Source of the DNA: Cyclobacterium marinum DSM 745
Lineage (GTDB): Bacteria > Bacteroidota > Bacteroidia > Cytophagales > Cyclobacteriaceae
DNA: 64,000 nt
Direction of reading: 5' to 3'
NCBI RefSeq assembly: GCF_000222485.1
Contig: NC_015914.1
Coordinates: 1,922,001 to 1,986,000, forward strand
Within the stretch, counting starts at the first letter, position 1, and the number at the start of each line of letters is the position of its first letter. The position numbers and the translations under genes were made by a program. This document shows, in pieces, positions 1-64,000 of the stretch. A model generated the notes under the pieces. That model saw only the letters and a program-made list of their open reading frames with translations, was not told the origin of the DNA and did not search any database.

Positions 1-850
1 ACAGTGTGGCACCAATGGCATTCTTTTCATCCTTGGCAGACAACATCCTTTGCGCGATGTATCCTCCACCTCCCGGCTCAGCTCCTGGGTACCATGTGGC
101 CCACCACTGAATTGCCAAAGGCATAATAAATAGAGGAATAAGTAAATTCCAATCGCTAAAATCGGGTATGATATTTAACTTATCAGAAACATTTGGGTGG
201 GTAAGCAAGGCATCAAGGCTTCCAATTTCAGGAAGGCTTACTATATAAATAGCGGCGCCAAATGCACCGGCCATGGCAATGAAAAATTGGAAAAAGTCGG
301 TAAGTAAAACTCCTTTCAAACCGCCCAATGAACTATAAAACACAGTTACAACAGAAACAATTAAAAGCGTCTCCCAAGAACTAAGACCAAGCATTACCCC
401 GAAGATCTTAATCGCAGCCAAAGAAACTGTCGCCATGATTACAACATTGAAAAAGACTCCCAAATACAAGGCCCTAAACGCTCTTAAAAAAGCAGCACCT
501 TTTCCACCATACCTCAATTCATAAAATTCCAGATCGGTGGTCACCTCAGAACGTCTCCACAGTTTGGCATAGACAAAAACTGTCAACATTCCTGTCAACA
601 AGAAAGCCCACCACACCCAGTTGCCGGAAACGCCATTTTTTCTTACAATATCTGTTACTAAGTTTGGCGTATCTGCAGAAAAAGTGGTGGCAACCATACT
701 GACACCTAAAAGCCACCATGGCATATTCCTTCCGGAAAGGAAGAATTCTTTAGCGTTCTTACCTGCTGTTTTAGAGGCAAAAACTCCTATTAACATAGAG
801 ATAACAAAAAATGAAATAATGATGGCCCAATCAAGGATTGAAATATTCAT
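1..850 (-). CDS. Sodium:solute symporter (SSS family), N-terminal part, runs off the window
   Basis: Reading the minus strand from the ATG at 850 gives an open frame of 283 codons that leaves the window at base 1, so the C-terminal half is missing. It opens with a hydrophobic helix (NISILDWAII), followed by the sequence GRNMPWWLLGVSMVATTFSA and several further membrane segments. The GRxMPWW...SxxATxFSA pattern is typical of SSS-family sodium/solute cotransporters of the inner membrane. Bacteroidetes members often carry sugars or sialic acid-type compounds, but the substrate cannot be read from this part. It is divergent from the sugar-kinase-like gene at 1145, with 294 bp between them in which I see no clear promoter. 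Family assignment is firm; substrate is unknown. Confidence 0.88.
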   Translation of the reverse strand, partial: MNISILDWAIIISFFVISMLIGVFASKTAGKNAKEFFLSGRNMPWWLLGVSMVATTFSADTPNLVTDIVRKNGVSGNWVWWAFLLTGMLTVFVYAKLWRRSEVTTDLEFYELRYGGKGAAFLRAFRALYLGVFFNVVIMATVSLAAIKIFGVMLGLSSWETLLIVSVVTVFYSSLGGLKGVLLTDFFQFFIAMAGAFGAAIYIVSLPEIGSLDALLTHPNVSDKLNIIPDFSDWNLLIPLFIMPLAIQWWATWYPGAEPGGGGYIAQRMLSAKDEKNAIGATL

Positions 851-1144
851 GGTGACTTATTTATGGTATATTTTTTCTACAAATGATGACGATGTAATAA
901 TTTTTATCTCCCAAGTAAGAAGAAAATTTTTCTAAATAAATAAAACTTTTTCAATTATTTTAATTAATTCCTTTAAATATTTGTGGAACCAAGCCTGAGC
1001 ACTCATTTTAAAGTGTTTGCAATGTCTTCAAAAGTAAATATAAACTCTTTCAATAACATATATTTAAAAGTATCGTAAATTTACTATTTGAAAATGCCAA
1101 AAGTGTCAAAATAATTAACCTTATAGGGTTTTTGAATTATAATT

Positions 1145-2215
1145 ATGAAAGAAACAATATTAGATGCCTTAAAATCTGCTTACGCGTTAGACGAAGGCCA
1201 AATGGTAGCCAATAGATTCGGTTCGGGTCACATTCATAAGACTTATAAAGTGGATGGCCCCAACAAATCCTATATTTTACAAGAATTTAACGACACTGTT
1301 TTTAAATACCCCGAGCGAATTTCAAATAACCTCGGCTATCTTTTGGAAAATTTTGACCCAGCTAAACTTCCTTTTGTGTTGCCTTTACCTATTCCCAACC
1401 GGAAAGGTAAATTATTTACTACATTGGACGGTGGGCAATACCGGCTTTTCCCTTTCGTAACAGGGCTCACCAGAGATGATATAGAACAAAAAGAACAAGC
1501 AGAAATCGCTGCGGAAGCTTTTGCTTACTTTGTCAAAGTATTTTCTAAAACAGACCCCGGCAAGCTCCAAGATACCATTCAAGATTTTCATAATTTAGAA
1601 TGGCGCTATGAGCAATTTGACAAAGCCTTAAAAAACCCTGCCATTAAAATTGACAAGGAAACGGAGGAGATGATCGTTTATTATGAGGCCAGAAAGGAGT
1701 TATTGAAGCAGTTTAGAATTTATCGTGATCAGTTGCCACTTAGGGCTACTCATAATGACACTAAAATCAACAACCTCATCTTCAGTGAAGACCTTAAGAA
1801 GGTCAATGCAGTAATCGATCTGGACACCATCATGGCAGGCTTTGTATTTTATGATTTCGGGGACCTTGCCCGTACCGTTGCTTGTACCAGAGATGAGTCT
1901 TCATTGGATTGGGGCAACATTCATGTGGACATGGTTAAATATGAAGGGTTGCTTGAAGGCTTTTATACCGTATTGGCCGGGCAGATTACTGAAAAGGAAA
2001 TGGAATCGATTCCGTTTGGAGCAGAAATGATGACCCTTATCATGGGCCTGCGCTTTTTAACGGACCATTTGATGGGCAATGTATATTATCAGGTAGATTA
2101 TAAAGAACAAAACCTTCACCGGTCTAAAAACCAAGCAGAATTGCTCACGGCATTTATGGGGAAAAGACCTGAAATCCAAGCGCTTGAATCTCGACTGAAA
2201 AAAAAGTTTCTGTGA
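1145..2215 (+). CDS. APH/choline-kinase fold phosphotransferase, N-acetylhexosamine kinase-like
   Basis: This 356-residue protein has the aminoglycoside phosphotransferase/kinase fold. A glycine-rich nucleotide loop (RFGSGHIHKTY) lies near residues 24-34, the catalytic loop HNDTKINN near 203-210, and the metal-binding DLDT near 225. In this family the catalytic Asp sits in HxDxxxxN and a second Asp binds magnesium. The overall look, including the start 'GxGHIHKTY', matches Bacteroidetes proteins related to N-acetylhexosamine 1-kinase (NahK) and the old 'mucin desulfatase' annotation. It would phosphorylate a sugar in the cytoplasm. The neighbouring SSS transporter supports a sugar role, but the substrate is inferred. 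It lies 18 bp upstream of recG and may be cotranscribed with it. Confidence 0.8.
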   Translation: MKETILDALKSAYALDEGQMVANRFGSGHIHKTYKVDGPNKSYILQEFNDTVFKYPERISNNLGYLLENFDPAKLPFVLPLPIPNRKGKLFTTLDGGQYRLFPFVTGLTRDDIEQKEQAEIAAEAFAYFVKVFSKTDPGKLQDTIQDFHNLEWRYEQFDKALKNPAIKIDKETEEMIVYYEARKELLKQFRIYRDQLPLRATHNDTKINNLIFSEDLKKVNAVIDLDTIMAGFVFYDFGDLARTVACTRDESSLDWGNIHVDMVKYEGLLEGFYTVLAGQITEKEMESIPFGAEMMTLIMGLRFLTDHLMGNVYYQVDYKEQNLHRSKNQAELLTAFMGKRPEIQALESRLKKKFL

Positions 2216-2233
2216 AACATTAATTAATTAGAT

Positions 2234-4327
2234 TTGTCCGGATTCTTTGATACTAAAATCGAATACCTGAAAGGCGTTGGTCCACAAAAGGCAGCGCTAA
2301 TCAATAAAGAGTTGGATATTTTCACTTTTGGTGAAATGTTACAACATTATCCTTTTAGGTATGAAGACCGGACCAAATATTATAAAATAAATGAAATTCG
2401 AGCCGATCTTCAGCAAGTACAGCTTGTAGGTGCCATTTCCTCTTTAGAAATCATCGGTGATGGAAGAAAAAAAAGGCTCGTTGCTCAATTTAGGGATGAA
2501 TCCGGAGGCATTGAATTGACATGGTTTAAAGGCATACAGTGGGTAAGTAAAAGATTGGTCAAAGGGGTGCCTATGGTAGTCTTTGGAAAACCCCAGCAAT
2601 TTGGCAGAAAAATCAGCATAGCACATCCTGAAATAGAACCACTTACCAATAAACAGGAGAAAGAGACAAGTTTCCAACCTGTTTATCCCACCACAGAGAA
2701 ATTAAGAAGTCGATACCTAGACAGTAAAGGCATTTCCAAAATAATGGAAACCCTGTTGCCGTTGGTCTTACCTAAAGTTCCGGAAACTTTGCCTCTTTCT
2801 CTGTGCCAGTCATTGCGCTTGGAACGAAAACAGGTTGCACTAAAGGAAATTCACTTTCCCTCCGGCCACCAAGCATTAAAAAAAGCTCTTTTCCGTTTGA
2901 AATTTGAAGAGTTCTTTTTCTTACAACTTCGTTTATTAAAAATGAACCTTGCCAGAACTGAGAAATTTAGGGGGAAGGTTTTGGACAAAACGGGCTTGCT
3001 GACTAAGTTTTACAAAGAATTTCTTCCATTCGACCTTACAAATGCGCAAAAAAGAGTTATTAAGGAAATTTATAGCAACCTGAAATCCGGCCTTCAAATG
3101 AACCGACTGGTCCAGGGAGATGTAGGCTCTGGAAAAACCATTGTTGCTTTTATTTGCCTTTTGGTGGCTGTCGATTCAGGGTTTCAAACCTGCCTAATGG
3201 CCCCTACAGAGATATTAGCTACCCAGCACTATGAGGGCTTGAAAGGGTTTTCGGAACAAATGGGCTTGAAAATTGCGTTACTAACCGGGTCTACCAATAA
3301 GAAAAATAGGGCAATCATTCATGAAGCTTTAAAATCGGGAGAGTTGAACCTCTTGGTAGGTACCCATGCGCTATTGGAAGATGTGGTGGTATTTAAGCAG
3401 TTAGGTTTGGCCATTATTGATGAGCAACATCGATTTGGGGTGGCCCAAAGGGCGAAATTATGGGGTAAAAACAGTGATTTTTACCCACATGTGCTGGTAA
3501 TGACTGCTACTCCTATTCCCAGAACCCTTGCCATGACGGTGTATGGAGATCTGGATATTTCTGTAATTGATGAACTGCCGGCAGGAAGAAAGGCCATACA
3601 GACAGTTCACCGATATGACAAAGATCGGCTCAAGGTTTTTGGATTTTTGAAAAAAGAAATAGCAAAAGGTCGACAGGTGTATATCGTATATCCTTTGATT
3701 GAAGATTCAGAAAAAAGCGATCTCAAAAGCCTGATGGATGGGTACGAAAGCATTTGCCGGGCATTCCCTGAACTGCCCGTTGGCATATTACATGGCAATA
3801 TGAAGCCCGCTGATAAGGAGTTTGAGATGAATCGATTTGTCAAAGATGAAACAAAAATAATGGTAGCTACCACGGTCATCGAAGTAGGGGTAAACGTACC
3901 AAACGCATCAGTAATGGTGATCGAAAATGCCGAAAGGTTTGGTTTGTCTCAACTCCATCAATTGCGAGGCAGGGTAGGAAGAGGGTCAGACCAATCTTAT
4001 TGCATATTAATGAGTAAATATGAGCTTAGCAAGGACAGTAGGGTAAGGCTAGATACCATGGTGAGAACCAACGATGGATTTGAGATTGCTGATGTGGACC
4101 TTAGACTACGTGGCCCGGGGGATTTGGCAGGCACCCAGCAGTCGGGAATTACAGACTTAAAGATTGCAGACATTGGCAAAGACAGCGATATTTTGGTACA
4201 AGCAAGGGCTTCAGCACAAGCCATTCTGGAGAAAGACCCACACCTAATTGAAATGGAAAACAAACCTATCGCCGATCAACTCTCCAGACTTAGAAAGAAT
4301 GAAATGAATTGGAGTAGGATCTCCTGA
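2234..4327 (+). CDS. recG: ATP-dependent DNA helicase RecG
   Basis: This 697-residue protein is full length for RecG, the helicase that remodels stalled replication forks and branched DNA. The N-terminal wedge region begins KIEYLKGVGPQKA. Walker A GDVGSGKT lies near residue 295, the DEQH box near 395, TATPIPRT near 424 and the motif VI-type QLRGRVGRG near 575. The TTG start at 2234 is required, because no ATG or GTG occurs in frame before the conserved GVGP segment. That TTG lies inside a TAGATTTG string resembling a -7 promoter box. Since a transcript from such a box would miss the start codon, I treat the match as chance. It follows the kinase gene closely. Confidence 0.96.
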   Translation: MSGFFDTKIEYLKGVGPQKAALINKELDIFTFGEMLQHYPFRYEDRTKYYKINEIRADLQQVQLVGAISSLEIIGDGRKKRLVAQFRDESGGIELTWFKGIQWVSKRLVKGVPMVVFGKPQQFGRKISIAHPEIEPLTNKQEKETSFQPVYPTTEKLRSRYLDSKGISKIMETLLPLVLPKVPETLPLSLCQSLRLERKQVALKEIHFPSGHQALKKALFRLKFEEFFFLQLRLLKMNLARTEKFRGKVLDKTGLLTKFYKEFLPFDLTNAQKRVIKEIYSNLKSGLQMNRLVQGDVGSGKTIVAFICLLVAVDSGFQTCLMAPTEILATQHYEGLKGFSEQMGLKIALLTGSTNKKNRAIIHEALKSGELNLLVGTHALLEDVVVFKQLGLAIIDEQHRFGVAQRAKLWGKNSDFYPHVLVMTATPIPRTLAMTVYGDLDISVIDELPAGRKAIQTVHRYDKDRLKVFGFLKKEIAKGRQVYIVYPLIEDSEKSDLKSLMDGYESICRAFPELPVGILHGNMKPADKEFEMNRFVKDETKIMVATTVIEVGVNVPNASVMVIENAERFGLSQLHQLRGRVGRGSDQSYCILMSKYELSKDSRVRLDTMVRTNDGFEIADVDLRLRGPGDLAGTQQSGITDLKIADIGKDSDILVQARASAQAILEKDPHLIEMENKPIADQLSRLRKNEMNWSRIS

Positions 4328-4413
4328 ACTATTTGTATAAAAAAGCCAAATTTCGAAGAGAAGCCATTAAATTGGTATGTTTTTCGTTACAGATTACTTA
4401 AAACAAGACAATT

Positions 4414-5250
4414 ATGTGGAACAAGATAATTTTTCGAAGCATTGTATTGATAATACCTCTGTGGTATGCATGTGTACCGCAAAAGAAATACAATGAAGTA
4501 AACATAAGGAATGCAGAAATGATGCGTTCTTTAAGAACGACTGAAAACAAGCTAGACAGCACCAATAATAGCCTTGAAACGTTTATTAAAAAAGCTGATA
4601 AGCTGGAAGAAGATTTAGAGGCGTCCAATAGAAAAAATGAAGCATTGGAGGCTAAACTTGAAAGGGCCATTGCAACTTCATCTTCTGTGCAACAAGAGCT
4701 TACTGCAAAGGAGCAAAGGATGATGGAACAACAGGAAAGGCTAGATCTTTTGCAAAACTTGCTGGATGAACAAAGAGCAGTTATGGAAGGCCTTAAAACA
4801 ACGATTGATAAAGCCTTGGTTCAATACCGATCTGATGAACTCCAGGTATTTGAGCAGGATGGAAAACTTTATGTGTCCTTGCAAGATAAATTATTGTTTC
4901 CTTCAGGTAGTGCCACAGTAAATAAAGATGGAAAAGAAGCTTTGAGCAAATTGGCCGCCGTGATAAACAATAGTCCGGACATTCAAATATTGGTGGAAGG
5001 ACACACTGATAATGTCCCAATTAGGGGCCGGTTCGAAGACAATTGGGCATTGAGCACAGCCAGGGCAACAGCAATTGTTCGCGTCTTGACCAATTCCTAT
5101 GATGTGCAGCCGGAACGTGTAACAGCTGCCGGAAGGAGTTTTTATTACCCCAAAGCATCTAATGAAACCCCTGAAGGAAGGGCAAAAAACCGGAGGACAG
5201 AAATCATTCTTACCCCCCAATTAAATGAATTGTTCCAATTGCTGAGGTAA
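4414..5250 (+). CDS. OmpA-family lipoprotein with coiled coil
   Basis: The 278-residue product starts with a lipoprotein signal (hydrophobic stretch ending LWYAC, lipidated Cys near residue 20). A long charged coiled-coil region follows at about 35-125. The C-terminal OmpA peptidoglycan-binding domain occupies about 150-270, with VEGHTDNVPI near 194, ALSTARA and NRRTEI. The OmpA domain binds diaminopimelate in the cell wall, so the protein probably ties the outer membrane to peptidoglycan from the periplasm. It is separated from recG by 86 bp and runs into the pseudouridine synthase 11 bp downstream. No specific partner is visible. Confidence 0.88.
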   Translation: MWNKIIFRSIVLIIPLWYACVPQKKYNEVNIRNAEMMRSLRTTENKLDSTNNSLETFIKKADKLEEDLEASNRKNEALEAKLERAIATSSSVQQELTAKEQRMMEQQERLDLLQNLLDEQRAVMEGLKTTIDKALVQYRSDELQVFEQDGKLYVSLQDKLLFPSGSATVNKDGKEALSKLAAVINNSPDIQILVEGHTDNVPIRGRFEDNWALSTARATAIVRVLTNSYDVQPERVTAAGRSFYYPKASNETPEGRAKNRRTEIILTPQLNELFQLLR

Positions 5251-5261
5251 GTCAAAATAAT

Positions 5262-5918
5262 ATGTCATTTAGTTATTATATCATTTATAAACCTTTTGGT
5301 GTCTTGAGTCAATTTAGTGGTGAAGGAAAAACCCTTGGTTCACTTGGAGACTTCCCTTCGGATGTTTATCCTGTAGGTAGGTTAGACAAAGACAGCGAAG
5401 GCTTATTAATCTTGACCAATGACAAAAGGCTCAATCATTTATTACTTGACCCCACCTATCTACATGAAAGAACTTATTGGGTGCAAGTAGAAGGGGAAAT
5501 CACAGCACAAGCCATACTAAGTCTGGAGCAAGGGGTAATGATAAGTGTTAATAAAAAGCCCCACAAAACCTTAAAAGCCAAGGCGAAAATCCTTCAAGGT
5601 ATTGAATCACTTTTGCCCGAAAGAGACCCACCCATACGCTTCAGAAAAAATGTACCAGACACTTGGGTAGCAATTAGTCTTAAAGAAGGTAAAAATAGAC
5701 AGGTAAGAAAAATGACCGCCGCTGTGGGCTTTCCTACGCTGCGACTCGTTAGGTGGTCAGTAGAAAATTTAACAATCGAAGGTTTTGAGACAGGAGAAGT
5801 TAGGTCATTTGACCAAGATACCATTTATTCTTCTTTAGGGATTTCAACAAAGACACAACCCGAAAATCCCTTTAAAAGCACCAAAATTAAAAAAACAAAA
5901 AAGAAGAAAAGGTTCTAA
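5262..5918 (+). CDS. RsuA/RluE-type pseudouridine synthase
   Basis: This 218-residue RNA pseudouridine synthase carries the catalytic motif GRLDKDSEGLLILTND near residues 39-54, whose first Asp is the nucleophile in the family. The later GKNRQVRKM motif is also present. It lacks an N-terminal S4 domain and is close in length to E. coli RluE, which modifies 23S rRNA U2457, so it is probably an RluE-like enzyme. The exact target is inferred. The C-terminus ends in a lysine-rich tail (about the last 15 residues) that could aid RNA binding. It lies 11 bp after the OmpA-type gene. Confidence 0.88.
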   Translation: MSFSYYIIYKPFGVLSQFSGEGKTLGSLGDFPSDVYPVGRLDKDSEGLLILTNDKRLNHLLLDPTYLHERTYWVQVEGEITAQAILSLEQGVMISVNKKPHKTLKAKAKILQGIESLLPERDPPIRFRKNVPDTWVAISLKEGKNRQVRKMTAAVGFPTLRLVRWSVENLTIEGFETGEVRSFDQDTIYSSLGISTKTQPENPFKSTKIKKTKKKKRF

Positions 5919-5994
5919 ATTGTGATAAAGAATGTTTTATTCTAATTTAGGCTTCTTATAGGCAAAATATCAATAGAAATTTCAAATACCCATT

Positions 5995-6966
5995 ATGCAT
6001 CAGGAGAAGATTCAGGAAGTTATAAATGAAGTAAAAAAGATTGTAGTTGGTCAGGAAAAGATGGTCAACAGACTCTTAATTGGCTTGTTTACCAATGGAC
6101 ATATTTTATTAGAAGGGGTACCTGGGCTAGCCAAAACCCTTACCGTTAACACACTTTCCAAAGTGCTTCATCTGGATTTTAAACGAATTCAATTTACCCC
6201 TGATTTGTTACCTGCCGACTTGATAGGTACCATGATCTACAATCAGTTGAATGCAAATTTTGAAGTAAAAAAGGGACCGATATTTTCCAATATAATTTTA
6301 GCAGATGAGATCAATAGATCTCCTGCGAAAGTACAATCAGCATTGCTCGAAGCAATGCAGGAAAAACAAGTTACCATCGGAGAAAACACCTTCTCTCTCG
6401 ACAAGCCATTTTTGGTTTTGGCAACACAAAATCCTGTAGACCAGGAGGGGACTTATCCACTACCTGAAGCCCAGGTAGATAGATTTATGATGAAGGTGAA
6501 TATAGAATACCCTTCAAAGGCTGATGAATTGGAAGTGATGCGGAGAATGACCAATTCCAAATTTACTTCTGAGGTACGTCCAATTTTAAACAAAGAGGAA
6601 ATTTTCGATATAAGATCCGCTATCAATGAAGTTCAAATTGCAGAGGCCTTAGAGAATTACATCATTGAGATTGTCTTTTCCACTAGGTTTCCTGAAAAAT
6701 ACGGCATGCATGAGGAGGCCAAATACATTCAATTTGGCGCCTCGCCCAGGGCATCGATTAACCTAAACCTTGCGGCCAAGGCCAATGCTTTTATGCAGGG
6801 TAGGGATTATGTATTGCCGGAAGACATTAAAGAGGTGGCTGAAGATGTACTTAATCACAGGATTATTCTCAATTATGAAGCTGAAGCGGACAATGTAAGC
6901 ACCCGAGATCTGATCAATAAAATTCTAGATAAAATACCTTTGAACAAATCGGCTACATTACAGTAA
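5995..6966 (+). CDS. MoxR-family AAA+ ATPase
   Basis: The 323-residue protein has Walker A GVPGLAKT near residues 40-47, Walker B ILADEIN near 100, sensor ATQNPV near 142, and the C-terminal lid typical of MoxR ATPases. MoxR proteins act as chaperone-like ATPases, usually together with VWA-domain proteins. In Bacteroidetes they usually precede DUF58 and Bat (aerotolerance) genes. Here those partners are absent: a sensor kinase gene follows 31 bp downstream. The gene is therefore a MoxR ATPase without its usual cluster in this window. The client is unknown. Confidence 0.92.
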   Translation: MHQEKIQEVINEVKKIVVGQEKMVNRLLIGLFTNGHILLEGVPGLAKTLTVNTLSKVLHLDFKRIQFTPDLLPADLIGTMIYNQLNANFEVKKGPIFSNIILADEINRSPAKVQSALLEAMQEKQVTIGENTFSLDKPFLVLATQNPVDQEGTYPLPEAQVDRFMMKVNIEYPSKADELEVMRRMTNSKFTSEVRPILNKEEIFDIRSAINEVQIAEALENYIIEIVFSTRFPEKYGMHEEAKYIQFGASPRASINLNLAAKANAFMQGRDYVLPEDIKEVAEDVLNHRIILNYEAEADNVSTRDLINKILDKIPLNKSATLQ

Positions 6967-6997
6967 CATAATTTTGCCGGAGGAAGTAGGGATTTGA

Positions 6998-8038
6998 ATG
7001 AATAAAAACAAGCTATATTGGTTGTTACAAATTTTTGGTTGGCTGAGCTTTGCTTTGGTCAACCTGTTTTTTGTATCCATGGCTCGCGGTATTACCCCCA
7101 TTCAGATTGGTGCCTATTTTTCTTTGGCCATTGTCTATTTTGTCTCCACACATTTTTTTAGATATCAAATTAAACACAATAGTTGGCTTGAATTCCCTAC
7201 CACCAAGCTGATAAGCCATGTATTGACGGCTGTTTTGATCCTGAGCTTAATGAATACCCTTTCACAAATCCTGATCAATTGGATTTTTGGCACCTTACAT
7301 TATCCTCAAGATTTTAGACCTTTGGTCTTGTTGGTCAATCTGTTTACCAGCTTTCTTTATTATTCCCTGTGGTCCTTGTTATATTTTCTATTCTATTTTC
7401 TGGACAACTACAATTCCAGCCTACAATACCAAGCCAGAATCAATGAAATCAAATTGATACACCTTCGCAACCAGTTAAATCCTCATTTTATCTTTAATGC
7501 ACTGAATAGTGTCCGTGCATTGGTAGATGAAGACCCAATTAAAGCCAAATCTGCCATTACCCAACTGTCCAATATTTTAAGGTATTCCTTAGTGGTGGAC
7601 AAGCACAAAACCATTCCCTTATCTGAAGAAATGAAGACGGTGAAAGACTACTTGAACCTTGAATCCATTCGTTTTGAGGAGCGGTTAAAAGTAATTTACG
7701 ATGTAGAACCCAAGACCAACCAATACCGTATTCCACCTATGATGCTTCAGACAATTGTTGAGAATGCCATCAAACATGGCATTTCAAATTTGATGAAAGG
7801 AGGAATTATAGAAGTCAAATGTACAGTAGGGCTGTTAGATGATTTATACATTTGGGTAAGAAACAGTGGGCAATTAAAACCTTCCGGAACACCCAAGAAA
7901 AAGGGAGAGGGGCACGGTATTGCCAACACCATTCAACGGTTAAAACTTATTTTTGGAAACAAGGCCTCTTTCAAGATTTTCAATTATGGAAATGAATTTG
8001 TGGTTACAGAAATAAAAATACCAAAACAAAAAGGTTAA
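6998..8038 (+). CDS. LytS/YehU-type sensor histidine kinase
   Basis: The 346-residue membrane kinase has about four hydrophobic segments in residues 1-130. A His_kinase domain follows with the motif LRNQLNPHFIFNALNSV (phospho-accepting His near 161), and an HATPase region with ENAIKHGI near 254 and GHGIAN near 305. This combination defines the LytS/YehU kinases, which signal to LytTR regulators. The matching regulator gene begins 23 bp downstream, so the pair should be one two-component system. No periplasmic or cytoplasmic ligand-binding domain is visible, so the signal is unknown. Confidence 0.93.
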   Translation: MNKNKLYWLLQIFGWLSFALVNLFFVSMARGITPIQIGAYFSLAIVYFVSTHFFRYQIKHNSWLEFPTTKLISHVLTAVLILSLMNTLSQILINWIFGTLHYPQDFRPLVLLVNLFTSFLYYSLWSLLYFLFYFLDNYNSSLQYQARINEIKLIHLRNQLNPHFIFNALNSVRALVDEDPIKAKSAITQLSNILRYSLVVDKHKTIPLSEEMKTVKDYLNLESIRFEERLKVIYDVEPKTNQYRIPPMMLQTIVENAIKHGISNLMKGGIIEVKCTVGLLDDLYIWVRNSGQLKPSGTPKKKGEGHGIANTIQRLKLIFGNKASFKIFNYGNEFVVTEIKIPKQKG

Positions 8039-8061
8039 ATTTAGGTTAAAATATAAATAGT

Positions 8062-8796
8062 ATGCGCGTATTAGTAGTAGATGATGAAAGATTGGCTAGA
8101 AAAGAGCTTATCAGCTTACTTAGTCAAAATGACAATATTGAGATTCTAGGGGAGGCACCAAATGTGGACGAGGCCAAAGAAAAAATAGAATCCCTACAAC
8201 CTGATGTTGTGTTCTTGGATATTCAAATGCCTGAAAAAACAGGTTTTGACCTACTTGAGGAGTTGGACTATGTCCCTTTGGTGGTATTTATTACCGCTTA
8301 TGATGAATTTGCCTTACAGGCTTTTCAAGTTAATGCCTTGGATTATTTACTGAAGCCAATTGAGCCGGATAGATTAACAGAAACGCTTAAAAAACTCGAG
8401 AAAAAGCTTGAGGAATTAAAAAAAGAAGAGGCTTTGGAGGTTGATTTGCCTAAGGACAAACTTTCCTTAAACGATCAGGTTTTTGTTAAAGATGGCGACA
8501 AATGTTGGTTTGTAAAATTGGCAAATGTAAGGTTGTTTGAATCTGATGGTAATTATATCAAAGTATATTTCGAGAAAAATAAACCAATGATTCACAAGTC
8601 ATTGAATGCATTGGATGAGCGATTGGATGAAAAGTCTTTCTTTAGAGCTAGCAGAAAACATATCATAAACTTAAGTTGGGTAGAAAGTATCGAACCTTGG
8701 TTTAATGGTGGGCTGGTAGTGACATTAAAGGGAGGAGAACGGATTGAAGTAAGTAGAAGGCAGGCCGCTAGATTTAAAGACCTGATGAGTTTATAA
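8062..8796 (+). CDS. LytTR-family response regulator, partner of the upstream kinase
   Basis: The 244-residue protein starts with a receiver domain (acidic pocket VVDDE; phospho-acceptor Asp in FLDIQMPEK near residue 53; conserved Lys in LLKPIEP). It ends with a LytTR DNA-binding domain at about 145-244 (ESDGNYIKVYF, FFRASRKHIINL). LytTR proteins bind direct repeats upstream of target genes. The 23 bp spacing from the LytS-type kinase makes this its cognate regulator. Its targets cannot be read from this window. Confidence 0.94.
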   Translation: MRVLVVDDERLARKELISLLSQNDNIEILGEAPNVDEAKEKIESLQPDVVFLDIQMPEKTGFDLLEELDYVPLVVFITAYDEFALQAFQVNALDYLLKPIEPDRLTETLKKLEKKLEELKKEEALEVDLPKDKLSLNDQVFVKDGDKCWFVKLANVRLFESDGNYIKVYFEKNKPMIHKSLNALDERLDEKSFFRASRKHIINLSWVESIEPWFNGGLVVTLKGGERIEVSRRQAARFKDLMSL

Positions 8797-8924
8797 CCAT
8801 TTTAAGAAAAAATAATGAAATCAAATGGTCAGTTAATTGGTTGTTCTGTGCATTTATTTGTATTTTATTTGTAAATTTCGTTGAAGTGTTAATTTTTAGA
8901 TTTTTCAATTAAAACAGTATAGAA

Positions 8925-9680
8925 ATGAAAGAAGAACGGATACTGATCGTTGAGGACGATGTAAATATTTCCGAAAATATTGAAGAAATATTACAACTTT
9001 TAGGTTATGTAAATATTGATATTGCCAATTCTGCAAACCAAGCCATCAAAGTAGTAAAAAAATACCGCCCGGACATGGTATTTATGGATATCAAGTTGAA
9101 AGGAGATAAGGATGGCATTGAGTTGGGGGAAATAATCCAGCAGATGGTGGATGCTCCTATTGTATATGTAACCTCTTATAGTGACCCTGCCATCATAGAA
9201 AGAGCAAAAAGAACACACCCCGCCGGGTTTATTGTGAAACCTTTCAATAGCAATGACATCCATGCCATGGTTGAAATTGTTTTATATAACCAAAGGACAA
9301 GGCCGGCTTTATCTGAGAGTGCTTCTTCAAAAATAGCAGAAAGCCCTTATTTGGTAGTAGATGCAGTTTATATCAAAGCTGACAATAGTTTTGAAAGGGT
9401 AGATTACAGCGACATCTACTATGTGGAAGCAAATGGTAACATGGTGACGATATTCTCTAAAAACAGAAATTTTACCATTAGGAAATCAATGAAGGACATG
9501 GAAGAAAAACTGCCTTCAAATTTATTCTTGAGGGTTCAAAAGTCATATATAGTCCAACTGGCACAGATAGAAAGCTTCAACACCAAAGAAATTAACCTAA
9601 AAACAGGTGATGTTGTTCAGGTGGGAAGACAGTATTACAACAGCTTCTTGGCAAAACTCAACACCATTACTGAAAGTTAA
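8925..9680 (+). CDS. Second LytTR response regulator (receiver plus LytTR), orphan
   Basis: The 251-residue protein has a receiver domain (IVEDD at the start; phospho-acceptor Asp in FMDIKLKG near residue 56; Lys in FIVKPF) and a C-terminal LytTR DNA-binding domain at about 150-248 (EANGNMVTIFSKN, FLRVQKSYIVQL). It lies 128 bp after the first regulator and has no adjacent kinase of its own. It may respond to a kinase elsewhere or be cross-regulated by the upstream LytS-type kinase. It ends 16 bp before a perfect bidirectional terminator hairpin. Confidence 0.92.
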   Translation: MKEERILIVEDDVNISENIEEILQLLGYVNIDIANSANQAIKVVKKYRPDMVFMDIKLKGDKDGIELGEIIQQMVDAPIVYVTSYSDPAIIERAKRTHPAGFIVKPFNSNDIHAMVEIVLYNQRTRPALSESASSKIAESPYLVVDAVYIKADNSFERVDYSDIYYVEANGNMVTIFSKNRNFTIRKSMKDMEEKLPSNLFLRVQKSYIVQLAQIESFNTKEINLKTGDVVQVGRQYYNSFLAKLNTITES

Positions 9681-9696
9681 TTAAAAACATCAAAAA

Positions 9697-9733
9697 AAGG
9701 AATATGCAATAGTCATGCTATTGCATATTCCTT
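9697..9733. terminator. Bidirectional intrinsic terminator between the LytTR gene and the phoH-like gene
   Basis: A perfect 16-bp inverted repeat (left arm 9697-9712, loop 9713-9717, right arm 9718-9733) sits between two convergent genes. A run of seven As lies at its left edge, giving a T-tract on the minus strand. The stop codon of the minus-strand gene begins right after the right arm. Confidence 0.8.
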
Positions 9734-9734
9734 A

Positions 9735-11096
9735 TTAGAGTAAGTCATTGGCTAAATTGGCCAATTCAGACCTTTCTCCTTTTTCAAGTTTAATGTGTGC
9801 ATATAAAGGGTGTTTTCTCACCCTATCGATAAGGTAAGAAAGTCCATTGCTTTGACTATCAAGATAGGGCGTGTCAATCTGAAAAACATCACCGGTAAAA
9901 ATTATTTTTGTATTCTCTCCAGCTCTGGTTATAATGGTCTTCACTTCATGAGGAGTTAAATTCTGGGCTTCATCCACAATAAAGAAAATATTGGACAAAC
10001 TGCGTCCACGAATATAAGCAAGCGGTTGAATGACCAATTTTTCTTGATTGATCATGTCGTTTATTCTTTGGTATTCTTTATCCGTTTCTTGATATTGGTT
10101 TTGGATAAACTTTAAATTGTCCCAAAGGGGTTCCATATATGGATTTAGCTTAGACTTAATATCCCCAGGCAAATACCCAATATCTTTATTGCTTAACGGT
10201 ACAATTGGTCTTGCTAAAAATATTTGCTTATAATCTTTCCGCTGCTCCAAAGCTCCGGCAAGGGCAAGCAAGGTTTTGCCTGTTCCGGCTACCCCCTGAA
10301 TGGTCATCAACTTAATATTGGGATCCAATATAGCATTCAATGCAAATGCCTGTTCTGCATTTTTAGGACTTATATTGTAAGCTTTAGTCTTAGAAATTTT
10401 CGAAAAATCATTTTGCTCAGCATGATAAAAAGCAAGAATTGAAGCATTGCTTTCTAGGCCTTTTAAAATATAAAAGGTATTGTTTTCCGGCAAGTTTTTT
10501 TTCCTTTTCCCAAAAACCCTTGCTCCTGTAAGGTTGCCTTTTTCATACAAATCGTCGATTATCTCATTGTCTAAATTGTCAATAATCCCTTTACCGGTAT
10601 TTTCAATTTCACTTATATTTTTGATTTTGCCCGTTTCATAATCCTCTGCTGCAATATCCAAAGATTTGGCTTTCAACCTTAAGTTGATGTCCTTACTTAC
10701 CAAGATAACCTTTCTATTGGTTTCGGTTTGTTTAAGACTTAATGCTGCATTTAGAATCTTATGGTCATTCTTTTCTTCTCCAAAAATTTCATTTGCGTTG
10801 AGCTTATTTTCCGGGTTCATCATGATTTTAAAGGAGCCCTTATTCTTACCGTTCAAAGGTGTCCAATTTTGAATCATCTGATCCTTAGAAAGTTTGTCTA
10901 AAAGCCGGATAAATTCTCGGGATTCAAAATTCTTGGTATCATTTCCTTTTTTAAACTGATCCAGTTCCTCCAATACAGTTATTGGGATGACTATATCATG
11001 TTCTTCAAAGTTCATAATGGAATGGTGATCATATAAAATCACCGATGTATCGAGAACAAAAATTTTCGAGGTACTACTTGTTGCCTTTTTTGCCAT
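9735..11096 (-). CDS. PIN-PhoH fusion protein (YlaK/PhoH2 type)
   Basis: The 453-residue protein joins an N-terminal PIN RNase domain (about 10-150; FVLDTSVILYDHH, EELDQFK) to a C-terminal PhoH ATPase domain. The latter has Walker A GVAGTGKT near residue 267 and Walker B FFIVDEAQN near 373. PhoH2-type proteins combine RNA helicase and ribonuclease activity, and homologues of this shape are common in Bacteroidetes. It is monocistronic, convergent with the LytTR gene and ended by the shared hairpin. Its substrate RNA is unknown. Confidence 0.92.
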   Translation of the reverse strand: MAKKATSSTSKIFVLDTSVILYDHHSIMNFEEHDIVIPITVLEELDQFKKGNDTKNFESREFIRLLDKLSKDQMIQNWTPLNGKNKGSFKIMMNPENKLNANEIFGEEKNDHKILNAALSLKQTETNRKVILVSKDINLRLKAKSLDIAAEDYETGKIKNISEIENTGKGIIDNLDNEIIDDLYEKGNLTGARVFGKRKKNLPENNTFYILKGLESNASILAFYHAEQNDFSKISKTKAYNISPKNAEQAFALNAILDPNIKLMTIQGVAGTGKTLLALAGALEQRKDYKQIFLARPIVPLSNKDIGYLPGDIKSKLNPYMEPLWDNLKFIQNQYQETDKEYQRINDMINQEKLVIQPLAYIRGRSLSNIFFIVDEAQNLTPHEVKTIITRAGENTKIIFTGDVFQIDTPYLDSQSNGLSYLIDRVRKHPLYAHIKLEKGERSELANLANDLL

Positions 11097-11468
11097 AAAG
11101 CCTATCTGAAAGTAAAAGTCTCTTAATAATAATTATTTTAATTCACAATGCTTAAAAAAAGAGAAGCTAAAATTAACTCACATTTAATACTCAATGCCAT
11201 TCAAATTCATAAGACGCTAATAAACTGCCGGTTAGACCCTTGTTTATTTTCTTTAAAAATAAATTATAATGGCCTCAACAAGAAATAAGGCCATTCGTCA
11301 CCTTTCGGCTTCCCAATTATAGCCCGGAAAACGTTAAAAAAAACTATTGCAGGATTACGACTTTAGAAGCCAAGGAAACCAAAATGCTTCTTTTTGATAA
11401 TTTATTTGTGATATATTGGTTTCATAAGCCTACATTTTTTTTCTTTGAAATCAGAAGAATAATTCACT
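11097..11468. other. 372-bp gap with one short hairpin
   Basis: This region separates the divergent PIN-PhoH and MazG-like genes. I see no open frame or RNA gene. A small hairpin with a perfect 8-bp stem (AATGGCCT, 11268-11275, with its complement at 11288-11295) lies in the middle, about 170 bp before the MazG-like start. It has no T-tract, so a terminator role is doubtful. Promoters for both genes should lie here but I could not fix one. Confidence 0.4.
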
Positions 11469-11939
11469 ATGAAAGATCCCAAGACTTTAACAGCTGTAGC
11501 CAATTTTCACCAAACTTTTAAACACCCAATTTTGCCTTCACCGGAGATACCTGATGAATCCCGCTGCAAACTACGGGTATCTTTAATCGCAGAAGAACTA
11601 AAGGAACTAGAAGAAGCAATTGCCAATGATGACTTGGTGGAAGTCGCTGATGCACTTTGTGACATTCAGTATGTACTATCAGGTGCCGTATTGGAATTTG
11701 GCTTGGCAGATCAATTCAAAACGCTATTTGACGAGGTGCAACGTTCTAATATGAGCAAGGCCTGTAAAAATGAAAAAGAGGCAATGGACACTGTTGCACA
11801 TTATCAAGCTAAGGGCACAGATTGTTATTACGTTAAATCTGACGATGTATTTCTCATCTACCGCAAGGAAGACAATAAAACCCTGAAATCAATTAACTAT
11901 TCCCCTGCTGATTTAAGCTCTATTCTAAAAAATTCTTAA
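11469..11939 (+). CDS. All-alpha NTP pyrophosphohydrolase (MazG/HisE-like)
   Basis: The 156-residue protein contains the metal-binding helices of the MazG/HisE superfamily: AEELKELEEAI near residues 46-56 and EVADALCDIQYVL near 62-74, the EExxE...ExxD pattern. These enzymes hydrolyse nucleoside triphosphates or phosphoribosyl-ATP to the monophosphate and pyrophosphate in the cytoplasm. The C-terminal 40 residues are not part of the core. It is a house-cleaning-type enzyme by family; HisE function is unlikely because there are no his genes nearby. The substrate is unknown. Confidence 0.8.
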   Translation: MKDPKTLTAVANFHQTFKHPILPSPEIPDESRCKLRVSLIAEELKELEEAIANDDLVEVADALCDIQYVLSGAVLEFGLADQFKTLFDEVQRSNMSKACKNEKEAMDTVAHYQAKGTDCYYVKSDDVFLIYRKEDNKTLKSINYSPADLSSILKNS

Positions 11940-12014
11940 CCATATCCCTACCATTGAACCGGCAATAGTTTCCATACTGTTGTCGGGATTTTGTACTTGC
12001 TATTTTTCATGACC

Positions 12015-12106
12015 GGTCGAAGTTTGAGCAATAGCGGTAACTTCGACCTATCTGTTGATAGTTTTCAACTTCAGTGGGTCTATTTACGCTCTGCTAAACT
12101 TATACC
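12015..12106. repeat. REP-like inverted pair (BIME-like), copy 1
   Basis: Two short palindromes face each other. The first, 12015-12048, has a perfect 10-bp stem GGTCGAAGTT/AACTTCGACC. The second, 12077-12106, has an imperfect stem (GGTCTATTT...AAACTTATACC). Read in reverse complement, the second resembles the first, including its loop (AGCAA...GCG). The pair is therefore an inverted duplication of one unit, as in bacterial interspersed mosaic elements. It starts about 20 bp beyond the stop codon of the AraC-family gene. Confidence 0.7.
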
Positions 12107-12125
12107 AGAAAAGGTAAATCCTGTA

Positions 12126-12950
12126 TTATTTTTTCTCCCTAAAATCTGTAGGAGACAGCCCCTCTTGTTTTTTGAAGAACCTGCTAAAAGATTGTATGTC
12201 CTGAAAACCCAATTCATAGCCAATCTCAGAAACATCCTTATCGGTGTAATACAACATCCTTCGTGCTTCAAGAACAATTCTTTCCTGAATGACCTGCAAC
12301 GGTGTTTTCTCACATAACTTTTTGAAGGTATTAGAGATGGTTTTAGGGGCTTTAAATAGCATTTCTGAATATTCGGCCACAGTATGTTTTTCTCTGAAAT
12401 GCGTTTCTACCAAATAGTTAAACTCCCTAAACAAATCATTTTGTTTGGGCGTAGGGCTTTCATGAAATTTTTGCCTCTTGAAAATACGGGTACATAGAAT
12501 AAGTATCCTTTTGAGCATCATTTGAAGCATCTCCAGCTGAAGATCATCCTTCATTTCAAATTCCAGAACTGCCATTTTCCAGGCGGTTTCCAATATTTCC
12601 AGTTCCTTGTCGGCTGCCTTAATAATGGGCGGAGTAGCCGCTCCATAATACAACACTCCCTTACAACTTACCTCACTGTCGTGATCCAAAATGCAATAAA
12701 ACTGCCGATTGAACCTTAGTAGGTTGATTGAATTGATTTTCTCATATTCCAGCTTATTGAGCTGGGACAAGCTTAGCAGCTCATTTTTATTGAAAGTATA
12801 AGGAATCCCATCTATCAGTAATTTGTTATTGTCTGAGGTAAACCAGATCAATTTCAAAACCTCCGGCTGACTTTCTAACAGGTGTCTACAATTAGAAGAG
12901 TCAATGGATTGAATTTCAAAATATTCGTTTTGCTTGCCTGTATATATCAT
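12126..12950 (-). CDS. AraC-family transcriptional regulator
   Basis: The 274-residue protein has a cupin-like N-terminal half (about 1-150) that probably binds an effector. A C-terminal AraC-type double helix-turn-helix lies at about 175-272, with signature sequence VSEIGYELGFQDIQSFSRFFKKQEG. It would activate or repress genes in response to a small molecule. It lies alone on the minus strand between two REP-like elements, so it may belong to a small accessory segment together with the toxin-antitoxin pair upstream. Targets and effector are unknown. Confidence 0.92.
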   Translation of the reverse strand: MIYTGKQNEYFEIQSIDSSNCRHLLESQPEVLKLIWFTSDNNKLLIDGIPYTFNKNELLSLSQLNKLEYEKINSINLLRFNRQFYCILDHDSEVSCKGVLYYGAATPPIIKAADKELEILETAWKMAVLEFEMKDDLQLEMLQMMLKRILILCTRIFKRQKFHESPTPKQNDLFREFNYLVETHFREKHTVAEYSEMLFKAPKTISNTFKKLCEKTPLQVIQERIVLEARRMLYYTDKDVSEIGYELGFQDIQSFSRFFKKQEGLSPTDFREKK

Positions 12951-12982
12951 CTTTGGTAAATAACCCTACATTATCCTTTCCT

Positions 12983-13014
12983 GGACGAAGTTACGATTTG
13001 CTAAAATTTAGACC
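12983..13014. repeat. REP-like palindrome, copy 2 (single unit)
   Basis: This imperfect palindrome (GGACGAAGTT...AAATTTAGACC, inner loop ACGATTTGCT) matches the right-hand unit at 13837-13867 in most positions. It lies 13 bp beyond the stop codon of the toxin gene, in the same relative place as the other copies. No second inverted unit is obvious here. Confidence 0.6.
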
Positions 13015-13027
13015 AGTAGAGTACAGA

Positions 13028-13324
13028 TTAAACCATAAATTTATTGGGATTTTTACGGTTAGGTCTAAAGCTTACGATCTCAATATGATCTTCTTTGATC
13101 CGGTAATATATGCTCGTCTGTTTACTAAAGATACATTTTCTTAAACCTTTCCTTTTATTAGATTCACGGTACATCTCAGGAGATTCTGATAACTGATCCA
13201 GTCTTTTTTCAAGAAGTAAATATATTTCCTTTGTCTTCTTCTTTCCGAAGTTTTGAAGAACATAATCAAGCAATTCCATTTCTTCTTGCCTGGCACGGAG
13301 AGAATAGCGGATTGATAATTTCAA
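13028..13324 (-). CDS. RelE/ParE-family toxin
   Basis: The 98-residue basic protein has the RelE/ParE fold pattern: an N-terminal strand (MKLSIRYSLRARQEE), a long helical middle and C-terminal strands with SIYYRIKEDHIEIVSFRPNRKNP. Such toxins block translation by mRNA cleavage (RelE) or poison gyrase (ParE); which applies here cannot be read. The preceding gene, 2 bp upstream, encodes a small acidic protein of the usual antitoxin type. The pair is flanked by REP-like palindromes. Confidence 0.85.
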   Translation of the reverse strand: MKLSIRYSLRARQEEMELLDYVLQNFGKKKTKEIYLLLEKRLDQLSESPEMYRESNKRKGLRKCIFSKQTSIYYRIKEDHIEIVSFRPNRKNPNKFMV

Positions 13325-13326
13325 AT

Positions 13327-13560
13327 TTAAAAATTAAACCGTTTTTTGATTTCATCACGAACAGCTTCTTGAGACACAAACTGGCCTTTATCCAGTTGCG
13401 CCAATCCTTCATCGATGGCTGCACGGTCATCCGTACTTAACTCTTCCCAAAAATCCACTTCATCATCAATTTTTAAAAGCGATTTGACCGCATTCAAAAC
13501 ATGCTCATCATTACTATTGATGATTTCCGATATGATCTTGTATTTTACCGCAATATCCAT
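13327..13560 (-). CDS. Antitoxin of the RelE/ParE-type module
   Basis: The 77-residue acidic protein starts MDIAVKYKIISEIINSNDEHVLNAVK and ends with a helical region (LDKGQFVSQEAVRDEIKKRF) typical of Bacteroidetes antitoxins paired with RelE/ParE toxins. It is the first gene of the pair, 2 bp before the toxin. The usual order, antitoxin then toxin, supports the assignment. The N-terminal half may bind DNA and autoregulate the operon; this is inferred from the family. Confidence 0.8.
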   Translation of the reverse strand: MDIAVKYKIISEIINSNDEHVLNAVKSLLKIDDEVDFWEELSTDDRAAIDEGLAQLDKGQFVSQEAVRDEIKKRFNF

Positions 13561-13671
13561 TGGATTATTTTTTATTATTTAAAGTTAACGATTTTTAAAT
13601 TTACTTTATTGCTGTTATCACAGTAGATTAAGAATACACAGCAAATTTGAAACGAATCAGGATTTCACACT

Positions 13672-13867
13672 GGTCATAATTTAAGCGATAGCAGCAACTT
13701 CGTCCCTTCATAACGAAAGTTTTCAACTTGAGTGGGTCTAAAACATACTTATCACTCCAAATGAAAAAATTGAAATAAACCTAATAATTCACCACCTGAG
13801 GCTAATTTATGAAAGTTGAAAACTTTCGTCATTTTAGGTCTAAGTTACGCTTTGCTAAACTTAGACC
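13672..13867. repeat. REP-like inverted cluster, copy 3, between toxin-antitoxin and DPP IV-like genes
   Basis: Left part, 13672-13705: degenerate form of the first unit (GGTCATAATT...AACTTCGTCC). Right part, 13837-13867: a perfect palindrome with 10-bp stem GGTCTAAGTT/AACTTAGACC and 11-nt loop. Between them a perfect 17-bp inverted repeat occurs (13713-13729 against 13813-13829), so the whole region can fold into one long structure. The right unit ends 8 bp beyond the stop codon of the S9 peptidase gene. It fills most of the 315-bp gap 13561-13875, in which no gene is visible. Confidence 0.7.
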
Positions 13868-13875
13868 AGAAGCCA

Positions 13876-16059
13876 TTACAATTTGTCTTTCACGTAATTG
13901 GTCAGCATTTTATACAGGTGCCAGGTGGTATTTCCACCGTGAATCCCGTGATTTCTATTGGGATAGTAAAAACTATCAAACTGCTTGTCTGCAGCGATAA
14001 GAGCATCCACCAAAGCAACACTGTTTTGAAAGTGCACATTGTCATCGCCCGTTCCATGTACCAACAGGAAGTTACCATATAGCTTGTTTACATGATTGAT
14101 GGGGCTGAAGTCATCGTATCCGGCGGGGTTTAGCTGAGGGGTCTGTAAAAAGCGCTCGGTATATATGGTATCATAGTACCTCCAGCTGGTTACCGGTGCT
14201 ACTGCCATGGCTGTTTTGAAAGTTTCATTACCGATCATCAGTGCCAGCGAAGACATATAGCCTCCATAAGACCAACCCCATATACCAATACGGCTTGCAT
14301 CCACATAAGGCAGTTCCGCGAGGTATTTCGCTCCTGCGATTTGGTCTTCTGTTTCCAGTTTTCCCAACTGATTGTAAGTGCTGTGCTTGAAGTCCCTACC
14401 TCTTCCTCCGGTGCCTCTATTGTCAATGCCTACCACGATATACCCTTCGGCTGCCAAGTGCTGGTGCCACCAATCACGGGTACTTCCCCAGTTGTTCATA
14501 ACATTCTGAGAACCCGGTCCACCATAAACGTACATGAGCACAGGATAGGTTTTTGATGGATCGAAAGTTACAGGCTTTATCATATAGCCATTCAAGCTGG
14601 TACCATCAATGGTTTTAAAGTCAAAAAACTCCTTTGGGAGATAGGCATATTCCTTCATTTTCTCTTGAAGTGCATTATTGTCTTCCAACACCTTAATTTC
14701 TTTCCCTTCTTTATCACTCAAAACAACCTGCAATGGCTGCGTAACGGTGCTGTAAGCGTCGATGTAATACTGCTGATCGGGACTCATATTAATAGAATGG
14801 GTGCCTTCTTGAGGAGTAAGTAGTTTTTTCTTTTTTCCATTAAGATTGATGGAATAAAAGTGTCTCTCCAATGGAGACTGTTCGGTAGAAACATAGTACA
14901 CTTTTCCTGCTTTGCTGTCCACAGCCACCAACTCGGTTACTTCCCATTCTCCTTTGGTAATTTGGCGGATTAGCTTTCCTTCCAAGTCATATTGATAAAC
15001 ATGTTTGAACCCATCTTTTTCAGAGGTGCCAATGAACCCTTCTCCATTAGGAAGGAAGAGGAAATTGTCATTGTAATCCATGTCCACATAGGTGTCCGAT
15101 GTTTCGGATAGAATGTTTTTTGATTCTCCTGTCTGGCTGTCTGCAAACAAGATGTCCATCTGATTTTGCAACCTGTTTAATCGAATAACAGCAAGGGTAT
15201 TGTTGTCTTCTGCCCAATACATTCTGGGCAGATAAATGTCTGTATCAGCACCGGTATCTACAGTTTGGGTCTGCTCCTTTTCAAGGTTATAAATTTGAAT
15301 ACTAACGATTGCATTTTTCTCTCCGGCTTTGGGATATTTAAAATGCTCATCTTCCGGATACAAAGCTCCCCATTTTTGCATGTTAAAGACAGGCACTTCT
15401 CTTTCGTCAAATCGTATATAGGCCAGTTTATTGCCATCATTGGACCAGAAAAAGGCCTTGGACATAGAGAATTCCTCTTCATAAACCCAATCCGCAGCCC
15501 CATTGATAATTGCATTCTTGGCACCATCCCTGGTCACTTGAACCTTATTATTGGTTTTTAGATCCAAGTAGTAGAGGTTATTCTCCTTTACGTAGGCGAC
15601 TTTCTGATTGTCAGGAGACAGGGTGGCATAGGAGATTTTATCCCCGTTTTCCAATTCTTTTAAGCTGCCTGTTTTCAAGTCAAGCAAATGATAGATTGCT
15701 TTGGTGGATCGCCTATAGATCGGTTCTACTTCAGATGTAAGTAAGGCCATGCTTTCCTCCGGATTGAAGGCGTAATTGCTAAAATTGAGTCCCAATTCCC
15801 TACCATCTATCAGTACTTCACTCTCCTCCCCTGTCGCCACATTAATCCTTACTACCTGTGGAAATCCTGCTACCATTTTTAAACTGCTGTAGTATTTCCC
15901 ATCCTTCATCCAATTGATGCCTTGAACTGTTTTAGGGGCAAACACCTGGTCCTTAATGACCGCTTCAAGAGTTAATTTTTTATTATCCTGTGCCAATCCA
16001 CTAGTTGTAAAGAGTAAGACATAGACCAAAAAGGCCTGTATTTTATAGTATCGTTTCAT
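13876..16059 (-). CDS. Dipeptidyl peptidase IV-like S9 peptidase, secreted
   Basis: The 727-residue protein has a Sec signal peptide (hydrophobic stretch ending SGLAQ, about 23 residues) and an N-terminal beta-propeller (DPPIV_N, about 40-480). The alpha/beta hydrolase domain follows, with catalytic Ser in GWSYGGYM near 599, Asp in GTGDDNVH near 673 and His in NRNHGIHG near 705. The propeller segment WVYEEEF matches the DPP IV double-Glu motif that holds the substrate N-terminus. It would release dipeptides in the periplasm or outside. An AGGAG sequence 5 bp before the ATG is a good ribosome-binding site, unusual for this phylum. It is followed by a REP-like cluster. Confidence 0.95.
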   Translation of the reverse strand: MKRYYKIQAFLVYVLLFTTSGLAQDNKKLTLEAVIKDQVFAPKTVQGINWMKDGKYYSSLKMVAGFPQVVRINVATGEESEVLIDGRELGLNFSNYAFNPEESMALLTSEVEPIYRRSTKAIYHLLDLKTGSLKELENGDKISYATLSPDNQKVAYVKENNLYYLDLKTNNKVQVTRDGAKNAIINGAADWVYEEEFSMSKAFFWSNDGNKLAYIRFDEREVPVFNMQKWGALYPEDEHFKYPKAGEKNAIVSIQIYNLEKEQTQTVDTGADTDIYLPRMYWAEDNNTLAVIRLNRLQNQMDILFADSQTGESKNILSETSDTYVDMDYNDNFLFLPNGEGFIGTSEKDGFKHVYQYDLEGKLIRQITKGEWEVTELVAVDSKAGKVYYVSTEQSPLERHFYSINLNGKKKKLLTPQEGTHSINMSPDQQYYIDAYSTVTQPLQVVLSDKEGKEIKVLEDNNALQEKMKEYAYLPKEFFDFKTIDGTSLNGYMIKPVTFDPSKTYPVLMYVYGGPGSQNVMNNWGSTRDWWHQHLAAEGYIVVGIDNRGTGGRGRDFKHSTYNQLGKLETEDQIAGAKYLAELPYVDASRIGIWGWSYGGYMSSLALMIGNETFKTAMAVAPVTSWRYYDTIYTERFLQTPQLNPAGYDDFSPINHVNKLYGNFLLVHGTGDDNVHFQNSVALVDALIAADKQFDSFYYPNRNHGIHGGNTTWHLYKMLTNYVKDKL

Positions 16060-16367
16060 ATTTTTCTCCTTTTAGCCAAGTGCGCAAAAGACACTCCGGC
16101 CGATATGACACCCAAAGGTAATTAAACGGTAATTACTTTAAAAACCGCCAACATGCCAATCGGGGTTTGCAGTGAAATTGTAAAGTGATCCCAATTATTA
16201 TCTGAAAAGAAACTGAGTAGTCACCTAACCAAAACATTGGCCCTCTTTTAAAACCAACCTTAGGCAATTAATTGATTAATAGTTTTTTAACGCTTTTAAC
16301 TTTTCTAATTCTCAGACAATCAGAAATATTTTCATTATCTTAAAATCCCAACAACCGATAAGCCCTC
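16060..16367. other. 308-bp divergent intergenic region
   Basis: This spacer separates the S9 peptidase and the serine hydrolase, transcribed away from each other. It contains a short palindrome (GTAATTA/TAATTAC, about 16119-16137) and AT-rich stretches suited to promoters, but no box I can assign with confidence and no gene. Confidence 0.35.
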
Positions 16368-17471
16368 ATGTTGAAATTAAAAATACTTTTTCTAATAGTA
16401 CTTATTGGTTGTGGCTGCGAGGAAAAACCAGTAGTTGTTAACTTTCAGCAGGGTTATCATGGAAAAATTTCTGAAGGCCAATCAAAATTAATCCATACGG
16501 AAGCAAAAGGTTTTTTCAACCAAACCCAGTTATCCATAGCTATAATCAAGAATGGAAAGCCGGAATTTTATGGAGTGAAAATAGAAAATGACACCATGTT
16601 TTCAGTGGAGAACCAAGATAGTGTCTTCGAAATTGGGTCTATCTCAAAAGTTTTTACCGCCACATTACTGGCAGACTTGAGTCTCGATGGCAAGTTAAAC
16701 CTCAATGACCCTGCGGGTAAATATTTGCCATGGAAACTGAAAAACACCCCTGAATTCACTTTGCAACAACTTTCCAACCACAGCTCAGGTTTGCCTAGGC
16801 TCCCTGATAATCTGATCCTTTCAGAAGTGGATATGAGCAATCCCTACAAAGATTATGGTGAAGAAAAATTAGGCTTTTATCTCACCGAACAGCTAGAACT
16901 ACAACAGGATCCGGGACTAAAATTTGACTATTCAAATCTTGGGGTGGGGCTATTGGGCTACATGCTCACAAGAATAGATTCCTCAAGCTATGAAGAAATG
17001 ATACAAAATAGGATTGCCATTCCATTTCAAATGGAATCCACGACCGTCAATAGAGAAAAGGTAATGCCTCAGCTTGTCAAAGGTTTGGATGTGGAAGGTA
17101 AAGAAACGCCCAATTGGGATTTAAACGTATTGCAAGGTGCTGGAGCCATTCTATCCAGTACCCAAGATCTGACCAAGTTTGCACTGGCCCAATTCAATCC
17201 TGCCAATCAGACATTGGCGCTTACACAAAAGAAAACTTTTTCCGTCACCGCCTATGAAAAGGCCATAGGATTAGGCTGGATGATTGAAAATAAAAAAGAT
17301 GGTAAATGGTTATGGCATGGTGGTGGAACCGGTGGCTATTCTTCTTCTTTTACCTTGGATTTGGATAGGAAAAATGCTGTCATCATTTTATCCAATGTCT
17401 CTGGTTTTTCAGAAAATGTGGTAAACATTTCAAATCTAGGTTCAAGGTTAATGGAGATGATAGAAGATTAA
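16368..17471 (+). CDS. Class C beta-lactamase-fold serine hydrolase, lipoprotein
   Basis: The 367-residue protein has a lipoprotein signal (LIVLIGCGC) and the S12-family catalytic motifs: SISK near residues 91-94 (SxxK nucleophile), YSN near 187-189, and HGGGTGGY near 316 in place of the KTG triad. These proteins include beta-lactamases, esterases and D-aminopeptidases. The His-Gly-Gly variant is common in the esterase/peptidase branches, so antibiotic resistance should not be assumed. It is probably attached to a membrane in the periplasm. It is convergent with coaX, with 36 bp between them. Confidence 0.88.
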   Translation: MLKLKILFLIVLIGCGCEEKPVVVNFQQGYHGKISEGQSKLIHTEAKGFFNQTQLSIAIIKNGKPEFYGVKIENDTMFSVENQDSVFEIGSISKVFTATLLADLSLDGKLNLNDPAGKYLPWKLKNTPEFTLQQLSNHSSGLPRLPDNLILSEVDMSNPYKDYGEEKLGFYLTEQLELQQDPGLKFDYSNLGVGLLGYMLTRIDSSSYEEMIQNRIAIPFQMESTTVNREKVMPQLVKGLDVEGKETPNWDLNVLQGAGAILSSTQDLTKFALAQFNPANQTLALTQKKTFSVTAYEKAIGLGWMIENKKDGKWLWHGGGTGGYSSSFTLDLDRKNAVIILSNVSGFSENVVNISNLGSRLMEMIED

Positions 17472-17507
17472 ATTCTTTACTCGAAACTTAATTTAACAAA
17501 GCTACCA

Positions 17508-18284
17508 TCAATTACCTATATTAAGCCTTGTGATTTGAAAAATCCCTTTCAGTGTTAAATTCACATCAACAGTATTGAATCTATCCCCTAAGTGACCCAT
17601 CAAAGATGACATACCTCCGGTGACAATCAACTGATATTTACAATTGGTTTCTTTTTCTATGGCCTCCACCATTCCTTTCACTAAGCCTGAATACCCATAA
17701 AAGATGCCGGCCTGGATAGCGTGGACCGTATTTTTCCCCAAGGCTGATTCCGGCAACTTCAGTTCAACTCTTGGAAGTTTCGCTGTATTGTTAAACAGGG
17801 AATTGATGGCTGTTTTGATTCCGGGAACAATATTTACTCCAATTACTTCCCCTTCTTTAGCCACCACACTAAATGTCAAGGCTGTTCCAAAATCCACAAT
17901 AATACAAGCAGTCCTAAACCTCAAGTAAGCCGCTGTAATGTTTGCCATTAGGTCCGTACCTATTTCTCTGGGGTTCATTGCGGTGACTGGCAGTTTATTA
18001 TAGCTATTTTCATTGATAACGTAAGGTTTTTTACCAAAAAACCGCTCACAGAACTGAATCAACACAGGCTCTAAATCGGGTACAACTGTACTCATTCCTA
18101 TTTGATCAATAGAATCGGTCCCCCATCCTTTCTCTAAAAAATACATGGCTACTTTTCTCTCAAGATTAAAAACCCTAAGATCTTTTTTTGTTGGGACCCG
18201 AAGTACTTCTTCCCAAGCGTTAGTTTCATCTTGGTAAAAACCAAATACAATATTAGAATTTCCTGCATCAATTGATAGAAACAT
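17508..18284 (-). CDS. coaX: Type III pantothenate kinase
   Basis: The 258-residue protein has the ASKHA-fold signatures of CoaX: the phosphate-binding loop IDAGNSN at the start, the adenosine and substrate motifs IVDFGTALTF near 120 and the conserved GTDLMANI region. It phosphorylates pantothenate, the first step of coenzyme A synthesis, in the cytoplasm, and is the type found in most Bacteroidetes. A TATCTTTG promoter box lies 19 bp upstream on the same strand. Length and motifs are typical. Confidence 0.95.
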   Translation of the reverse strand: MFLSIDAGNSNIVFGFYQDETNAWEEVLRVPTKKDLRVFNLERKVAMYFLEKGWGTDSIDQIGMSTVVPDLEPVLIQFCERFFGKKPYVINENSYNKLPVTAMNPREIGTDLMANITAAYLRFRTACIIVDFGTALTFSVVAKEGEVIGVNIVPGIKTAINSLFNNTAKLPRVELKLPESALGKNTVHAIQAGIFYGYSGLVKGMVEAIEKETNCKYQLIVTGGMSSLMGHLGDRFNTVDVNLTLKGIFQITRLNIGN

Positions 18285-18303
18285 GTTTTAAAGGGTTAAG
18301 TCT

Positions 18304-18311
18304 CAAAGATA
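18304..18311 (-). promoter_or_regulatory. Candidate -7 box of the coaX promoter
   Basis: The minus strand reads TATCTTTG, a perfect match to the Bacteroidetes -7 element TAnnTTTG, 19 bp before the coaX ATG. A TTTG that could act as the -33 element lies 23 bp further upstream, slightly longer than usual. Confidence 0.45.
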
Positions 18312-18413
18312 AAAATTGTAAGTGATCCCATAAGCAAAAATCCTCCAATAAAAATTTTAGATAAAGCTTCTGCTTACAAAGGTAAAGTTGACCAATTTTA
18401 TTAATTTCAAATC

Positions 18414-18893
18414 ATGTATACTGTTAGAGAAGGAAAAAAAGAGGATTTACCGGCTATTCTTGAATTAATCAAAGAATTGGCATTGTATGAAAAAGCACCT
18501 GAAGAAGTGACCAATACCCTTGAAATGATGGAAAAGGATGGCTTTGGTCCTCAACCGGTTTTTGGCTTTTATGTTTTGGAAAAGGAGGATACCCAGCGCA
18601 TTATTGGAACCGCCATATATTATTACCGTTACAGCACATGGAAAGGCAAGCGACTTTACTTAGAAGATTATATTGTCACCGAAAAAGAGCGTGGAAAAGG
18701 TGCCGGCAAACTGCTTTTTGAAAGAGTAATGGCCAAATCACTCGAGGAGGGTTGCACAGGAATGATGTGGCAGGTCCTTGATTGGAATGAACCTGCAATC
18801 AGATTTTATAAGAAATACAGTGCTCGAATGGAATCTGAATGGATCAATTGTAATCTCCAAGCTGAAAAAATTAAGGAAATGTTAGCTAAATGA
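18414..18893 (+). CDS. GNAT-family N-acetyltransferase, diamine-acetyltransferase-like
   Basis: The 159-residue protein is a single GNAT domain. The acetyl-CoA-binding segment ERGKGAGKLLFE lies near residues 98-109, after the strand YLEDYIVTE. The C-terminal WNEPAIRFYKKYSA matches the family's last motif. The sequence layout (ELALYEKAPEEV early, GRRLYLEDYxV-like strand) resembles spermidine/spermine or thialysine N-acetyltransferases. The amine substrate is inferred. A 10-bp inverted repeat downstream (18961-19002) lies between this gene and the VWA gene. Confidence 0.85.
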   Translation: MYTVREGKKEDLPAILELIKELALYEKAPEEVTNTLEMMEKDGFGPQPVFGFYVLEKEDTQRIIGTAIYYYRYSTWKGKRLYLEDYIVTEKERGKGAGKLLFERVMAKSLEEGCTGMMWQVLDWNEPAIRFYKKYSARMESEWINCNLQAEKIKEMLAK

Positions 18894-19070
18894 TTGCTTA
18901 TGGCTCACCATTGGTGTACTCATTCTAATGAATTCCTTAAAGAATATCATTTCCATTCAATTAAATGATTCTGCGGGTCCTTCTAAAACTCCAATCATTT
19001 AAAGTTTAAATTTATTTTGAGGTATTTGCCTAAGTTTAAACCTCTCGGCCTTAATTCTTGTTACCCTACT

Positions 19071-20171
19071 ATGAAAGGTTTTAGATTCAGCAAATTTGTC
19101 CCACAAAAGGACGAAGATAAAAATACATTTGAACAGCTCTTGGATATTTTCCTGCAGTTGGTCACCATGACAGGGGGAGATGCTGCTGAAGCTCTGAGTT
19201 GGCTCACAGATTTGGACAAGAGATACAATATGACCAAGCCTGGCTATGGTATTGGAGACTTTATTGATGACCTCAAGAGCAAAGGTTATTTAGATGAGAA
19301 AAAGGGCAATGGAGAAATAAAGATAACAGGAAAAGCAGAGCAATCCATCCGAAAAAATGCTTTGGAAGAAATTTTCGGAAAACTTAAGCGGGGAAAAGGA
19401 GGACAGCACAAGACCAACCACACGGGACCCGGAGAGGAAAGAGGCACAGATCGCAGACCTTTTGCTTTTGGAGACAATTTAGATCAGATTGCATTGACAG
19501 ATTCTCTAAGAAATGCACAGATCAACCATGGTTTCTCCGGTGACTTCCTATTGACCGAAGATGATCTTGAAGTTGTAGAGAGTGAAATGCGAACACAAAC
19601 CTCTACTGTTTTGATGATTGACATCTCACACAGCATGATCTTATACGGTGAAGACCGCATCACCCCGGCAAAAAAAGTAGCCATGGCATTGGCCGAATTG
19701 GTAAAAACCAGATACCCTAAAGATACGCTGGATGTAATTGTATTTGGGAATGATGCTTGGCAAATTGAAATCAAAGACTTACCCTACCTTCAGGTCGGCC
19801 CTTACCACACCAATACAGTAGCCGGACTTGAATTGGCCATGAATCTCTTAAGGAGGAGAAAAAACCCAAACAAACAGATTTTCATGATCACTGATGGCAA
19901 ACCTACTTGCCTTAAGGTGGGCATCAAGTATTACAAAAACAGCTTTGGTATAGACAGCAAAATTCTCAAGGAAACGCTAAAACTTGCCGCTCAATGCAGA
20001 AGGCTGAAAATTCCTGTCACCACATTTATGATTGCTTCTGACCCTTATCTAAAGGAATTTGTTAAAGAATTTACTAAGGTCAATAATGGCAATGCTTATT
20101 ATAGCAACTTACAAGGATTGGGACATTTAATTTTTGAAGATTACCGAAGAAATAGAACCAAACGTTTTTAA
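19071..20171 (+). CDS. VWA-domain protein, partner of the downstream AAA+ ATPase
   Basis: The 366-residue protein has a helical N-terminal region (about 1-150) with a charged basic stretch rich in Gly and Lys near 105-135. A von Willebrand A domain follows, with MIDAS residues DISHSM near 183 and ITDGKP near 273. It is a cytoplasmic VWA protein of the kind that pairs with MoxR/magnesium chelatase-like ATPases. I use the ATG at 19071; an in-frame TTG at 19017 is possible but the added residues show no family feature. The ATPase gene follows 3 bp downstream. The metal or protein target is unknown. Confidence 0.85.
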   Translation: MKGFRFSKFVPQKDEDKNTFEQLLDIFLQLVTMTGGDAAEALSWLTDLDKRYNMTKPGYGIGDFIDDLKSKGYLDEKKGNGEIKITGKAEQSIRKNALEEIFGKLKRGKGGQHKTNHTGPGEERGTDRRPFAFGDNLDQIALTDSLRNAQINHGFSGDFLLTEDDLEVVESEMRTQTSTVLMIDISHSMILYGEDRITPAKKVAMALAELVKTRYPKDTLDVIVFGNDAWQIEIKDLPYLQVGPYHTNTVAGLELAMNLLRRRKNPNKQIFMITDGKPTCLKVGIKYYKNSFGIDSKILKETLKLAAQCRRLKIPVTTFMIASDPYLKEFVKEFTKVNNGNAYYSNLQGLGHLIFEDYRRNRTKRF

Positions 20172-20174
20172 ATA

Positions 20175-21701
20175 ATGGAATACACCAAAATGAAAGCAAA
20201 AGATTTATTAAAAATAAAAACCCTGGGACAGTTAAAAGCGGTTGGTTACAGTCCCAAATCCATCAAAGAAGAACTTAGAGACAATCTCATTCGCAAAATC
20301 AAGAACAAAGAAAATGTTTTTGAAGGAGTATGGGGATACGAAGATACGGTGATTCCTGATATTGAAAGAGCCATTCTTTCCAAACACAATATCAACTTCC
20401 TAGGGCTGAGAGGACAAGCCAAAACAAGGATTGCAAGAATGATGACCATGCTATTGGATGATTATGTACCGGTAGTAAAAGGGGCAGAACTCAATGATGA
20501 TCCACTCATGCCCATCTCCACATTTGCCAAAACATTGATCGATGAAAAAGGAGATGACACCCCTATTTTCTGGTGGGCAAAAGAAGAGCGCTACACAGAA
20601 AAATTGGCCACTCCGGATGTGTCGGTTGCAGATCTAATAGGTGATGTGGACCCCATTAAAGCGGCTACTATGAAGCTGTCATACAATGACGAAAAAGTCA
20701 TCCATTTTGGTCTTGTTCCAAGGTCAAATCGGTCCCTATTTGTCATTAATGAATTACCGGATTTACAGGCCAGGATTCAGGTCGCCCTATTTAATATTTT
20801 ACAAGAAGGGGATATACAAATCAGGGGATTTAAATTGAGGCTTCCTTTGGATATCCAATTTGTTTTCACAGCAAACCCAGAAGATTATACCAACAGAGGA
20901 ACCATCGTTACGCCGCTTAAAGATAGGATTGAAAGTCAAATCATTACTCATTATCCGAAAAGCATCGAAATTGGTAGAAAGATAACTGAACAGGAAGCTA
21001 ACGTCAACAACAGGCCGATGGAAAGGATCCATGTTCCTGAATTGATGAAAAACTTGATCGAACAAATTGCAGTAGAAGCACGAGAAAGTGAGTATGTAGA
21101 TGAAAAAAGTGGTGTTTCTGCAAGATTGACTATTTCGGCCTATGAAAACCTTATTTCTGCTGCGGAGCGCAGATTGTATATGAATGGCGAAAATGAAACC
21201 ATCGTCAGAATTGTTGACCTAATAGGGGTTATTCCGGCCATCACAGGCAAAGTAGAACTGGTCTATGAAGGTGAGCAGGAGGGTGCAGGATTGGTAGCTT
21301 ACAACCTCATTGGCAAAGCCATTCGTACCCTATTTTCTCAGCATTTCCCTTCCCCTGAGCAAAAAAAGAAAGCCAAAGAAGGTAATCCCTATGTTTTACC
21401 GCTATCCTGGTTTGGCGAAGGCAATAGCTTAGATATTTTGGCTTCACAAAGCGATAAAGAATACAAAAAGTTATTACAAGAAGTCCCCGGCCTAGAAAAA
21501 ATCACCACTCAATTTGTAAAAGAGCTTCCCGAAAAGGAAAAAGAATTTTACATGGAATTTGCCCTTCATGGGCTGGCGGAACACAGCCAGCTGAGCAAAA
21601 AGCTATTGGACACAGGCATGCAATTCAATGATTTGTTCAGCAGCATGTTTGACCTGGGAGCACCCGGAGAAGATGAAGTTGAAGATGATTTTGATGGATA
21701 A
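20175..21701 (+). CDS. Magnesium chelatase ChlI-like / MoxR-type AAA+ ATPase
   Basis: The 508-residue protein has Walker A GLRGQAKT near residues 76-83, Walker B LFVINELPD near 188 and sensor FTANPEDYTNRG near 231. A lid region and a long extension of about 200 residues at the C-terminus end in an acidic tail (GEDEVEDDFDG). The AAA core resembles the I subunit of magnesium chelatase. The partner VWA protein ends 3 bp upstream, giving an ATPase/VWA pair like BchI/BchD or MoxR/VWA systems. There are no chlorophyll or cobalamin genes nearby, so chelation is not implied. A strong terminator follows. Confidence 0.87.
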   Translation: MEYTKMKAKDLLKIKTLGQLKAVGYSPKSIKEELRDNLIRKIKNKENVFEGVWGYEDTVIPDIERAILSKHNINFLGLRGQAKTRIARMMTMLLDDYVPVVKGAELNDDPLMPISTFAKTLIDEKGDDTPIFWWAKEERYTEKLATPDVSVADLIGDVDPIKAATMKLSYNDEKVIHFGLVPRSNRSLFVINELPDLQARIQVALFNILQEGDIQIRGFKLRLPLDIQFVFTANPEDYTNRGTIVTPLKDRIESQIITHYPKSIEIGRKITEQEANVNNRPMERIHVPELMKNLIEQIAVEARESEYVDEKSGVSARLTISAYENLISAAERRLYMNGENETIVRIVDLIGVIPAITGKVELVYEGEQEGAGLVAYNLIGKAIRTLFSQHFPSPEQKKKAKEGNPYVLPLSWFGEGNSLDILASQSDKEYKKLLQEVPGLEKITTQFVKELPEKEKEFYMEFALHGLAEHSQLSKKLLDTGMQFNDLFSSMFDLGAPGEDEVEDDFDG

Positions 21702-21744
21702 ATATTGACTTCAGCAAATTGCTATATGTGTGAATTATCAGGAC

Positions 21745-21782
21745 AAAAGGAACAACTCCCAAAGGAGTTTGTTCCTTTTTTA
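21745..21782 (+). terminator. Intrinsic terminator after the VWA/AAA+ operon
   Basis: A 15-bp stem with one bulged base (AAAAGGAACAACTCC, loop CAAA, complementary arm ending TTGTTCCTTTT) is followed by a T-run. It lies 43 bp after the ATPase stop codon. Confidence 0.8.
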
Positions 21783-21874
21783 TGTCCAATTTTGATTATG
21801 GTTTTTCCACCCTATTTAACCTATTTAGTTTTTCACAGGCCTACTTAAAAACCAAATGATTGAATCTCTTCTTT

Positions 21875-22078
21875 TTAATGCGTCTTGCATGATTTAATGC
21901 CAAACAAGGAGTATAGGGGACAAAAACTAATCAAGCTCGTTAGTAGAAAAATGGCCGAAACGATAATTAACACGATGCCCAATACTCCAGCTACAATCCC
22001 TGAGAAATAAAGATACAAGGCAACTATTGCAATAATTGTCCTTACGATTCTATCGGTTGATCCCATATTTTTTGTCAT
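21875..22078 (-). CDS. Small DUF2892-type membrane protein
   Basis: The 67-residue protein begins MTKNMGSTDRIVRTIIAIVAL, has two transmembrane helices (about 11-30 and 33-52) and ends with FCPLYSLFGIKSCKTH. This is the pattern of DUF2892/YgaP-like inner membrane proteins: NxGxxDRxxR start and CPLYxLxGxxxC end. The family is often linked to rhodanese or sulfur handling by the conserved cysteines, but a function is not established. It stands alone on the minus strand. Confidence 0.85.
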   Translation of the reverse strand: MTKNMGSTDRIVRTIIAIVALYLYFSGIVAGVLGIVLIIVSAIFLLTSLISFCPLYSLFGIKSCKTH

Positions 22079-22238
22079 AATACGTTTATTTTAATTGAAG
22101 AAAAAATTTGAAAAACAGCAGATCCTATTGGCGAATCATGCGTCTAATACAATAAAAATAAAGGTTATCCTTTAGAATATAAGTGATTTAAATCACATAA
22201 GACATAATTCTATAGCAACAACAGTTACTTAATTCCGC

Positions 22239-23102
22239 TCATTCATTATTGCCAATAAATTTAAGTATTTCATTGACCATTTTTTCTTTCTTAGTAAAAG
22301 GAATCAAATGACCTTCTCCAGAAATGGTTTTAACCTCCAACCACTTTTTTGGAATATTTTGCAATGAAAAATTTACATTCCCATAAGGCACCAAGCCATC
22401 CTTGTCTCCATGTATGTGTAAGATTGGGGAATTTATTTTATCCCATTGATTGACAAATGTTCTAAGTTCTTCTTCATGGGAATACTTCTCATCCGCAGCT
22501 ACTCTTAAAGACTTAGAAACCATCCATCGGGTACTATTATACAAGGCCAATTTTCCAAACCAAAAGTATTTTTCCTGCTCAGGGTCTATGGCCGGGGCGA
22601 TCATTACTGTGCCTTTGAGCCATTCCGGATCCTGGATGGCAATATAACCGGCGATGGTTCCACCATAGGAATGCCCTACAGAATAAACATTTTGCTGGTT
22701 GGCATTCACTTTTTTTATTAGGGTGTCTATGGCCTCAAATTGCTGGGGAATGGCTTGATAATTGCCATAGCCCGAATAACCATAGCCAAGCCGATCAATA
22801 ACCAGAATTGAAAATTGCGCTCTTAAAGTGTCATCCTGAATATATGAAAGAAAAGCGGAAGAAGAACCGGGAGCACCATGAATAAACAACAAAATAGGTG
22901 CGTCCTTATCAGGGTTTTCATACCATAACCATCGAAGAGGATATGCTTCCAAATAATTTATTTCAAAAGTACTTGCCTGCTTCTCCATCAACCGGTAGAG
23001 ACTTTTGTCATTATCCCTAAATGAGAAACATCCTGGCATGAATATTAAGAAAAAAATTAATAGCGGAGAAAACCTGAGGGTTTTGAAATTCATATAATGC
23101 AA
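22239..23102 (-). CDS. Alpha/beta hydrolase, probable lipoprotein
   Basis: The 287-residue protein has a lipoprotein signal (LIFFLIFMPGC) and a single alpha/beta hydrolase domain: oxyanion region FIHGAPGSS near 75, nucleophile Ser in VGHSYGGT near 144, Asp in HGDKDGLVP near 234 and His in GEGHLIPF near 267. The substrate cannot be predicted. The start could be the first Met or the Met three codons later (MNFKTLRF), which gives the more usual signal length. It is transcribed divergently from the DinB gene. Confidence 0.82.
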   Translation of the reverse strand: MHYMNFKTLRFSPLLIFFLIFMPGCFSFRDNDKSLYRLMEKQASTFEINYLEAYPLRWLWYENPDKDAPILLFIHGAPGSSSAFLSYIQDDTLRAQFSILVIDRLGYGYSGYGNYQAIPQQFEAIDTLIKKVNANQQNVYSVGHSYGGTIAGYIAIQDPEWLKGTVMIAPAIDPEQEKYFWFGKLALYNSTRWMVSKSLRVAADEKYSHEEELRTFVNQWDKINSPILHIHGDKDGLVPYGNVNFSLQNIPKKWLEVKTISGEGHLIPFTKKEKMVNEILKFIGNNE

Positions 23103-23227
23103 TTTACTTAAGAAACGAAAATCAGATCACCTCGGTTTTATTTTGAAGCGTAAAGCATTGCTTAATACGATTCGATTTATCCCAAGCATTGGATTTTAAA
23201 TCAAAGATGTTTTTATTGTCCTTTGTT

Positions 23228-23755
23228 ATGAAAGGAAAGTTAGTCGTTCAATTTGTATTATTGATTTTAATTATGGGCATTTCAGATTTAAAAGCACAAA
23301 TGTATTTTTCCGACCAATACCCTGAGGTTTGGAAACGCAATATGAATTATTCACAGCTTGTGGCAGAGGCAATGCCCGCAGAACTATACGATTACCAGCC
23401 AACCCCCGAGTCCATGTCTTTTAAAGATCAGCTTTTACATATCGTGGACAATATCAGCTACCTTACTGCCAAAATCAATGGCCAAAAAATAACTTTTTAT
23501 AACAAAGAAAATAAAGCCTCCATCGATAAAAAGCAGCTCATTGAGCTACTTTCACAGGCAAATGATTATGTATTGGAATTGATCAAAAATGCAGAAAAAA
23601 TCCAATTGGATGAAAAGATCGTCTTTGGCAATGAAAACATGACCAAAGAAAATATTTTTTATTTATTGCGTGGGCACCAAGTGCATCACCGAGCACAGTG
23701 TTTAGTATACCTGCGATTAAAGGGCATAAACGCCCCCTCCTATGTAGGCTGGTAA
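23228..23755 (+). CDS. Secreted DinB-family protein
   Basis: From the ATG at 23228 the product is 175 residues, with a signal peptide (VVQFVLLILIMGISDLKA, cleavage before QMYF). The four-helix DinB fold carries the metal-binding pattern: His in DQLLHIVDNISYL and the HQVHHRAQ motif near residue 153. DinB proteins bind divalent metals, and many are thiol transferases. Export is somewhat unusual for the fold. An upstream in-frame TTG (23189) and ATG (23207) would add residues before the signal peptide; the chosen start fits best. Confidence 0.82.
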   Translation: MKGKLVVQFVLLILIMGISDLKAQMYFSDQYPEVWKRNMNYSQLVAEAMPAELYDYQPTPESMSFKDQLLHIVDNISYLTAKINGQKITFYNKENKASIDKKQLIELLSQANDYVLELIKNAEKIQLDEKIVFGNENMTKENIFYLLRGHQVHHRAQCLVYLRLKGINAPSYVGW

Positions 23756-24068
23756 GATTAAAATACAGGGTTAAAGAGCTACTGGCTTTCACGAAAAGGC
23801 GGTTTCATTATTAAGCAAACTGTAGGTTAATACGCTATAAAGCCAACTGATTTACCCCTCGGGTGGCACCTTCTGCGTCGGCTTACACGGAGTTACCAAG
23901 ATTGTACGCTAGAGTCTTACATTAGACTCTGTCATCTGTATTGCTGCGTTTTAAAAATATTAATTCTCGCGATGACGATTTTTTCATGATTCAAAGTCGA
24001 ACTCAGGTTAACAAGTATAAATTTTCAATATTTAGAAATTATTGGGACTAAAGTTTTGTTCTAGTTTC
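23756..24068. other. Non-coding stretch with a small hairpin
   Basis: No gene is visible in this 313-bp stretch. It contains locally GC-richer sequence than its surroundings and a 7-bp hairpin AGAGTCT/AGACTCT at 23911-23930. It may hold repeat remnants, but no recognisable element or end was found. Confidence 0.35.
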
Positions 24069-24569
24069 ATGAAAGTTTTATACGCTTTTTCCTTTTGTCT
24101 AATGATAGCATTTCTTTCAGGGGAAAATAGCTTCGGACAAAGCTTGGCATATAAAGCATTGCTTAAGCGCACTTATGATCAAAATTTTGATTTGGTATAT
24201 CCCGAACAAAAGGAGTTTATCAAAAATGCCATAATATTGGACACCAGGGAAGCATACGAATTCGAGGTGAGCCATTTGAAAGGGGCCCAATGGATAGGTT
24301 ATGAAACTTTTAACCTTTCATCGGTTGAGGACATTCCTAAGGATAGTCCCATAGTTGTTTATTGTTCAATTGGTGCCCGAAGTCAAGAAATTGGAAAAAT
24401 ATTAAAACAAAATGGTTTCAGTAAAGTATATAACCTTTATGGAGGAATATTTCATTGGGTAAATGAAAACAATCCTGTGTTTCAAGCAGACACCTTGCCT
24501 ACCAACAAAGTACATACCTACAATAAAATGTGGGGAATATGGCTTAACAAGGGCGAAAAAGTAAATTAA
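24069..24569 (+). CDS. Exported rhodanese-domain protein
   Basis: The 166-residue product begins with a signal peptide (YAFSFCLMIAFLSGENSFG) and contains one rhodanese domain. The entry motif ILDTREAYEFEVSHLKGA lies near residues 56-73, with the catalytic loop YCSIGARSQ near 97. The Cys in this loop carries sulfur in the family, so the protein may transfer sulfane sulfur in the periplasm. The ATG at 24069 is preferred over an in-frame TTG at 24042, because it leaves a normal signal peptide. It lies 41 bp before the HAD gene. Confidence 0.88.
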   Translation: MKVLYAFSFCLMIAFLSGENSFGQSLAYKALLKRTYDQNFDLVYPEQKEFIKNAIILDTREAYEFEVSHLKGAQWIGYETFNLSSVEDIPKDSPIVVYCSIGARSQEIGKILKQNGFSKVYNLYGGIFHWVNENNPVFQADTLPTNKVHTYNKMWGIWLNKGEKVN

Positions 24570-24610
24570 TCCCACAGACGATTTATTGTCACCCGCTAAA
24601 TTAAAAAATT

Positions 24611-25282
24611 ATGTCTTCTTCACCCCAATTGTTAATATTTGATGTGAATGAAACCTTGCTGGATACAAAAGCAGTGACTGCTGCAATTAATAAAGAATTA
24701 GGGAATTCTGAGGCAGCAGGCAAATGGTTTCAATCTTTATTGCATTATTCATTGGTGGAAACTGTCACCGGTGATTTTGCTGATTTCTCTCAAATTGCTG
24801 ATGCTTGCTTGGAAATGACTGCCAAAAATTATGGCAAAGATCTTTCCGCTGAAAAAAGAGAAATAATTTTAAGCGAATTCAAAAAACTCTCTCCGCATTC
24901 GGAGGTTTTCGAAGGTCTTCAACGTTTAAAAAATGCCGGTTTTATAATCGTAGCCCTTAGCAATGGCACACTTGAAACTATCAATGATCAGTTAAAGTAT
25001 GCAGGGATTAACCAATTATTTGATAGAATTTTCAGTATTCAGAGTATAGGCAAATTTAAACCACACCCTTCTACATATGCCTATGTCCTTGATAAGATGG
25101 AAATTTCTTCAGATAAAGTGTTGATGATTGCTGCACACCCTTGGGATTTGGTGGGTGCTTCCAGAGCAGGACTACAGACTGCATTTATCAAAAGAGAAGG
25201 AAAATCAAATTATCCACTGTCACCAAAAAATGATTTTGAAGCAGAAAACTTGATTCAGCTCTCTAACCTACTTATTCACTGA
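24611..25282 (+). CDS. HAD-superfamily hydrolase, haloacid dehalogenase type II-like
   Basis: The 223-residue protein carries HAD motif I FDVNETLLD near residues 10-18, motif II ALSNGT near 117, and motifs III/IV KFKPHPSTY and MIAAHPWDLVGASRAGL. The first motif has Asn where phosphatases have the second Asp, as in the haloacid dehalogenase type II group (DxxxT), so a dehalogenase or related hydrolase is more likely than a phosphatase. The cap is a helical type I cap. The DUF547 gene follows after 14 bp. The natural substrate is unknown. Confidence 0.85.
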   Translation: MSSSPQLLIFDVNETLLDTKAVTAAINKELGNSEAAGKWFQSLLHYSLVETVTGDFADFSQIADACLEMTAKNYGKDLSAEKREIILSEFKKLSPHSEVFEGLQRLKNAGFIIVALSNGTLETINDQLKYAGINQLFDRIFSIQSIGKFKPHPSTYAYVLDKMEISSDKVLMIAAHPWDLVGASRAGLQTAFIKREGKSNYPLSPKNDFEAENLIQLSNLLIH

Positions 25283-25296
25283 CAGCCCAATATACA

Positions 25297-26055
25297 ATGA
25301 TAAAACTGTTCATTTACTACAGTGTCCTTTTGATCAACTTATCCTGCGGAAGTTCTGGACTGGGTCAATCTGGCACAACCCCGCCTAGTCATGCAACTTT
25401 TGACCAGTTGCTTCAAGCTCACGTTAGCGAGCAGGGAACGGTAAACTATAAAGGATTTATGGCTGATGTGGATAAATTAGATGCATACTTAGCCTCATTG
25501 AGCTCCAATGCTCCAGATAGAGCAGCCTGGTCGGAAGCAGAACAGTTGGCGTATTGGATCAATGCTTACAATGCTTTCACCATTAAATTGATCCTTGACC
25601 ACTACCCTGTAAAAAGTATTAAAGACATTGGCCCAAAATTGACCATCCCGATTGTCAACACGGTATGGCATTTGGAGTTTTTTGAAATTGGTGGAAAACC
25701 GGCAAGTCTGGATGAAATAGAACATAAAATATTAAGAAAAGAATTCGATGAACCAAGAATTCATTTTGCCATTAACTGTGCATCTATCTCTTGTCCGAAA
25801 TTAATGAATCATGCCTATTCAGCCAAAAATTTAGATGCTCAGTTGCAACAGGCAGCATATACGTTCATCAATAACCCAATGCACAATTCGATGACAAAGG
25901 AACAAGCGGAACTGTCTCCACTTTTTTCATGGTTTGAAGAAGACTTTACCAGAAAGGGTAGCCTAGTGGATTTTATCAATCAATATGCTGAGAACAAACT
26001 AAATAATGAAGCAAAAATTTCCTTCAAAGACTACAACTGGTCTTTGAACGAATAA
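25297..26055 (+). CDS. DUF547 family protein, exported
   Basis: The 252-residue protein has an N-terminal signal (IYYSVLLINLSCGSSG, possibly a lipoprotein signal with a weak lipobox). The DUF547 domain shows AYWINAYNAFTIKLIL near 81 and HFAINCASISCPKLM near 153. The family has conserved Trp, Asn and Cys residues, and its biochemical function is not established. It is 14 bp after the HAD gene and ends 18 bp before the convergent DinB gene. Confidence 0.85.
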   Translation: MIKLFIYYSVLLINLSCGSSGLGQSGTTPPSHATFDQLLQAHVSEQGTVNYKGFMADVDKLDAYLASLSSNAPDRAAWSEAEQLAYWINAYNAFTIKLILDHYPVKSIKDIGPKLTIPIVNTVWHLEFFEIGGKPASLDEIEHKILRKEFDEPRIHFAINCASISCPKLMNHAYSAKNLDAQLQQAAYTFINNPMHNSMTKEQAELSPLFSWFEEDFTRKGSLVDFINQYAENKLNNEAKISFKDYNWSLNE

Positions 26056-26073
26056 AAATTGGTTTGGGTATTA

Positions 26074-26586
26074 CTATTTATCTGCCTTGGCAAGCCGTGA
26101 TTTGGTAGTGGAAGGTGCAACTCCAAAATCACTATCCACCAAATGAACTAGCCCTTGATCTAAAAGAGATATTTTGATCAAAGCCTGATGGTGAATACTA
26201 TGTTCAAGGCAATAAACCAACTCCCTTAGAAAAGAAGATGGAATGACACATTCACAGTTTTCCAAAAGGGAAAAATTGGTGACGAGAGATGCCTCTCCTG
26301 AAAACTTTTCCCCTTCTAAAAACCTTACAACATGACCGACTGCAGCTAAGGCTGTTTTGGGATCCTGTTCTATAGAATTATCTCGTTTTCTTTTGTCGTA
26401 ATTGATCGCTGTCAATTTTGAATCCATTGCCTCTCTGATACAAATATAGAATTCAAGAATATGCCGAATGTGTTGGCCTATGGTAGCTCCAGATAAAAAT
26501 TTAGATTTATAATTGTATTGCTTGATGGTTAGCTTTTCCAAAAGACCGGAAATTTGCTCTAGGTTTTGTTTACATTCAGCTTTCAT
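26074..26586 (-). CDS. Cytoplasmic DinB-superfamily protein
   Basis: The 170-residue protein has the DinB four-helix metal-binding pattern: TIGQHIRHILEF near residues 35-46 and YCLEHSIHHQALIKI near 126-140, with His residues placed to bind a metal ion. No signal peptide is present. It is a different subgroup from the exported DinB gene at 23228. In Bacteroidetes such proteins are frequent and mostly uncharacterised. A role as a thiol transferase is possible by family only. Confidence 0.82.
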   Translation of the reverse strand: MKAECKQNLEQISGLLEKLTIKQYNYKSKFLSGATIGQHIRHILEFYICIREAMDSKLTAINYDKRKRDNSIEQDPKTALAAVGHVVRFLEGEKFSGEASLVTNFSLLENCECVIPSSFLRELVYCLEHSIHHQALIKISLLDQGLVHLVDSDFGVAPSTTKSRLAKADK

Positions 26587-26676
26587 AATTCAATATTCGG
26601 AATCCTAATTTTGATTACAGTAAAAAACCGTTCTTTAAAATAGACGTATTTGCCCATAAAACCTGACATAACACAG

Positions 26677-27705
26677 TCATTTTTTTATTTTTTTTCTTTG
26701 CATATAATGCTCCCAAGCATCTTTTAATGAGGTAGTTGAATGCTGCAACATATTATTTTCCCTACTAATTTTATAGATCACAGTCCAATGTTTTAAAAGC
26801 GTCTTGATCCCTTCCCGCAATTTTGTGTCAGGATCATAAATATGAGCCGGCTCTGCATTCACCCCATTAATCTCCAATACCTTAATTCCTTTTCCTTGAA
26901 CAAAATCTTCCAAAGAGTTTGCTTTTAAATCCACCCTTCCATAATAAAAAGTACCTAACCGACGACTCAACTTATCAAAAAACCGTTCGAGGGAAGGGCT
27001 TGTATGTCTTGATCCATCAAGAAATTTGGTGCCACGATTGTGATTACCAATGGGTTCAAGCAACTTTTCTTTTCCTAAAGGCAAGACCTCTTCAGAGTCC
27101 AAGCCACCGCCATCAAACAATTTCCTGCTCACTAATCTTCCTCGGGGCGATTCATCCACCAAGTCTTTAAGACTGGTTTTACCATCACCCACAACTGTCA
27201 GAAACTCCTTTAAAACGATGGAAGGTATTATCCCAAATTTTTTACTAGGTAGCCTGTAATAAAATACGCCTGCCTCAAAAGACGTTTGAATAAATTCCTG
27301 CAATAGTATATCTGTGCTATTCCGCTTTAAGTATGTAGCAAGCTCCTCTTCATTTTCAACAACTTTCACTCCTGTGCCTCTTTCTCCCCTATCGGGTTTA
27401 GCGATCAAGGGAAAATTAATTGCCATTTTGGCAAGGGCTTTTTGGGCCATTTTAAAAGATGTTCCCGATTGGAGAAAAACTGTTTTTGGTATTAGCTCAG
27501 GGGGGAGTTTACGAAGCTGACGGTATTTGCTGCAATTATAAAGCCCACCCATTTCCATGTCCGGATTTGCCTGGGTGAAGAAAAAGAAAGACCTGGCCCT
27601 AACTGAAAGTATCAGGTAATAAAATACCACAGGCAAATAAACCAGCCATGTTGGCCAATATTCCCAGTGCATCAGTTTTGTTATGAAGTTACTTTTAAAT
27701 TTCAT
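26677..27705 (-). CDS. Membrane-anchored ATP-grasp protein
   Basis: From the Met at 27705 the product is 342 residues. It has one hydrophobic segment near 17-37 (WLVYLPVVFYYLILSV) and then an ATP-grasp domain: FPLIAKPDRGERGTGVKVV near 118-136, LLQEFI near 158 and the metal-binding end KVLEINGVNAEPAHIYDP near 280. ATP-grasp enzymes join a carboxylate to an amine or thiol through an acyl phosphate. The substrate is unknown. The start at 27705 avoids overlap with the barrel gene, whose stop lies only 4 bp upstream. The two probably form an operon and may act together at the envelope. Confidence 0.85.
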   Translation of the reverse strand: MKFKSNFITKLMHWEYWPTWLVYLPVVFYYLILSVRARSFFFFTQANPDMEMGGLYNCSKYRQLRKLPPELIPKTVFLQSGTSFKMAQKALAKMAINFPLIAKPDRGERGTGVKVVENEEELATYLKRNSTDILLQEFIQTSFEAGVFYYRLPSKKFGIIPSIVLKEFLTVVGDGKTSLKDLVDESPRGRLVSRKLFDGGGLDSEEVLPLGKEKLLEPIGNHNRGTKFLDGSRHTSPSLERFFDKLSRRLGTFYYGRVDLKANSLEDFVQGKGIKVLEINGVNAEPAHIYDPDTKLREGIKTLLKHWTVIYKISRENNMLQHSTTSLKDAWEHYMQRKKIKK

Positions 27706-27709
27706 TTGA

Positions 27710-28792
27710 TTAAAAAGCCTCTGCAAAATAGATATAGAAACCACGTGAATCAGATGTAAAGCTATAATCCAACCTTACATTGGTCCTGTCCTTTTTACTT
27801 ATGCGAACCCTAAGGCCTCCACCGGCAGCAAGGTGTATGTTTTTATATAATTTCTCCTTTAAAGATTGATAAACTCTTCCTGCGGAACCGAATACTACAA
27901 AGCCAAACCGCCCGATTACATGTTGCCTATATTCAGATTGAACAATGGCTGAATGATTGTCTCTAAACCTTCCTTGGTAGTATCCTCTATGAAGAAATGG
28001 TCCTCCCAAAGTTGGTAAAGTTCGAAAGGGCACATCACCAAAAGACAATTGAGTCAATAATTGATTGGCCCAGGTAATATGATCAGAAAGTGCCAGATAA
28101 TGCCTAATATCCATACTGAGTAAACCAAAATTAAGCGCAGAATGATTGCTTTTCCCTAAACCAATTAAAGGTGTAAATTCGATAAAACTCCCGGAAGAAG
28201 GGGATAAAATATGATCCCTTTTGTCCCACATCATGGAGGGTCCAAAGCCCACATAACTATAGCCCTCTCTTCCATTCCCCTCCATAACATCCGCAAAAAG
28301 AGGCTCCATCTCCGGAAATTTTGGTTCCAGCCATTGGCCTCGAAGCGCCAGGCCAATATAGGTGTCTTTTTTTAGCCTTTTATAACTTTTGCTCGTAAAT
28401 GTTAGGGCTTTGAATTCATAAAGTGCCCTAGAGGCCTCCTTGGTATTGTTTCCCAATCCATAATAATATTCAGGAAATTTCCTGTAATCAATGCTTCCTT
28501 TCAGGAAATACTGATCCCCGGAAGTATAAACCTGCCAAGGTAGTATTAGCAAATACTGCTTGTTTTGGGTGTAGGTGACAAACATCCGCAAATTGGACTT
28601 TCTTTGGCTTTTATTGGCATAAAAGCTATAGAAAGCAAAGCCCTCTGCCGCAATCCTTGTTTCAGGTGTGAAATATGCCAAAGGCAAAGCCTTAAATATT
28701 GTACTGTCTTGCTTCGATTGCCTCGACTCAGCCTTGGAAATCAAAGCCAACAATAGCATGGTGGCGATATAGCACTTCGAAATTAAAGACAT
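27710..28792 (-). CDS. BamA/TamA-like outer-membrane beta-barrel protein
   Basis: The 360-residue protein has a signal peptide (IATMLLLALISKAES) and a beta-barrel of the surface-antigen (Omp85) type. It has alternating aromatic strands, the L6-type motif GGPFLHRGYYQGRFRDN near residue 268, and a C-terminal Phe. No POTRA domains precede the barrel, so it is a short Omp85-like protein rather than a BamA or TamA orthologue. Its role could be export or insertion at the outer membrane. The ATP-grasp gene follows 4 bp later, suggesting a functional pair. Confidence 0.82.
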   Translation of the reverse strand: MSLISKCYIATMLLLALISKAESRQSKQDSTIFKALPLAYFTPETRIAAEGFAFYSFYANKSQRKSNLRMFVTYTQNKQYLLILPWQVYTSGDQYFLKGSIDYRKFPEYYYGLGNNTKEASRALYEFKALTFTSKSYKRLKKDTYIGLALRGQWLEPKFPEMEPLFADVMEGNGREGYSYVGFGPSMMWDKRDHILSPSSGSFIEFTPLIGLGKSNHSALNFGLLSMDIRHYLALSDHITWANQLLTQLSFGDVPFRTLPTLGGPFLHRGYYQGRFRDNHSAIVQSEYRQHVIGRFGFVVFGSAGRVYQSLKEKLYKNIHLAAGGGLRVRISKKDRTNVRLDYSFTSDSRGFYIYFAEAF

Positions 28793-28909
28793 TCTATTTA
28801 TTAAGCTTTTGGCTTTTCGAGGGATAAGCTATGGGTGACACTTACAGGTAATTAACAAGGAGAAGTGGGTGAAAGCAATAGAACCTGAGGCAAGCAACTA
28901 AACTGAAAA

Positions 28910-29449
28910 TTAATTTACAATAAGTAAGTCTAAGTAGACATCATCGGACATTACCCAACTACTTCCTCCCACTTTATAATCTCTTCGGTCGAGTTCCCCT
29001 TTGATATTAAATTCCTTTGAAGATCCTTTGTCAGCAATGGTGACGTTTAGGGTAATTGGGAGTGTTTTCCCTTTTATGGTCAAGTCTCCTAAAACCAAGA
29101 GTCCATCTTCTCCTGCTGCAGAAACCTTTGTGGATTGAAAGCTTATGATGGGGTATTTGGCTACATCAAAGTACTCTGCTTTTTTTAGGTGATTGTCTCG
29201 CTTATTGATGCCCGTGTCTATAGAATTTGTTTGTATTTCTGCCGAAAAGCTACTTTTCTCTGGTTGAGATTTATTGTAATTCACCGTGGTTTTAAACGAT
29301 TTAAAAGCGCCTTCTACATTAAGCCCAAGGTTTCGAATATTGAATTTGATGTAAGATTCTTCAAAATTATTTGGAGGGCCGTATACAGGAGCGACTACAT
29401 TAGGCGCAAATAAATAATAAAACAGGAAGATTAAGATTGAAGATTTCAT
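28910..29449 (-). CDS. YceI family periplasmic protein
   Basis: The 179-residue protein has a signal peptide (ILIFLFYYLFAPNVVA) and the YceI lipocalin-like barrel: IKFNIRNLGL near residue 34, DNHLKKAEYFDVAKYP near 82, and LTIKGKTLPITL. The family binds isoprenoid-type lipids such as polyprenyl chains in the periplasm. It follows an outer membrane protein by 26 bp and lies downstream of an ECF sigma/anti-sigma pair, so it may be part of an envelope stress regulon. Ligand and regulation are inferred. Confidence 0.9.
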   Translation of the reverse strand: MKSSILIFLFYYLFAPNVVAPVYGPPNNFEESYIKFNIRNLGLNVEGAFKSFKTTVNYNKSQPEKSSFSAEIQTNSIDTGINKRDNHLKKAEYFDVAKYPIISFQSTKVSAAGEDGLLVLGDLTIKGKTLPITLNVTIADKGSSKEFNIKGELDRRDYKVGGSSWVMSDDVYLDLLIVN

Positions 29450-29475
29450 GATATGTTTGTGTTTATTCTAAATCA

Positions 29476-30186
29476 TTAAAAAGGATTATAGGAAACAGCC
29501 AGGAAAAACAAGGTGGCTTTATTTCTGAACCTATCGTTTTCATTGGTCAGCACCTGATTGCTTGTATATTCTGAGAATGTCATGTCAAAACCTGCCCTAA
29601 GCCATGCTTTCTCAGTAACAGCATATGCCAGGTAAAATTCAGATTTCAATTGACCGATATCATTATCTCCTACCAAAAGCAAGTTAAAGGAAGTAGGTTT
29701 TGCATTTAGGTTTTCCGGGAACTGACCTGTGTTTTCTGAGCTGATAAAATTGGCACTTTGCTCCCCGCCAAAACCGAGACCTAAGGCATCGATATTAAAT
29801 CCGAGTTTAACTTTCGGGTGAAATTGATATTGAATATTTATCATTGCATTCAAAGCCATGGTATTGGCTTTCCCCATATACAAAGTATCAATGGTGGCAT
29901 CATCTCCTGTTAGATTTGCAGGAGCAGTGATATAGTTTATTTCTTTACCGTTTAGTCCCGAGAATCGAACACCATAACCTAACCTTAGTTTTTTAGAAGC
30001 GAAGAGCCCATAATTTTGGTTCCAAGACAAGGAATAACTTGTAAGGCTATTTTCTCCAACTCCAAAAGCGAAATCAAAATATTGATCTTTTTCAGGTATA
30101 CTTGTTTGCTGCGCTTTGGCACATGTGATTGCTAAAAAAAATGTAGCAATAAACAGATAAAATTTTAGTAAACGTAAATTTCCCAT
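29476..30186 (-). CDS. Predicted outer-membrane barrel protein, uncharacterised
   Basis: The 236-residue protein has a signal peptide (LYLFIATFFLAI-type stretch ending CAKAQ) and alternating beta strands through to a terminal Phe (AVSYNPF), the usual outer-membrane barrel ending. I do not recognise a named family. It is located between the flavoprotein and yceI genes, 26 bp before yceI, and probably shares their transcript. Confidence 0.7.
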   Translation of the reverse strand: MGNLRLLKFYLFIATFFLAITCAKAQQTSIPEKDQYFDFAFGVGENSLTSYSLSWNQNYGLFASKKLRLGYGVRFSGLNGKEINYITAPANLTGDDATIDTLYMGKANTMALNAMINIQYQFHPKVKLGFNIDALGLGFGGEQSANFISSENTGQFPENLNAKPTSFNLLLVGDNDIGQLKSEFYLAYAVTEKAWLRAGFDMTFSEYTSNQVLTNENDRFRNKATLFFLAVSYNPF

Positions 30187-30247
30187 GGTTACAGAAGTTT
30201 GGGGTGAATAATTATATTAATAACAGTGACACTAAGGCGAATTGAAC

Positions 30248-30991
30248 TTACCGGTACTCCGGATTTGGATGGTCTTTGTTAGATCTGTTGTCCCAAGCAT
30301 CTCTTTGATTACCATATGCAGGGATACCACTCTGTTTAAGCATTTGAGCCAGATGCATCAGATTCCAAGTCATAAAAGTGGTATTTCTATTGGTAAAGTC
30401 ATTTTCAGGCCCACCTGAATTTTTATCCAAATAAGAAGGCCCGGGGCCGGCTTCGCCTATCCACCCTGCATCCGCTTGCGGTGGAATGACATATCCTAAA
30501 TGCTGAAGACTGTATAAAATATTCATCGCACAATGTTTGATACCATCTTCATTACCTGTAATCAAACAACCACCAGCCTTCCCATAATAGGCATATTGAC
30601 CTTTATTATTCATTTTTCCGGAATAGCCATACAAACGTTCTATTACCAGAGAGGCAATGGAGAATTTTTCACCTAACCAAATAGGGCTCCCCAATATCAA
30701 AATATCTGCTTCCATTACCTTATCTTGAATTGCAGGCCAATCGTCCCTGTCCCAACCATGTTCCGTCATGTCAGGATAAACACCAAAAGCAATTTGGTGG
30801 TCCACTGGTCGAATGACTTCAGTTGCAACCCCATTCGCACGCATGATACCCTCACTCATACTGATTAATCCTGCAGTATGAGAGTTTTCAGGTGACTTTT
30901 TTAGGGTGCAGTTTAGAAAAACAGCTTTTAATGCTGAAAAATCAAATGGGTTATTGTCATTCAGCTCTTTTTGAAAAGTACTTAATTCCAT
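30248..30991 (-). CDS. Flavodoxin-like NADPH-dependent FMN reductase family protein
   Basis: From the Met at 30991 the product is 247 residues, with a flavodoxin fold. The FMN phosphate loop region is LNCTLKKSPENSHTA near 27, followed by ILGSPIWLGEKFS near 100 and GGCLITGNEDG near 138, where FMN is expected to sit. Such proteins reduce FMN, quinones or other acceptors in the cytoplasm. A Met 24 codons upstream (31063) is possible but adds residues not typical of the family. It is 134 bp downstream of the anti-sigma gene and may be in its operon. Confidence 0.84.
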   Translation of the reverse strand: MELSTFQKELNDNNPFDFSALKAVFLNCTLKKSPENSHTAGLISMSEGIMRANGVATEVIRPVDHQIAFGVYPDMTEHGWDRDDWPAIQDKVMEADILILGSPIWLGEKFSIASLVIERLYGYSGKMNNKGQYAYYGKAGGCLITGNEDGIKHCAMNILYSLQHLGYVIPPQADAGWIGEAGPGPSYLDKNSGGPENDFTNRNTTFMTWNLMHLAQMLKQSGIPAYGNQRDAWDNRSNKDHPNPEYR

Positions 30992-31125
30992 ATTAGGTCT
31001 ATTTTGCAGGTCATAAAATGTGCTGAGAAAAAGGAACCTACAATCCTTGTTTCTCATTAGCATTTCACTTTTATAACCGAATAGACGCCAACATGTTAGC
31101 TTCCTGACAAAAACTTTAAATTATT

Positions 31126-31392
31126 TTAGCGATTAATTTCTTTTAAAATTTCTGATTTAACTTCGGAAGGAAGTTCTTTAGACATGACACTCTCCTCGGT
31201 CCATTTTTTCAAGGCGATGTTAATGGTTTCACTCTGATGCTGGTAAGCATTGCAAACTTTACAAAGTCTCAAATGAATATTTAACCTGAACTTTTCCATA
31301 ATAGTCAGAGGAGACTCCATTTGTTTTTCTACCAAATAGGTCGCTTCCTTACATGAAAGCAGCATACGACTCATCAGTTTTTCCATAATCAT
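31126..31392 (-). CDS. Zinc-finger anti-sigma factor-like protein
   Basis: The 88-residue protein has the zinc-binding pattern SCKEA...HLRLCKVCNAY (HxxxCxxC) of ZAS-type anti-sigma factors. It lies 9 bp after the ECF sigma gene, the usual arrangement. It has no transmembrane helix, so it would be a soluble, redox- or metal-sensing anti-sigma. Binding of the sigma factor next door is inferred from position. Confidence 0.82.
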   Translation of the reverse strand: MIMEKLMSRMLLSCKEATYLVEKQMESPLTIMEKFRLNIHLRLCKVCNAYQHQSETINIALKKWTEESVMSKELPSEVKSEILKEINR

Positions 31393-31401
31393 GCTTTGGT
31401 G

Positions 31402-31986
31402 TTATTGTTTGGCAAACCAGTTGACTTCCAAACACTTCTTTAAAAGTAATTTGGCCCTGTGGATCACCTGCCAATAATTAGACGCAGTGATGTCCAAATC
31501 CTGACAAATTGCTACCGCTTCTTTTTCGAGCAGGAACTTGGATAAAATTGCCAGCCTCCATTTGGCCGGCAAGTCATTTATACAAATCTCCATCACTTCA
31601 TTAAAGGCCACATTATCCAACAAGTGCTCTTCCTCTGCCCAAGCCTCCTCAAGTCCATTTGCTTTCCAATTGCCTATGGAATTAAAAAATGAATCGGTAA
31701 ACTGACTGGTAGAATCCTCTTGTTTGGCTTCTTTAATGGATAATTTTCTGTAATGATCAATTATCTTGTTATTCAAGATTTTCAACAACCAAGTCTTAGG
31801 ACTACTTCTCCCTTCAAACTTTTCATAGTTTTTGAATGCAGCAAAATATACTTCCTGAACTAGGTCTTCTGCCGTTTCATTACAACTTGTTTTATGGTAA
31901 GCCCAACTAAATAGATAATCACCATACATGTGAACCCATTCACTGATGGTCTTCTTTTTGGATGGGTAATCTGCTTTTTCTTCCAT
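31402..31986 (-). CDS. ECF-type RNA polymerase sigma factor
   Basis: The 194-residue protein has the region 2 motif AEDLVQEVYFAAFKNYEKFEG near 38-58, with PKTWLLKILNNKIIDHYRK, and a C-terminal region 4 (LSKFLLEKEAVAICQDLDITASNYWQVIHRAKLLLKK). This is an ECF sigma factor that redirects RNA polymerase to a small regulon. The zinc-finger anti-sigma gene follows 9 bp downstream, so the pair likely controls its own operon and perhaps the flavoprotein, barrel and yceI genes. The promoter was not identified. Between 31987 and 32246 I found no further gene. Confidence 0.92.
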   Translation of the reverse strand: MEEKADYPSKKKTISEWVHMYGDYLFSWAYHKTSCNETAEDLVQEVYFAAFKNYEKFEGRSSPKTWLLKILNNKIIDHYRKLSIKEAKQEDSTSQFTDSFFNSIGNWKANGLEEAWAEEEHLLDNVAFNEVMEICINDLPAKWRLAILSKFLLEKEAVAICQDLDITASNYWQVIHRAKLLLKKCLEVNWFAKQ

Positions 31987-32246
31987 GGTGCCAATTATAG
32001 TCCGATAATTAGTTAAACGGTTTTGGAGACATCGCCACAGGAAATGTTAAAGCTTCTATTCAAAAAAGCCACCGTGGAACTTTCCCTCTTTTTCATTCCA
32101 ATTGATAATTCAGGTGATTGATAATAATTGTACAGGTAAACAATTTGATATGGAATTTGAGAATATGGCAAGTAAAACCGGTTAATGGGTTTAAAGCTCA
32201 TGTGTATTTAAAATCCATCAAATGAAATAATATATTTACAACGGAT

Positions 32247-32666
32247 TTAATTTTCGGGAACAAATCGCAGTAGTTCCTTGGCTCCATCCATCAATGTCAA
32301 ATTATCTTTGCTGACTTTAAAATCACTTACCTTAGATAACGCATTCAAAAATTCATTTTCCCCTGTACCCTGACATGCTTTCTTGGTCATCGCACCAGGA
32401 TCTAGGGAAAGGTTTTTTCCATCCAGGTTAAAATTTCCCGAAAAATTATTACACCCGGTAAAACCGCTCAACTTGCCACCGTCCATAAAACTTAGCATTG
32501 GCAAAGCATCAGCAAATTTTCCTACATCAAGGGCATTCCCCATCATTCCGGCAAGCTTCCATTTGTTTCCGGTAAGTAAACTAAGTGGATTCATTGAGTT
32601 GAGTGAGCTACATGAGGTAAAAGATAAGAGCAAGATTAGAACAATTAGGTGTCTGGACTTTTTCAT
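32247..32666 (-). CDS. META-domain lipoprotein
   Basis: The 139-residue protein has a lipoprotein signal (LIVLILLLSFTSC) and a META domain: KWKLAGMMG, then FMDGGKLSGFTGCNNFSGNF near 63-80 and MTKKACQG. The family includes HslJ, linked in E. coli to heat and novobiocin response, but the Bacteroidetes members are uncharacterised. It would lie at the periplasmic face of a membrane. Confidence 0.86.
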   Translation of the reverse strand: MKKSRHLIVLILLLSFTSCSSLNSMNPLSLLTGNKWKLAGMMGNALDVGKFADALPMLSFMDGGKLSGFTGCNNFSGNFNLDGKNLSLDPGAMTKKACQGTGENEFLNALSKVSDFKVSKDNLTLMDGAKELLRFVPEN

Positions 32667-33150
32667 AACGGTTTGTGTTTAAGTTACCCCAATAATTGCC
32701 AAGTCATAAACAGATTAATTTTCAACCACTTGAAGGTTTGTATATAAATCCTCGCCAATTATTATCAGGTTATTTTGTCAATTGATATTCAGGTATATTT
32801 TATTAGTGTGTATTTAATTAATGTAACTCAAGATTGTGCGGTTAGGTTTAAATTCAGCAGAATTTTCTAAACGAAGGTCAAACGTTCTTGTCTGTATATG
32901 GCTTATTACCCACCATTTTTACTAGATCCTAGCAATCATAAGGCCAAGAATTTTATAAAAATTGAGATCATGAAGCTTCATGTCTATATAATTCTTTTAG
33001 TAATTTAAAATATTTGTTGTAAACATTGTGGCAGAAATCAAAAAAATGAATCTTTGGCTAAAAAGATTTTTCTTAAATCTAAGGTAGTTGTAAGTAAAAT
33101 TCATTCCCACTTTCTTAATTTTAAAAGTAGAAAATCCAAAAAATATTTCA
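32667..33150. other. 484-bp divergent intergenic region without a visible gene
   Basis: The longest clean gap in the middle of the window separates the META lipoprotein and the SDR gene, which are transcribed apart. It is AT-rich, has no open frame longer than the shadow of a neighbour, and shows no hairpin or exact TAnnTTTG box that I can assign. Regulatory sequence for both genes is likely, but not resolved. Confidence 0.35.
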
Positions 33151-33909
33151 ATGACTAAATCTAGGTATAAAGACAGGGTTGCAGTAATAACCGGTGCTGC
33201 AGATGGCATAGGCAAAGCCATTGCCGAGAGGCTGGCTAAAGAAGGTGCAAGCATTGCGCTTTGGGACTTCAATCAAGACAAACTACTTGCCTTAGAAAAG
33301 GAATGGCAAGAGGCCGGCATGCCGGTAAAAGCAATTGTTGTTGATATTTCAAAAGAAGCAGCTGTACAAGATGCGTATCAAGCTACTGTCAATCACTTTG
33401 GTAAACTTGACATCCTGGTAAATTCCGCAGGAATAGTCGGCCCTACCCAAACAAAAATTACCGATTATGCAACTGAAGAATTCGACAAAATATATAATGT
33501 CAATTTGAAGGGCTCTTTTTTAACTGCCAAATATGCCTTAAAATATATGGAAAAGGCCCAATATGGTAGAATTCTCCTTATTGCTTCTATTGCAGGTAAA
33601 GAAGGAAACCCGAACATGGTGGGGTATTCTGCCACCAAAGCAGGCGTAATAGGTTTGGTAAAGGCCTTGGGGAAAGAGTATGCAACCTCCGGAATAACAG
33701 TCAATGGATTGGCCCCTGCGGTGATTCTAACCGCTATGAACAAAGATACTGATCCTGCACAATTGGAATATATGGCTTCAAAAATTCCTATGCAGCGCCT
33801 TGGTACTGTTGATGAAGCAGCTTCTATTGCTAGTTGGATACTTTCTGAGGAAGCCAGTTTTAATACCGGATTTGTGTTTGATTTATCCGGAGGAAGGGCT
33901 ACCTACTAG
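33151..33909 (+). CDS. Short-chain dehydrogenase/reductase
   Basis: The 252-residue classical SDR has the dinucleotide motif TGAADGIGKA near residues 14-23, NSAGIVG near 90, catalytic Ser in LIASIAGKEG near 143 and YSATKAG (Tyr and Lys) near 158-164. It is an NAD(P)-linked oxidoreductase. The substrate is not readable, though the sequence resembles sugar- or ketoacyl-type 3-oxoacyl reductase-like enzymes. It overlaps the convergent alpha/beta hydrolase gene by 4 bp at the 3' end. Confidence 0.93.
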   Translation: MTKSRYKDRVAVITGAADGIGKAIAERLAKEGASIALWDFNQDKLLALEKEWQEAGMPVKAIVVDISKEAAVQDAYQATVNHFGKLDILVNSAGIVGPTQTKITDYATEEFDKIYNVNLKGSFLTAKYALKYMEKAQYGRILLIASIAGKEGNPNMVGYSATKAGVIGLVKALGKEYATSGITVNGLAPAVILTAMNKDTDPAQLEYMASKIPMQRLGTVDEAASIASWILSEEASFNTGFVFDLSGGRATY

Positions 33910-34676
33910 GTTTTCAAGCTTTCCATAAAATCACAAATGGCAGCTTGGGCTTTTTCCTTTTGTTCAAACATTCCCATATGTCCGCAATCCGAAAGTTGAC
34001 AGAACTGATCGACAAATTTCTTGTGGGTCAGGCTGTCATCTAGGGTGACGGCAGTGTCCTCAACCCCGCAGATCATCAATTTTGGCTTGGGAAAGGCTGC
34101 AAATGTTTCTCTATTGTCATTTCTGTCTCGCATGGCTTTCAAATATTTTACTATGCTGTCCTTTGGAAGTTGGATAGCGTGGGCTATCAGTTGGTCAATA
34201 TCTTCCTTGCAGCGATCTCTGTTTTCCCTTTTAAACAATAAGGGCAATGAAGAGCTGATAAATTTGCTTACTCCATGCTTGTTTACAAATTCCTCCGTTT
34301 TTTCCCTGTTGACCTTTTTTTCTTCACTATCGGGGTAAGCCGTAGAATGAAACAATCCCAAACCTCTTAAGTTAAGATTAGGGAGTTTGGCCATCTCCAA
34401 GGCCAAATACCCACCAAGGGAGTGACCTATGAGGCTTGCATTTCCTATATTATTGGTTAGCATCCATAAGGCAATTTTTTTCCCTATATCTGAAATGGTA
34501 AAATCACTTTTATAAGCATCACTGCTTCCGAATCCCGGTAAATCAGGACACCAAACTTCACAGCTTGTCAATAGTGGTCCTACAAAATCTTCCCACATTT
34601 CCTTTGTTTCGCAAAAACCGGGAAGCAAAACAAGTGCTTGGCCTTTCCCTTTTTTCCAATAGGATATCTTAGGCAT
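33906..34676 (-). CDS. Alpha/beta hydrolase
   Basis: The 256-residue protein has no signal peptide. The alpha/beta hydrolase motifs are VLLPGFCETKEMW near residue 16, nucleophile Ser in IGHSLGGYLAL near 84, and Asp/His in the C-terminal third (GVEDTAV, CGHMGMFE). It resembles carboxylesterases or MenH-like enzymes, but the substrate is unknown. Its start overlaps the end of the GH5 gene by 8 bp, so the two are cotranscribed. It ends tail to tail with the SDR gene. Confidence 0.85.
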   Translation of the reverse strand: MPKISYWKKGKGQALVLLPGFCETKEMWEDFVGPLLTSCEVWCPDLPGFGSSDAYKSDFTISDIGKKIALWMLTNNIGNASLIGHSLGGYLALEMAKLPNLNLRGLGLFHSTAYPDSEEKKVNREKTEEFVNKHGVSKFISSSLPLLFKRENRDRCKEDIDQLIAHAIQLPKDSIVKYLKAMRDRNDNRETFAAFPKPKLMICGVEDTAVTLDDSLTHKKFVDQFCQLSDCGHMGMFEQKEKAQAAICDFMESLKT

Positions 34677-35823
34677 ATTTCATTAATAATTTTAGCAATT
34701 CCTTATCTAATTTCTCTCCATACCAATCTACATATTCAATATCTGTCCTTCCGGAGTTTAGCAATCCGAAGGAACCGGAAAACTCCCATAATCCGAAGCC
34801 TATTCCATTGTCATCCAATATGTCTAAAATATCTTCAAACCAGGATAAAAAGACTTTATGTGGAGTTTTATTGTAGCATCCTAACTCTCCACAGTGTACC
34901 CCCACTCCTTGCTTTAGCAAAGCAACCCAAGGCTCGTAATGTTTTTCCAAGTCTGATTTGCTATAATAGCGTTCATTGTGCGTGCCCGGCCAATTGGGCT
35001 CCGACAGGCTTTCAGGGTCCTTAAAAACCCAAGGGGCTTTGTGATGTGAAATATGCATGGGGAAGTAGCCACGGCAACTTTGGTTCAAATCTAAATCAGC
35101 AAATTCAGGTATTGCCATACCTCCACCCCCATTTCCATCTGCAATGACCAATCGGTTTTTATTGATCCCTTTTATTGTTTTCAGCGCAGCTTCTGCCACT
35201 TTCCTATATTCATTTACCGGAACTGGTCCCCCCGGAGAATGCTGATCATTCGTGTTAAGTCTTTTGTAGGGCTCATTGACCAAATCAAAACTTAACTTCT
35301 TGGAAGATATATTTTGGTACCGTTTGGCCCACATTTCCCAGTGGGCACAAAAGGCTTCCAAAGCTTCTTCGTCCTCCCAAAGATTATAGGGCTCTTCAAA
35401 ACCAGCATTGATACAAAATCCCGGGGCCCTATGTAAGTTTAAACTAACGTGCAAACCTTGTTGATGACAGTTGTGAACAATTTCATCCACCTCATCCAAT
35501 ATTTTACTATTGAACTGCAACACCTCATCTGGACGTATGGGCTTACTTCGATCAAAAGACAAATAACTTGGATAGGAAATAGGGATTCTGGCAAAATCAA
35601 ACCCCCAATCGGCCATGTATTGATAATAAGCAGTTTTTGTTTTCCGTCCTTTTTCCGGAACAGGATTAAAAAAATCCAGCAAATTAAAGCCCCGCCATTG
35701 AGGAAGTTTATTTTTCTTTGTGTCTAAGGGTTTTGTAAATGAGGGCCGGCTAAAAGTCAGCGCAACGGACGCAGCCGAAGCCTTCTTCAAAAATTCCCTT
35801 CTTGGGTTTATTATTTTGGACAT
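34669..35823 (-). CDS. Glycoside hydrolase family 5 (cellulase-type), Tat-exported
   Basis: The 384-residue protein starts with a twin-arginine signal (RREFLKKASAASVALTF). A GH5 TIM barrel follows: acid/base Glu in FDLVNEPYKRLN near 183 and nucleophile Glu in VHCGELGCYNK near 309. It would cleave a beta-linked glucan or mannan outside the cytoplasm. The Tat signal suggests folding before export. The alpha/beta hydrolase gene overlaps its 3' end by 8 bp, and dxs lies upstream on the same strand behind a terminator. The substrate is unknown. Confidence 0.87.
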   Translation of the reverse strand: MSKIINPRREFLKKASAASVALTFSRPSFTKPLDTKKNKLPQWRGFNLLDFFNPVPEKGRKTKTAYYQYMADWGFDFARIPISYPSYLSFDRSKPIRPDEVLQFNSKILDEVDEIVHNCHQQGLHVSLNLHRAPGFCINAGFEEPYNLWEDEEALEAFCAHWEMWAKRYQNISSKKLSFDLVNEPYKRLNTNDQHSPGGPVPVNEYRKVAEAALKTIKGINKNRLVIADGNGGGGMAIPEFADLDLNQSCRGYFPMHISHHKAPWVFKDPESLSEPNWPGTHNERYYSKSDLEKHYEPWVALLKQGVGVHCGELGCYNKTPHKVFLSWFEDILDILDDNGIGFGLWEFSGSFGLLNSGRTDIEYVDWYGEKLDKELLKLLMKYA

Positions 35824-35862
35824 AAAAGAAGCGGATTAAATTACTTGTACATTGGTCCAATT

Positions 35863-35898
35863 TAAAAAAAAATGAGGAAACCGGTGGGATTTCCTCAT
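35863..35898 (-). terminator. Intrinsic terminator after dxs
   Basis: A perfect 9-bp stem (35872-35880 against 35890-35898, loop of 9 nt) on the minus strand is followed by a run of eight Ts (plus-strand As just before 35872). It begins 19 bp beyond the dxs stop codon and separates it from the GH5 gene. Confidence 0.8.
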
Positions 35899-35917
35899 CA
35901 ATAATAAGACGCTTCTT

Positions 35918-37843
35918 TTAAATCTTTATTTTATCTTCCACATTTAGGTTCATCATATCTTTCACCGTTTGCAAGATGCCCGAAGGATCAAAACCGCATT
36001 CATGATGCAATTCAATTTGCTCTCCGTGTTCAATTACTTTATCCGGAATACCCAAACGTTTTATTTTGGCTTGATAATCATGGTCCATCATCCATTCCAA
36101 GACAGCGCTACCAAATCCTCCCATCAGGCAACCGTCCTCCACAGTAATCACTTTGTCAAATTTACCAAAAACCTCATGCAACAATGACTCGTCAAGGGGT
36201 TTGACAAATCGCATGTCATAATGAGCAATACTAAGCCCTAGCGATTCAAACTTCTCGGCATTGTCGAGCACATAATTACCAATATGACCAATACTTAGAA
36301 TGGCAAGATCTTTACCTTCTGTAATTATTCTGCCTTGACCTGTAGGTATTTTTCTTAGGGGCTTTCTCCAATCTGGCATAACTCCCTGCCCTCTTGGATA
36401 CCTGATGGCATAAGGGGCCTGATGCTCTGCTCCTGATAACATTAGGTTTCGTAGCTCCTCTTCATTCATGGGGGCACTAACCACAAGATTAGGTACGCAA
36501 CGCAGATACGCTAAATCATATGCACCATGGTGGGTAGGTCCATCTGCACCGGCAAATCCTGCCCGATCCAGACAAAACACAACGGGCAAATCTTGAAGAC
36601 AAACGTCATGAATCACCTGATCATAGGCCCGCTGCATAAAGGTGCTGTAGATGTTACAAAAGGGTACCAAACCCTGTGTAGCCAATCCTGCAGAAAAAGT
36701 AACTGCATGCTGTTCTGCTATTCCCACATCAAAGGATCGATCAGGAAAAGCCTTCATCATGATATTCATGGAAGAGCCGGAGGGCATTGCAGGCGTAACC
36801 CCCACGATTTTATCATTCTTTTCTGCCAACTCGACCAAAGTGTGTCCAAAAACATCCTGATATTTTGGTGCTTGAGGAGTAGTAGGTATTTTTTTGGCTA
36901 TTTCACCGGTAATTTTATCAAATTTCCCCGGCGCATGCCATTTGGTTTGATCTTTTTCTGCGGGTGCGTATCCTTTACCTTTTACAGTAATACAATGAAG
37001 GATTTTTGGTCCCGGAATATCTTTAAGGTCATTGAGTACTTCCACCAGATGATTTACATCATGTCCATCTACCGGACCGAAATAGCGCAGATTTAAGGAC
37101 TCAAACAAATTGCTTTGTTTCAACAAGGCAGATTTTATGGCCCCCTCTACTTTTGAGACTACATCTTGAGCACTGAAACCAAATTTACTTATTTTACCCA
37201 GCAGGTGCCATACTTCGTCCTTCACCTTATTATAAGTATGGGAGGTGGTGATATCTGTAAGGTAATCCTTTAATGCACCAACATTGGGGTCAATAGACAT
37301 GCAATTGTCATTGAGGATGATCACCATATTACTGTCTGAAACACCGGCATGATTCATTGCTTCAAAGGCCATTCCCCCTGTCATCGCACCATCCCCTATT
37401 ACGGCAACATGTTGTCTTTTGGTATCGCCCTTATATTTTGAAGCCATGGCCATTCCCAAGGCAGCAGAGATGGAAGTACTGGAATGCCCAACGCCAAAAG
37501 AATCAAAAGGACTTTCTTTCCTTTTGGGAAATCCGGATAGGCCTTTGTATAATCTATTGGTATGAAAGTCATTCCTACGGCCGGTAAGGATCTTGTGCCC
37601 ATAAGCCTGATGCCCCACATCCCAAATCAATTGATCATCAGGAGTATTGAGCACATAATGCAATGCTACAGTAAGTTCCACGACACCTAAGCCAGCACCA
37701 AAGTGACCTCCATATACAGAAACATGGTCAATGATAAACTGTCTCAATTCATCACAGATTTGAACCAATTGGTCTTTACTGAGGTTTTTAAGGTCTTCCG
37801 GGTAATGGATTCCTCTAAGTAACTTTCCAGGTTCTATTTGCAT
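35918..37843 (-). CDS. dxs: 1-deoxy-D-xylulose-5-phosphate synthase
   Basis: The 641-residue protein is full length. It carries the thiamine diphosphate motif IGDGAMTGGMAFEAMNHAG near 150-168, the DXS catalytic region DRAGFAGADGPTHHGAYDL near 430-448 and the N-terminal HFGAGLGVVELT with the catalytic His. It condenses pyruvate and glyceraldehyde 3-phosphate to DXP, the first step of the non-mevalonate isoprenoid route, in the cytoplasm. Presence of dxs argues this bacterium makes isoprenoids by the MEP pathway. It is transcribed divergently from scpA and ends at a terminator. Confidence 0.97.
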   Translation of the reverse strand: MQIEPGKLLRGIHYPEDLKNLSKDQLVQICDELRQFIIDHVSVYGGHFGAGLGVVELTVALHYVLNTPDDQLIWDVGHQAYGHKILTGRRNDFHTNRLYKGLSGFPKRKESPFDSFGVGHSSTSISAALGMAMASKYKGDTKRQHVAVIGDGAMTGGMAFEAMNHAGVSDSNMVIILNDNCMSIDPNVGALKDYLTDITTSHTYNKVKDEVWHLLGKISKFGFSAQDVVSKVEGAIKSALLKQSNLFESLNLRYFGPVDGHDVNHLVEVLNDLKDIPGPKILHCITVKGKGYAPAEKDQTKWHAPGKFDKITGEIAKKIPTTPQAPKYQDVFGHTLVELAEKNDKIVGVTPAMPSGSSMNIMMKAFPDRSFDVGIAEQHAVTFSAGLATQGLVPFCNIYSTFMQRAYDQVIHDVCLQDLPVVFCLDRAGFAGADGPTHHGAYDLAYLRCVPNLVVSAPMNEEELRNLMLSGAEHQAPYAIRYPRGQGVMPDWRKPLRKIPTGQGRIITEGKDLAILSIGHIGNYVLDNAEKFESLGLSIAHYDMRFVKPLDESLLHEVFGKFDKVITVEDGCLMGGFGSAVLEWMMDHDYQAKIKRLGIPDKVIEHGEQIELHHECGFDPSGILQTVKDMMNLNVEDKIKI

Positions 37844-37953
37844 ATACTTATCTTCATTTACAGAAAACTATAACCTAATCATAGGATATAATGTTTAATA
37901 TTACCAATAATTATTCAGGCCTCCATACCTTTATGGAAATTATTGACATGCCT

Positions 37954-37983
37954 ATTGATTTAACAAGATATGTGATATCTTTG
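37954..37983 (+). promoter_or_regulatory. Promoter of the scpA operon
   Basis: A TTG at 37955-37957 and a perfect -7 box TATCTTTG at 37976-37983 are separated by 18 bp, matching the Bacteroidetes TTTG/TAnnTTTG layout. The expected start of transcription, near 37990, would give a leader of about 38 nt to the GTG of scpA. Confidence 0.55.
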
Positions 37984-38027
37984 AACACAATAAGAAATAC
38001 AAAAATAACAAAAAATAATCTTATCCA

Positions 38028-38783
38028 GTGAGTTTCGAAATCAAATTACCTTTATTCGAAGGGCCATTTGACCTTATGCTGTTCTTCATTGAGCGTGATG
38101 AACTGGATATATATGATATTCCTATATCTAAAATCACCAATGATTTTCTAGATTATATTCATCATTTAGAAAAAATGGAGATCGAAGTGGCAAGCGAATT
38201 TATATTATTTGCAGCCACGCTTATGAAAGTAAAATCGAAAATGTTGCTCCCTAGGCCTGAACTTAATGAGGATGGAGAAGAAATAGATCCTCGGGAAGAT
38301 CTAATAAAGCATTTGTTGGAATATAAAAAGTACAAGTCTGTGGTGGGCGAACTTGCCAGAATGGAAGAGGATAGAATGTCCAAATTTGCCAGAGGCAACG
38401 TGGTGCAAGAGCTCAAGCAGATCAATCAAATAGACCAGGTGGATGCCGAACTTCAGGACCTTGACCTGTATCGCTTATTAAAAGTGTACCAAAGGGTATT
38501 GACGAAATATGCGCATAGCCAAGATACCACAAAGCATACCGTGATTCAATATCCCTATTCCATAGAACAACAAAAATCATTGGTTTTAGATCGATTGGAA
38601 GAAAATCCCAGAATCCCTTTTTCAGACTTTATTGTTCTGAATCCTGATAAAATTTTTATTATCTATACTTTTTTAGCCATTTTAGAGCTCCTTCAGCTTA
38701 CGCTGGTGACAATAAAAATAGGAGAGGGGTTTAACAATTTCTGGGTAGAACGATTAGAAGCTATACCTGTAGAAAACTTATGA
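38028..38783 (+). CDS. scpA: Segregation and condensation protein A
   Basis: The 251-residue protein starts SFEIKLPLFEGPFDLMLFFI, the ScpA signature, and continues with EVASEFILFAATLMKVKSKMLLPRPE near 56-81 and a winged-helix C-terminus. ScpA is the kleisin that bridges the heads of the SMC dimer, with ScpB, in chromosome organisation. No scpB is next to it. The start is GTG. A promoter box lies upstream, and the flippase-like gene overlaps its last 4 bp. Confidence 0.95.
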   Translation: MSFEIKLPLFEGPFDLMLFFIERDELDIYDIPISKITNDFLDYIHHLEKMEIEVASEFILFAATLMKVKSKMLLPRPELNEDGEEIDPREDLIKHLLEYKKYKSVVGELARMEEDRMSKFARGNVVQELKQINQIDQVDAELQDLDLYRLLKVYQRVLTKYAHSQDTTKHTVIQYPYSIEQQKSLVLDRLEENPRIPFSDFIVLNPDKIFIIYTFLAILELLQLTLVTIKIGEGFNNFWVERLEAIPVENL

Positions 38784-39841
38784 AATTAGACAATAGGGAA
38801 GTATTTAAAACCTTAAATCCAAATAAGGTTTGGGTTCCTGTGTTTATTGGGATCGCCATAGTCTTTGCCATGTTTTACATGGATCCGACTGTAAATGCCC
38901 AAACTTTAAGGGGAGTTTTTGATGCTTCAATTTGGTCCATATTATTGGCAGTGGTTTTTATCGTCTTACGAGATGCCGGTTATGTTTTCCGAATCAGAGA
39001 AGTAACCAATAAACACTTGACTTGGACCAGGGCCATATATGTCATCATCTTGTGGGAATTTGCCTCTGCCGTGACACCGTCTATTGTTGGAGGAACGGCA
39101 GTAGCTGTATTTATCCTAAATAAAGAAGGCATCCCACTGGGGAAAGCTTTGGCCTTCACCATGCTTACCGCCATTATGGACAATTTATTTTTTGTCTTAG
39201 GGGCTCCCATCATTTTGTTTTTGGCCCAAGGCTATATTTTCCCTGAAAGCAGAGTGTTGGAAATGAGGTTGGGATCAAGTTTGGAATACCTGTTTTGGGG
39301 AAGTTACACCTTGTATACCATATATTCCGTATTGATGGCTTTGGCCTTATTTTATCGACCTAGGGTTTTTAAGTGGATAATGCTTAGGTTGTTTTCTATC
39401 AAATGGCTTCGAAAATGGAAGTACCAAGCCAATAATTATGGCGATCAAATCATTGAAGCTAGCAAGGAACTTAAAGGAAAAAATTTCAAATATTGGCTGA
39501 TTATTATCCTAACGACCATCTTCATTTGGTCTTCAAGATACTTAATGCTCAATGCCCTTATTTCGGCCTTTGAAACACTTTCTGTCTTCCAACATGTGGT
39601 AGTTTTTGCAAGGCAAATCATTATGTGGATCGTGATGATGATCAGCCCAACCCCCGGAAGCAGTGGAACTGCAGAGTTTTTCTTTACACAGTTCTTCAAC
39701 GAATTCCTTACCGGTTATACCTTTGTGACCAGTATACTTTGGCGGATGTTTTCTTATTATCCCTACCTATTATTGGGAGCCATCTTTTTACCAAGGTGGG
39801 TTAGGCAGGTGTTTTTTAAGAAAAAAAATGGAATAAAGTAA
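38780..39841 (+). CDS. Lysylphosphatidylglycerol synthetase/UPF0104-type membrane protein
   Basis: The 353-residue protein has seven or eight predicted transmembrane segments. It shows the family motif WEFASAVTPSIVGGTAVAVF near residue 90 and the C-terminal MMISPTPGSSGTAEFFF near 288, found in LPG synthase transmembrane domains and UPF0104 flippase-like proteins. Members are proposed to move lipids across the inner membrane. No tRNA-dependent synthase domain is attached, so lysyl transfer is not implied. It overlaps scpA by 4 bp (ATGA). Confidence 0.88.
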   Translation: MKLDNREVFKTLNPNKVWVPVFIGIAIVFAMFYMDPTVNAQTLRGVFDASIWSILLAVVFIVLRDAGYVFRIREVTNKHLTWTRAIYVIILWEFASAVTPSIVGGTAVAVFILNKEGIPLGKALAFTMLTAIMDNLFFVLGAPIILFLAQGYIFPESRVLEMRLGSSLEYLFWGSYTLYTIYSVLMALALFYRPRVFKWIMLRLFSIKWLRKWKYQANNYGDQIIEASKELKGKNFKYWLIIILTTIFIWSSRYLMLNALISAFETLSVFQHVVVFARQIIMWIVMMISPTPGSSGTAEFFFTQFFNEFLTGYTFVTSILWRMFSYYPYLLLGAIFLPRWVRQVFFKKKNGIK

Positions 39842-39855
39842 GCAAGAAAAGCTTT

Positions 39856-41226
39856 CTACATGGCGTCCAATACCATCACCCAATCGTGTCCTTTGCCACC
39901 CGTACTTGGTGCTGTGTAAGTAAATGATGGGGAACTGCTGACAATTCCGGCATCAAACCAAGCACCTGTCCGCGGATCATACCATGAGCATTTCAAGGTT
40001 TTGGATTTCAAAATGGAGGTGTTTAAGGTGACTTCTTTTCCTGTAGGAATATAAATCATCGCATAACTGCCCTCCTGATCTCTGGTAGCTATCACATAAC
40101 TCTCATCATCTACTTGGGTATCAACCACCATAAGCTGATCCGGAACTCTGGTCAAATAAGGCCTACTCAACATCAGGTTTTTAAGGTGTTGAACTTGTGT
40201 GGCCATAGGGAGATCCAAGGCAACTTTCCAAGGGCGCAAGGGCAGATTGATTCCTTCCCTCTCCGCCGTAAACATCTGCCAGACTGCATGACAGCCATAG
40301 GACTGACCAAAAGCACCGGCAAAAACATTCCAATACATGATTCTGCGAATATCTTCCGGGATGCTGTGCCCTAATTCTTCCGGCTTAAAGCAATTGGGAT
40401 GATCTTCATAAAGTGGCTCCCCATCAATAGTGGGCTTTATGGGTGCTAGATTATAATCGTGGTTGATTTTTTTATAGGTAGCTTGGGTCGGACAATGACC
40501 CGTTTGGTGCATATTAAAGTCCAACCACTCGTCATTATGAAACCAATTGCTTGATCCTCCCGGAGCTGAAGGCTGGGGGTGGAAAGTCATCAGGGTATTT
40601 TCAATGCCCCCGGTGCCACTAGCAATTCCTTTGGCCATGGCCCGCCAGAGTTCAACATCTGTGCTGTTCTCTCTTGGATTTCTATCACCACCTATAACCC
40701 ATATCAAATTGGTGAAATCCTTGAATCTCTGCCCCATCCATCTACCAAAAACTTCCGCATTATCCACATTAAAAACCTCAGGCCCTACACCCCAGCCTTT
40801 CTTGAAAACTTTATCCCCCCAAGTAGGTAGCAAGGCAACATACATGTCTTTTGCTGCTGCTTTGTTCAATACTTTAGCGATATAATCAAAATATCGGGGA
40901 TTGGGTTGGGTAGGGTCATTTTCAAATAAAGGAGTTTCTCCATAGGCATTTGGGCTGTTTAGGCCATCAATTTCTGCCAATGCTACTGCTTGTATTACAT
41001 TGAACCCTTGTTCGGCCCGCTTGTTTAGGTAATAGTCTATTTCTTCATCATCACATCTGTGAAACAACTCCCAGGCTGTATCTGCCATCCAAAAAAAGGG
41101 CTTTCCATCTTCTTTTACAAGAAACCTTTGATTGTCAGACACTTTAATCCTAGGCAAAGAATTTTGAGAAAAACTTGAGCTAACAAGGATGAATACAAAA
41201 TATAGAGTAGAGAATACTATTCGCAT
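39856..41226 (-). CDS. DUF4038/GH140-like glycoside hydrolase
   Basis: The 456-residue protein has a signal peptide (FSTLYFVFILVSSSFS). A TIM-barrel catalytic region contains PFFWMADTAWELFHR near residue 43, NLIWVIGGDRNPREN near 174 and IDGEPLYEDHP near 264. A C-terminal beta-sandwich domain follows (about 370-456). The DUF4038 family contains GH140 apiosidases that act on plant rhamnogalacturonan II. The acidic residues expected for catalysis occur as GGDR and DGEP. The linkage cleaved is inferred. It is convergent with the scpA operon. Confidence 0.8.
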   Translation of the reverse strand: MRIVFSTLYFVFILVSSSFSQNSLPRIKVSDNQRFLVKEDGKPFFWMADTAWELFHRCDDEEIDYYLNKRAEQGFNVIQAVALAEIDGLNSPNAYGETPLFENDPTQPNPRYFDYIAKVLNKAAAKDMYVALLPTWGDKVFKKGWGVGPEVFNVDNAEVFGRWMGQRFKDFTNLIWVIGGDRNPRENSTDVELWRAMAKGIASGTGGIENTLMTFHPQPSAPGGSSNWFHNDEWLDFNMHQTGHCPTQATYKKINHDYNLAPIKPTIDGEPLYEDHPNCFKPEELGHSIPEDIRRIMYWNVFAGAFGQSYGCHAVWQMFTAEREGINLPLRPWKVALDLPMATQVQHLKNLMLSRPYLTRVPDQLMVVDTQVDDESYVIATRDQEGSYAMIYIPTGKEVTLNTSILKSKTLKCSWYDPRTGAWFDAGIVSSSPSFTYTAPSTGGKGHDWVMVLDAM

Positions 41227-41325
41227 GGCGTATCAGGTTTATCTGTCGCCAAATTAAAAAAAATCCGTTAAGGCTGTGATTTTGAACCTAATGAATCATC
41301 AACAATTGTTAAAAAATCTTAAATT

Positions 41326-41360
41326 TTTCTATCCCTCTCAAACTCTGAGAGGGATAGAAA
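41326..41360 (-). terminator. Intrinsic terminator of ndk
   Basis: A perfect 15-bp inverted repeat (41326-41340 against 41346-41360, 5-nt loop AACTC) begins 11 bp beyond the ndk stop codon. On the minus strand the hairpin is followed by AT-rich sequence that includes a T-run. Confidence 0.75.
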
Positions 41361-41371
41361 ACAGATTAACT

Positions 41372-41788
41372 TTATTTTTCAAATGCATTAAAAAAGAAGC
41401 TTCCTTCAATTTCAGCATTTTCATCAGAGTCAGATCCATGAACGGCATTTGCCTCAATGGAGGTAGCGTATAATTTTCTAATGGTGCCTTCCTCTGCATC
41501 ATCAGGATTGGTAGCACCTATTAATTTTCTAAAATCAGCAATGGCATTGTCTTTCTCTAAAATTGCGGCAATAATTGGTCCTGAAGACATATACTTACAC
41601 AATGCGCTGTAAAAGGGCCTTTCTTCATGAACTTTGTAAAATTCTCCCGCCAATTCTTCATTCAGCTGGGTTTTCTTCAATGCAATGATTTTAAATCCTG
41701 CCTCTTCGATCATTTTTAAAATTGCTCCTGAATTTCCAGCACCGAAGGCATCAGGCTTGATCATGGTAAACGTTCTATTGGTAGCCAT
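41372..41788 (-). CDS. ndk: Nucleoside-diphosphate kinase
   Basis: The 138-residue protein matches Ndk along its length: [18 protein letters not shown] near the start, the catalytic His in [18 protein letters not shown] near 116, and the conserved tail. It transfers the gamma phosphate between nucleoside triphosphates and diphosphates. It is divergent from the DHH phosphoesterase gene. In other Bacteroidetes ndk, a DHH phosphoesterase and an FKBP lipoprotein gene commonly lie together; here the same three are adjacent. Confidence 0.97.
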
Positions 41789-41969
41789 AAAATTTTATTT
41801 GGATTATTAGTTAAGGTTGTAAAATTAATCCTTTTAAGTTAAAGTGCGAAAGTTTAAAACAGATAATAAATAAAGTCTATCTTTCGATAAAATAGGAATT
41901 GGGAATTTCAGAAAATTATATGGAACTTTGTCATCTGTGTTTTTTAAATACGGTACTCAATTATTACAC

Positions 41970-43019
41970 ATGCAGAATATAAATCTATTTAAAGAACAGA
42001 TTTCTTCAGCTTCGTCCAAAAAGATTATTATCACAACCCATCATAAACCTGACGCAGATGCGCTTGGATCTTCATTAGCTTTAGCCGGCTATTTAAATAA
42101 GAAAAATCACCAAGTGGATGTAATTACGCCGTCAGACTATCCTGTTTTCCTTCATTGGATGAAAGGGAATGATGAAGTGATAAATTATGAAGACCCTGAA
42201 AAGGTTGAGAAAGCTGAAAAATTGATTGCTGAGGCAGATATTATATTCTGCTTGGACTTCTGTTGTCTTAGTCGACTTCAAAAAATGGAAGACTCCGTGC
42301 GTCAATCCAAGGCTTATATTGTCAATATAGACCACCATCAGGAACCTGAGGACTTTGCGGATTTCAGCTTTTGCAGCACTGAAGCAGCAGCCACCTGTGA
42401 GTTATTGTATGACTTAATGGTAAAAGTAGGGGATAGAGATCTGATTGATAAGGACATCGCCGAATGCCTCTATTCGGGAATTATGACCGACACCGGAGGG
42501 TTCAGACATCCCAATACCACCAAAAATGTACATTTAGTAACAGCGGAATTAATTGATCTGGGAGCTGACAACTCCAAGATTGCTCGGCTAATATATGATA
42601 CTTACTCAGTAAATCGACTAAAATTTTTAGGATTTGCCCTTACCAGAAGGTTGACTATTTTACCGGAATTTAACACTGCTTTTTTTGCTATTAGTAAAAA
42701 GGACCTGAGGAAATACCAATCCCAAACCGGAGATACGGAAGGTCTGGTAAATTATGCCCTTTCTTTGGACGGAATTAAAATTGCAGCCTTATTTACAGAA
42801 AGGAAAGATGGAGTTAAAATCTCTTTTCGCTCTGCTGAAGACGTATCTGTAAATAAATTTGCAGCAAAATACTTTAATGGAGGAGGGCATAAAAATGCTT
42901 CCGGGGGTATTTCAGATGTAAATTTAGAGCAAACCGTAGATCGGTTTAAAGAATTAATAAAAGAAAACAAACAAATCTTATTTAATCAATTAGAATTAGT
43001 CGATGAAAAAAATCAATAA
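41970..43019 (+). CDS. DHH/DHHA1 phosphoesterase (NrnA-like)
   Basis: The 349-residue protein has the DHH domain motifs: HHKPDADALGSS near 21-32, IIFCLDFCCLSR near 90, VNIDHHQEPEDF near 118 and YSGIMTDTGGFRH near 168. A C-terminal DHHA1 domain ends in NGGGHKNASGG near 313. NrnA-type enzymes degrade nano-RNA and dephosphorylate pAp; some cleave c-di-AMP products. The ATG at 41970 is used, since the earlier TTG at 41928 lies upstream of all conserved sequence. The FKBP gene overlaps its last 17 bp. Confidence 0.9.
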   Translation: MQNINLFKEQISSASSKKIIITTHHKPDADALGSSLALAGYLNKKNHQVDVITPSDYPVFLHWMKGNDEVINYEDPEKVEKAEKLIAEADIIFCLDFCCLSRLQKMEDSVRQSKAYIVNIDHHQEPEDFADFSFCSTEAAATCELLYDLMVKVGDRDLIDKDIAECLYSGIMTDTGGFRHPNTTKNVHLVTAELIDLGADNSKIARLIYDTYSVNRLKFLGFALTRRLTILPEFNTAFFAISKKDLRKYQSQTGDTEGLVNYALSLDGIKIAALFTERKDGVKISFRSAEDVSVNKFAAKYFNGGGHKNASGGISDVNLEQTVDRFKELIKENKQILFNQLELVDEKNQ

Positions 43020-43932
43020 TTTAGTTTTTGGTGCCTTGGTGTTGGCATCTAGTTCCCTGTTGTACTCTTGTGAGAAGACAGAAACAACCTCAGACGGAAT
43101 TGAATACCGTTATGTATCAAAAGGTGACAAAGCAACCAAAGATGGTGAATTTGTCGTTTATCATTTTACTGCCAAAACGGGAAGTGACTCCTTGTTTATC
43201 TCTAGTTACGATCAACCAATGCCTCCTTATTTGCAGCACATAGATACTGCAACAGCCAGAACAGGTGTTGATGAGATTTTTTTAAACCTCAACAATGGTG
43301 ACAGTATCGTAATTACTTCAACTGCCGAAAAAATCTTCACCCCTGAAGGTGTACCTCCTTTCTTGGAAAATGACGAAACAGTAACCATACAGATAGGTGT
43401 AGTAAATGTATTGGAAGAAGAAGTATTCCAAGATTACTTCAATGACTTGGCAGCTGAAGGACAAAGAAAACAGGCTGAAGAAGCTAAAGTTCAGTTGGAA
43501 GATGATATCCAATCCATTGAAAGCTATATTTCTGAAAATAATTTGGACGCTGACAAGACAGAATCAGGTGTTTATTACGTCATAGAGAAAGAAGGCTCAG
43601 GCGCCCAAATAGAACAAGGAGACGAAATCTCTGTAAACTATACCGGTTATGTGCTAGACGGTACGGTATTCGATACCAGTATTGAAAGCAAAGCCAAAGA
43701 TGCAGGAACCTATACAGAAGGAAGACCTTATGAACCGTTTACTTTCAGTGTAGGCCAAGGTATGGTAATTCCGGGTTGGGATGAAGGTCTTCAATTGTTA
43801 AAAAAGGGTTCAAAAGCAAAATTATTGATTCCTTCTCCACTAGCCTATGGGCCTAGCCAAAGAGGAGCAGTAATTGTACCTAACTCTATTTTAATATTTG
43901 ACGTGGAAGTTACTGACGTAAAAAAGCAGTAA
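43003..43932 (+). CDS. FKBP-type peptidyl-prolyl isomerase lipoprotein 1 (two-domain)
   Basis: The 309-residue lipoprotein (signal ending LLYSC) has a degenerate first FKBP-like domain at about 30-135, a charged helical linker at about 145-185, and a full C-terminal FKBP domain (VNYTGYVLDGTVFDTS near 214, VIPGWDEGLQLLKKGSKAKL near 257). It would catalyse proline isomerisation in the periplasm. It resembles gliding-associated FKBP lipoproteins such as GldI of Flavobacterium in family and location, but orthology is not proven. It overlaps the DHH gene by 17 bp and leads a run of three FKBP genes. Confidence 0.88.
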   Translation: MKKINNLVFGALVLASSSLLYSCEKTETTSDGIEYRYVSKGDKATKDGEFVVYHFTAKTGSDSLFISSYDQPMPPYLQHIDTATARTGVDEIFLNLNNGDSIVITSTAEKIFTPEGVPPFLENDETVTIQIGVVNVLEEEVFQDYFNDLAAEGQRKQAEEAKVQLEDDIQSIESYISENNLDADKTESGVYYVIEKEGSGAQIEQGDEISVNYTGYVLDGTVFDTSIESKAKDAGTYTEGRPYEPFTFSVGQGMVIPGWDEGLQLLKKGSKAKLLIPSPLAYGPSQRGAVIVPNSILIFDVEVTDVKKQ

Positions 43933-43979
43933 CTTATTAAATAACTGCTTTTGTAACTATTATTATATACATACCTACC

Positions 43980-44525
43980 ATGATTAGAAATATTAAGTAT
44001 TTGGCACTCATGCCTCTTTTCGCTGTTTTACTTTCCTGTGTTTCAGAAGAGGAAAATTTGGACGTAATTTTTGAAGAAGATCTCGATAAAATCGAAACCT
44101 ATATTCAGAATTTCCCGGACGAATACATGAAAAAAGAAGAAATAGAAGGAACAGGTATTGTACTATTGTTTACTGAAGTGGTAGAAGAAGGTGAAGTAGC
44201 TGCTTTCAGGGATACTTTGGCAGTTGATTACACAGGAATGTTATTGGACGGTACGGTGTTTGACTCTTCCATTGAGCAAACGGCAAGGGACAATGGGCTC
44301 TATAGCGAATCCAGAACTTACGAACCTTATGAATTAGTGCTAGGAGTTTCAAGTGTTATCCAAGGTTGGCACGGGGCACTTTCTCTAATGAAAGAAGGAG
44401 AAAAAGCTACGGCACTTATTCCTTCCTATTATGGTTATGGAAGTCAGGCTGCAGGTTCTATCCCACCAAACTCGGTGTTGGTTTTTGAGTTAGACCTGAC
44501 CGAAATCAGACCTTATCAACCTTAA
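43980..44525 (+). CDS. FKBP-type peptidyl-prolyl isomerase lipoprotein 2
   Basis: The 181-residue lipoprotein (LFAVLLSC) has a single FKBP domain: VDYTGMLLDGTVFDSS near 82-97, VIQGWHGALSLMKEGEKATALIPS near 125-148 and SIPPNSVLVFELDL at the end. It lies 47 bp after the first FKBP gene and 15 bp before the third. The domain looks like a duplicate of its neighbours. A likely periplasmic folding catalyst. Confidence 0.87.
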   Translation: MIRNIKYLALMPLFAVLLSCVSEEENLDVIFEEDLDKIETYIQNFPDEYMKKEEIEGTGIVLLFTEVVEEGEVAAFRDTLAVDYTGMLLDGTVFDSSIEQTARDNGLYSESRTYEPYELVLGVSSVIQGWHGALSLMKEGEKATALIPSYYGYGSQAAGSIPPNSVLVFELDLTEIRPYQP

Positions 44526-44540
44526 ACAAATAGCTAAAGG

Positions 44541-45101
44541 ATGAGTATGAAGCAATTTATAATTATTTTCTGCGTGGCCATAATTAGTTTTTCTTGTGAT
44601 AACAATTTGAGTGGCTATGGCTACCCAAGCTATGACTCGGAAGGGAATTTAGCCATTGACAGGGAAAAAATTGACACCTATTTAGAAACTGCTCAATATG
44701 ACAGTCTTTATAGGATTCACGATCCTTCGGGAGTGGTAGTCATAGTGACAGAAGAAGGAACCGGATCTAGGCCTGTTTCAGGGAATGTGGTTTATACCAA
44801 TTATACCGGTTATTTGTTGGATGGGACTGTTTTTGACTCCAACCTTGAAGACGTGGCCATAGAAAATGACATTTATGATGAAGACAGAAATTATGATATA
44901 TTTTCTTTCTTCCTTGGGCAAAGTACTTCTAATGGTGGAGCCATTCAAGGTTTTACTTTAGGGTTTCAGAGAATTAGAAGTGGCGCAAAAGCCACCATTA
45001 TCATCCCATCTCCCTATGCCTATCAAGACAATGAGAACGTCGCAAGGGTTCCGGCCAACTCAGTATTGGTATTTGATGTTGATTTCCTAGGAATGGATTA
45101 A
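44541..45101 (+). CDS. FKBP-type peptidyl-prolyl isomerase lipoprotein 3
   Basis: The 186-residue lipoprotein (signal ending ISFSC) has an FKBP domain: TNYTGYLLDGTVFDSN near 87-102, GAIQGFTLGFQRIRSGAKATIIIPS near 133 and the closing VPANSVLVFDVDF. Its core has FTLGF in place of the usual W-containing GW segment, so isomerase activity may be altered. It is the last gene of the DHH-FKBP operon and ends before a strong bidirectional terminator. Confidence 0.85.
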   Translation: MSMKQFIIIFCVAIISFSCDNNLSGYGYPSYDSEGNLAIDREKIDTYLETAQYDSLYRIHDPSGVVVIVTEEGTGSRPVSGNVVYTNYTGYLLDGTVFDSNLEDVAIENDIYDEDRNYDIFSFFLGQSTSNGGAIQGFTLGFQRIRSGAKATIIIPSPYAYQDNENVARVPANSVLVFDVDFLGMD

Positions 45102-45159
45102 ACCCGAAAGATGCAATAAAAAATCTATTACGAATCCGGGGTACCCCCTTATATATGGT

Positions 45160-45192
45160 AAAAGGCCGGTGGAAGTTTTCCACCGGCCTTTT
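45160..45192. terminator. Bidirectional terminator between the FKBP operon and guaB
   Basis: A perfect 15-bp GC-rich stem (AAAAGGCCGGTGGAA and its complement) with a 3-nt loop is followed by Ts on both strands. It lies 58 bp after the third FKBP gene and 24 bp beyond the guaB stop. Confidence 0.85.
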
Positions 45193-45216
45193 TATCATTA
45201 TTGAATTGTCTTGCTT

Positions 45217-46695
45217 TTAAGATTTTGCACTATAATTCGGTGCTTCTCTTGTTATGTTGATGTCATGGGGATGTGACTCCCTTACACCGGCAGAAGTAAT
45301 TTTGACAAATTTTCCTTTCTCTCTGAGGTCATCAATGGTTGCAGTTCCGCAATACCCCATACCTGCTTGTAAACCACCCACCATTTGGTAAAGGACCTCT
45401 GAAACCAGGCCTTTGAAAGCTATTCGTCCCACGATACCTTCTGGCACCAGTTTTTTAATATTCTCTTCAGCATCTTGGAAATAACGATCTTTGGACCCTG
45501 ATTCCATGGCTTCCAATGATCCCATTCCTCGGTAAGATTTAAATTTCCTACCGTCAAAGATAATGATCTCCCCGGGTGCTTCCTCCGTTCCCGCGAGGAT
45601 AGAACCAATCATTACTGAAGCAGCGCCGGCAGCCAAGGCTTTAACGATATCTCCTGAATATCGAATTCCTCCATCTGCTATCACTGGCACATCTCTTCCT
45701 TTCAAAGCATTTGAACATTCCATGACAGCGGACAGTTGAGGCATACCCACACCGGCAATCACCCTAGTGGTACAAATACTACCCGGCCCAACGCCAACTT
45801 TCACACCATCAGCACCTGCATCTGCCAAAGCGATGGCTGCTTCTGCAGTGGCGATGTTCCCTACAATCACATCGAGGTCAGGGAAAATGGTTTTGATCTT
45901 TTTGCAAGTTTCAATAACTCCCTTAGAATGCCCATGTGCGGTATCAATACTTATAACATCTACACCTGCATTGACCAAGGCCTCTACTCTTTGCTCAATA
46001 TCAGCAGTAACACCTACTGCAGCACCTACACGTAAACGGCCAAAACTATCTTTACACGCATGAGGTTTATCTCTACGTTTTAGGATATCCTTATACGTAA
46101 TTAAGCCGGTCAACTTATAGTCTTCATCTACTATAGGCAGCTTTTCGATTTTGTATTCTTGGAGAACTTCTTCCGCTTCTTCTAACGTAATCCCTGCTTT
46201 TGCAGTGATTAGGTTTTCCATGGTCATGATCTCCTTAACCGGTCGACTTAGGTCCTTGATAAATCGTAAATCCCTATTGGTGATGATTCCTTTGAGAAAC
46301 CTGTTATCGTCTACAACTGGAATCCCTCCAATATTGTATTCACTCATAATGGCTTCAGCGTCTTTTACCTTTGCATCGATGTCCAAGGTAATGGGATCCA
46401 GAATCATTCCACTCTGAGATCTTTTAACCTTTCTAACCTGGGCTGCCTGCTTTTCGATGGTCATGTTTTTGTGAATAAAACCCAGCCCGCCTTCTAAGGC
46501 AATGGCAATGGCCAATTCAGCTTCAGTAACAGTGTCCATGGCTGCAGAAACCAAAGGAATTTCCAATTGAATGTTTTTGGTAAGGCGCGTAAAAGTAGAG
46601 GTGTCGCGGGGAAGTACCTCGGAATATCCAGGTACTAAAAGCACATCGTCATAGGTGAGTGCTTCGAAGAGAAATTTATCTGTGTTTGGATTCAT
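45217..46695 (-). CDS. guaB: Inosine-5'-monophosphate dehydrogenase
   Basis: The 492-residue protein shows the full IMPDH pattern: [17 protein letters not shown] near the start, two CBS domains near 95-210, the catalytic Cys loop [13 protein letters not shown] near 303, and the flap RGMGSLEAM. It oxidises IMP to XMP with NAD, the committed step to GMP. It is monocistronic, with a TATCTTTG promoter box 30 bp upstream, and is ended by the shared hairpin. Confidence 0.97.
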
Positions 46696-46725
46696 GGCAA
46701 ATGGTTAAATACCCTATTTGCCCGT

Positions 46726-46757
46726 CAAAGATACAATGAATTTAATATGCGAATCAA
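46726..46757 (-). promoter_or_regulatory. Promoter of guaB
   Basis: On the minus strand a TTG at 46757-46755 and a perfect -7 box TATCTTTG at 46733-46726 are separated by 21 bp, close to the Bacteroidetes spacing. The box lies 30 bp before the guaB ATG. Confidence 0.5.
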
Positions 46758-46828
46758 TTATTTTCTAAAAAAAATGTTAAAAAAATAAAATTTGTCTCTG
46801 CTAAAAGGAATAATCTTTGGAGGCTATA

Positions 46829-47485
46829 TTATTCCAAATCTCTTACCGCCCTTGCCAAAGCTGCACTTATGCCTTTCATTCCTTGATCATTTGGATGAGA
46901 GGCCACGGCTTGATTTTCGAATTTCCCAATAGCCATATTATCAGGATCTGATCCTAAGTCACTAATATCAACTACCTTCCATAAATTTTTATTGGCCACA
47001 TGAATCAATTGCTCATTGACAAGTGGTCTTGGCCAAAAAGTAGTCGTCACAATATATTTTGTATCCTCCCTTCCAAGATAAAAGGCAAATTCTTCAAGGG
47101 CCTCGGCCAAATTCCAGTTTGCAATTTCCTCATCTTGAATATTTTCACCTAACCTTATGATAATTATATCAGCTTGAAAGACTTTCAAGTGTTCATATTG
47201 ATCGTAGTCTATAGTTTCAAAACCTCTTTCAAAGGGATATACATTCTCCCGGATCATGTCCAATTCAGCAGTGTGTTTTTGTAAATCTGCTTTTAATAGT
47301 GAAAAATAATCCTGGTCGGGACCGCTGGCAGCCATGCCCCAATTGGCATTCCAACCTATGGAAGAATCAGGTGGGTGGATGGTGATACTATTGCCTATCA
47401 CCAATATTCTTTGTGAGGGAAGAGGTTTTTCACTTGTCTCACATGATACTATTACTAAAATTAGCCCTAGTAATAATGACCTCAT
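46829..47485 (-). CDS. SGNH/GDSL-type hydrolase lipoprotein
   Basis: The 218-residue protein has a lipoprotein signal (LGLILVIVSC) and an SGNH fold: nucleophile Ser in VIGNSITIHP near residue 31, and Asp/His in ASHPNDQGMKG near 196. Such enzymes are esterases or deacetylases, often acting on acetylated sugars. The gene starts 1 bp inside the end of the rRNA methyltransferase gene (TAATG), so they are cotranscribed. The substrate is unknown. Confidence 0.82.
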   Translation of the reverse strand: MRSLLLGLILVIVSCETSEKPLPSQRILVIGNSITIHPPDSSIGWNANWGMAASGPDQDYFSLLKADLQKHTAELDMIRENVYPFERGFETIDYDQYEHLKVFQADIIIIRLGENIQDEEIANWNLAEALEEFAFYLGREDTKYIVTTTFWPRPLVNEQLIHVANKNLWKVVDISDLGSDPDNMAIGKFENQAVASHPNDQGMKGISAALARAVRDLE

Positions 47486-48675
47486 TATTTTTTCTTTCTC
47501 AATTTGGCAATATAAAACCCATCAAAGCCACTTTCATGGGAAAGCACCTGGGTTTCTTCCATGAGTTCAAATTGCTGACCATTTTCACTGTTTAGAAAAG
47601 CCTCCACTTGCTTGTGGTTTTCTGAGGGAAGGATACTACAAGTTGCATAGATCATGATTCCACCCGGTTTGAGCATGGAAGGATACTGAAACAGGATTTC
47701 TTTCTGTAAGGACTCCACCTTGGCTATGGATTCAGGATTAAGCTTCCACTTGGTATCCGGATTTCGCTTCAAAACTCCTAAGCCTGAACAAGGAACGTCT
47801 AATAACAAGCGGTCAGCACTTTCATGAAGCCTTTTAATGGTTTTGCTACTCTCAATAGCTTTCGTTTCCATTATTGAAATTCCGGCTCTTCTGGCTCTCA
47901 ATTTGGCATTTTTCAATTTCCAAGCTTCTGTATCCATAGCCAATATTCGGCCTTTATTCTCCATTAAGGCCGCTAGATGTAAGGCTTTGCCCCCTGCTCC
48001 CGAACAAGCATCAATCACCCTCATTCCCGGCTCCACTTCCAAAGCTGCCGCAACCATTTGGGAGGAAGCATCCTGCACCTCAAATAACCCCTCTTTAAAT
48101 AGCGGTGTGCGAAACACATTTTTTCGCTTCAATAAAACCAATGCATCGGGGTATTCTTTAGGAATATATGCCTTTATTTCCAGCTCCTCCAATTTAATTT
48201 TAAGCTCGGTCCTAGGCGTCTTAAGCGTATTGGCTCGCAATACTACCTGCGCTTGCTCATTTAGACTGGCCAATTCGGGCTCCCAACTATCACCCAATTG
48301 CGCAGCTCCCATTTCATCCAACCAATCGGGTATAGACTGCAATACGGCACGGTCTTCTATTTTAGACCTGTGCTGTCTAATTCTCTCTCCATTGATCCCT
48401 TTAAACTCTCTCCAATCGGGCAGGACCCTGTCATGCAACACCCAATAGGTGCCGAACCAATGGTAATAATCATTTGAAGGACTCAATTTCTCAATTAGCC
48501 TTTTCCATCGAACGATCTCATATACACTTTCTGCAATAAATGCCCTGTCTCTGGCCCCCCATTTAGGATTCGATCGCAAAACTTTTTCTATTACTTTGTC
48601 AGCGTAATGGTTATTGTCAAATATTTCTTCCAACGCTTTGACCACTGCGTTAACTGTATTTGGAAAGAGCTTCAT
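47485..48675 (-). CDS. RsmB/NOP-family RNA (cytosine-5) methyltransferase
   Basis: The 396-residue protein has an N-terminal helical RNA-binding region (about 1-130) and a Rossmann methyltransferase domain. This domain carries VIDACSGAGGKALHLAAL near 223, LLLDVPCSGLGVLKRNPD near 290 (catalytic-site Cys in PCSG) and MIYATCSILPSEN near 342 (second Cys). The two-Cys pattern is that of m5C methyltransferases acting on 16S rRNA or tRNA. A TATATTTG box lies upstream. The hydrolase gene overlaps its end by 1 bp. Confidence 0.93.
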   Translation of the reverse strand: MKLFPNTVNAVVKALEEIFDNNHYADKVIEKVLRSNPKWGARDRAFIAESVYEIVRWKRLIEKLSPSNDYYHWFGTYWVLHDRVLPDWREFKGINGERIRQHRSKIEDRAVLQSIPDWLDEMGAAQLGDSWEPELASLNEQAQVVLRANTLKTPRTELKIKLEELEIKAYIPKEYPDALVLLKRKNVFRTPLFKEGLFEVQDASSQMVAAALEVEPGMRVIDACSGAGGKALHLAALMENKGRILAMDTEAWKLKNAKLRARRAGISIMETKAIESSKTIKRLHESADRLLLDVPCSGLGVLKRNPDTKWKLNPESIAKVESLQKEILFQYPSMLKPGGIMIYATCSILPSENHKQVEAFLNSENGQQFELMEETQVLSHESGFDGFYIAKLRKKK

Positions 48676-48697
48676 ATAGGCATTTTTAATTTAGCCA

Positions 48698-48705
48698 CAA
48701 ATATA
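48698..48705 (-). promoter_or_regulatory. Candidate -7 box for the RNA methyltransferase gene
   Basis: The minus strand reads TATATTTG, a perfect TAnnTTTG match, 22 bp before the ATG. The best -33 candidate (TTG) lies 24 bp further upstream, slightly far. Confidence 0.38.
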
Positions 48706-48770
48706 GAAAATATGTACGGGGAATCTGGTCAAGAAGCATAAGAGGAGTTGGCAGAAGATGGATATTTTGG

Positions 48771-48778
48771 TATTTTTG
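48771..48778 (+). promoter_or_regulatory. Candidate -7 box just upstream of the zinc-ribbon gene
   Basis: TATTTTTG matches TAnnTTTG, and a TTG lies 20 bp upstream (48748-48750). Only 5 bp separate the box from the ATG at 48784, so the transcript would be nearly leaderless. The in-frame TTG at 48748 falls at the -33 position, which argues against its use as a start. Confidence 0.35.
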
Positions 48779-48783
48779 CCACT

Positions 48784-49068
48784 ATGGGAGAAAAAAAATG
48801 CCCAAATTGTGGTAAATGGACCGAATGGAATCAAAAACTGACAGATACCTGTGAGCATTGCGGCGAAATTCTCGGAAAGGAAGAATTAGCTTTCGAAGAA
48901 AAAAGAGCGGCTCAAAAAAAAGTCAATGAAGAACAGTGGATTTTCTTTATCAAGGAAAGTGACAGTGCCTTTGTAAAGAAATCAAAAATAATAGGCAATT
49001 TCTTTTATAGCCTTTATATCACCATCATCACAATAATTGCTTGGCTGATAGCAGCCTTGCCCGGATAA
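48784..49068 (+). CDS. Small zinc-ribbon membrane protein
   Basis: From the ATG at 48784 the product is 94 residues. It has a zinc ribbon of two CxxC pairs at the N-terminus (CPNCGKW and CEHCGE), a charged helix, and a C-terminal transmembrane segment (FFYSLYITIITIIAWLIAALPG). I do not recognise a named family. The next gene starts 1 bp inside its stop codon (TAATG) and prmC follows that one by overlap, so the three form an operon. The function is unknown. Confidence 0.75.
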   Translation: MGEKKCPNCGKWTEWNQKLTDTCEHCGEILGKEELAFEEKRAAQKKVNEEQWIFFIKESDSAFVKKSKIIGNFFYSLYITIITIIAWLIAALPG

Positions 49069-49445
49069 TGTCTGTGCTCAAAAATCCCTTCTTCTGGATT
49101 CCATGTATACTATTTTGGGCCAATCAATACCTTGAAAAAATTAAAGGCTTGTTTTTACCATTTTTGCACAGTTATCTGGATGACCTTCTGGCCATACCGG
49201 TAGTCCTTGGCATAACCTTGCAAGCGTTTAGATGGATGCACCAAGACCATCAACAAATGATCTTCACAAAAAAGCAAATCATCATTGGCCTGATATATTT
49301 TGGTCTTTTATTCGAAGGGTTACTACCTGCTTGGTCTTTGGTGTATGTTCGAGACCCTATGGATTTGGTCTGCTATTCTATTGGGGCAATTTATTTTTGG
49401 TTTTTCATCAATAAAAAAGGGGTCGATAATCGAATTATAAAATGA
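49068..49445 (+). CDS. Small multi-pass membrane protein, uncharacterised
   Basis: From the ATG at 49068 the product is 125 residues with three or four transmembrane segments (FFWIPCILFWANQYL, IPVVLGITLQAF, IIIGLIYFGLLFEGLLP, YSIGAIYFWFFI). No catalytic motif is visible. Related small proteins have been named 'magnesium citrate secondary transporter' in Bacteroidetes genomes, but I see no evidence of transport in the sequence. It overlaps the zinc-ribbon gene by 1 bp and prmC by 4 bp (ATGA). Confidence 0.75.
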   Translation: MSVLKNPFFWIPCILFWANQYLEKIKGLFLPFLHSYLDDLLAIPVVLGITLQAFRWMHQDHQQMIFTKKQIIIGLIYFGLLFEGLLPAWSLVYVRDPMDLVCYSIGAIYFWFFINKKGVDNRIIK

Positions 49446-50287
49446 ATTTAAGAGAAATATACAAGGCATATGTAAACCAACTAACCTCCCTTTATCCGGA
49501 TACTGAAGCGCGCAGTTTGGTAATGTGGCTCTTTGAAGCCTATTTGTCTGTGGATCGTAAAGATGTGTTGAATAACCAACCCATTCTACAAATTCCGGAA
49601 GCCTTACAGAACGCCATGAATAAACTAATGGCTGGAGAACCTATACAATACATATTGGAAAAAGCACCATTTTATGGAAGAGAATTCAGAGTCGGCCCCG
49701 GTGTACTGATTCCAAGAAATGAAACCGAAGAACTGGTCCAACTGATCCTGCAAAACCATAAGGGGAAAATGAAAGTCCTTGACCTTGGGACAGGTTCAGG
49801 TTGCATTGCCATAACATTAGCACTTGAGTGGGCAGAAGCGGAGGTATCCGGACTAGACATCAGTGAGCAGGCTTTGGCGGTAGCCAATGAAAATGCAGCA
49901 AAATATGCAGCAAAACTCAATTTTATAAAAGCAGATGTTTTGCAAAAGGATCTAAACCTGGAAAAATTTGACTTAATGGTCAGTAATCCTCCCTATGTTT
50001 TGGAAAAAGAACGTACCCTAATGCAAGCCAATGTTCTGAAACATGAGCCGGAATTGGCCTTGTTTGTACCCGACGAGGACCCCTTGCGCTTCTATAAAGC
50101 CATCTGCCTCCACGCCAAAGAATCCCTCCATCCTAATGGTTTCTTGTATTTTGAGATCAATGAAGCCTTTGGCCCGGAGGTCGTTTCCATGATGAACAGT
50201 GAAGGCTTTGGAGAAGTGCGGCTCGTTCAGGACATCAACGGAAAGGATCGAATCGTCTATGGACAAGTCCAACAAACAGAATCATAA
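49442..50287 (+). CDS. prmC: Peptide chain release factor N5-glutamine methyltransferase
   Basis: The 281-residue protein has the N-terminal helical domain and a methyltransferase core with VLDLGTGSGCIAITLAL near 112 and the signature FDLMVSNPPYVLEKE near 177. NPPY binds the glutamine side chain of the GGQ motif in release factors 1 and 2. It methylates that glutamine and so improves translation termination. It overlaps the small membrane protein gene by 4 bp. No release factor gene lies nearby. Confidence 0.94.
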   Translation: MNLREIYKAYVNQLTSLYPDTEARSLVMWLFEAYLSVDRKDVLNNQPILQIPEALQNAMNKLMAGEPIQYILEKAPFYGREFRVGPGVLIPRNETEELVQLILQNHKGKMKVLDLGTGSGCIAITLALEWAEAEVSGLDISEQALAVANENAAKYAAKLNFIKADVLQKDLNLEKFDLMVSNPPYVLEKERTLMQANVLKHEPELALFVPDEDPLRFYKAICLHAKESLHPNGFLYFEINEAFGPEVVSMMNSEGFGEVRLVQDINGKDRIVYGQVQQTES

Positions 50288-50362
50288 TATTTAATAAAAT
50301 TCATGTTTTACGGACCAATGAAAAAGAAGTTATTGTTCGTTTGGATTAAAAAATTGATCGAA

Positions 50363-50971
50363 CTATACCAAGGTCCCAATCCAAAACGAATCATTGCTGC
50401 TAAAAGTATGGAAGCCCTCTTCAAGCTCCAAGAAGGTAGTATATTGGATGCGAAAAACGTTTGAGCCGGAAGCCGATTGATGTTCTATAAATTGCCCTTC
50501 AGCGCCATGCACCTGTATGGGAGCTTCGGGAAACCATTTTTTTATTTTTCCTTTTTTAGCCGGAAAATACCTTATCCCATTTTGAAAAAATACGATATCC
50601 AAATTTAATAGCTGAGGAACCAACTCACCAATACGCAAGGGGTCAAAATTCAAGATATTTACCGCATGATGTTTTTTTTCCCTAAGGTAGTCGAGGCCGA
50701 CTTCTAAGAAAGCCTCTTCATCGGAGGTAATAAATATAACCGGATGCTGCTCCTCAAGCAAGGAAAGATTGGCATTCTGAAATTCTTTTGTGGCCAAGAT
50801 CCCATCAATTTTAATACCCAAGGACATGATTTTTTGTACATTGTTTTGGGTAACCAGCACAGTAGGTACCCATTCGAGTAGGGAAGAAAGTATTTCCGTA
50901 TCTTCAATGGTTTCAAGCAACAGAAGCAAAGCCGGTTCTTGTTGGTCTTTTACAAAATGGTGAGAGGACAT
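50363..50971 (-). CDS. Uncharacterised protein, weak resemblance to thiamine pyrophosphokinase
   Basis: The 202-residue cytoplasmic protein has a Rossmann-like N-terminal half (ALLLLLETIEDTEILSSLLEWVPTVLVTQ, LGIKIDGILATKEFQN) and a beta-rich C-terminal half (FFQNGIRYFPA, IQVHGAEGQFIEHQSASG, FRIQYTTFLELEEGF). The layout is like thiamine pyrophosphokinase, and distant homologues in this phylum may carry that name. However, the Asp-rich nucleotide/metal motifs of true TPK are not visible, so the enzyme activity is doubtful. It stands alone on the minus strand. Confidence 0.55.
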   Translation of the reverse strand: MSSHHFVKDQQEPALLLLLETIEDTEILSSLLEWVPTVLVTQNNVQKIMSLGIKIDGILATKEFQNANLSLLEEQHPVIFITSDEEAFLEVGLDYLREKKHHAVNILNFDPLRIGELVPQLLNLDIVFFQNGIRYFPAKKGKIKKWFPEAPIQVHGAEGQFIEHQSASGSNVFRIQYTTFLELEEGFHTFSSNDSFWIGTLV

Positions 50972-51178
50972 AAGGTCTTAAAAAAGGCTGAATTGAATTA
51001 TTTTAACGGGTTAGGCAGGCAAATCAATTACTTTCTCGGGCAAGTTACTGAATAGCAATGATAAAATATTGGTAGCTCGCCAATTATTCAAAACACGGCC
51101 TAAAAGCTTTGAAAACAATCATTTTCACCAATTTGTTAATGCTAAGGTTTATATAGTTCATTAATAGGATATTTTTTA

Positions 51179-51186
51179 TAATTTTG
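51179..51186 (+). promoter_or_regulatory. Candidate -7 box of the kynurenine operon
   Basis: TAATTTTG matches TAnnTTTG 77 bp before the haaO ATG. A clear -33 TTTG is lacking. It is the only exact match in the 292-bp upstream region that I found. Confidence 0.35.
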
Positions 51187-51263
51187 GCCGTTCGCCTTAG
51201 GCCCAAAATCATCTTCAATATGATCAGGCAATCCTAGGCATAATCATTAAAACTATTCAAATT

Positions 51264-51776
51264 ATGGCCGTTTCCCAACCAATCAATTTCACCAAATGGA
51301 TAGATGATCACCGCCACTTATTAAAACCTCCGGTGGGCAATCAACAAATGTACCTAGAAAATGATGACTTTATCGTGATGGTGGTAGGAGGTCCAAATGC
51401 CAGAAAGGATTACCATTACAATGAGGGAGAGGAATTTTTCTATCAGGTAGAAGGTGACATTGTTCTTAAAATAGTAGACGAGGGAGTGATGAAAGACATA
51501 CCTATCAAAGAAGGAGAAGTATTTCTTCTGCCTCCTAGAGTGCCTCATAGCCCCAGAAGACCGGCAAATACAGTGGGTTTGGTAATCGAGAGGTATAGAA
51601 AACCTGGTGAAGAAGATGGCTTCCTTTGGTTTTGTGAAAAGTGTGATAACAAACTTTATGAAGAATATGCCACAATTACGGACATAGTAAACCAACTTCC
51701 TCCCATTATGGATCGTTTTTGGGCAAACCCTGAAAACACTTGCTGTAAAAAGTGCGGTACAGTAATGCAAAAATAA
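51264..51776 (+). CDS. haaO: 3-hydroxyanthranilate 3,4-dioxygenase
   Basis: The 170-residue cupin protein has the iron ligands expected of HaaO/NbaC (YHYNEGEEFFYQ near residue 46 and PPRVPHSPRRP near 91). It ends in a rubredoxin-like metal site with two CxxC pairs (WFCEKCDNK near 122 and CCKKCGT near 161). It opens the ring of 3-hydroxyanthranilate to give the quinolinate precursor, either for NAD synthesis or tryptophan breakdown. It is the first of the three kynurenine genes; kynU follows after 59 bp. Confidence 0.95.
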   Translation: MAVSQPINFTKWIDDHRHLLKPPVGNQQMYLENDDFIVMVVGGPNARKDYHYNEGEEFFYQVEGDIVLKIVDEGVMKDIPIKEGEVFLLPPRVPHSPRRPANTVGLVIERYRKPGEEDGFLWFCEKCDNKLYEEYATITDIVNQLPPIMDRFWANPENTCCKKCGTVMQK

Positions 51777-51835
51777 GTCAGGCATGATTTCCTGATCTTT
51801 AATATTAAATAAGTACACCCCATTTTCATCCAAAT

Positions 51836-53116
51836 ATGGATCAGATTGCATTTGAATTAACACCGGAATTTGCGCGCAAAATGGATCTTGCTGATCCCCT
51901 CTCCACTTACCGGGAAAAATTTTATATTCCGGAAAAAAATGGACAACCACTAATCTATTTTTGTGGCAACTCTCTAGGTTTACAGCCCCGATCCGTCAAT
52001 GCTTATTTGAAACAAGAATTAGAAAAATGGGCCGACAAAGGAGTGGACGGTCACTTCGAAGGAAAAGTACCCTGGATAGATGCTAGGAAACCTTCTAAAA
52101 GGCTTATTGCACCTTTGGTAGGGGCCAATGAGCAGGAAGTAGTGGCCATGAATAGCCTCAGTGTAAATCTTCACCTTCTGATGGTGTCTTTTTACCAACC
52201 CAAAGGGAAAAAATTCAAGATCCTTACAGAAGCTGGAGCCTTTCCTTCTGATCAATATATTTTAGAGTCTCAGGTAAAATTCCATGGATTATTACCTGAT
52301 GAAGCCATTTTGGAAATGGCTCCAAGACCCAATGAACACCTGCTTCGCACGGAAGACATTCTTCAAAAAATAGAAGACCATAAGGATGAATTGGCCTTAA
52401 TCATGCTTTCCGGTCTTCAGTATTATACCGGACAGCTTTTTGATTTGGAAGCCATCAGTAGCGCCGCCAATAAACAGGGTATCACCATAGGATTTGACCT
52501 TGCCCATGCCATAGGCAATGTCCCTCTCCGACTGCATGACTGGGGAGTAGACTTTGCCACATGGTGTAGCTACAAATACCTCAACTCAGGACCCGGAAAT
52601 GTATCAGGAATCTTCGTGCATGAAAAGCACAGTGACAATGCCCTGCTACCCAGATTTGCCGGCTGGTGGGGACATGATGAGAAAGAACGATTTAAAATGA
52701 AAAAAGGCTTCAAACATATGCCCGGAGCTGATGGCTGGTTATTAAGCAACGACAATGTACTGGGTCTGGCTGCCCACCAAGCCTCCCTAGAATTATTTGC
52801 CGAAGCCGGCTTAGATAAATTAAGAAAAAAGAGCATTCAATTAACCAATTATCTCGAATTTGCAATTCACGAAACAATTAAAGACTCCGAATTGTTAGAA
52901 ATTATAACTCCCTTAAAACCAACTGAAAGGGGGTGCCAACTCTCTTTATTGATCCACAAAAAAGGCAAAGAAGTATTTGATTATTGGATTGATAATGGGG
53001 TAGTGGCTGATTGGAGAAATCCGAATGTCATCAGGCTTGCACCCACCCCTATGTACAATACCTTTCAGGATGTTTTCGAATTCAGTAGAATTCTTAAAAA
53101 CTCCTTGGAAGCATAA
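51836..53116 (+). CDS. kynU: Kynureninase
   Basis: The 426-residue PLP enzyme has the kynureninase pattern: YFCGNSLGLQPRS near 41, IGFDLAHAIGNVPL near 220 and the PLP-lysine segment TWCSYKYLNSGPG near 243, with the lysine forming the Schiff base. It cleaves 3-hydroxykynurenine (or kynurenine) to 3-hydroxyanthranilate (or anthranilate) and alanine. It sits between haaO and kmo, 25 bp before kmo, which makes 3-hydroxykynurenine the likely natural substrate. Confidence 0.96.
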   Translation: MDQIAFELTPEFARKMDLADPLSTYREKFYIPEKNGQPLIYFCGNSLGLQPRSVNAYLKQELEKWADKGVDGHFEGKVPWIDARKPSKRLIAPLVGANEQEVVAMNSLSVNLHLLMVSFYQPKGKKFKILTEAGAFPSDQYILESQVKFHGLLPDEAILEMAPRPNEHLLRTEDILQKIEDHKDELALIMLSGLQYYTGQLFDLEAISSAANKQGITIGFDLAHAIGNVPLRLHDWGVDFATWCSYKYLNSGPGNVSGIFVHEKHSDNALLPRFAGWWGHDEKERFKMKKGFKHMPGADGWLLSNDNVLGLAAHQASLELFAEAGLDKLRKKSIQLTNYLEFAIHETIKDSELLEIITPLKPTERGCQLSLLIHKKGKEVFDYWIDNGVVADWRNPNVIRLAPTPMYNTFQDVFEFSRILKNSLEA

Positions 53117-53141
53117 CCCCAAGAATTAAACCTGTTAAAAG

Positions 53142-54494
53142 ATGAAAGAGAAAATAGACCTATTGGGCGCGGGACTCATTGGATCCCTGCTCGCCATATA
53201 CCTCAAGAAAAGAGGACTAGACGTAACTATTTATGAAAAACGTCAGGATTGGCGCAATTCAAATAAATCCAGTGAAGGCAGATCAATCAATATGGCTTTG
53301 AGTGATCGGGGCTGGAATGCCCTCGAAAAAGCCGGCTTAAAGGAAAAAGTATTGCCCTATACCCTACCCATGTCCGGTAGGAGAATTCATGACGAACATG
53401 GGAACACTTATTTCCAGCCATACGGAAAAGAAAACCAAGCAATTTATTCCATCAGCAGAAATGTTTTCAATGAACTGCTAATGGATGAAGCAGAAGCGCT
53501 GGGAGCTAAAATCTATTTCAACCACAAGGTGGAAAATGTAAATGTGGCTAAGCGGGAAGTGGAATTTTGCCTTAAAGACGGTTCAGAAAAACGAATGACT
53601 TCAGATGTGCTAATTGGTTCTGACGGTTCCTATTCTGCGCTAAGAAATGCTTTCCAAAGCCAAGTAAGGTTTAATTTTTACCAAAAATTTATCTCTCACG
53701 GTTATAAGGAACTACATATTCCACCCACTGCTTCCGGAGATTTTGCATTGGACCCCAATGCCCTTCACATTTGGCCAAGAGGAAAGTTCATGCTCATTGC
53801 CTTGCCTAACTTGGACAAATCTTTTACCTGCACTCTCTTTTTGCCATTTGAGGGTTATAAGGTAAGTTTTGAAAATATTTATGATGACCGAGATGTCAGT
53901 CAAATCTTTAAAACTTACTTCAATGATGCTTTTGATTTGATGCCCAACTTGTTGGCAGATTTTAAAAACAATCCAACTTCTGCCCTTATCAATACAGAAT
54001 GCTACCCATGGACTGAAAACAATGCATTGCTTATAGGAGATGCAGCCCATGCCATGGTTCCTTTTTATGGACAAGGCATGAACTGTGGGTTTGAAGATTG
54101 TTTTATTTTGGATAAACTTATCGAGAAATATGGCACTTCATCTTGGGATCTGGTCTTTGAAAAATTTCAGAAGAAAAGAAAACGGGATACCGATGCCATC
54201 TGCCAGCTAGCCATGGATAATTTCAAAGAAATGAGTGATAATATAGCCGATCCTAAATTTTTGATCCGCAAAAAGATTGAGGCCAAACTGCATGAATTGT
54301 ATCCCAAAGAATGGCAACCGCTATACAGCATGATAACTTTTTCTAATATGCGCTATTCAGAAGCTTATGCCATTGGTAAACTTCAGGAAAAGGTGATGGA
54401 TGAGGTAATGAAGGATCCGGATGTCCCAAAAAACTGGAATGATTTAGATTATGCGGCCATCGTAGAAAAAGTGGAAACTTCCGGAGAGGTATAG
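53142..54494 (+). CDS. kmo: Kynurenine 3-monooxygenase
   Basis: The 450-residue flavoprotein has the FAD-binding LLGAGLIGSLLAIYLKKRG at the start, VLIGSDGSYSALRNAF near 156 (DG motif) and LIGDAAHAMVPFYGQGMNCGFEDC near 302 (GD motif). The C-terminus has a short hydrophobic/basic tail. It hydroxylates kynurenine with NADPH and oxygen to 3-hydroxykynurenine. Together with kynU and haaO it forms the middle of the pathway. It ends 1 bp from the stop of the convergent PLP enzyme gene. Confidence 0.96.
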   Translation: MKEKIDLLGAGLIGSLLAIYLKKRGLDVTIYEKRQDWRNSNKSSEGRSINMALSDRGWNALEKAGLKEKVLPYTLPMSGRRIHDEHGNTYFQPYGKENQAIYSISRNVFNELLMDEAEALGAKIYFNHKVENVNVAKREVEFCLKDGSEKRMTSDVLIGSDGSYSALRNAFQSQVRFNFYQKFISHGYKELHIPPTASGDFALDPNALHIWPRGKFMLIALPNLDKSFTCTLFLPFEGYKVSFENIYDDRDVSQIFKTYFNDAFDLMPNLLADFKNNPTSALINTECYPWTENNALLIGDAAHAMVPFYGQGMNCGFEDCFILDKLIEKYGTSSWDLVFEKFQKKRKRDTDAICQLAMDNFKEMSDNIADPKFLIRKKIEAKLHELYPKEWQPLYSMITFSNMRYSEAYAIGKLQEKVMDEVMKDPDVPKNWNDLDYAAIVEKVETSGEV

Positions 54495-54495
54495 G

Positions 54496-55419
54496 TCAAA
54501 GCTTAATTCCAAGCCTTTGCTCAAACCCTCTGATACCTTGCAATCCTCCGGTGTGCAAAACCAATATTTTACTTCCCCTTGGGAAGTAATCTTTCTCAAT
54601 CAAGTCAAAAAGGCCAAATACCATCTTACCTGTATAGACAGGTTCTAGTGGTAGATTGGCCTTTGTTTTTATTTCCTGTATAAATGAAATCAAGTTGGGC
54701 TTTTGTTTAGCGTATCCACCAAAGTGATAGGCCGTTTGGATTTCATACGAACATTTTGGCTGAATCCCATATTTGCGAAGTAACTGATCTACTTCAGAAA
54801 CAATAAAATTTCCTTTCAAGGATGAAAAACCAATAAGTTGTTGATCGGACTCCGCCCTTGCCAAGAGGCCTGCAAAAGTCCCTCCGGTCCCGATTGGACA
54901 AGTAACAAAGTCCATTGTCAAATCCTTGCCCTCCAATATTTCTTTGGTCCCTTTTATGGCCATTGCATTTGTTCCTCCCTCAGGGATCAAATAAAAATCT
55001 CCAAATCTCTCTTTCAACCTTTTAAGTTGGAATGAACTGTCTTTTTGCCTGTATTCTTCCCTAGACATTGGGTACAATTCCATCCCTTGATTCCGGGCAT
55101 CTTCCAAGGTGGGATTAAGTGGAGTGACCATTTCACCTCTAATGATGCCAATGGCCTTCAACCCATTGGCAGAAGCCGCCAAGGCAGTTGCATGGATATG
55201 GTTCGAATAAGCCCCTCCAAAAGTCAAGACCTTTGAAAGCCCGGATTTCTTGGCCACTTCTAGGTTATAATGTAGTTTATAAAATTTGTTACCTTGAACT
55301 TCAGTATGAAGTAAATCCAATCTTTTAACAATAACTTCCAATCCCTTATCATTGATTAAAGGGAGGTGGATATGCTGGTATATGGCAGGTTTTATCGCAG
55401 TCAAAATAAATTTATTCAA
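54496..55419 (-). CDS. ACC deaminase/D-cysteine desulfhydrase-family PLP enzyme
   Basis: The 307-residue fold-type II PLP protein has the cofactor lysine in EVQGNKFYKLHYNL near residue 41, the phosphate loop LTFGGAYSNHIHATA near 64 and IGTGGTFAGLL near 176. These features mark the ACC deaminase/D-cysteine desulfhydrase group. The natural substrate may be D-cysteine or another D-amino acid; ACC is not implied by context. It is convergent with kmo and divergent from rluD. Confidence 0.87.
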   Translation of the reverse strand: MNKFILTAIKPAIYQHIHLPLINDKGLEVIVKRLDLLHTEVQGNKFYKLHYNLEVAKKSGLSKVLTFGGAYSNHIHATALAASANGLKAIGIIRGEMVTPLNPTLEDARNQGMELYPMSREEYRQKDSSFQLKRLKERFGDFYLIPEGGTNAMAIKGTKEILEGKDLTMDFVTCPIGTGGTFAGLLARAESDQQLIGFSSLKGNFIVSEVDQLLRKYGIQPKCSYEIQTAYHFGGYAKQKPNLISFIQEIKTKANLPLEPVYTGKMVFGLFDLIEKDYFPRGSKILVLHTGGLQGIRGFEQRLGIKL

Positions 55420-55459
55420 TGATTTTAAGTCAAAACTCTAATTGTTTTTGATCAAATCC

Positions 55460-55467
55460 TAATTTTG
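55460..55467 (+). promoter_or_regulatory. Candidate -7 box just upstream of rluD
   Basis: TAATTTTG matches TAnnTTTG only 4 bp before the rluD ATG. A TTG at 55442-55444 is 15 bp upstream, shorter than the usual 19. If used, transcription would begin at the start codon and the message would be leaderless. Confidence 0.33.
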
Positions 55468-55471
55468 CACC

Positions 55472-56506
55472 ATGACAGAGATCACCAATGAAGAATTACC
55501 GGAAGAAGAAAGTTTTTTCGATCACCATGAATTGACTGTAGATCCCGGACAAAGTTCGATTAGAATAGATAAATTTATTACCGATAAATTGGCCTACGCT
55601 ACTAGAAATAAGGTGCAGCAAAGCATTACTTCAGGAATCGTTCAAGTAAATGGAGAAGTAGTAAAAGCCAATTATAAGATCAAAGCAGGTGACCTGATTA
55701 CCTTTGCTATGGAAAAGAGTCGCAAGGAAACTGAGGTGGTGGCAGAAGATCTCCCTTTAGACATCAGGTATGAAGATGATCACCTAATGGTGGTTTATAA
55801 ACCTGCCGGCATGGTGGTCCATCCTGCCCATGGCAATTGGACCGGCACCTTAGTCAATGCATTGGCATATTATTTTAAAAACCTACCGGAATTACCCGGA
55901 AATTCAGGACGTCCAGGTCTGGTACACAGAATAGACAAAGACACTAGTGGGCTCTTAGTTATTGCCAAATCTGAAAGGGCAATGACCCATCTTGCCAAGC
56001 AATTTTTTGATCATTCCATTTCAAGAAGCTATGTGGCTTTGGTCTGGGGGGAACCATCAGATGAGGAAGGAACGATCAATGTTCCCATAGGCCGGGGAGT
56101 CAAAGATCGAAAAGTAATGCAAGCATACCTGGAAGGTGATGCCGGAAAGTCAGCCATCACTCACTGGAAGGTAATCAAAAGACTGCGATATGTTACGCTT
56201 TTAAGCTGCGAGCTAGAAACCGGAAGGACACACCAGATTCGGGCACATATGAAATACATCGGCCACCCACTATTTAATGATGCCATGTATGGAGGGGATC
56301 AAATTCGAAAAGGAACCCAATATTCAAAATACAAATCTTACATACAAAACTGTTTTCAGATACTCCCCCGACAGGCATTACATGCCAAATCATTGGGTTT
56401 TATTCACCCGATAAGTGGTGAAGAATTGTATTTTGAAGGGGAAATACCGGAGGACATGTTAACGGTCATCGAAAAGTGGGAAAATTACGTAAAATTTGAA
56501 AAATAG
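55472..56506 (+). CDS. rluD: RluD-family large-subunit pseudouridine synthase
   Basis: The 344-residue protein has an N-terminal S4 RNA-binding domain (about 25-80; IRIDKFITDKL) and an RluA/RluD catalytic domain. The catalytic domain shows GLVHRIDKDTSGLLVIAKSE near 149 (nucleophile Asp in HRIDKDTSG) and ETGRTHQIRAHMKYIGHPLFND near 249. It converts uridines in 23S rRNA helix 69 to pseudouridine in E. coli RluD; this target is inferred. It is followed by the RNA gene region at 56.6-56.9 kb. Confidence 0.9.
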   Translation: MTEITNEELPEEESFFDHHELTVDPGQSSIRIDKFITDKLAYATRNKVQQSITSGIVQVNGEVVKANYKIKAGDLITFAMEKSRKETEVVAEDLPLDIRYEDDHLMVVYKPAGMVVHPAHGNWTGTLVNALAYYFKNLPELPGNSGRPGLVHRIDKDTSGLLVIAKSERAMTHLAKQFFDHSISRSYVALVWGEPSDEEGTINVPIGRGVKDRKVMQAYLEGDAGKSAITHWKVIKRLRYVTLLSCELETGRTHQIRAHMKYIGHPLFNDAMYGGDQIRKGTQYSKYKSYIQNCFQILPRQALHAKSLGFIHPISGEELYFEGEIPEDMLTVIEKWENYVKFEK

Positions 56507-56645
56507 CCAATTATCGAATCTCTAAAACTAGCAATAAATTAAGACCTATAATTTTCAACACAGCTTAATTTTGCCTTTATTTTTATCGATATTATAATTT
56601 TTTAATATTTCTAATGATAATATTTTCTAAATCTCTGTGATTTAT

Positions 56646-56653
56646 TACATTTG
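56646..56653 (+). promoter_or_regulatory. Candidate -7 box of the tRNA-like RNA gene
   Basis: TACATTTG is a perfect TAnnTTTG match 69 bp upstream of the predicted 5' end of the tRNA-like RNA. The -33 region has only a run of Ts (56623-56626). A 5' leader of about 60 nt would need trimming, as RNase P does for tRNAs. Confidence 0.4.
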
Positions 56654-56722
56654 TTATATCAAAATATAATTCGGTTTCCGCCTTGGAAAAGCGAAGTCAT
56701 TTTTGATGAAGTTCTCAGACAC

Positions 56723-56863
56723 TGTAGGGTGTTGAAATTGGCAGACATGCCCTCCTGTCTCGGGGGTGAGGAAACCGGTTTATCCGGCGTATTGGACAAA
56801 GCACACATCGAGCTCAATGTGTTGCCTAACAACCTCGTGGAGGTTCGAATCCTTCTCCTACAG
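56723..56863 (+). ncRNA. tRNA-like RNA, leucine-type body with a 72-nt structured variable region
   Basis: The two ends pair as an acceptor stem (TGTAGGG with TCCTACA, one G-U; an eighth C-G pair is possible). All conserved tRNA positions I could check are present: U8, A14, G18-G19, A21, U33, and the T-loop TTCGAAT on a 5-bp stem GGAGG/CCTTC. The D-arm resembles leucine tRNA, though one D-stem pair (10-25) is U-U. The anticodon stem is CCCTC/GGGGG. Its loop CTGTCTC places GUC at 34-36 and U at 37, which fits neither leucine nor a normal purine 37. The variable region (56767-56838) is about four times usual length, with base stem GAGG/CCTC and two inner hairpins. No CCA is encoded. It could be a regulatory RNA, a decayed tRNA or a tRNA with a spliced insert. 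Confidence 0.6.
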
Positions 56864-56874
56864 CATTTATACTC

Positions 56875-56916
56875 AAGCCGGTGAATATATTGATACATAT
56901 ATCCATCGGCTTTTTA
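56875..56916 (+). terminator. Intrinsic terminator of the tRNA-like RNA gene
   Basis: A stem AAGCCGGTG (56875-56883) pairs with CATCGGCTT (56904-56912), with one G-U pair, and encloses a second ATATAT stem. A T-rich tract follows (TTTTTAATTTTTT). It begins 11 bp after the RNA's 3' end, with no coding gene in between, so it must end a transcript of this region. Confidence 0.8.
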
Positions 56917-56996
56917 ATTTTTTAGTGGTTCATTTTTTTCTTTTAGCAGTCTTTCTTAAACATTTTCCTCTTTATTTTGTATTCTTGATCTGAAAA

Positions 56997-59900
56997 ATGA
57001 GTGGAGAGCAATTAGATATCAAAAAATCTGGAAGAAAAAGAAAGCGATTTCTGAAAATCATTTCAGTTCTTGCCTTTCTTGCGGTCTCTATCCACTTTAT
57101 TCTTTTTTTCGCAGCTGACTGGTTGTTTAGAGAGTATATCCAACAACAGGTAGAGCATGTTTCAAAAGGCAAATACTCCGTAGACTTTGATAGGGTGTAC
57201 CTTTCCTTGTTTCAGCGTGGTCTTTTTGTAGAAAAGTTTGAACTAGTACCAACAGACCCTACAATTTTTGACGCCTTAGAAATTCCCTATTATAAAATTT
57301 CAGTAGATCAATTGGATATATTGGGCCTAAACTTCATAGGGGAAGACGGCAAACTAACCGCCGATGAACTTCGCTTAACAGCTCCCATGATCCAGTCCAA
57401 ACAACAATTGGAACTTACTGAGAACAAGGAATTCAGCCCTCTCAAGCAACTTGAATATGAAATAAAGAAATCGCTTAACGGCCCCCTAAAAGAAATCTTT
57501 ATCAATGACTTTTACATTGATCAGGCTAACTTTTTAGTAGAAAATTTCCTAAGTCAAAAATCCATTGCCGCACAAAACACCAATTTATACCTTAAAAATA
57601 TTCACCTCACCGGAGGAGAGGAAGAAAACGCTCCTTTTGGCATTGAGGGCTTTCAATTGAATTTTGATGACTTTGAGATTTCATTGGCAGATAGCATTCA
57701 TAAAGTTATGGCAGAAAAAGTGGCCGTCTCTTCATTGGAAAAGCAAATATTGGCAAGTAAGGTAAGGGTTACGCCTAATCTGGAAAAAACGGCTGATGTC
57801 TACTATGAAATATTTCTGGAAAAGCTGGCCTTGACAGATGCTGACATCATGGAGATGTTCCAAACGTCAAAAGTAGCCATTGGAGACCTCAATCTTAACG
57901 CACCGCATATCGTTTTGTATACCGATAGGAATGCGATGGATGAGGAAGCAAGAACTACTGATATGTACGATTTGGTGGAAGACTTACTAGAGTCAATCAC
58001 CATAAAAACTTTGACCATTGATGATGGACAATTCTTACAAAGAGGTGTTCATAACCCAAATAAAAACAGAATTGAAGCAGATGAAATTCAATTTTCTTTG
58101 GAAGAAGTATACCTGGGACAAGATGAGGAGCTTAAAAAAGATAATTTTTTATATGCTAGGAATGCAACATTAGAAATTGATCGGGCGCGAATAGCTTTGG
58201 CTGATGGGGTTCATTGGATTTCAGGACACAATATCTACCTGTCTACTATTGATGACAAGGTAAGGATCAATGAAATAGCACTTAAACCGGAAGTGAATGT
58301 GGACAGTATTGCTGAGGCTTCACTTTTTGAAATAAAAGTGCCCCTGTTGGAATTTGCCAATGCAAACCTTAGAAAAGTCTACAATGAAAACATCATTGAC
58401 ATAGGAGAATTACTTATCAACGCACCGGATGTAGTGATCAAAGATATCCTTGGCACTGCTACTGCCGATAATAATCCTTCCCAAATGACAGACCTCCAGC
58501 AATTAACTAAAGGTTTTTTTAAAGCTGTATACGTCCAGAAATTAGAAGTAGAGAATGGTAGCCTTGTATTAGACAATCACCTCCGAGTAAGGCAAGACAG
58601 CTTGGCATTCGGGAAAATAAACTTTCTGTTAGAGAATTTTCAGCTGGACGACAAATACATGTCAGACACTTCTTTGAGGATATTTCTGGCCGACAACCTA
58701 AGGCTTGAGATTGAAGACTACGCCCTTAAATTGTCAGACAACCTGCATCTTTTTGTTGCTGACAAAATATTAATTGACACCCAAAAGAACCTTCTACATG
58801 TAGATGGGTTTAAACTAAAACCTTTCTCCCCAGAAGCTGTACTTCCTTTGCTGGATAAATATGGGAGAACAACCGTTTTGGACATTGAGATTCCGGAATT
58901 TTCTGCAACCGGAGTAGATATCAATCAAGCTTATTTTCAAAACAAGTTATTTATCAATCATATTGACATCCCCAGCCCCATCATCCATTGGACAAAATAC
59001 ATTCCCAAAGAAAATGAGAAACAGGAAAAACTAAAACGCGGAGATGTATTGGATTTGATAACCAGCTATTTCAAAGTGATCAGTATAGACTCTTTGAGCA
59101 CCGAAAAAGGCACCTTCAATTATGAAAACTTTGCCAACGAACAGTTTAGATCCTTCGCCGAAAATGATATCTCAGTAAAGATCAGGAATTTTTACCTGGA
59201 CGAAAACATAAATCCTGCGGCCAACCGAACCTTGTTTTCAGATGAAGTAGACGTCAACCTTAACAATTACCTATTCAACTTAGCCAATGGAAAATACAGT
59301 ATTGTTGCCGGCAGTATAGGCTTCAATTCTGCGCGAGAAGAAATCAATACCTTCGATGTTAAGCTAATGCCCAATAAAGACCTGAAATCCAAAGTCAGTA
59401 TTGAGGCAAGCTTTCCCGATTTAAGCTTTAGCGGTGTAGATCTGGAAGCCTTTTTGTTTGACAACACTTTGGCTTTAACCAAACTTCGGTTTTCAGATGC
59501 TGAAGTGAATTTGTCCATCAACAGGGCTTTCAATAAAGAAGAAGAAAAACCAAATGAGGAAAAAAAGAAAAGTAGAAACCTTCCAAAAACAATTGATGTA
59601 ATAAAAATAGATTCCATATTGGCCACCAATGGTTCTTTTAATGTGGCGAATTACCAGGAAGGAAATGACCTACAATTGATCAATACCGGAATCAATATAG
59701 CCATAGCAGACTTTCTGCTTGATTCTACCAGGTTATCGAATGGAGACATTGCCAGCTTCTTTTCGACAATGGCCTTGGATGTGGACAATTTTTCTTTGGC
59801 ACTTAAGGACAGTGTTCATACAGTCACTTTTTCAAAAATCCAACTTGACTCAAGGAAGGAAGAAATATTGATAGAAAATGTGAATGTGGTACCTAAAGAA

Positions 59901-61331
59901 GCCCCTGAAAAACTGCAAGGTCCGGTAATTAAAGCACATATCCCTCAGATCAGTATCAATACACGCTCCCTTACAAGTTTTCAAAAAACCGGAGAGCTGG
60001 ATGTATCCCTTTTGCGATTAACAGATCCTGAGGTCAACCTCTACCTAAGCAAAAATGAACCCCCTATTGAATTACCTAATGGGCAGGGAAAGGAAATAAG
60101 CCGTAAAATATTGGAGAGTATCCTGATCAGAAATTTCAAACTCAATGGTGGAAGTTTTGCCCTAATAGACAAATCAGACACTATTCCCCAAAGGGCCTTT
60201 AAAAACCTTAGGCTTATTCTCAGTGACCTGAATTTTGACTTTACACAAAAACAGCAATTCAATTCTGACTTCTTTTTCAATGAGGATTTCCGCTTTGAGT
60301 TCAAGGACTATGAACTGAATTTACCGGACAGCTTAAATAAAGTAAGCATTGGTAAATTAATGGTTTCTAAGGACAAATTGATCCTTAATGAAGTTCGGTT
60401 TTTACCAAGAGTAGGTCTGTTTGCCTATGCTCGAGAAGTAGGAAAGCAAACAGATGTAATGGAATTGTATGTGCCAAAAATCATTATAGAAGGCTTAAAT
60501 CTAAAGAGATTTATTGCTGAAGAGAAGGTTGAAGCCCTTAGCATGACCTTGGAAATGCCACAGTTGGAAGTTTTTAGAGACAAGAGAATTGAAGAAGACA
60601 CCACCGTGGTGAAGTTGATGCCCCAGCAGTTGATGGAGCTATCCAAGCAGATCATCGAGTTGGACACCTTAATTGTAAAAGAGGGCATGCTTACTTATAG
60701 GGAATTCCCGGTCAAAGGAATGGTACCCGGCGAAATTACTTTTGATCAGTTTAATGCTAAAATGTACCCTTTTAGATTAGGGAAATTTGGAGAAGACAGG
60801 AAAAAGCCCGAGGTGGAAGCCAATTTTAGAATCAACAAAGTGGCTCCGGTAAAGGCCACAGTTCAAATGCAATTTGAAGACCCTTACCCTATTGCTGTGG
60901 AGGCAGAGGTAGGTGCATTTGACCTTCCTTCCATCAACTCCATATTGGCTACCAATGCTTTTATTACGGTAAAAAGAGGCATGGTAAGGGAGGGAAAATG
61001 GCATTTTGTGGTGGATAAAAATGAAGCCATTGGTGAGATGACCTTAAAATACAACAAGCTCAAAGTGCAGCTTTTGGATGAGCGAACATTGAAGGATGCC
61101 GGAGGAAGAAAAGGTATTTTAACATTTGTCATCAATGCTTTGGCCCTAAGAAAAAACAATCCTAGGCCAATTTTTAACCGGCTGGTAAGTTCTCCAATTT
61201 ATGTGGAAAGAATCCCTTATAAATTTGTTTTCAATTATATGTGGAAGGCTACTTTTTCAGGATTAATGGGCAGTTCAGGCTTAATGCAACCCAAAATTCC
61301 CAAGAATGAAGAGGAAGAAGATGAATCGTAA
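56997..61331 (+). CDS. Giant AsmA-like envelope protein with seven ~175-residue repeats
   Basis: The 1444-residue protein has one N-terminal transmembrane helix (about 20-42) and is otherwise beta-rich, as in the AsmA/TamB/YhdP family. Seven units recur at a spacing of 169-183 residues. Their opening strands start near residues 164 (EIFINDFYIDQANF), 333 (TIKTLTIDDGQF), 510 (VQKLEVENGSL), 693 (SIDSLSTEKGTF), 866 (KIDSILATNGSF), 1041 (LIRNFKLNGGSF) and 1218 (ELDTLIVKEGML). Within most units a second segment (LADGVH/LKDSVH-like) and a third follow. The last 200 residues form an AsmA-like C-terminal domain. AsmA-like proteins of this shape form hydrophobic grooves that carry phospholipids between membranes; that role is inferred here. 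No partner gene is adjacent. Confidence 0.85.
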   Translation: MSGEQLDIKKSGRKRKRFLKIISVLAFLAVSIHFILFFAADWLFREYIQQQVEHVSKGKYSVDFDRVYLSLFQRGLFVEKFELVPTDPTIFDALEIPYYKISVDQLDILGLNFIGEDGKLTADELRLTAPMIQSKQQLELTENKEFSPLKQLEYEIKKSLNGPLKEIFINDFYIDQANFLVENFLSQKSIAAQNTNLYLKNIHLTGGEEENAPFGIEGFQLNFDDFEISLADSIHKVMAEKVAVSSLEKQILASKVRVTPNLEKTADVYYEIFLEKLALTDADIMEMFQTSKVAIGDLNLNAPHIVLYTDRNAMDEEARTTDMYDLVEDLLESITIKTLTIDDGQFLQRGVHNPNKNRIEADEIQFSLEEVYLGQDEELKKDNFLYARNATLEIDRARIALADGVHWISGHNIYLSTIDDKVRINEIALKPEVNVDSIAEASLFEIKVPLLEFANANLRKVYNENIIDIGELLINAPDVVIKDILGTATADNNPSQMTDLQQLTKGFFKAVYVQKLEVENGSLVLDNHLRVRQDSLAFGKINFLLENFQLDDKYMSDTSLRIFLADNLRLEIEDYALKLSDNLHLFVADKILIDTQKNLLHVDGFKLKPFSPEAVLPLLDKYGRTTVLDIEIPEFSATGVDINQAYFQNKLFINHIDIPSPIIHWTKYIPKENEKQEKLKRGDVLDLITSYFKVISIDSLSTEKGTFNYENFANEQFRSFAENDISVKIRNFYLDENINPAANRTLFSDEVDVNLNNYLFNLANGKYSIVAGSIGFNSAREEINTFDVKLMPNKDLKSKVSIEASFPDLSFSGVDLEAFLFDNTLALTKLRFSDAEVNLSINRAFNKEEEKPNEEKKKSRNLPKTIDVIKIDSILATNGSFNVANYQEGNDLQLINTGINIAIADFLLDSTRLSNGDIASFFSTMALDVDNFSLALKDSVHTVTFSKIQLDSRKEEILIENVNVVPKEAPEKLQGPVIKAHIPQISINTRSLTSFQKTGELDVSLLRLTDPEVNLYLSKNEPPIELPNGQGKEISRKILESILIRNFKLNGGSFALIDKSDTIPQRAFKNLRLILSDLNFDFTQKQQFNSDFFFNEDFRFEFKDYELNLPDSLNKVSIGKLMVSKDKLILNEVRFLPRVGLFAYAREVGKQTDVMELYVPKIIIEGLNLKRFIAEEKVEALSMTLEMPQLEVFRDKRIEEDTTVVKLMPQQLMELSKQIIELDTLIVKEGMLTYREFPVKGMVPGEITFDQFNAKMYPFRLGKFGEDRKKPEVEANFRINKVAPVKATVQMQFEDPYPIAVEAEVGAFDLPSINSILATNAFITVKRGMVREGKWHFVVDKNEAIGEMTLKYNKLKVQLLDERTLKDAGGRKGILTFVINALALRKNNPRPIFNRLVSSPIYVERIPYKFVFNYMWKATFSGLMGSSGLMQPKIPKNEEEEDES

Positions 61332-61480
61332 ATAAAATATTCCTGCAGGTCTGATTACAAAAACCCTTTAATCTCAGCTCGATATAAATTGTCTTTATAA
61401 ACGGCTACATCGTCACTTCGAACACTTTTCAAAGTTAGCTGAGACAAGAAAGGTGGAATCAGTTTCACAGGTTTTTGGAT

Positions 61481-61499
61481 CCCTGAGCCTGTCGAAGGG
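61481..61499. repeat. Short imperfect palindrome CCCTGAGCCTGTCGAAGGG
   Basis: A 19-bp imperfect palindrome lies in the non-coding gap after the AsmA-like gene (61332-61695). Its sequence is the same as a REP-like motif (CCCTTCGACAGGCTCAGGG) known from many bacterial genomes. Only one copy is seen here. The rest of the gap holds no gene; an 8-bp inverted repeat TCTCAGCT/AGCTGAGA also lies nearby. Confidence 0.5.
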
Positions 61500-61641
61500 T
61501 CCTACGGCTTTTTCTACTAAAATTTCTCCCTAAGCATTGAAATGAGGATTTTTCATAATTTTAGGCTATAAGCCCAGACGGCACTTAATTGATTGATTTG
61601 GTAATCACCTGCTCAATGATAGCCCTTATAACAAACCAAAA

Positions 61642-61665
61642 GAGCCCCGATATTGACCGAGGCTC
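61642..61665 (-). terminator. Intrinsic terminator after the barrel pseudogene
   Basis: On the minus strand an 8-bp stem (GAGCCTCG/CGGGGCTC with one G-U) has an 8-nt loop and is followed by TTTT. It lies 30 bp beyond the stop codon of the frameshifted barrel gene. Confidence 0.6.
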
Positions 61666-61695
61666 CTTTGTAATCATTGTATACTAATTCTTTTA

Positions 61696-62267
61696 TCAAA
61701 AAGAATAGGCCAGTCCTGCCCGTAACCAATAGCTTGTATATTGACTTCTGAACCTAATTCCATAGGCAACCGCCGGAACAAACTGGAAATTATCAGTCAA
61801 GAAAACCCTGGCTTTAAGCTGCAGCCTTGGTGCATGCGTCACTTTGTTATAAGTTTCTCTAATAGTCACACCCTGGCTGGTTAATTCACCTAAAAGTTCG
61901 TGGGTCGTATGTCGCAAATAGGCCAATTCACCTGATAGGATAACGCTCTCAGACTGATGGAAATCATAGCCCAAGCCCAAGGAAAAGGTAGACATATTAA
62001 AGTAATCCATTTCTTCAGGTTCCAAAAAAAGACATTACCTTTTCCTTCGAAATTAAATTTTCCAAAGGATATATCCCCATAAAATCGATCATTGATGTAC
62101 CGGGAATAGCCAATTTCATAGCCCTTTGCAGACAAATTCCCACCTGTAAACTTATCAGCTTCAATAAAAGAATAACCAAAATAAATGCTGTTTTTGGTAT
62201 ATGTCTGAGCTTGGCTGGTACGCGCAAACCAAAAGACTGTTAATGCTAATAATAATAGATAGTTCAA
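61696..62267 (-). pseudogene. Outer-membrane barrel protein, frameshifted at a poly-A/T run
   Basis: Two overlapping minus-strand frames make one barrel protein. The first (62267 to about 62030) has a signal peptide (YLLLLALTVFWFARTSQA) and strands to FEGKGNVFF. The second continues LEPEEMDYFNMSTFSLGLGYDF and ends with a terminal Phe (RAGLAYSF). The frames meet at seven As (plus strand, 62024-62030); one extra base there would restore a protein of about 190 residues. The break could be a sequencing or assembly error, a decayed gene, or slippage that switches the gene on and off. The upstream small gene at 62275 is 7 bp away. Confidence 0.7.
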
Positions 62268-62274
62268 TGTGCAA

Positions 62275-62574
62275 TTAATTTTCTTCTAGTGTAAAATAGG
62301 CCCTAATTCTGTTTAATTGATAAACAGGATAGTTTGTGTTTCCATAATAGCCAATGCCTTGATCTATTGTATTAACATTGTTTTTAATTGTGAAACATTT
62401 ATCTAAACCTAGGGCTGATTCTAATTCTACTCCTGTTTTATATGCGACTTTAACGTTCCCGGAAACTTCTAAATCATCGGCAGACGCTTTTAATCCTCCA
62501 GTATAGTCAATAGAAGAAGATGTTCTAGTAACACAATTGAAAATATTGTTAAAAAACGACTTAAATAAAAACAC
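62275..62574 (-). CDS. Hypothetical protein upstream of the barrel pseudogene
   Basis: A 99-residue open frame (start MFLFKSFFNNIF) has no recognisable domain. It contains several Asn, Ser and Thr residues, two strand-like segments and no clear signal peptide, and ends 7 bp before the barrel gene. Base composition is more AT-rich than the neighbours, and the upstream 291 bp (62575-62865) has no gene. It may be a real small gene, a fragment of a larger decayed one, or a chance frame. Confidence 0.4.
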   Translation of the reverse strand: MFLFKSFFNNIFNCVTRTSSSIDYTGGLKASADDLEVSGNVKVAYKTGVELESALGLDKCFTIKNNVNTIDQGIGYYGNTNYPVYQLNRIRAYFTLEEN

Positions 62575-62844
62575 TATCTAATCAATATTTTTACACCAGT
62601 CTGAATTATGATTGCAAACATATTAAAAATAACACCAACTTAAATTTATAGTTTAAATTATTAAATAATAATTTAGATTGTACAAGTTCCCACCCCAATA
62701 AAATATTCTATCAAAAAATTTAATTATATAATAAAATACAAATAAATGTTTTGAAAAGATAGCAACAAATCGACATTGTCCAGCCCAAGCAAAATCTAAT
62801 AATCTTTACTCTTTTAAAAGATAGGTGGCCTCAAAAAATTATTT

Positions 62845-62852
62845 TAGATTTG
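62845..62852 (+). promoter_or_regulatory. -7 box of the pheS promoter
   Basis: TAGATTTG is a perfect TAnnTTTG match 13 bp before the pheS ATG. No clear TTTG lies at -33, so the match is supported mainly by position. Confidence 0.45.
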
Positions 62853-62865
62853 TGGTCTTACAAAG

Positions 62866-63906
62866 ATGAATTTCTACATGCATAGTGAAAAAATAAACCA
62901 GATTAAAGCTGAATTAGCAGCAGCCAAAGCCGATTCTCCAGAAGAATTAGAAGCATTTAGAATGAGGTTTATAAGTAAAAAGAGCATTATAGGTGCCCTT
63001 TTTGCTGAAATGAGGAATATACCGAATGATCAGAAAAAAGCATTTGGCCAGGAAGTCAATGAAGTAAAAAACTTGGCTGAAGAAAAATTTAAGGAATTGA
63101 TCGCCCAATCTGAAAGTGGTAGCCAACAGAAAAGAGTACTTGATCAGGACCTTACCTTGCCACCCACGGCTTGGCCTGTTGGAGGAATTCATCCATTAAC
63201 AGCCGTAAGGCAAAGAATTGTAACCATTTTTGAAAGGATAGGCTTCAACCTTTCTGAGGGACCTGAAATTGAGGACGACTGGCACAATTTCACCGCATTA
63301 AACTTCCCGGAAAATCATCCGGCACGTGAAATGCAGGATACGTTTTTTATTGAAAAAAACCCTGATATCGCATTAAGAACCCATACCTCATCTGTACAGG
63401 TAAGGGTAATGGAAAATGAAAACCCTCCTATTCGTACCCTGTCACCAGGCCGTGTATTCAGAAATGAGGCAATTTCCGCTAGAGCGCACTGTATATTTCA
63501 TCAGGTGGAAGGTTTGTATGTGGATGAAAATGTCAGTTTCTCGGATTTGAAGCAGACCTTATATCATTTCGCAAAAGAGATGTTTGGGAAACAAACCCAG
63601 GTAAGGTTCAGACCTTCCTATTTCCCTTTTACGGAACCTAGTGCAGAAATTGATATTTCCTGTCAACTATGTGGCGGCAAAGGTTGCAATATTTGCAAAG
63701 GCAGTGGTTGGGTAGAAATTGGTGGTTCCGGTATGGTGGACCCCAATGTGCTTAAAAACTGTGGAATTGACCCTGAAAAATATACCGGATTTGCCTTTGG
63801 TATGGGTATAGAGCGAATTGCCATGTTGAAGTATCAAATCAATGACCTTAGGCTATTCACCGAAAATGACATTAGGTTTTTAAATCAATTTAGAGGATTA
63901 TTATAA
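62866..63906 (+). CDS. pheS: Phenylalanyl-tRNA synthetase alpha subunit
   Basis: The 346-residue protein shows the PheS pattern: an N-terminal coiled-coil arm (about 1-90), then class II motif 2 region AISARAHCIFHQVEGLYVDENV near 206, FRPSYFPFTEPSAEIDI near 247 and motif 3 GFAFGMGIERIAMLKY near 308. The zinc-like cluster CQLCGGKGCNICKGSG near 266 is common in this group. It charges tRNA-Phe as an alpha2-beta2 enzyme; pheT is not in the window. The Met at codon 5 (62878) is an alternative start. Confidence 0.97.
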   Translation: MNFYMHSEKINQIKAELAAAKADSPEELEAFRMRFISKKSIIGALFAEMRNIPNDQKKAFGQEVNEVKNLAEEKFKELIAQSESGSQQKRVLDQDLTLPPTAWPVGGIHPLTAVRQRIVTIFERIGFNLSEGPEIEDDWHNFTALNFPENHPAREMQDTFFIEKNPDIALRTHTSSVQVRVMENENPPIRTLSPGRVFRNEAISARAHCIFHQVEGLYVDENVSFSDLKQTLYHFAKEMFGKQTQVRFRPSYFPFTEPSAEIDISCQLCGGKGCNICKGSGWVEIGGSGMVDPNVLKNCGIDPEKYTGFAFGMGIERIAMLKYQINDLRLFTENDIRFLNQFRGLL

Positions 63907-63973
63907 CATATCGTAAATCCTTAAACAAAGGACAAATAGGATATTAGTGAATATTTAACATCATAAAATTTTA

Positions 63974-63981
63974 TAGATTTG
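63974..63981 (+). promoter_or_regulatory. Candidate -7 box for a gene beyond the window
   Basis: TAGATTTG, a perfect TAnnTTTG match, lies 68 bp after pheS and 20 bp before the window end. It would serve a plus-strand gene further right. Confidence 0.3.
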
Positions 63982-64000
63982 TAAAGCACCCAAATTTTAA

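Follow-up and report, generated by a model that had tools for sequence, protein, structure and literature searches.

The gene at positions 56723-56864 (forward strand) of the window, the whole 64,000-nucleotide stretch of Cyclobacterium marinum DSM 745 DNA analysed here, encodes a 142-nt tRNA-like RNA (TLR, U1 to C74), which is defined by its sequence, homology, covariation and comparison with relatives and belongs to a real family of RNAs of Bacteroidota and their phages, uncatalogued by ARAGORN and Rfam. We give slightly better than an even chance to the reading that TLR acts in tRNA-dependent asparagine synthesis, as a carrier that does not decode. Comparison of genomes establishes the family, its structure and invariant bases, a divergent AsnC-like gene, and the co-occurrence of TLR with GatB and with the lack of canonical AsnB. 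The window gene is called neither by ARAGORN (whole window) nor by Rfam (54000-60000), and the other TLR loci scanned likewise have no tRNA call from either, except for one compact copy of 77 nt. No description of TLR was found in the titles and opening parts of abstracts of the literature searched, nor in passages of PMC7609411, PMC9976931 and PMC4206432.

All elements of the window TLR lie on the forward strand. The acceptor stem (56723-56729/56856-56862) has seven pairs, one of them G-U, with U1 paired to A72 and G2 to C71. The D stem (56732-56734/56746-56748) consists of two pairs and a U-U mismatch, at a position where 60 of 72 aligned sequences have A-U or U-A, and the D loop is longer by one base after G19, an A rather than a U by our own numbering. 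The anticodon stem (56750-56754/56762-56766) closes the loop CUGUCUC (56755-56761), with U33 present and U at position 37; since all four phage tRNA-Asp genes examined have the loop CUGUCAC, TLR has an Asp loop that bears U37 in place of A37. The variable region of 72 nt (56767-56838) holds a structured domain (56768-56836), formed by the base stem V1 GAGG/CCTC (56768-56771/56833-56836), stem V2 (56792-56794/56830-56832) and a near-invariant internal loop GACAAA/CUAA (56795-56800/56826-56829) below an apical hairpin; the self-complementary hairpin loop GAGCUC (56810-56815) is a possible kissing-dimer site. The T arm GGAGG UUCGAAU CCUUC (56839-56855) is followed by the discriminator G73 and C74 (56863-56864). 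The folding energy of the window TLR alone is uninformative (z 0.00).

The structure was verified on an alignment of 72 of 75 representatives, in which the window copy stands for its locus and from which both L090 and L178 and one N-bearing copy of L094 were omitted; only copies starting with TG and ending with GC were taken. The aligned sequences have a cloverleaf with 7/5/5 stems, G18-G19 and a UUCGA T loop. Every stem is supported: 97.9% of the alignment cells are paired, both sides have changed in 18 of 28 pairs, and the covariation is 0.399 versus 0.162 in shuffles (0 of 500) and 0.078-0.106 with slid partners. Across the family the variable arm retains the base stem, the second stem and an internal loop that hardly varies (A, any, A, A, A opposite CUAA); the apical hairpin beyond this loop differs widely in length, and in the shortest copies the internal loop itself varies. 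A hidden open reading frame in TLR was rejected because of the free length variation of the variable arm. Short palindromic hairpins such as CCCGATAGCTATCGGG are inserted in the variable arms at four loci (L046, L052, L124, L239), and upstream of the full copy at L052 there is a second, broken TLR start carrying such a hairpin in the D loop.

In the nearest relative (L002) all 142 TLR bases are identical, versus 51 of 129 fourfold sites (40%) differing in the adjoining RluA-family gene. At the same locus a full TLR is present in all 15 relatives compared, identical in one and with 82-99% ungapped identity in the other 14. The initial annotation had proposed a tRNA-like RNA gene with a giant structured variable region, and this is confirmed by blastn matches of the window region in 78 of 99 related genomes (its own genome counted), by the matches from several genomes of the same genus, which stop almost exactly at the TLR borders, and by the covariation. 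It had also named two checks in related genomes, homologues with conserved pairing and an ordinary tRNA-Leu at the same locus; the former are present and their pairing covaries, and the latter was found in none of the 15 relatives.

By the covariance model there are nine TLR copies in the C. marinum genome, the next-ranking matches being tRNA-Leu, and tandem arrays of up to six copies (L036) occur in relatives. Thus the gene, described initially as stand-alone, is alone at the window locus and is not so in its genome or its family. Between the dispersed copies of one C. marinum locus (L032), two 331-aa open reading frames with identical displayed protein sequence resemble IS110-type transposases by eye, and a repeat around AAAAAAAAGCAACAATACCGCC recurs among these copies. 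The loci first fetched gave 270 matches and 264 copies with a T loop, 210 of them distinct, and a DNA pattern search detected at least 119 stretches in named genomes. All 80 record titles among the matches listed are Bacteroidota by name, Cytophagales among them; the taxa among the pattern matches listed include Cyclobacteriaceae, Fulvivirga, Spirosoma, Aquirufa, Saprospiraceae, Chitinophagaceae, Flavobacteriales MAGs and others. The covariance model found TLR in 42 of 392 genomes of a phylum sample (best E < 1e-20), and these matches are set apart from tRNA-Leu-sized hits by score and length. Copies of 108 to 200 nt were seen, with a variable domain of several tens to more than 100 nt. The compact TLR of genome G072 (L265:3338-3414; 77 nt, E = 8.3e-18), which we treated separately, is devoid of the variable-arm domain and is called tRNA-Asp(atc) by ARAGORN; this genome has both AsnA and GatB.

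The pattern search also identified 50 TLR-bearing viral contigs, and no TLR matches were obtained by blastn in the plasmid and GenBank-phage collections. The phage genes neighbouring TLR are shared only lineage-wise. In five viral contigs (L167, L172, L177, L191, L200) TLR and tRNA-Ser share a strand and are separated by 4 nt, and the N73-C74 ends are also found in most ordinary tRNAs examined in the C. marinum genome and four phage contigs; both observations fit the expectation for tRNA-type maturation, and TLR is probably matured like a tRNA. One of these contigs has a near-threshold match to the Rfam freshwater-1 RNA (L172:8501-8562; 70 bits, cut-off 72).

The window copy is flanked on the same strand by a gene of an RluA/RluD-family pseudouridine synthase upstream (55472-56506) and by a 1444-aa open reading frame downstream (56997-61331), which is AsmA-like by eye and has no Pfam or NCBIfam matches. 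Both neighbours are conserved at this type of locus and occur together at 44 loci. Further upstream, two adjacent open reading frames (51836-54494) resemble kynureninase and kynurenine 3-monooxygenase by eye. A candidate promoter box TACATTTG (56646-56653, forward strand) fits the Bacteroidota -7 box TAnnTTTG, and similar boxes were seen by eye about 20-75 nt upstream of many TLR copies; in a sigma-70 scan promoter-like sites were no commoner than in shuffles. The strong intrinsic terminator attributed to the gene from the outset, an inverted repeat followed by T-runs (about 56875-56915, forward strand), is upheld by the folding energy of its hairpin (-16.6 kcal/mol, z -5.05, 0 of 200 shuffles); a simple terminator scan detected none. 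At many loci (L231, L269, L258-L262) the 3' end of TLR is separated from the terminator by a trailer resembling GGTTTATnnTTnnTT.

The commonest TLR locus is of another type, with an AsnC-like regulator gene, and others differ from both. Such a gene is present at 77 of 200 non-viral loci, some of them overlapping, in a set that omits viral loci, the C. marinum duplicates L212-L224 and six further loci where no TLR was parsed, and it is divergent from TLR in all 77, with the two starts 119-242 nt apart (median 146). The one protein scanned (L045) has AsnC as its best NCBIfam match, with 168 bits against 85 for the next and below the 227-bit equivalog cut-off. In E. coli, asnC is divergent from asnA. 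Three genomes of family f23 that have no TLR (L271-L273) keep the AsnC-like gene together with a short unit, in which a trailer similar to GGTTTATnnTTnnTT persists with the terminator. In TLR-negative genomes no diverged TLR was detected upstream of AsnC-like genes: the retrieved stretches, scanned with a fuzzy motif, gave two stray single matches.

Since the loop bases in the alignment and in the scans of named genomes and viral contigs were partly fixed by the search pattern, base counts were limited to 57 distinct copies found with the covariance model trained on the alignment. All 57 have U35, C36, C38, G73, U1, G2, C71, A72 and C74, and thus none has G1-C72. G34 is present in 53 and lost in four; U33 is kept in only 45, and position 37 is a purine in four, with pyrimidines in the other 53. 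Neither U1 nor C74 is absolute, since the 210 distinct copies of the earlier reading include one that starts with A and one with a GT end. A review gives G73, G34, U35, C36 and C38 as the determinants of Asp identity, with G2-C71 as a minor one, and states that U1-A72 permits Asp-to-Asn amidation, with G1-C72 and U20a counting against it (PMC9976931); U1-A72 is the pair recognised by bacterial GatCAB, according to another paper (PMC4206432). The bases of TLR are thus the AspRS identity set together with the U1-A72 pair read by GatCAB, minus the requirements of the ribosome. Homologues, covariation, the identity with L002 and the base losses at U33 and position 37 all support the initial proposal of a non-decoding tRNA mimic, and we regard TLR, on these comparative grounds, as being under selection and not decoding.

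Two other identities were considered and rejected. Ordinary tRNA-Asp function disagrees with the loss of U33 and purine-37, and four viral contigs (L177, L191, L194, L210) have a normal tRNA-Asp as well. A SerRS substrate, an idea raised by G73 and the long arm, conflicts with the compact copy L265, which has no arm, and with the G1-C72 pair kept by most bacterial tRNA-Ser (PMC9976931). An additional AspRS in TLR-positive genomes was rejected as well: in the 29 genomes searched there is one enzyme per genome over the cut-off, TLR-positive and TLR-negative genomes being alike in this, with no visible difference.

From the identity bases we predicted, before testing, that genomes with TLR would have GatCAB and tend to be without asparagine synthetases. 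With GatCAB scored by GatB alone, GatB is present in all 42 TLR-positive genomes. Within the same class of the whole sample it occurs in 39 of 39 TLR-positive and 5 of 66 TLR-negative genomes (Fisher p 1e-23, a value that ignores the kinship of related genomes and thus overstates the significance; the class counts cover 105 genomes named in match listings and leave 10 genomes without a match uncounted). The five exceptions are G072, with its compact TLR, and G139, G250, G296 and G474. In a set of 80 genomes of our own choice from the phylum sample, the first to be searched and later extended to the whole sample for GatB only, GatB is found in one of 27 TLR-negative genomes of the class. The same pattern holds inside two families, with GatB in 8 of 8 TLR-positive versus 0 of 3 TLR-negative genomes of f23, and in 12 of 12 versus 0 of 2 of f24. 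In other classes all 10 chosen TLR-negative genomes have GatB, so it looks needed for TLR and not sufficient.

Canonical AsnB over the curated cut-off is found in none of the 42 TLR-positive genomes versus 20 of 27 TLR-negative genomes of the class, and AsnA in 4 versus 8 of the same sets. AsnRS is present in all 42 and GlnRS in 35, so in most TLR-positive genomes translation does not need GatCAB; 34 of the 42 have AsnRS, GlnRS and GatB with neither AsnA nor canonical AsnB. Neither synthetase over the cut-off is also the state of 5 of the 27 TLR-negative genomes of the class (G151 lying just under it). Of the 42 TLR-positive genomes, 39 have proteins of the asparagine synthase-like family TIGR01536 (E <= 1e-30), most of about 590-690 aa, in most genomes above the family cut-off, and some of these proteins may make asparagine; the other three (G410, G246, G471), which belong to the 34 with AsnRS, GlnRS and GatB, have no such match and neither AsnA nor AsnB. 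One of the four TLR-positive genomes with AsnA is that of C. marinum, which has no GlnRS; GatCAB is therefore needed there for Gln-tRNA, and asparagine has another source.

We infer the following sequence of events, from transcription of TLR onward. AspRS would charge TLR with aspartate, reading G34, U35, C36, C38 and G73. GatCAB would then recognise U1-A72 and convert Asp-TLR to Asn-TLR, which would be kept from GAC and GAU codons by its very large variable arm and by the loss of U33 and of the purine at 37. Deacylation of Asn-TLR would yield free asparagine for AsnRS, and the AsnC-like regulator, divergent at the commonest locus, would set the level of TLR by the asparagine supply. Against the carrier stand the absence of G1-C72, which helps E. 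coli AspRS, the loss of G34 in four of the 57 copies, the rare exceptions at U1 and C74, the extra D-loop base after G19, and AsnA in the C. marinum genome and three other TLR-positive ones. The TIGR01536 proteins, the TLR-negative genomes of the class that have GatB or have neither AsnA nor AsnB, the uniform AspRS, the AsnC match below its equivalog cut-off and the position of the window copy at a different locus also count against it. A regulatory function, suggested initially for this RNA, is not what the evidence favours; it points rather to a carrier RNA of the Asp-to-Asn amidation pathway.

Staphylococcal cell-wall synthesis uses a non-proteogenic tRNA-Gly. Like TLR as read here, it is a tRNA acting outside the ribosome; the amino acid, pathway and structure differ. 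TLR resembles tRNA-Asp (GUC) in the loop CUGUCnC, G73, G2-C71 and C74, and differs by U1-A72 in place of G1-C72, a pyrimidine at position 37, a Leu-type D arm and the large variable domain. It shares the D-arm sequence and the long variable arm with tRNA-Leu and other class II tRNAs, which are the best ordinary-tRNA matches in its own genome; in contrast to tRNA-Leu, it has G73 instead of A73, an Asp-type loop, and a variable arm that is usually several times longer and structured. The tRNA-Sec-like allo-tRNAs and selC* tRNA-Cys (PMC7609411) are likewise uncommon tRNA variants with long variable arms; tRNA-Sec (13 bp) and allo-tRNAs (9/3) have a longer acceptor/T branch, whereas TLR is 7/5 in the 72-sequence alignment and non-decoding. 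The closest known pathway, tRNA-Asn-dependent asparagine synthesis by a non-discriminating AspRS and GatCAB in Deinococcus, Thermus and Bdellovibrio (PMC4206432), is alike in AspRS and GatCAB, in U1-A72, and in genomes with AsnRS and GlnRS and no usual asparagine synthetase. The proposed carrier is, in contrast, a separate non-decoding RNA with an Asp (C36) loop, and so an ordinary discriminating AspRS would suffice.

Most phage TLR copies have a GACCAC element followed by palindromes. Palindromes of at least 6 nt are present in 23 of 25 distinct phage segments (8.0 expected) and of at least 8 nt in 15 (2.4 expected), and the palindrome sum exceeds that of all 1000 shuffles, in a control that shuffles single bases and on segments that are related. 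The sequences GCGCGC, GCATGC, GCTAGC and GCCGGC, that is, every self-complementary centre, all occur; the other two segments (L178, L182) have a long hairpin in place of the palindrome. Many host short-form TLRs have the hairpin loop GAGCUC, and minimal forms are without a palindromic loop. We read the palindromic loops as putative kissing dimers, not universal in the family. The HIV-1 DIS is a kissing loop; phage TLRs share with it GCGCGC/GUGCAC palindromes flanked by or near purines, the RNA is unrelated, and dimerisation of TLR is putative.

Next after the carrier come scaffold and decoy roles within its pathway. TLR may be a scaffold or regulatory RNA that binds AspRS and GatCAB without itself carrying the amino acid, asparagine being formed on ordinary tRNA-Asn with the help of a non-discriminating AspRS. 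This would suit the near-invariant internal loop of the variable arm and a published survey, by which 18 genera, some of them Bacteroidetes, have AsnRS, GlnRS and GatCAB, no asparagine synthetase, and U1-A72 in tRNA-Asn in every case (PMC4206432). The one cellular tRNA-Asn that we examined (G127) also has U1-A72, though this genome has neither GatB nor TLR at the threshold. However, a scaffold could do without G73 and the Asp set of loop bases, and the AspRS N-terminal sequences of six TLR-positive and four TLR-negative genomes have Leu or Lys, never His, with no split between the two groups, at a site where His is a marker of non-discriminating enzymes; we consider the scaffold unlikely. Some other function, such as an anticodon-nuclease decoy or a protein-binding RNA, with the GatB and AsnB patterns coming from shared ancestry, could agree with the 50 viral contigs, 21 of 49 of which when scanned had tRNA genes in the available stretch, and with the relatedness of the genomes; it is made improbable by the syntenic chromosomal loci common to many genera and by the joint absence of TLR and GatB inside f23 and f24. 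A role as decoy or charging sink, by which TLR would titrate AspRS under AsnC control and slow the Asp-tRNA supply, would account for the retained AspRS determinants, the lost decoding and the AsnC-like neighbour, and leaves U1-A72, the tie with GatB and the missing canonical AsnB unexplained; we hold it to be slightly less probable still. Finally, a decaying tRNA-Leu pseudogene or chance fold, which the ranking of the own-genome tRNA-Leu genes and the thermodynamic z might bring to mind, is refuted by the covariation and the L002 identity and keeps practically no weight.

The enzymes and the pathway are known already; a dedicated carrier RNA would be new. If the carrier reading is true, these organisms set aside a tRNA, never used for decoding, on which to make an amino acid. 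This would explain how many Bacteroidota with AsnRS, GlnRS and GatCAB and no canonical asparagine synthetase obtain asparagine without recourse to a relaxed AspRS, and also why phages bring TLR along. It would further offer a natural experiment separating recognition by synthetase, amidotransferase and ribosome on one RNA. It would also add an RNA family that ARAGORN and Rfam, the two annotation tools applied, pass over. Overall, and with somewhat less than even confidence, we tentatively picture a phylum-level class of tRNA that left translation, keeping the AspRS bases, adding the GatCAB pair and dropping the ribosome bases; it would act as a reusable carrier for making asparagine in the absence of the usual synthetase. 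A regulator of asparagine type would accompany its locus, phages would have versions of their own, and the phage forms, like some of those in hosts, would dimerise via palindromic kissing loops.
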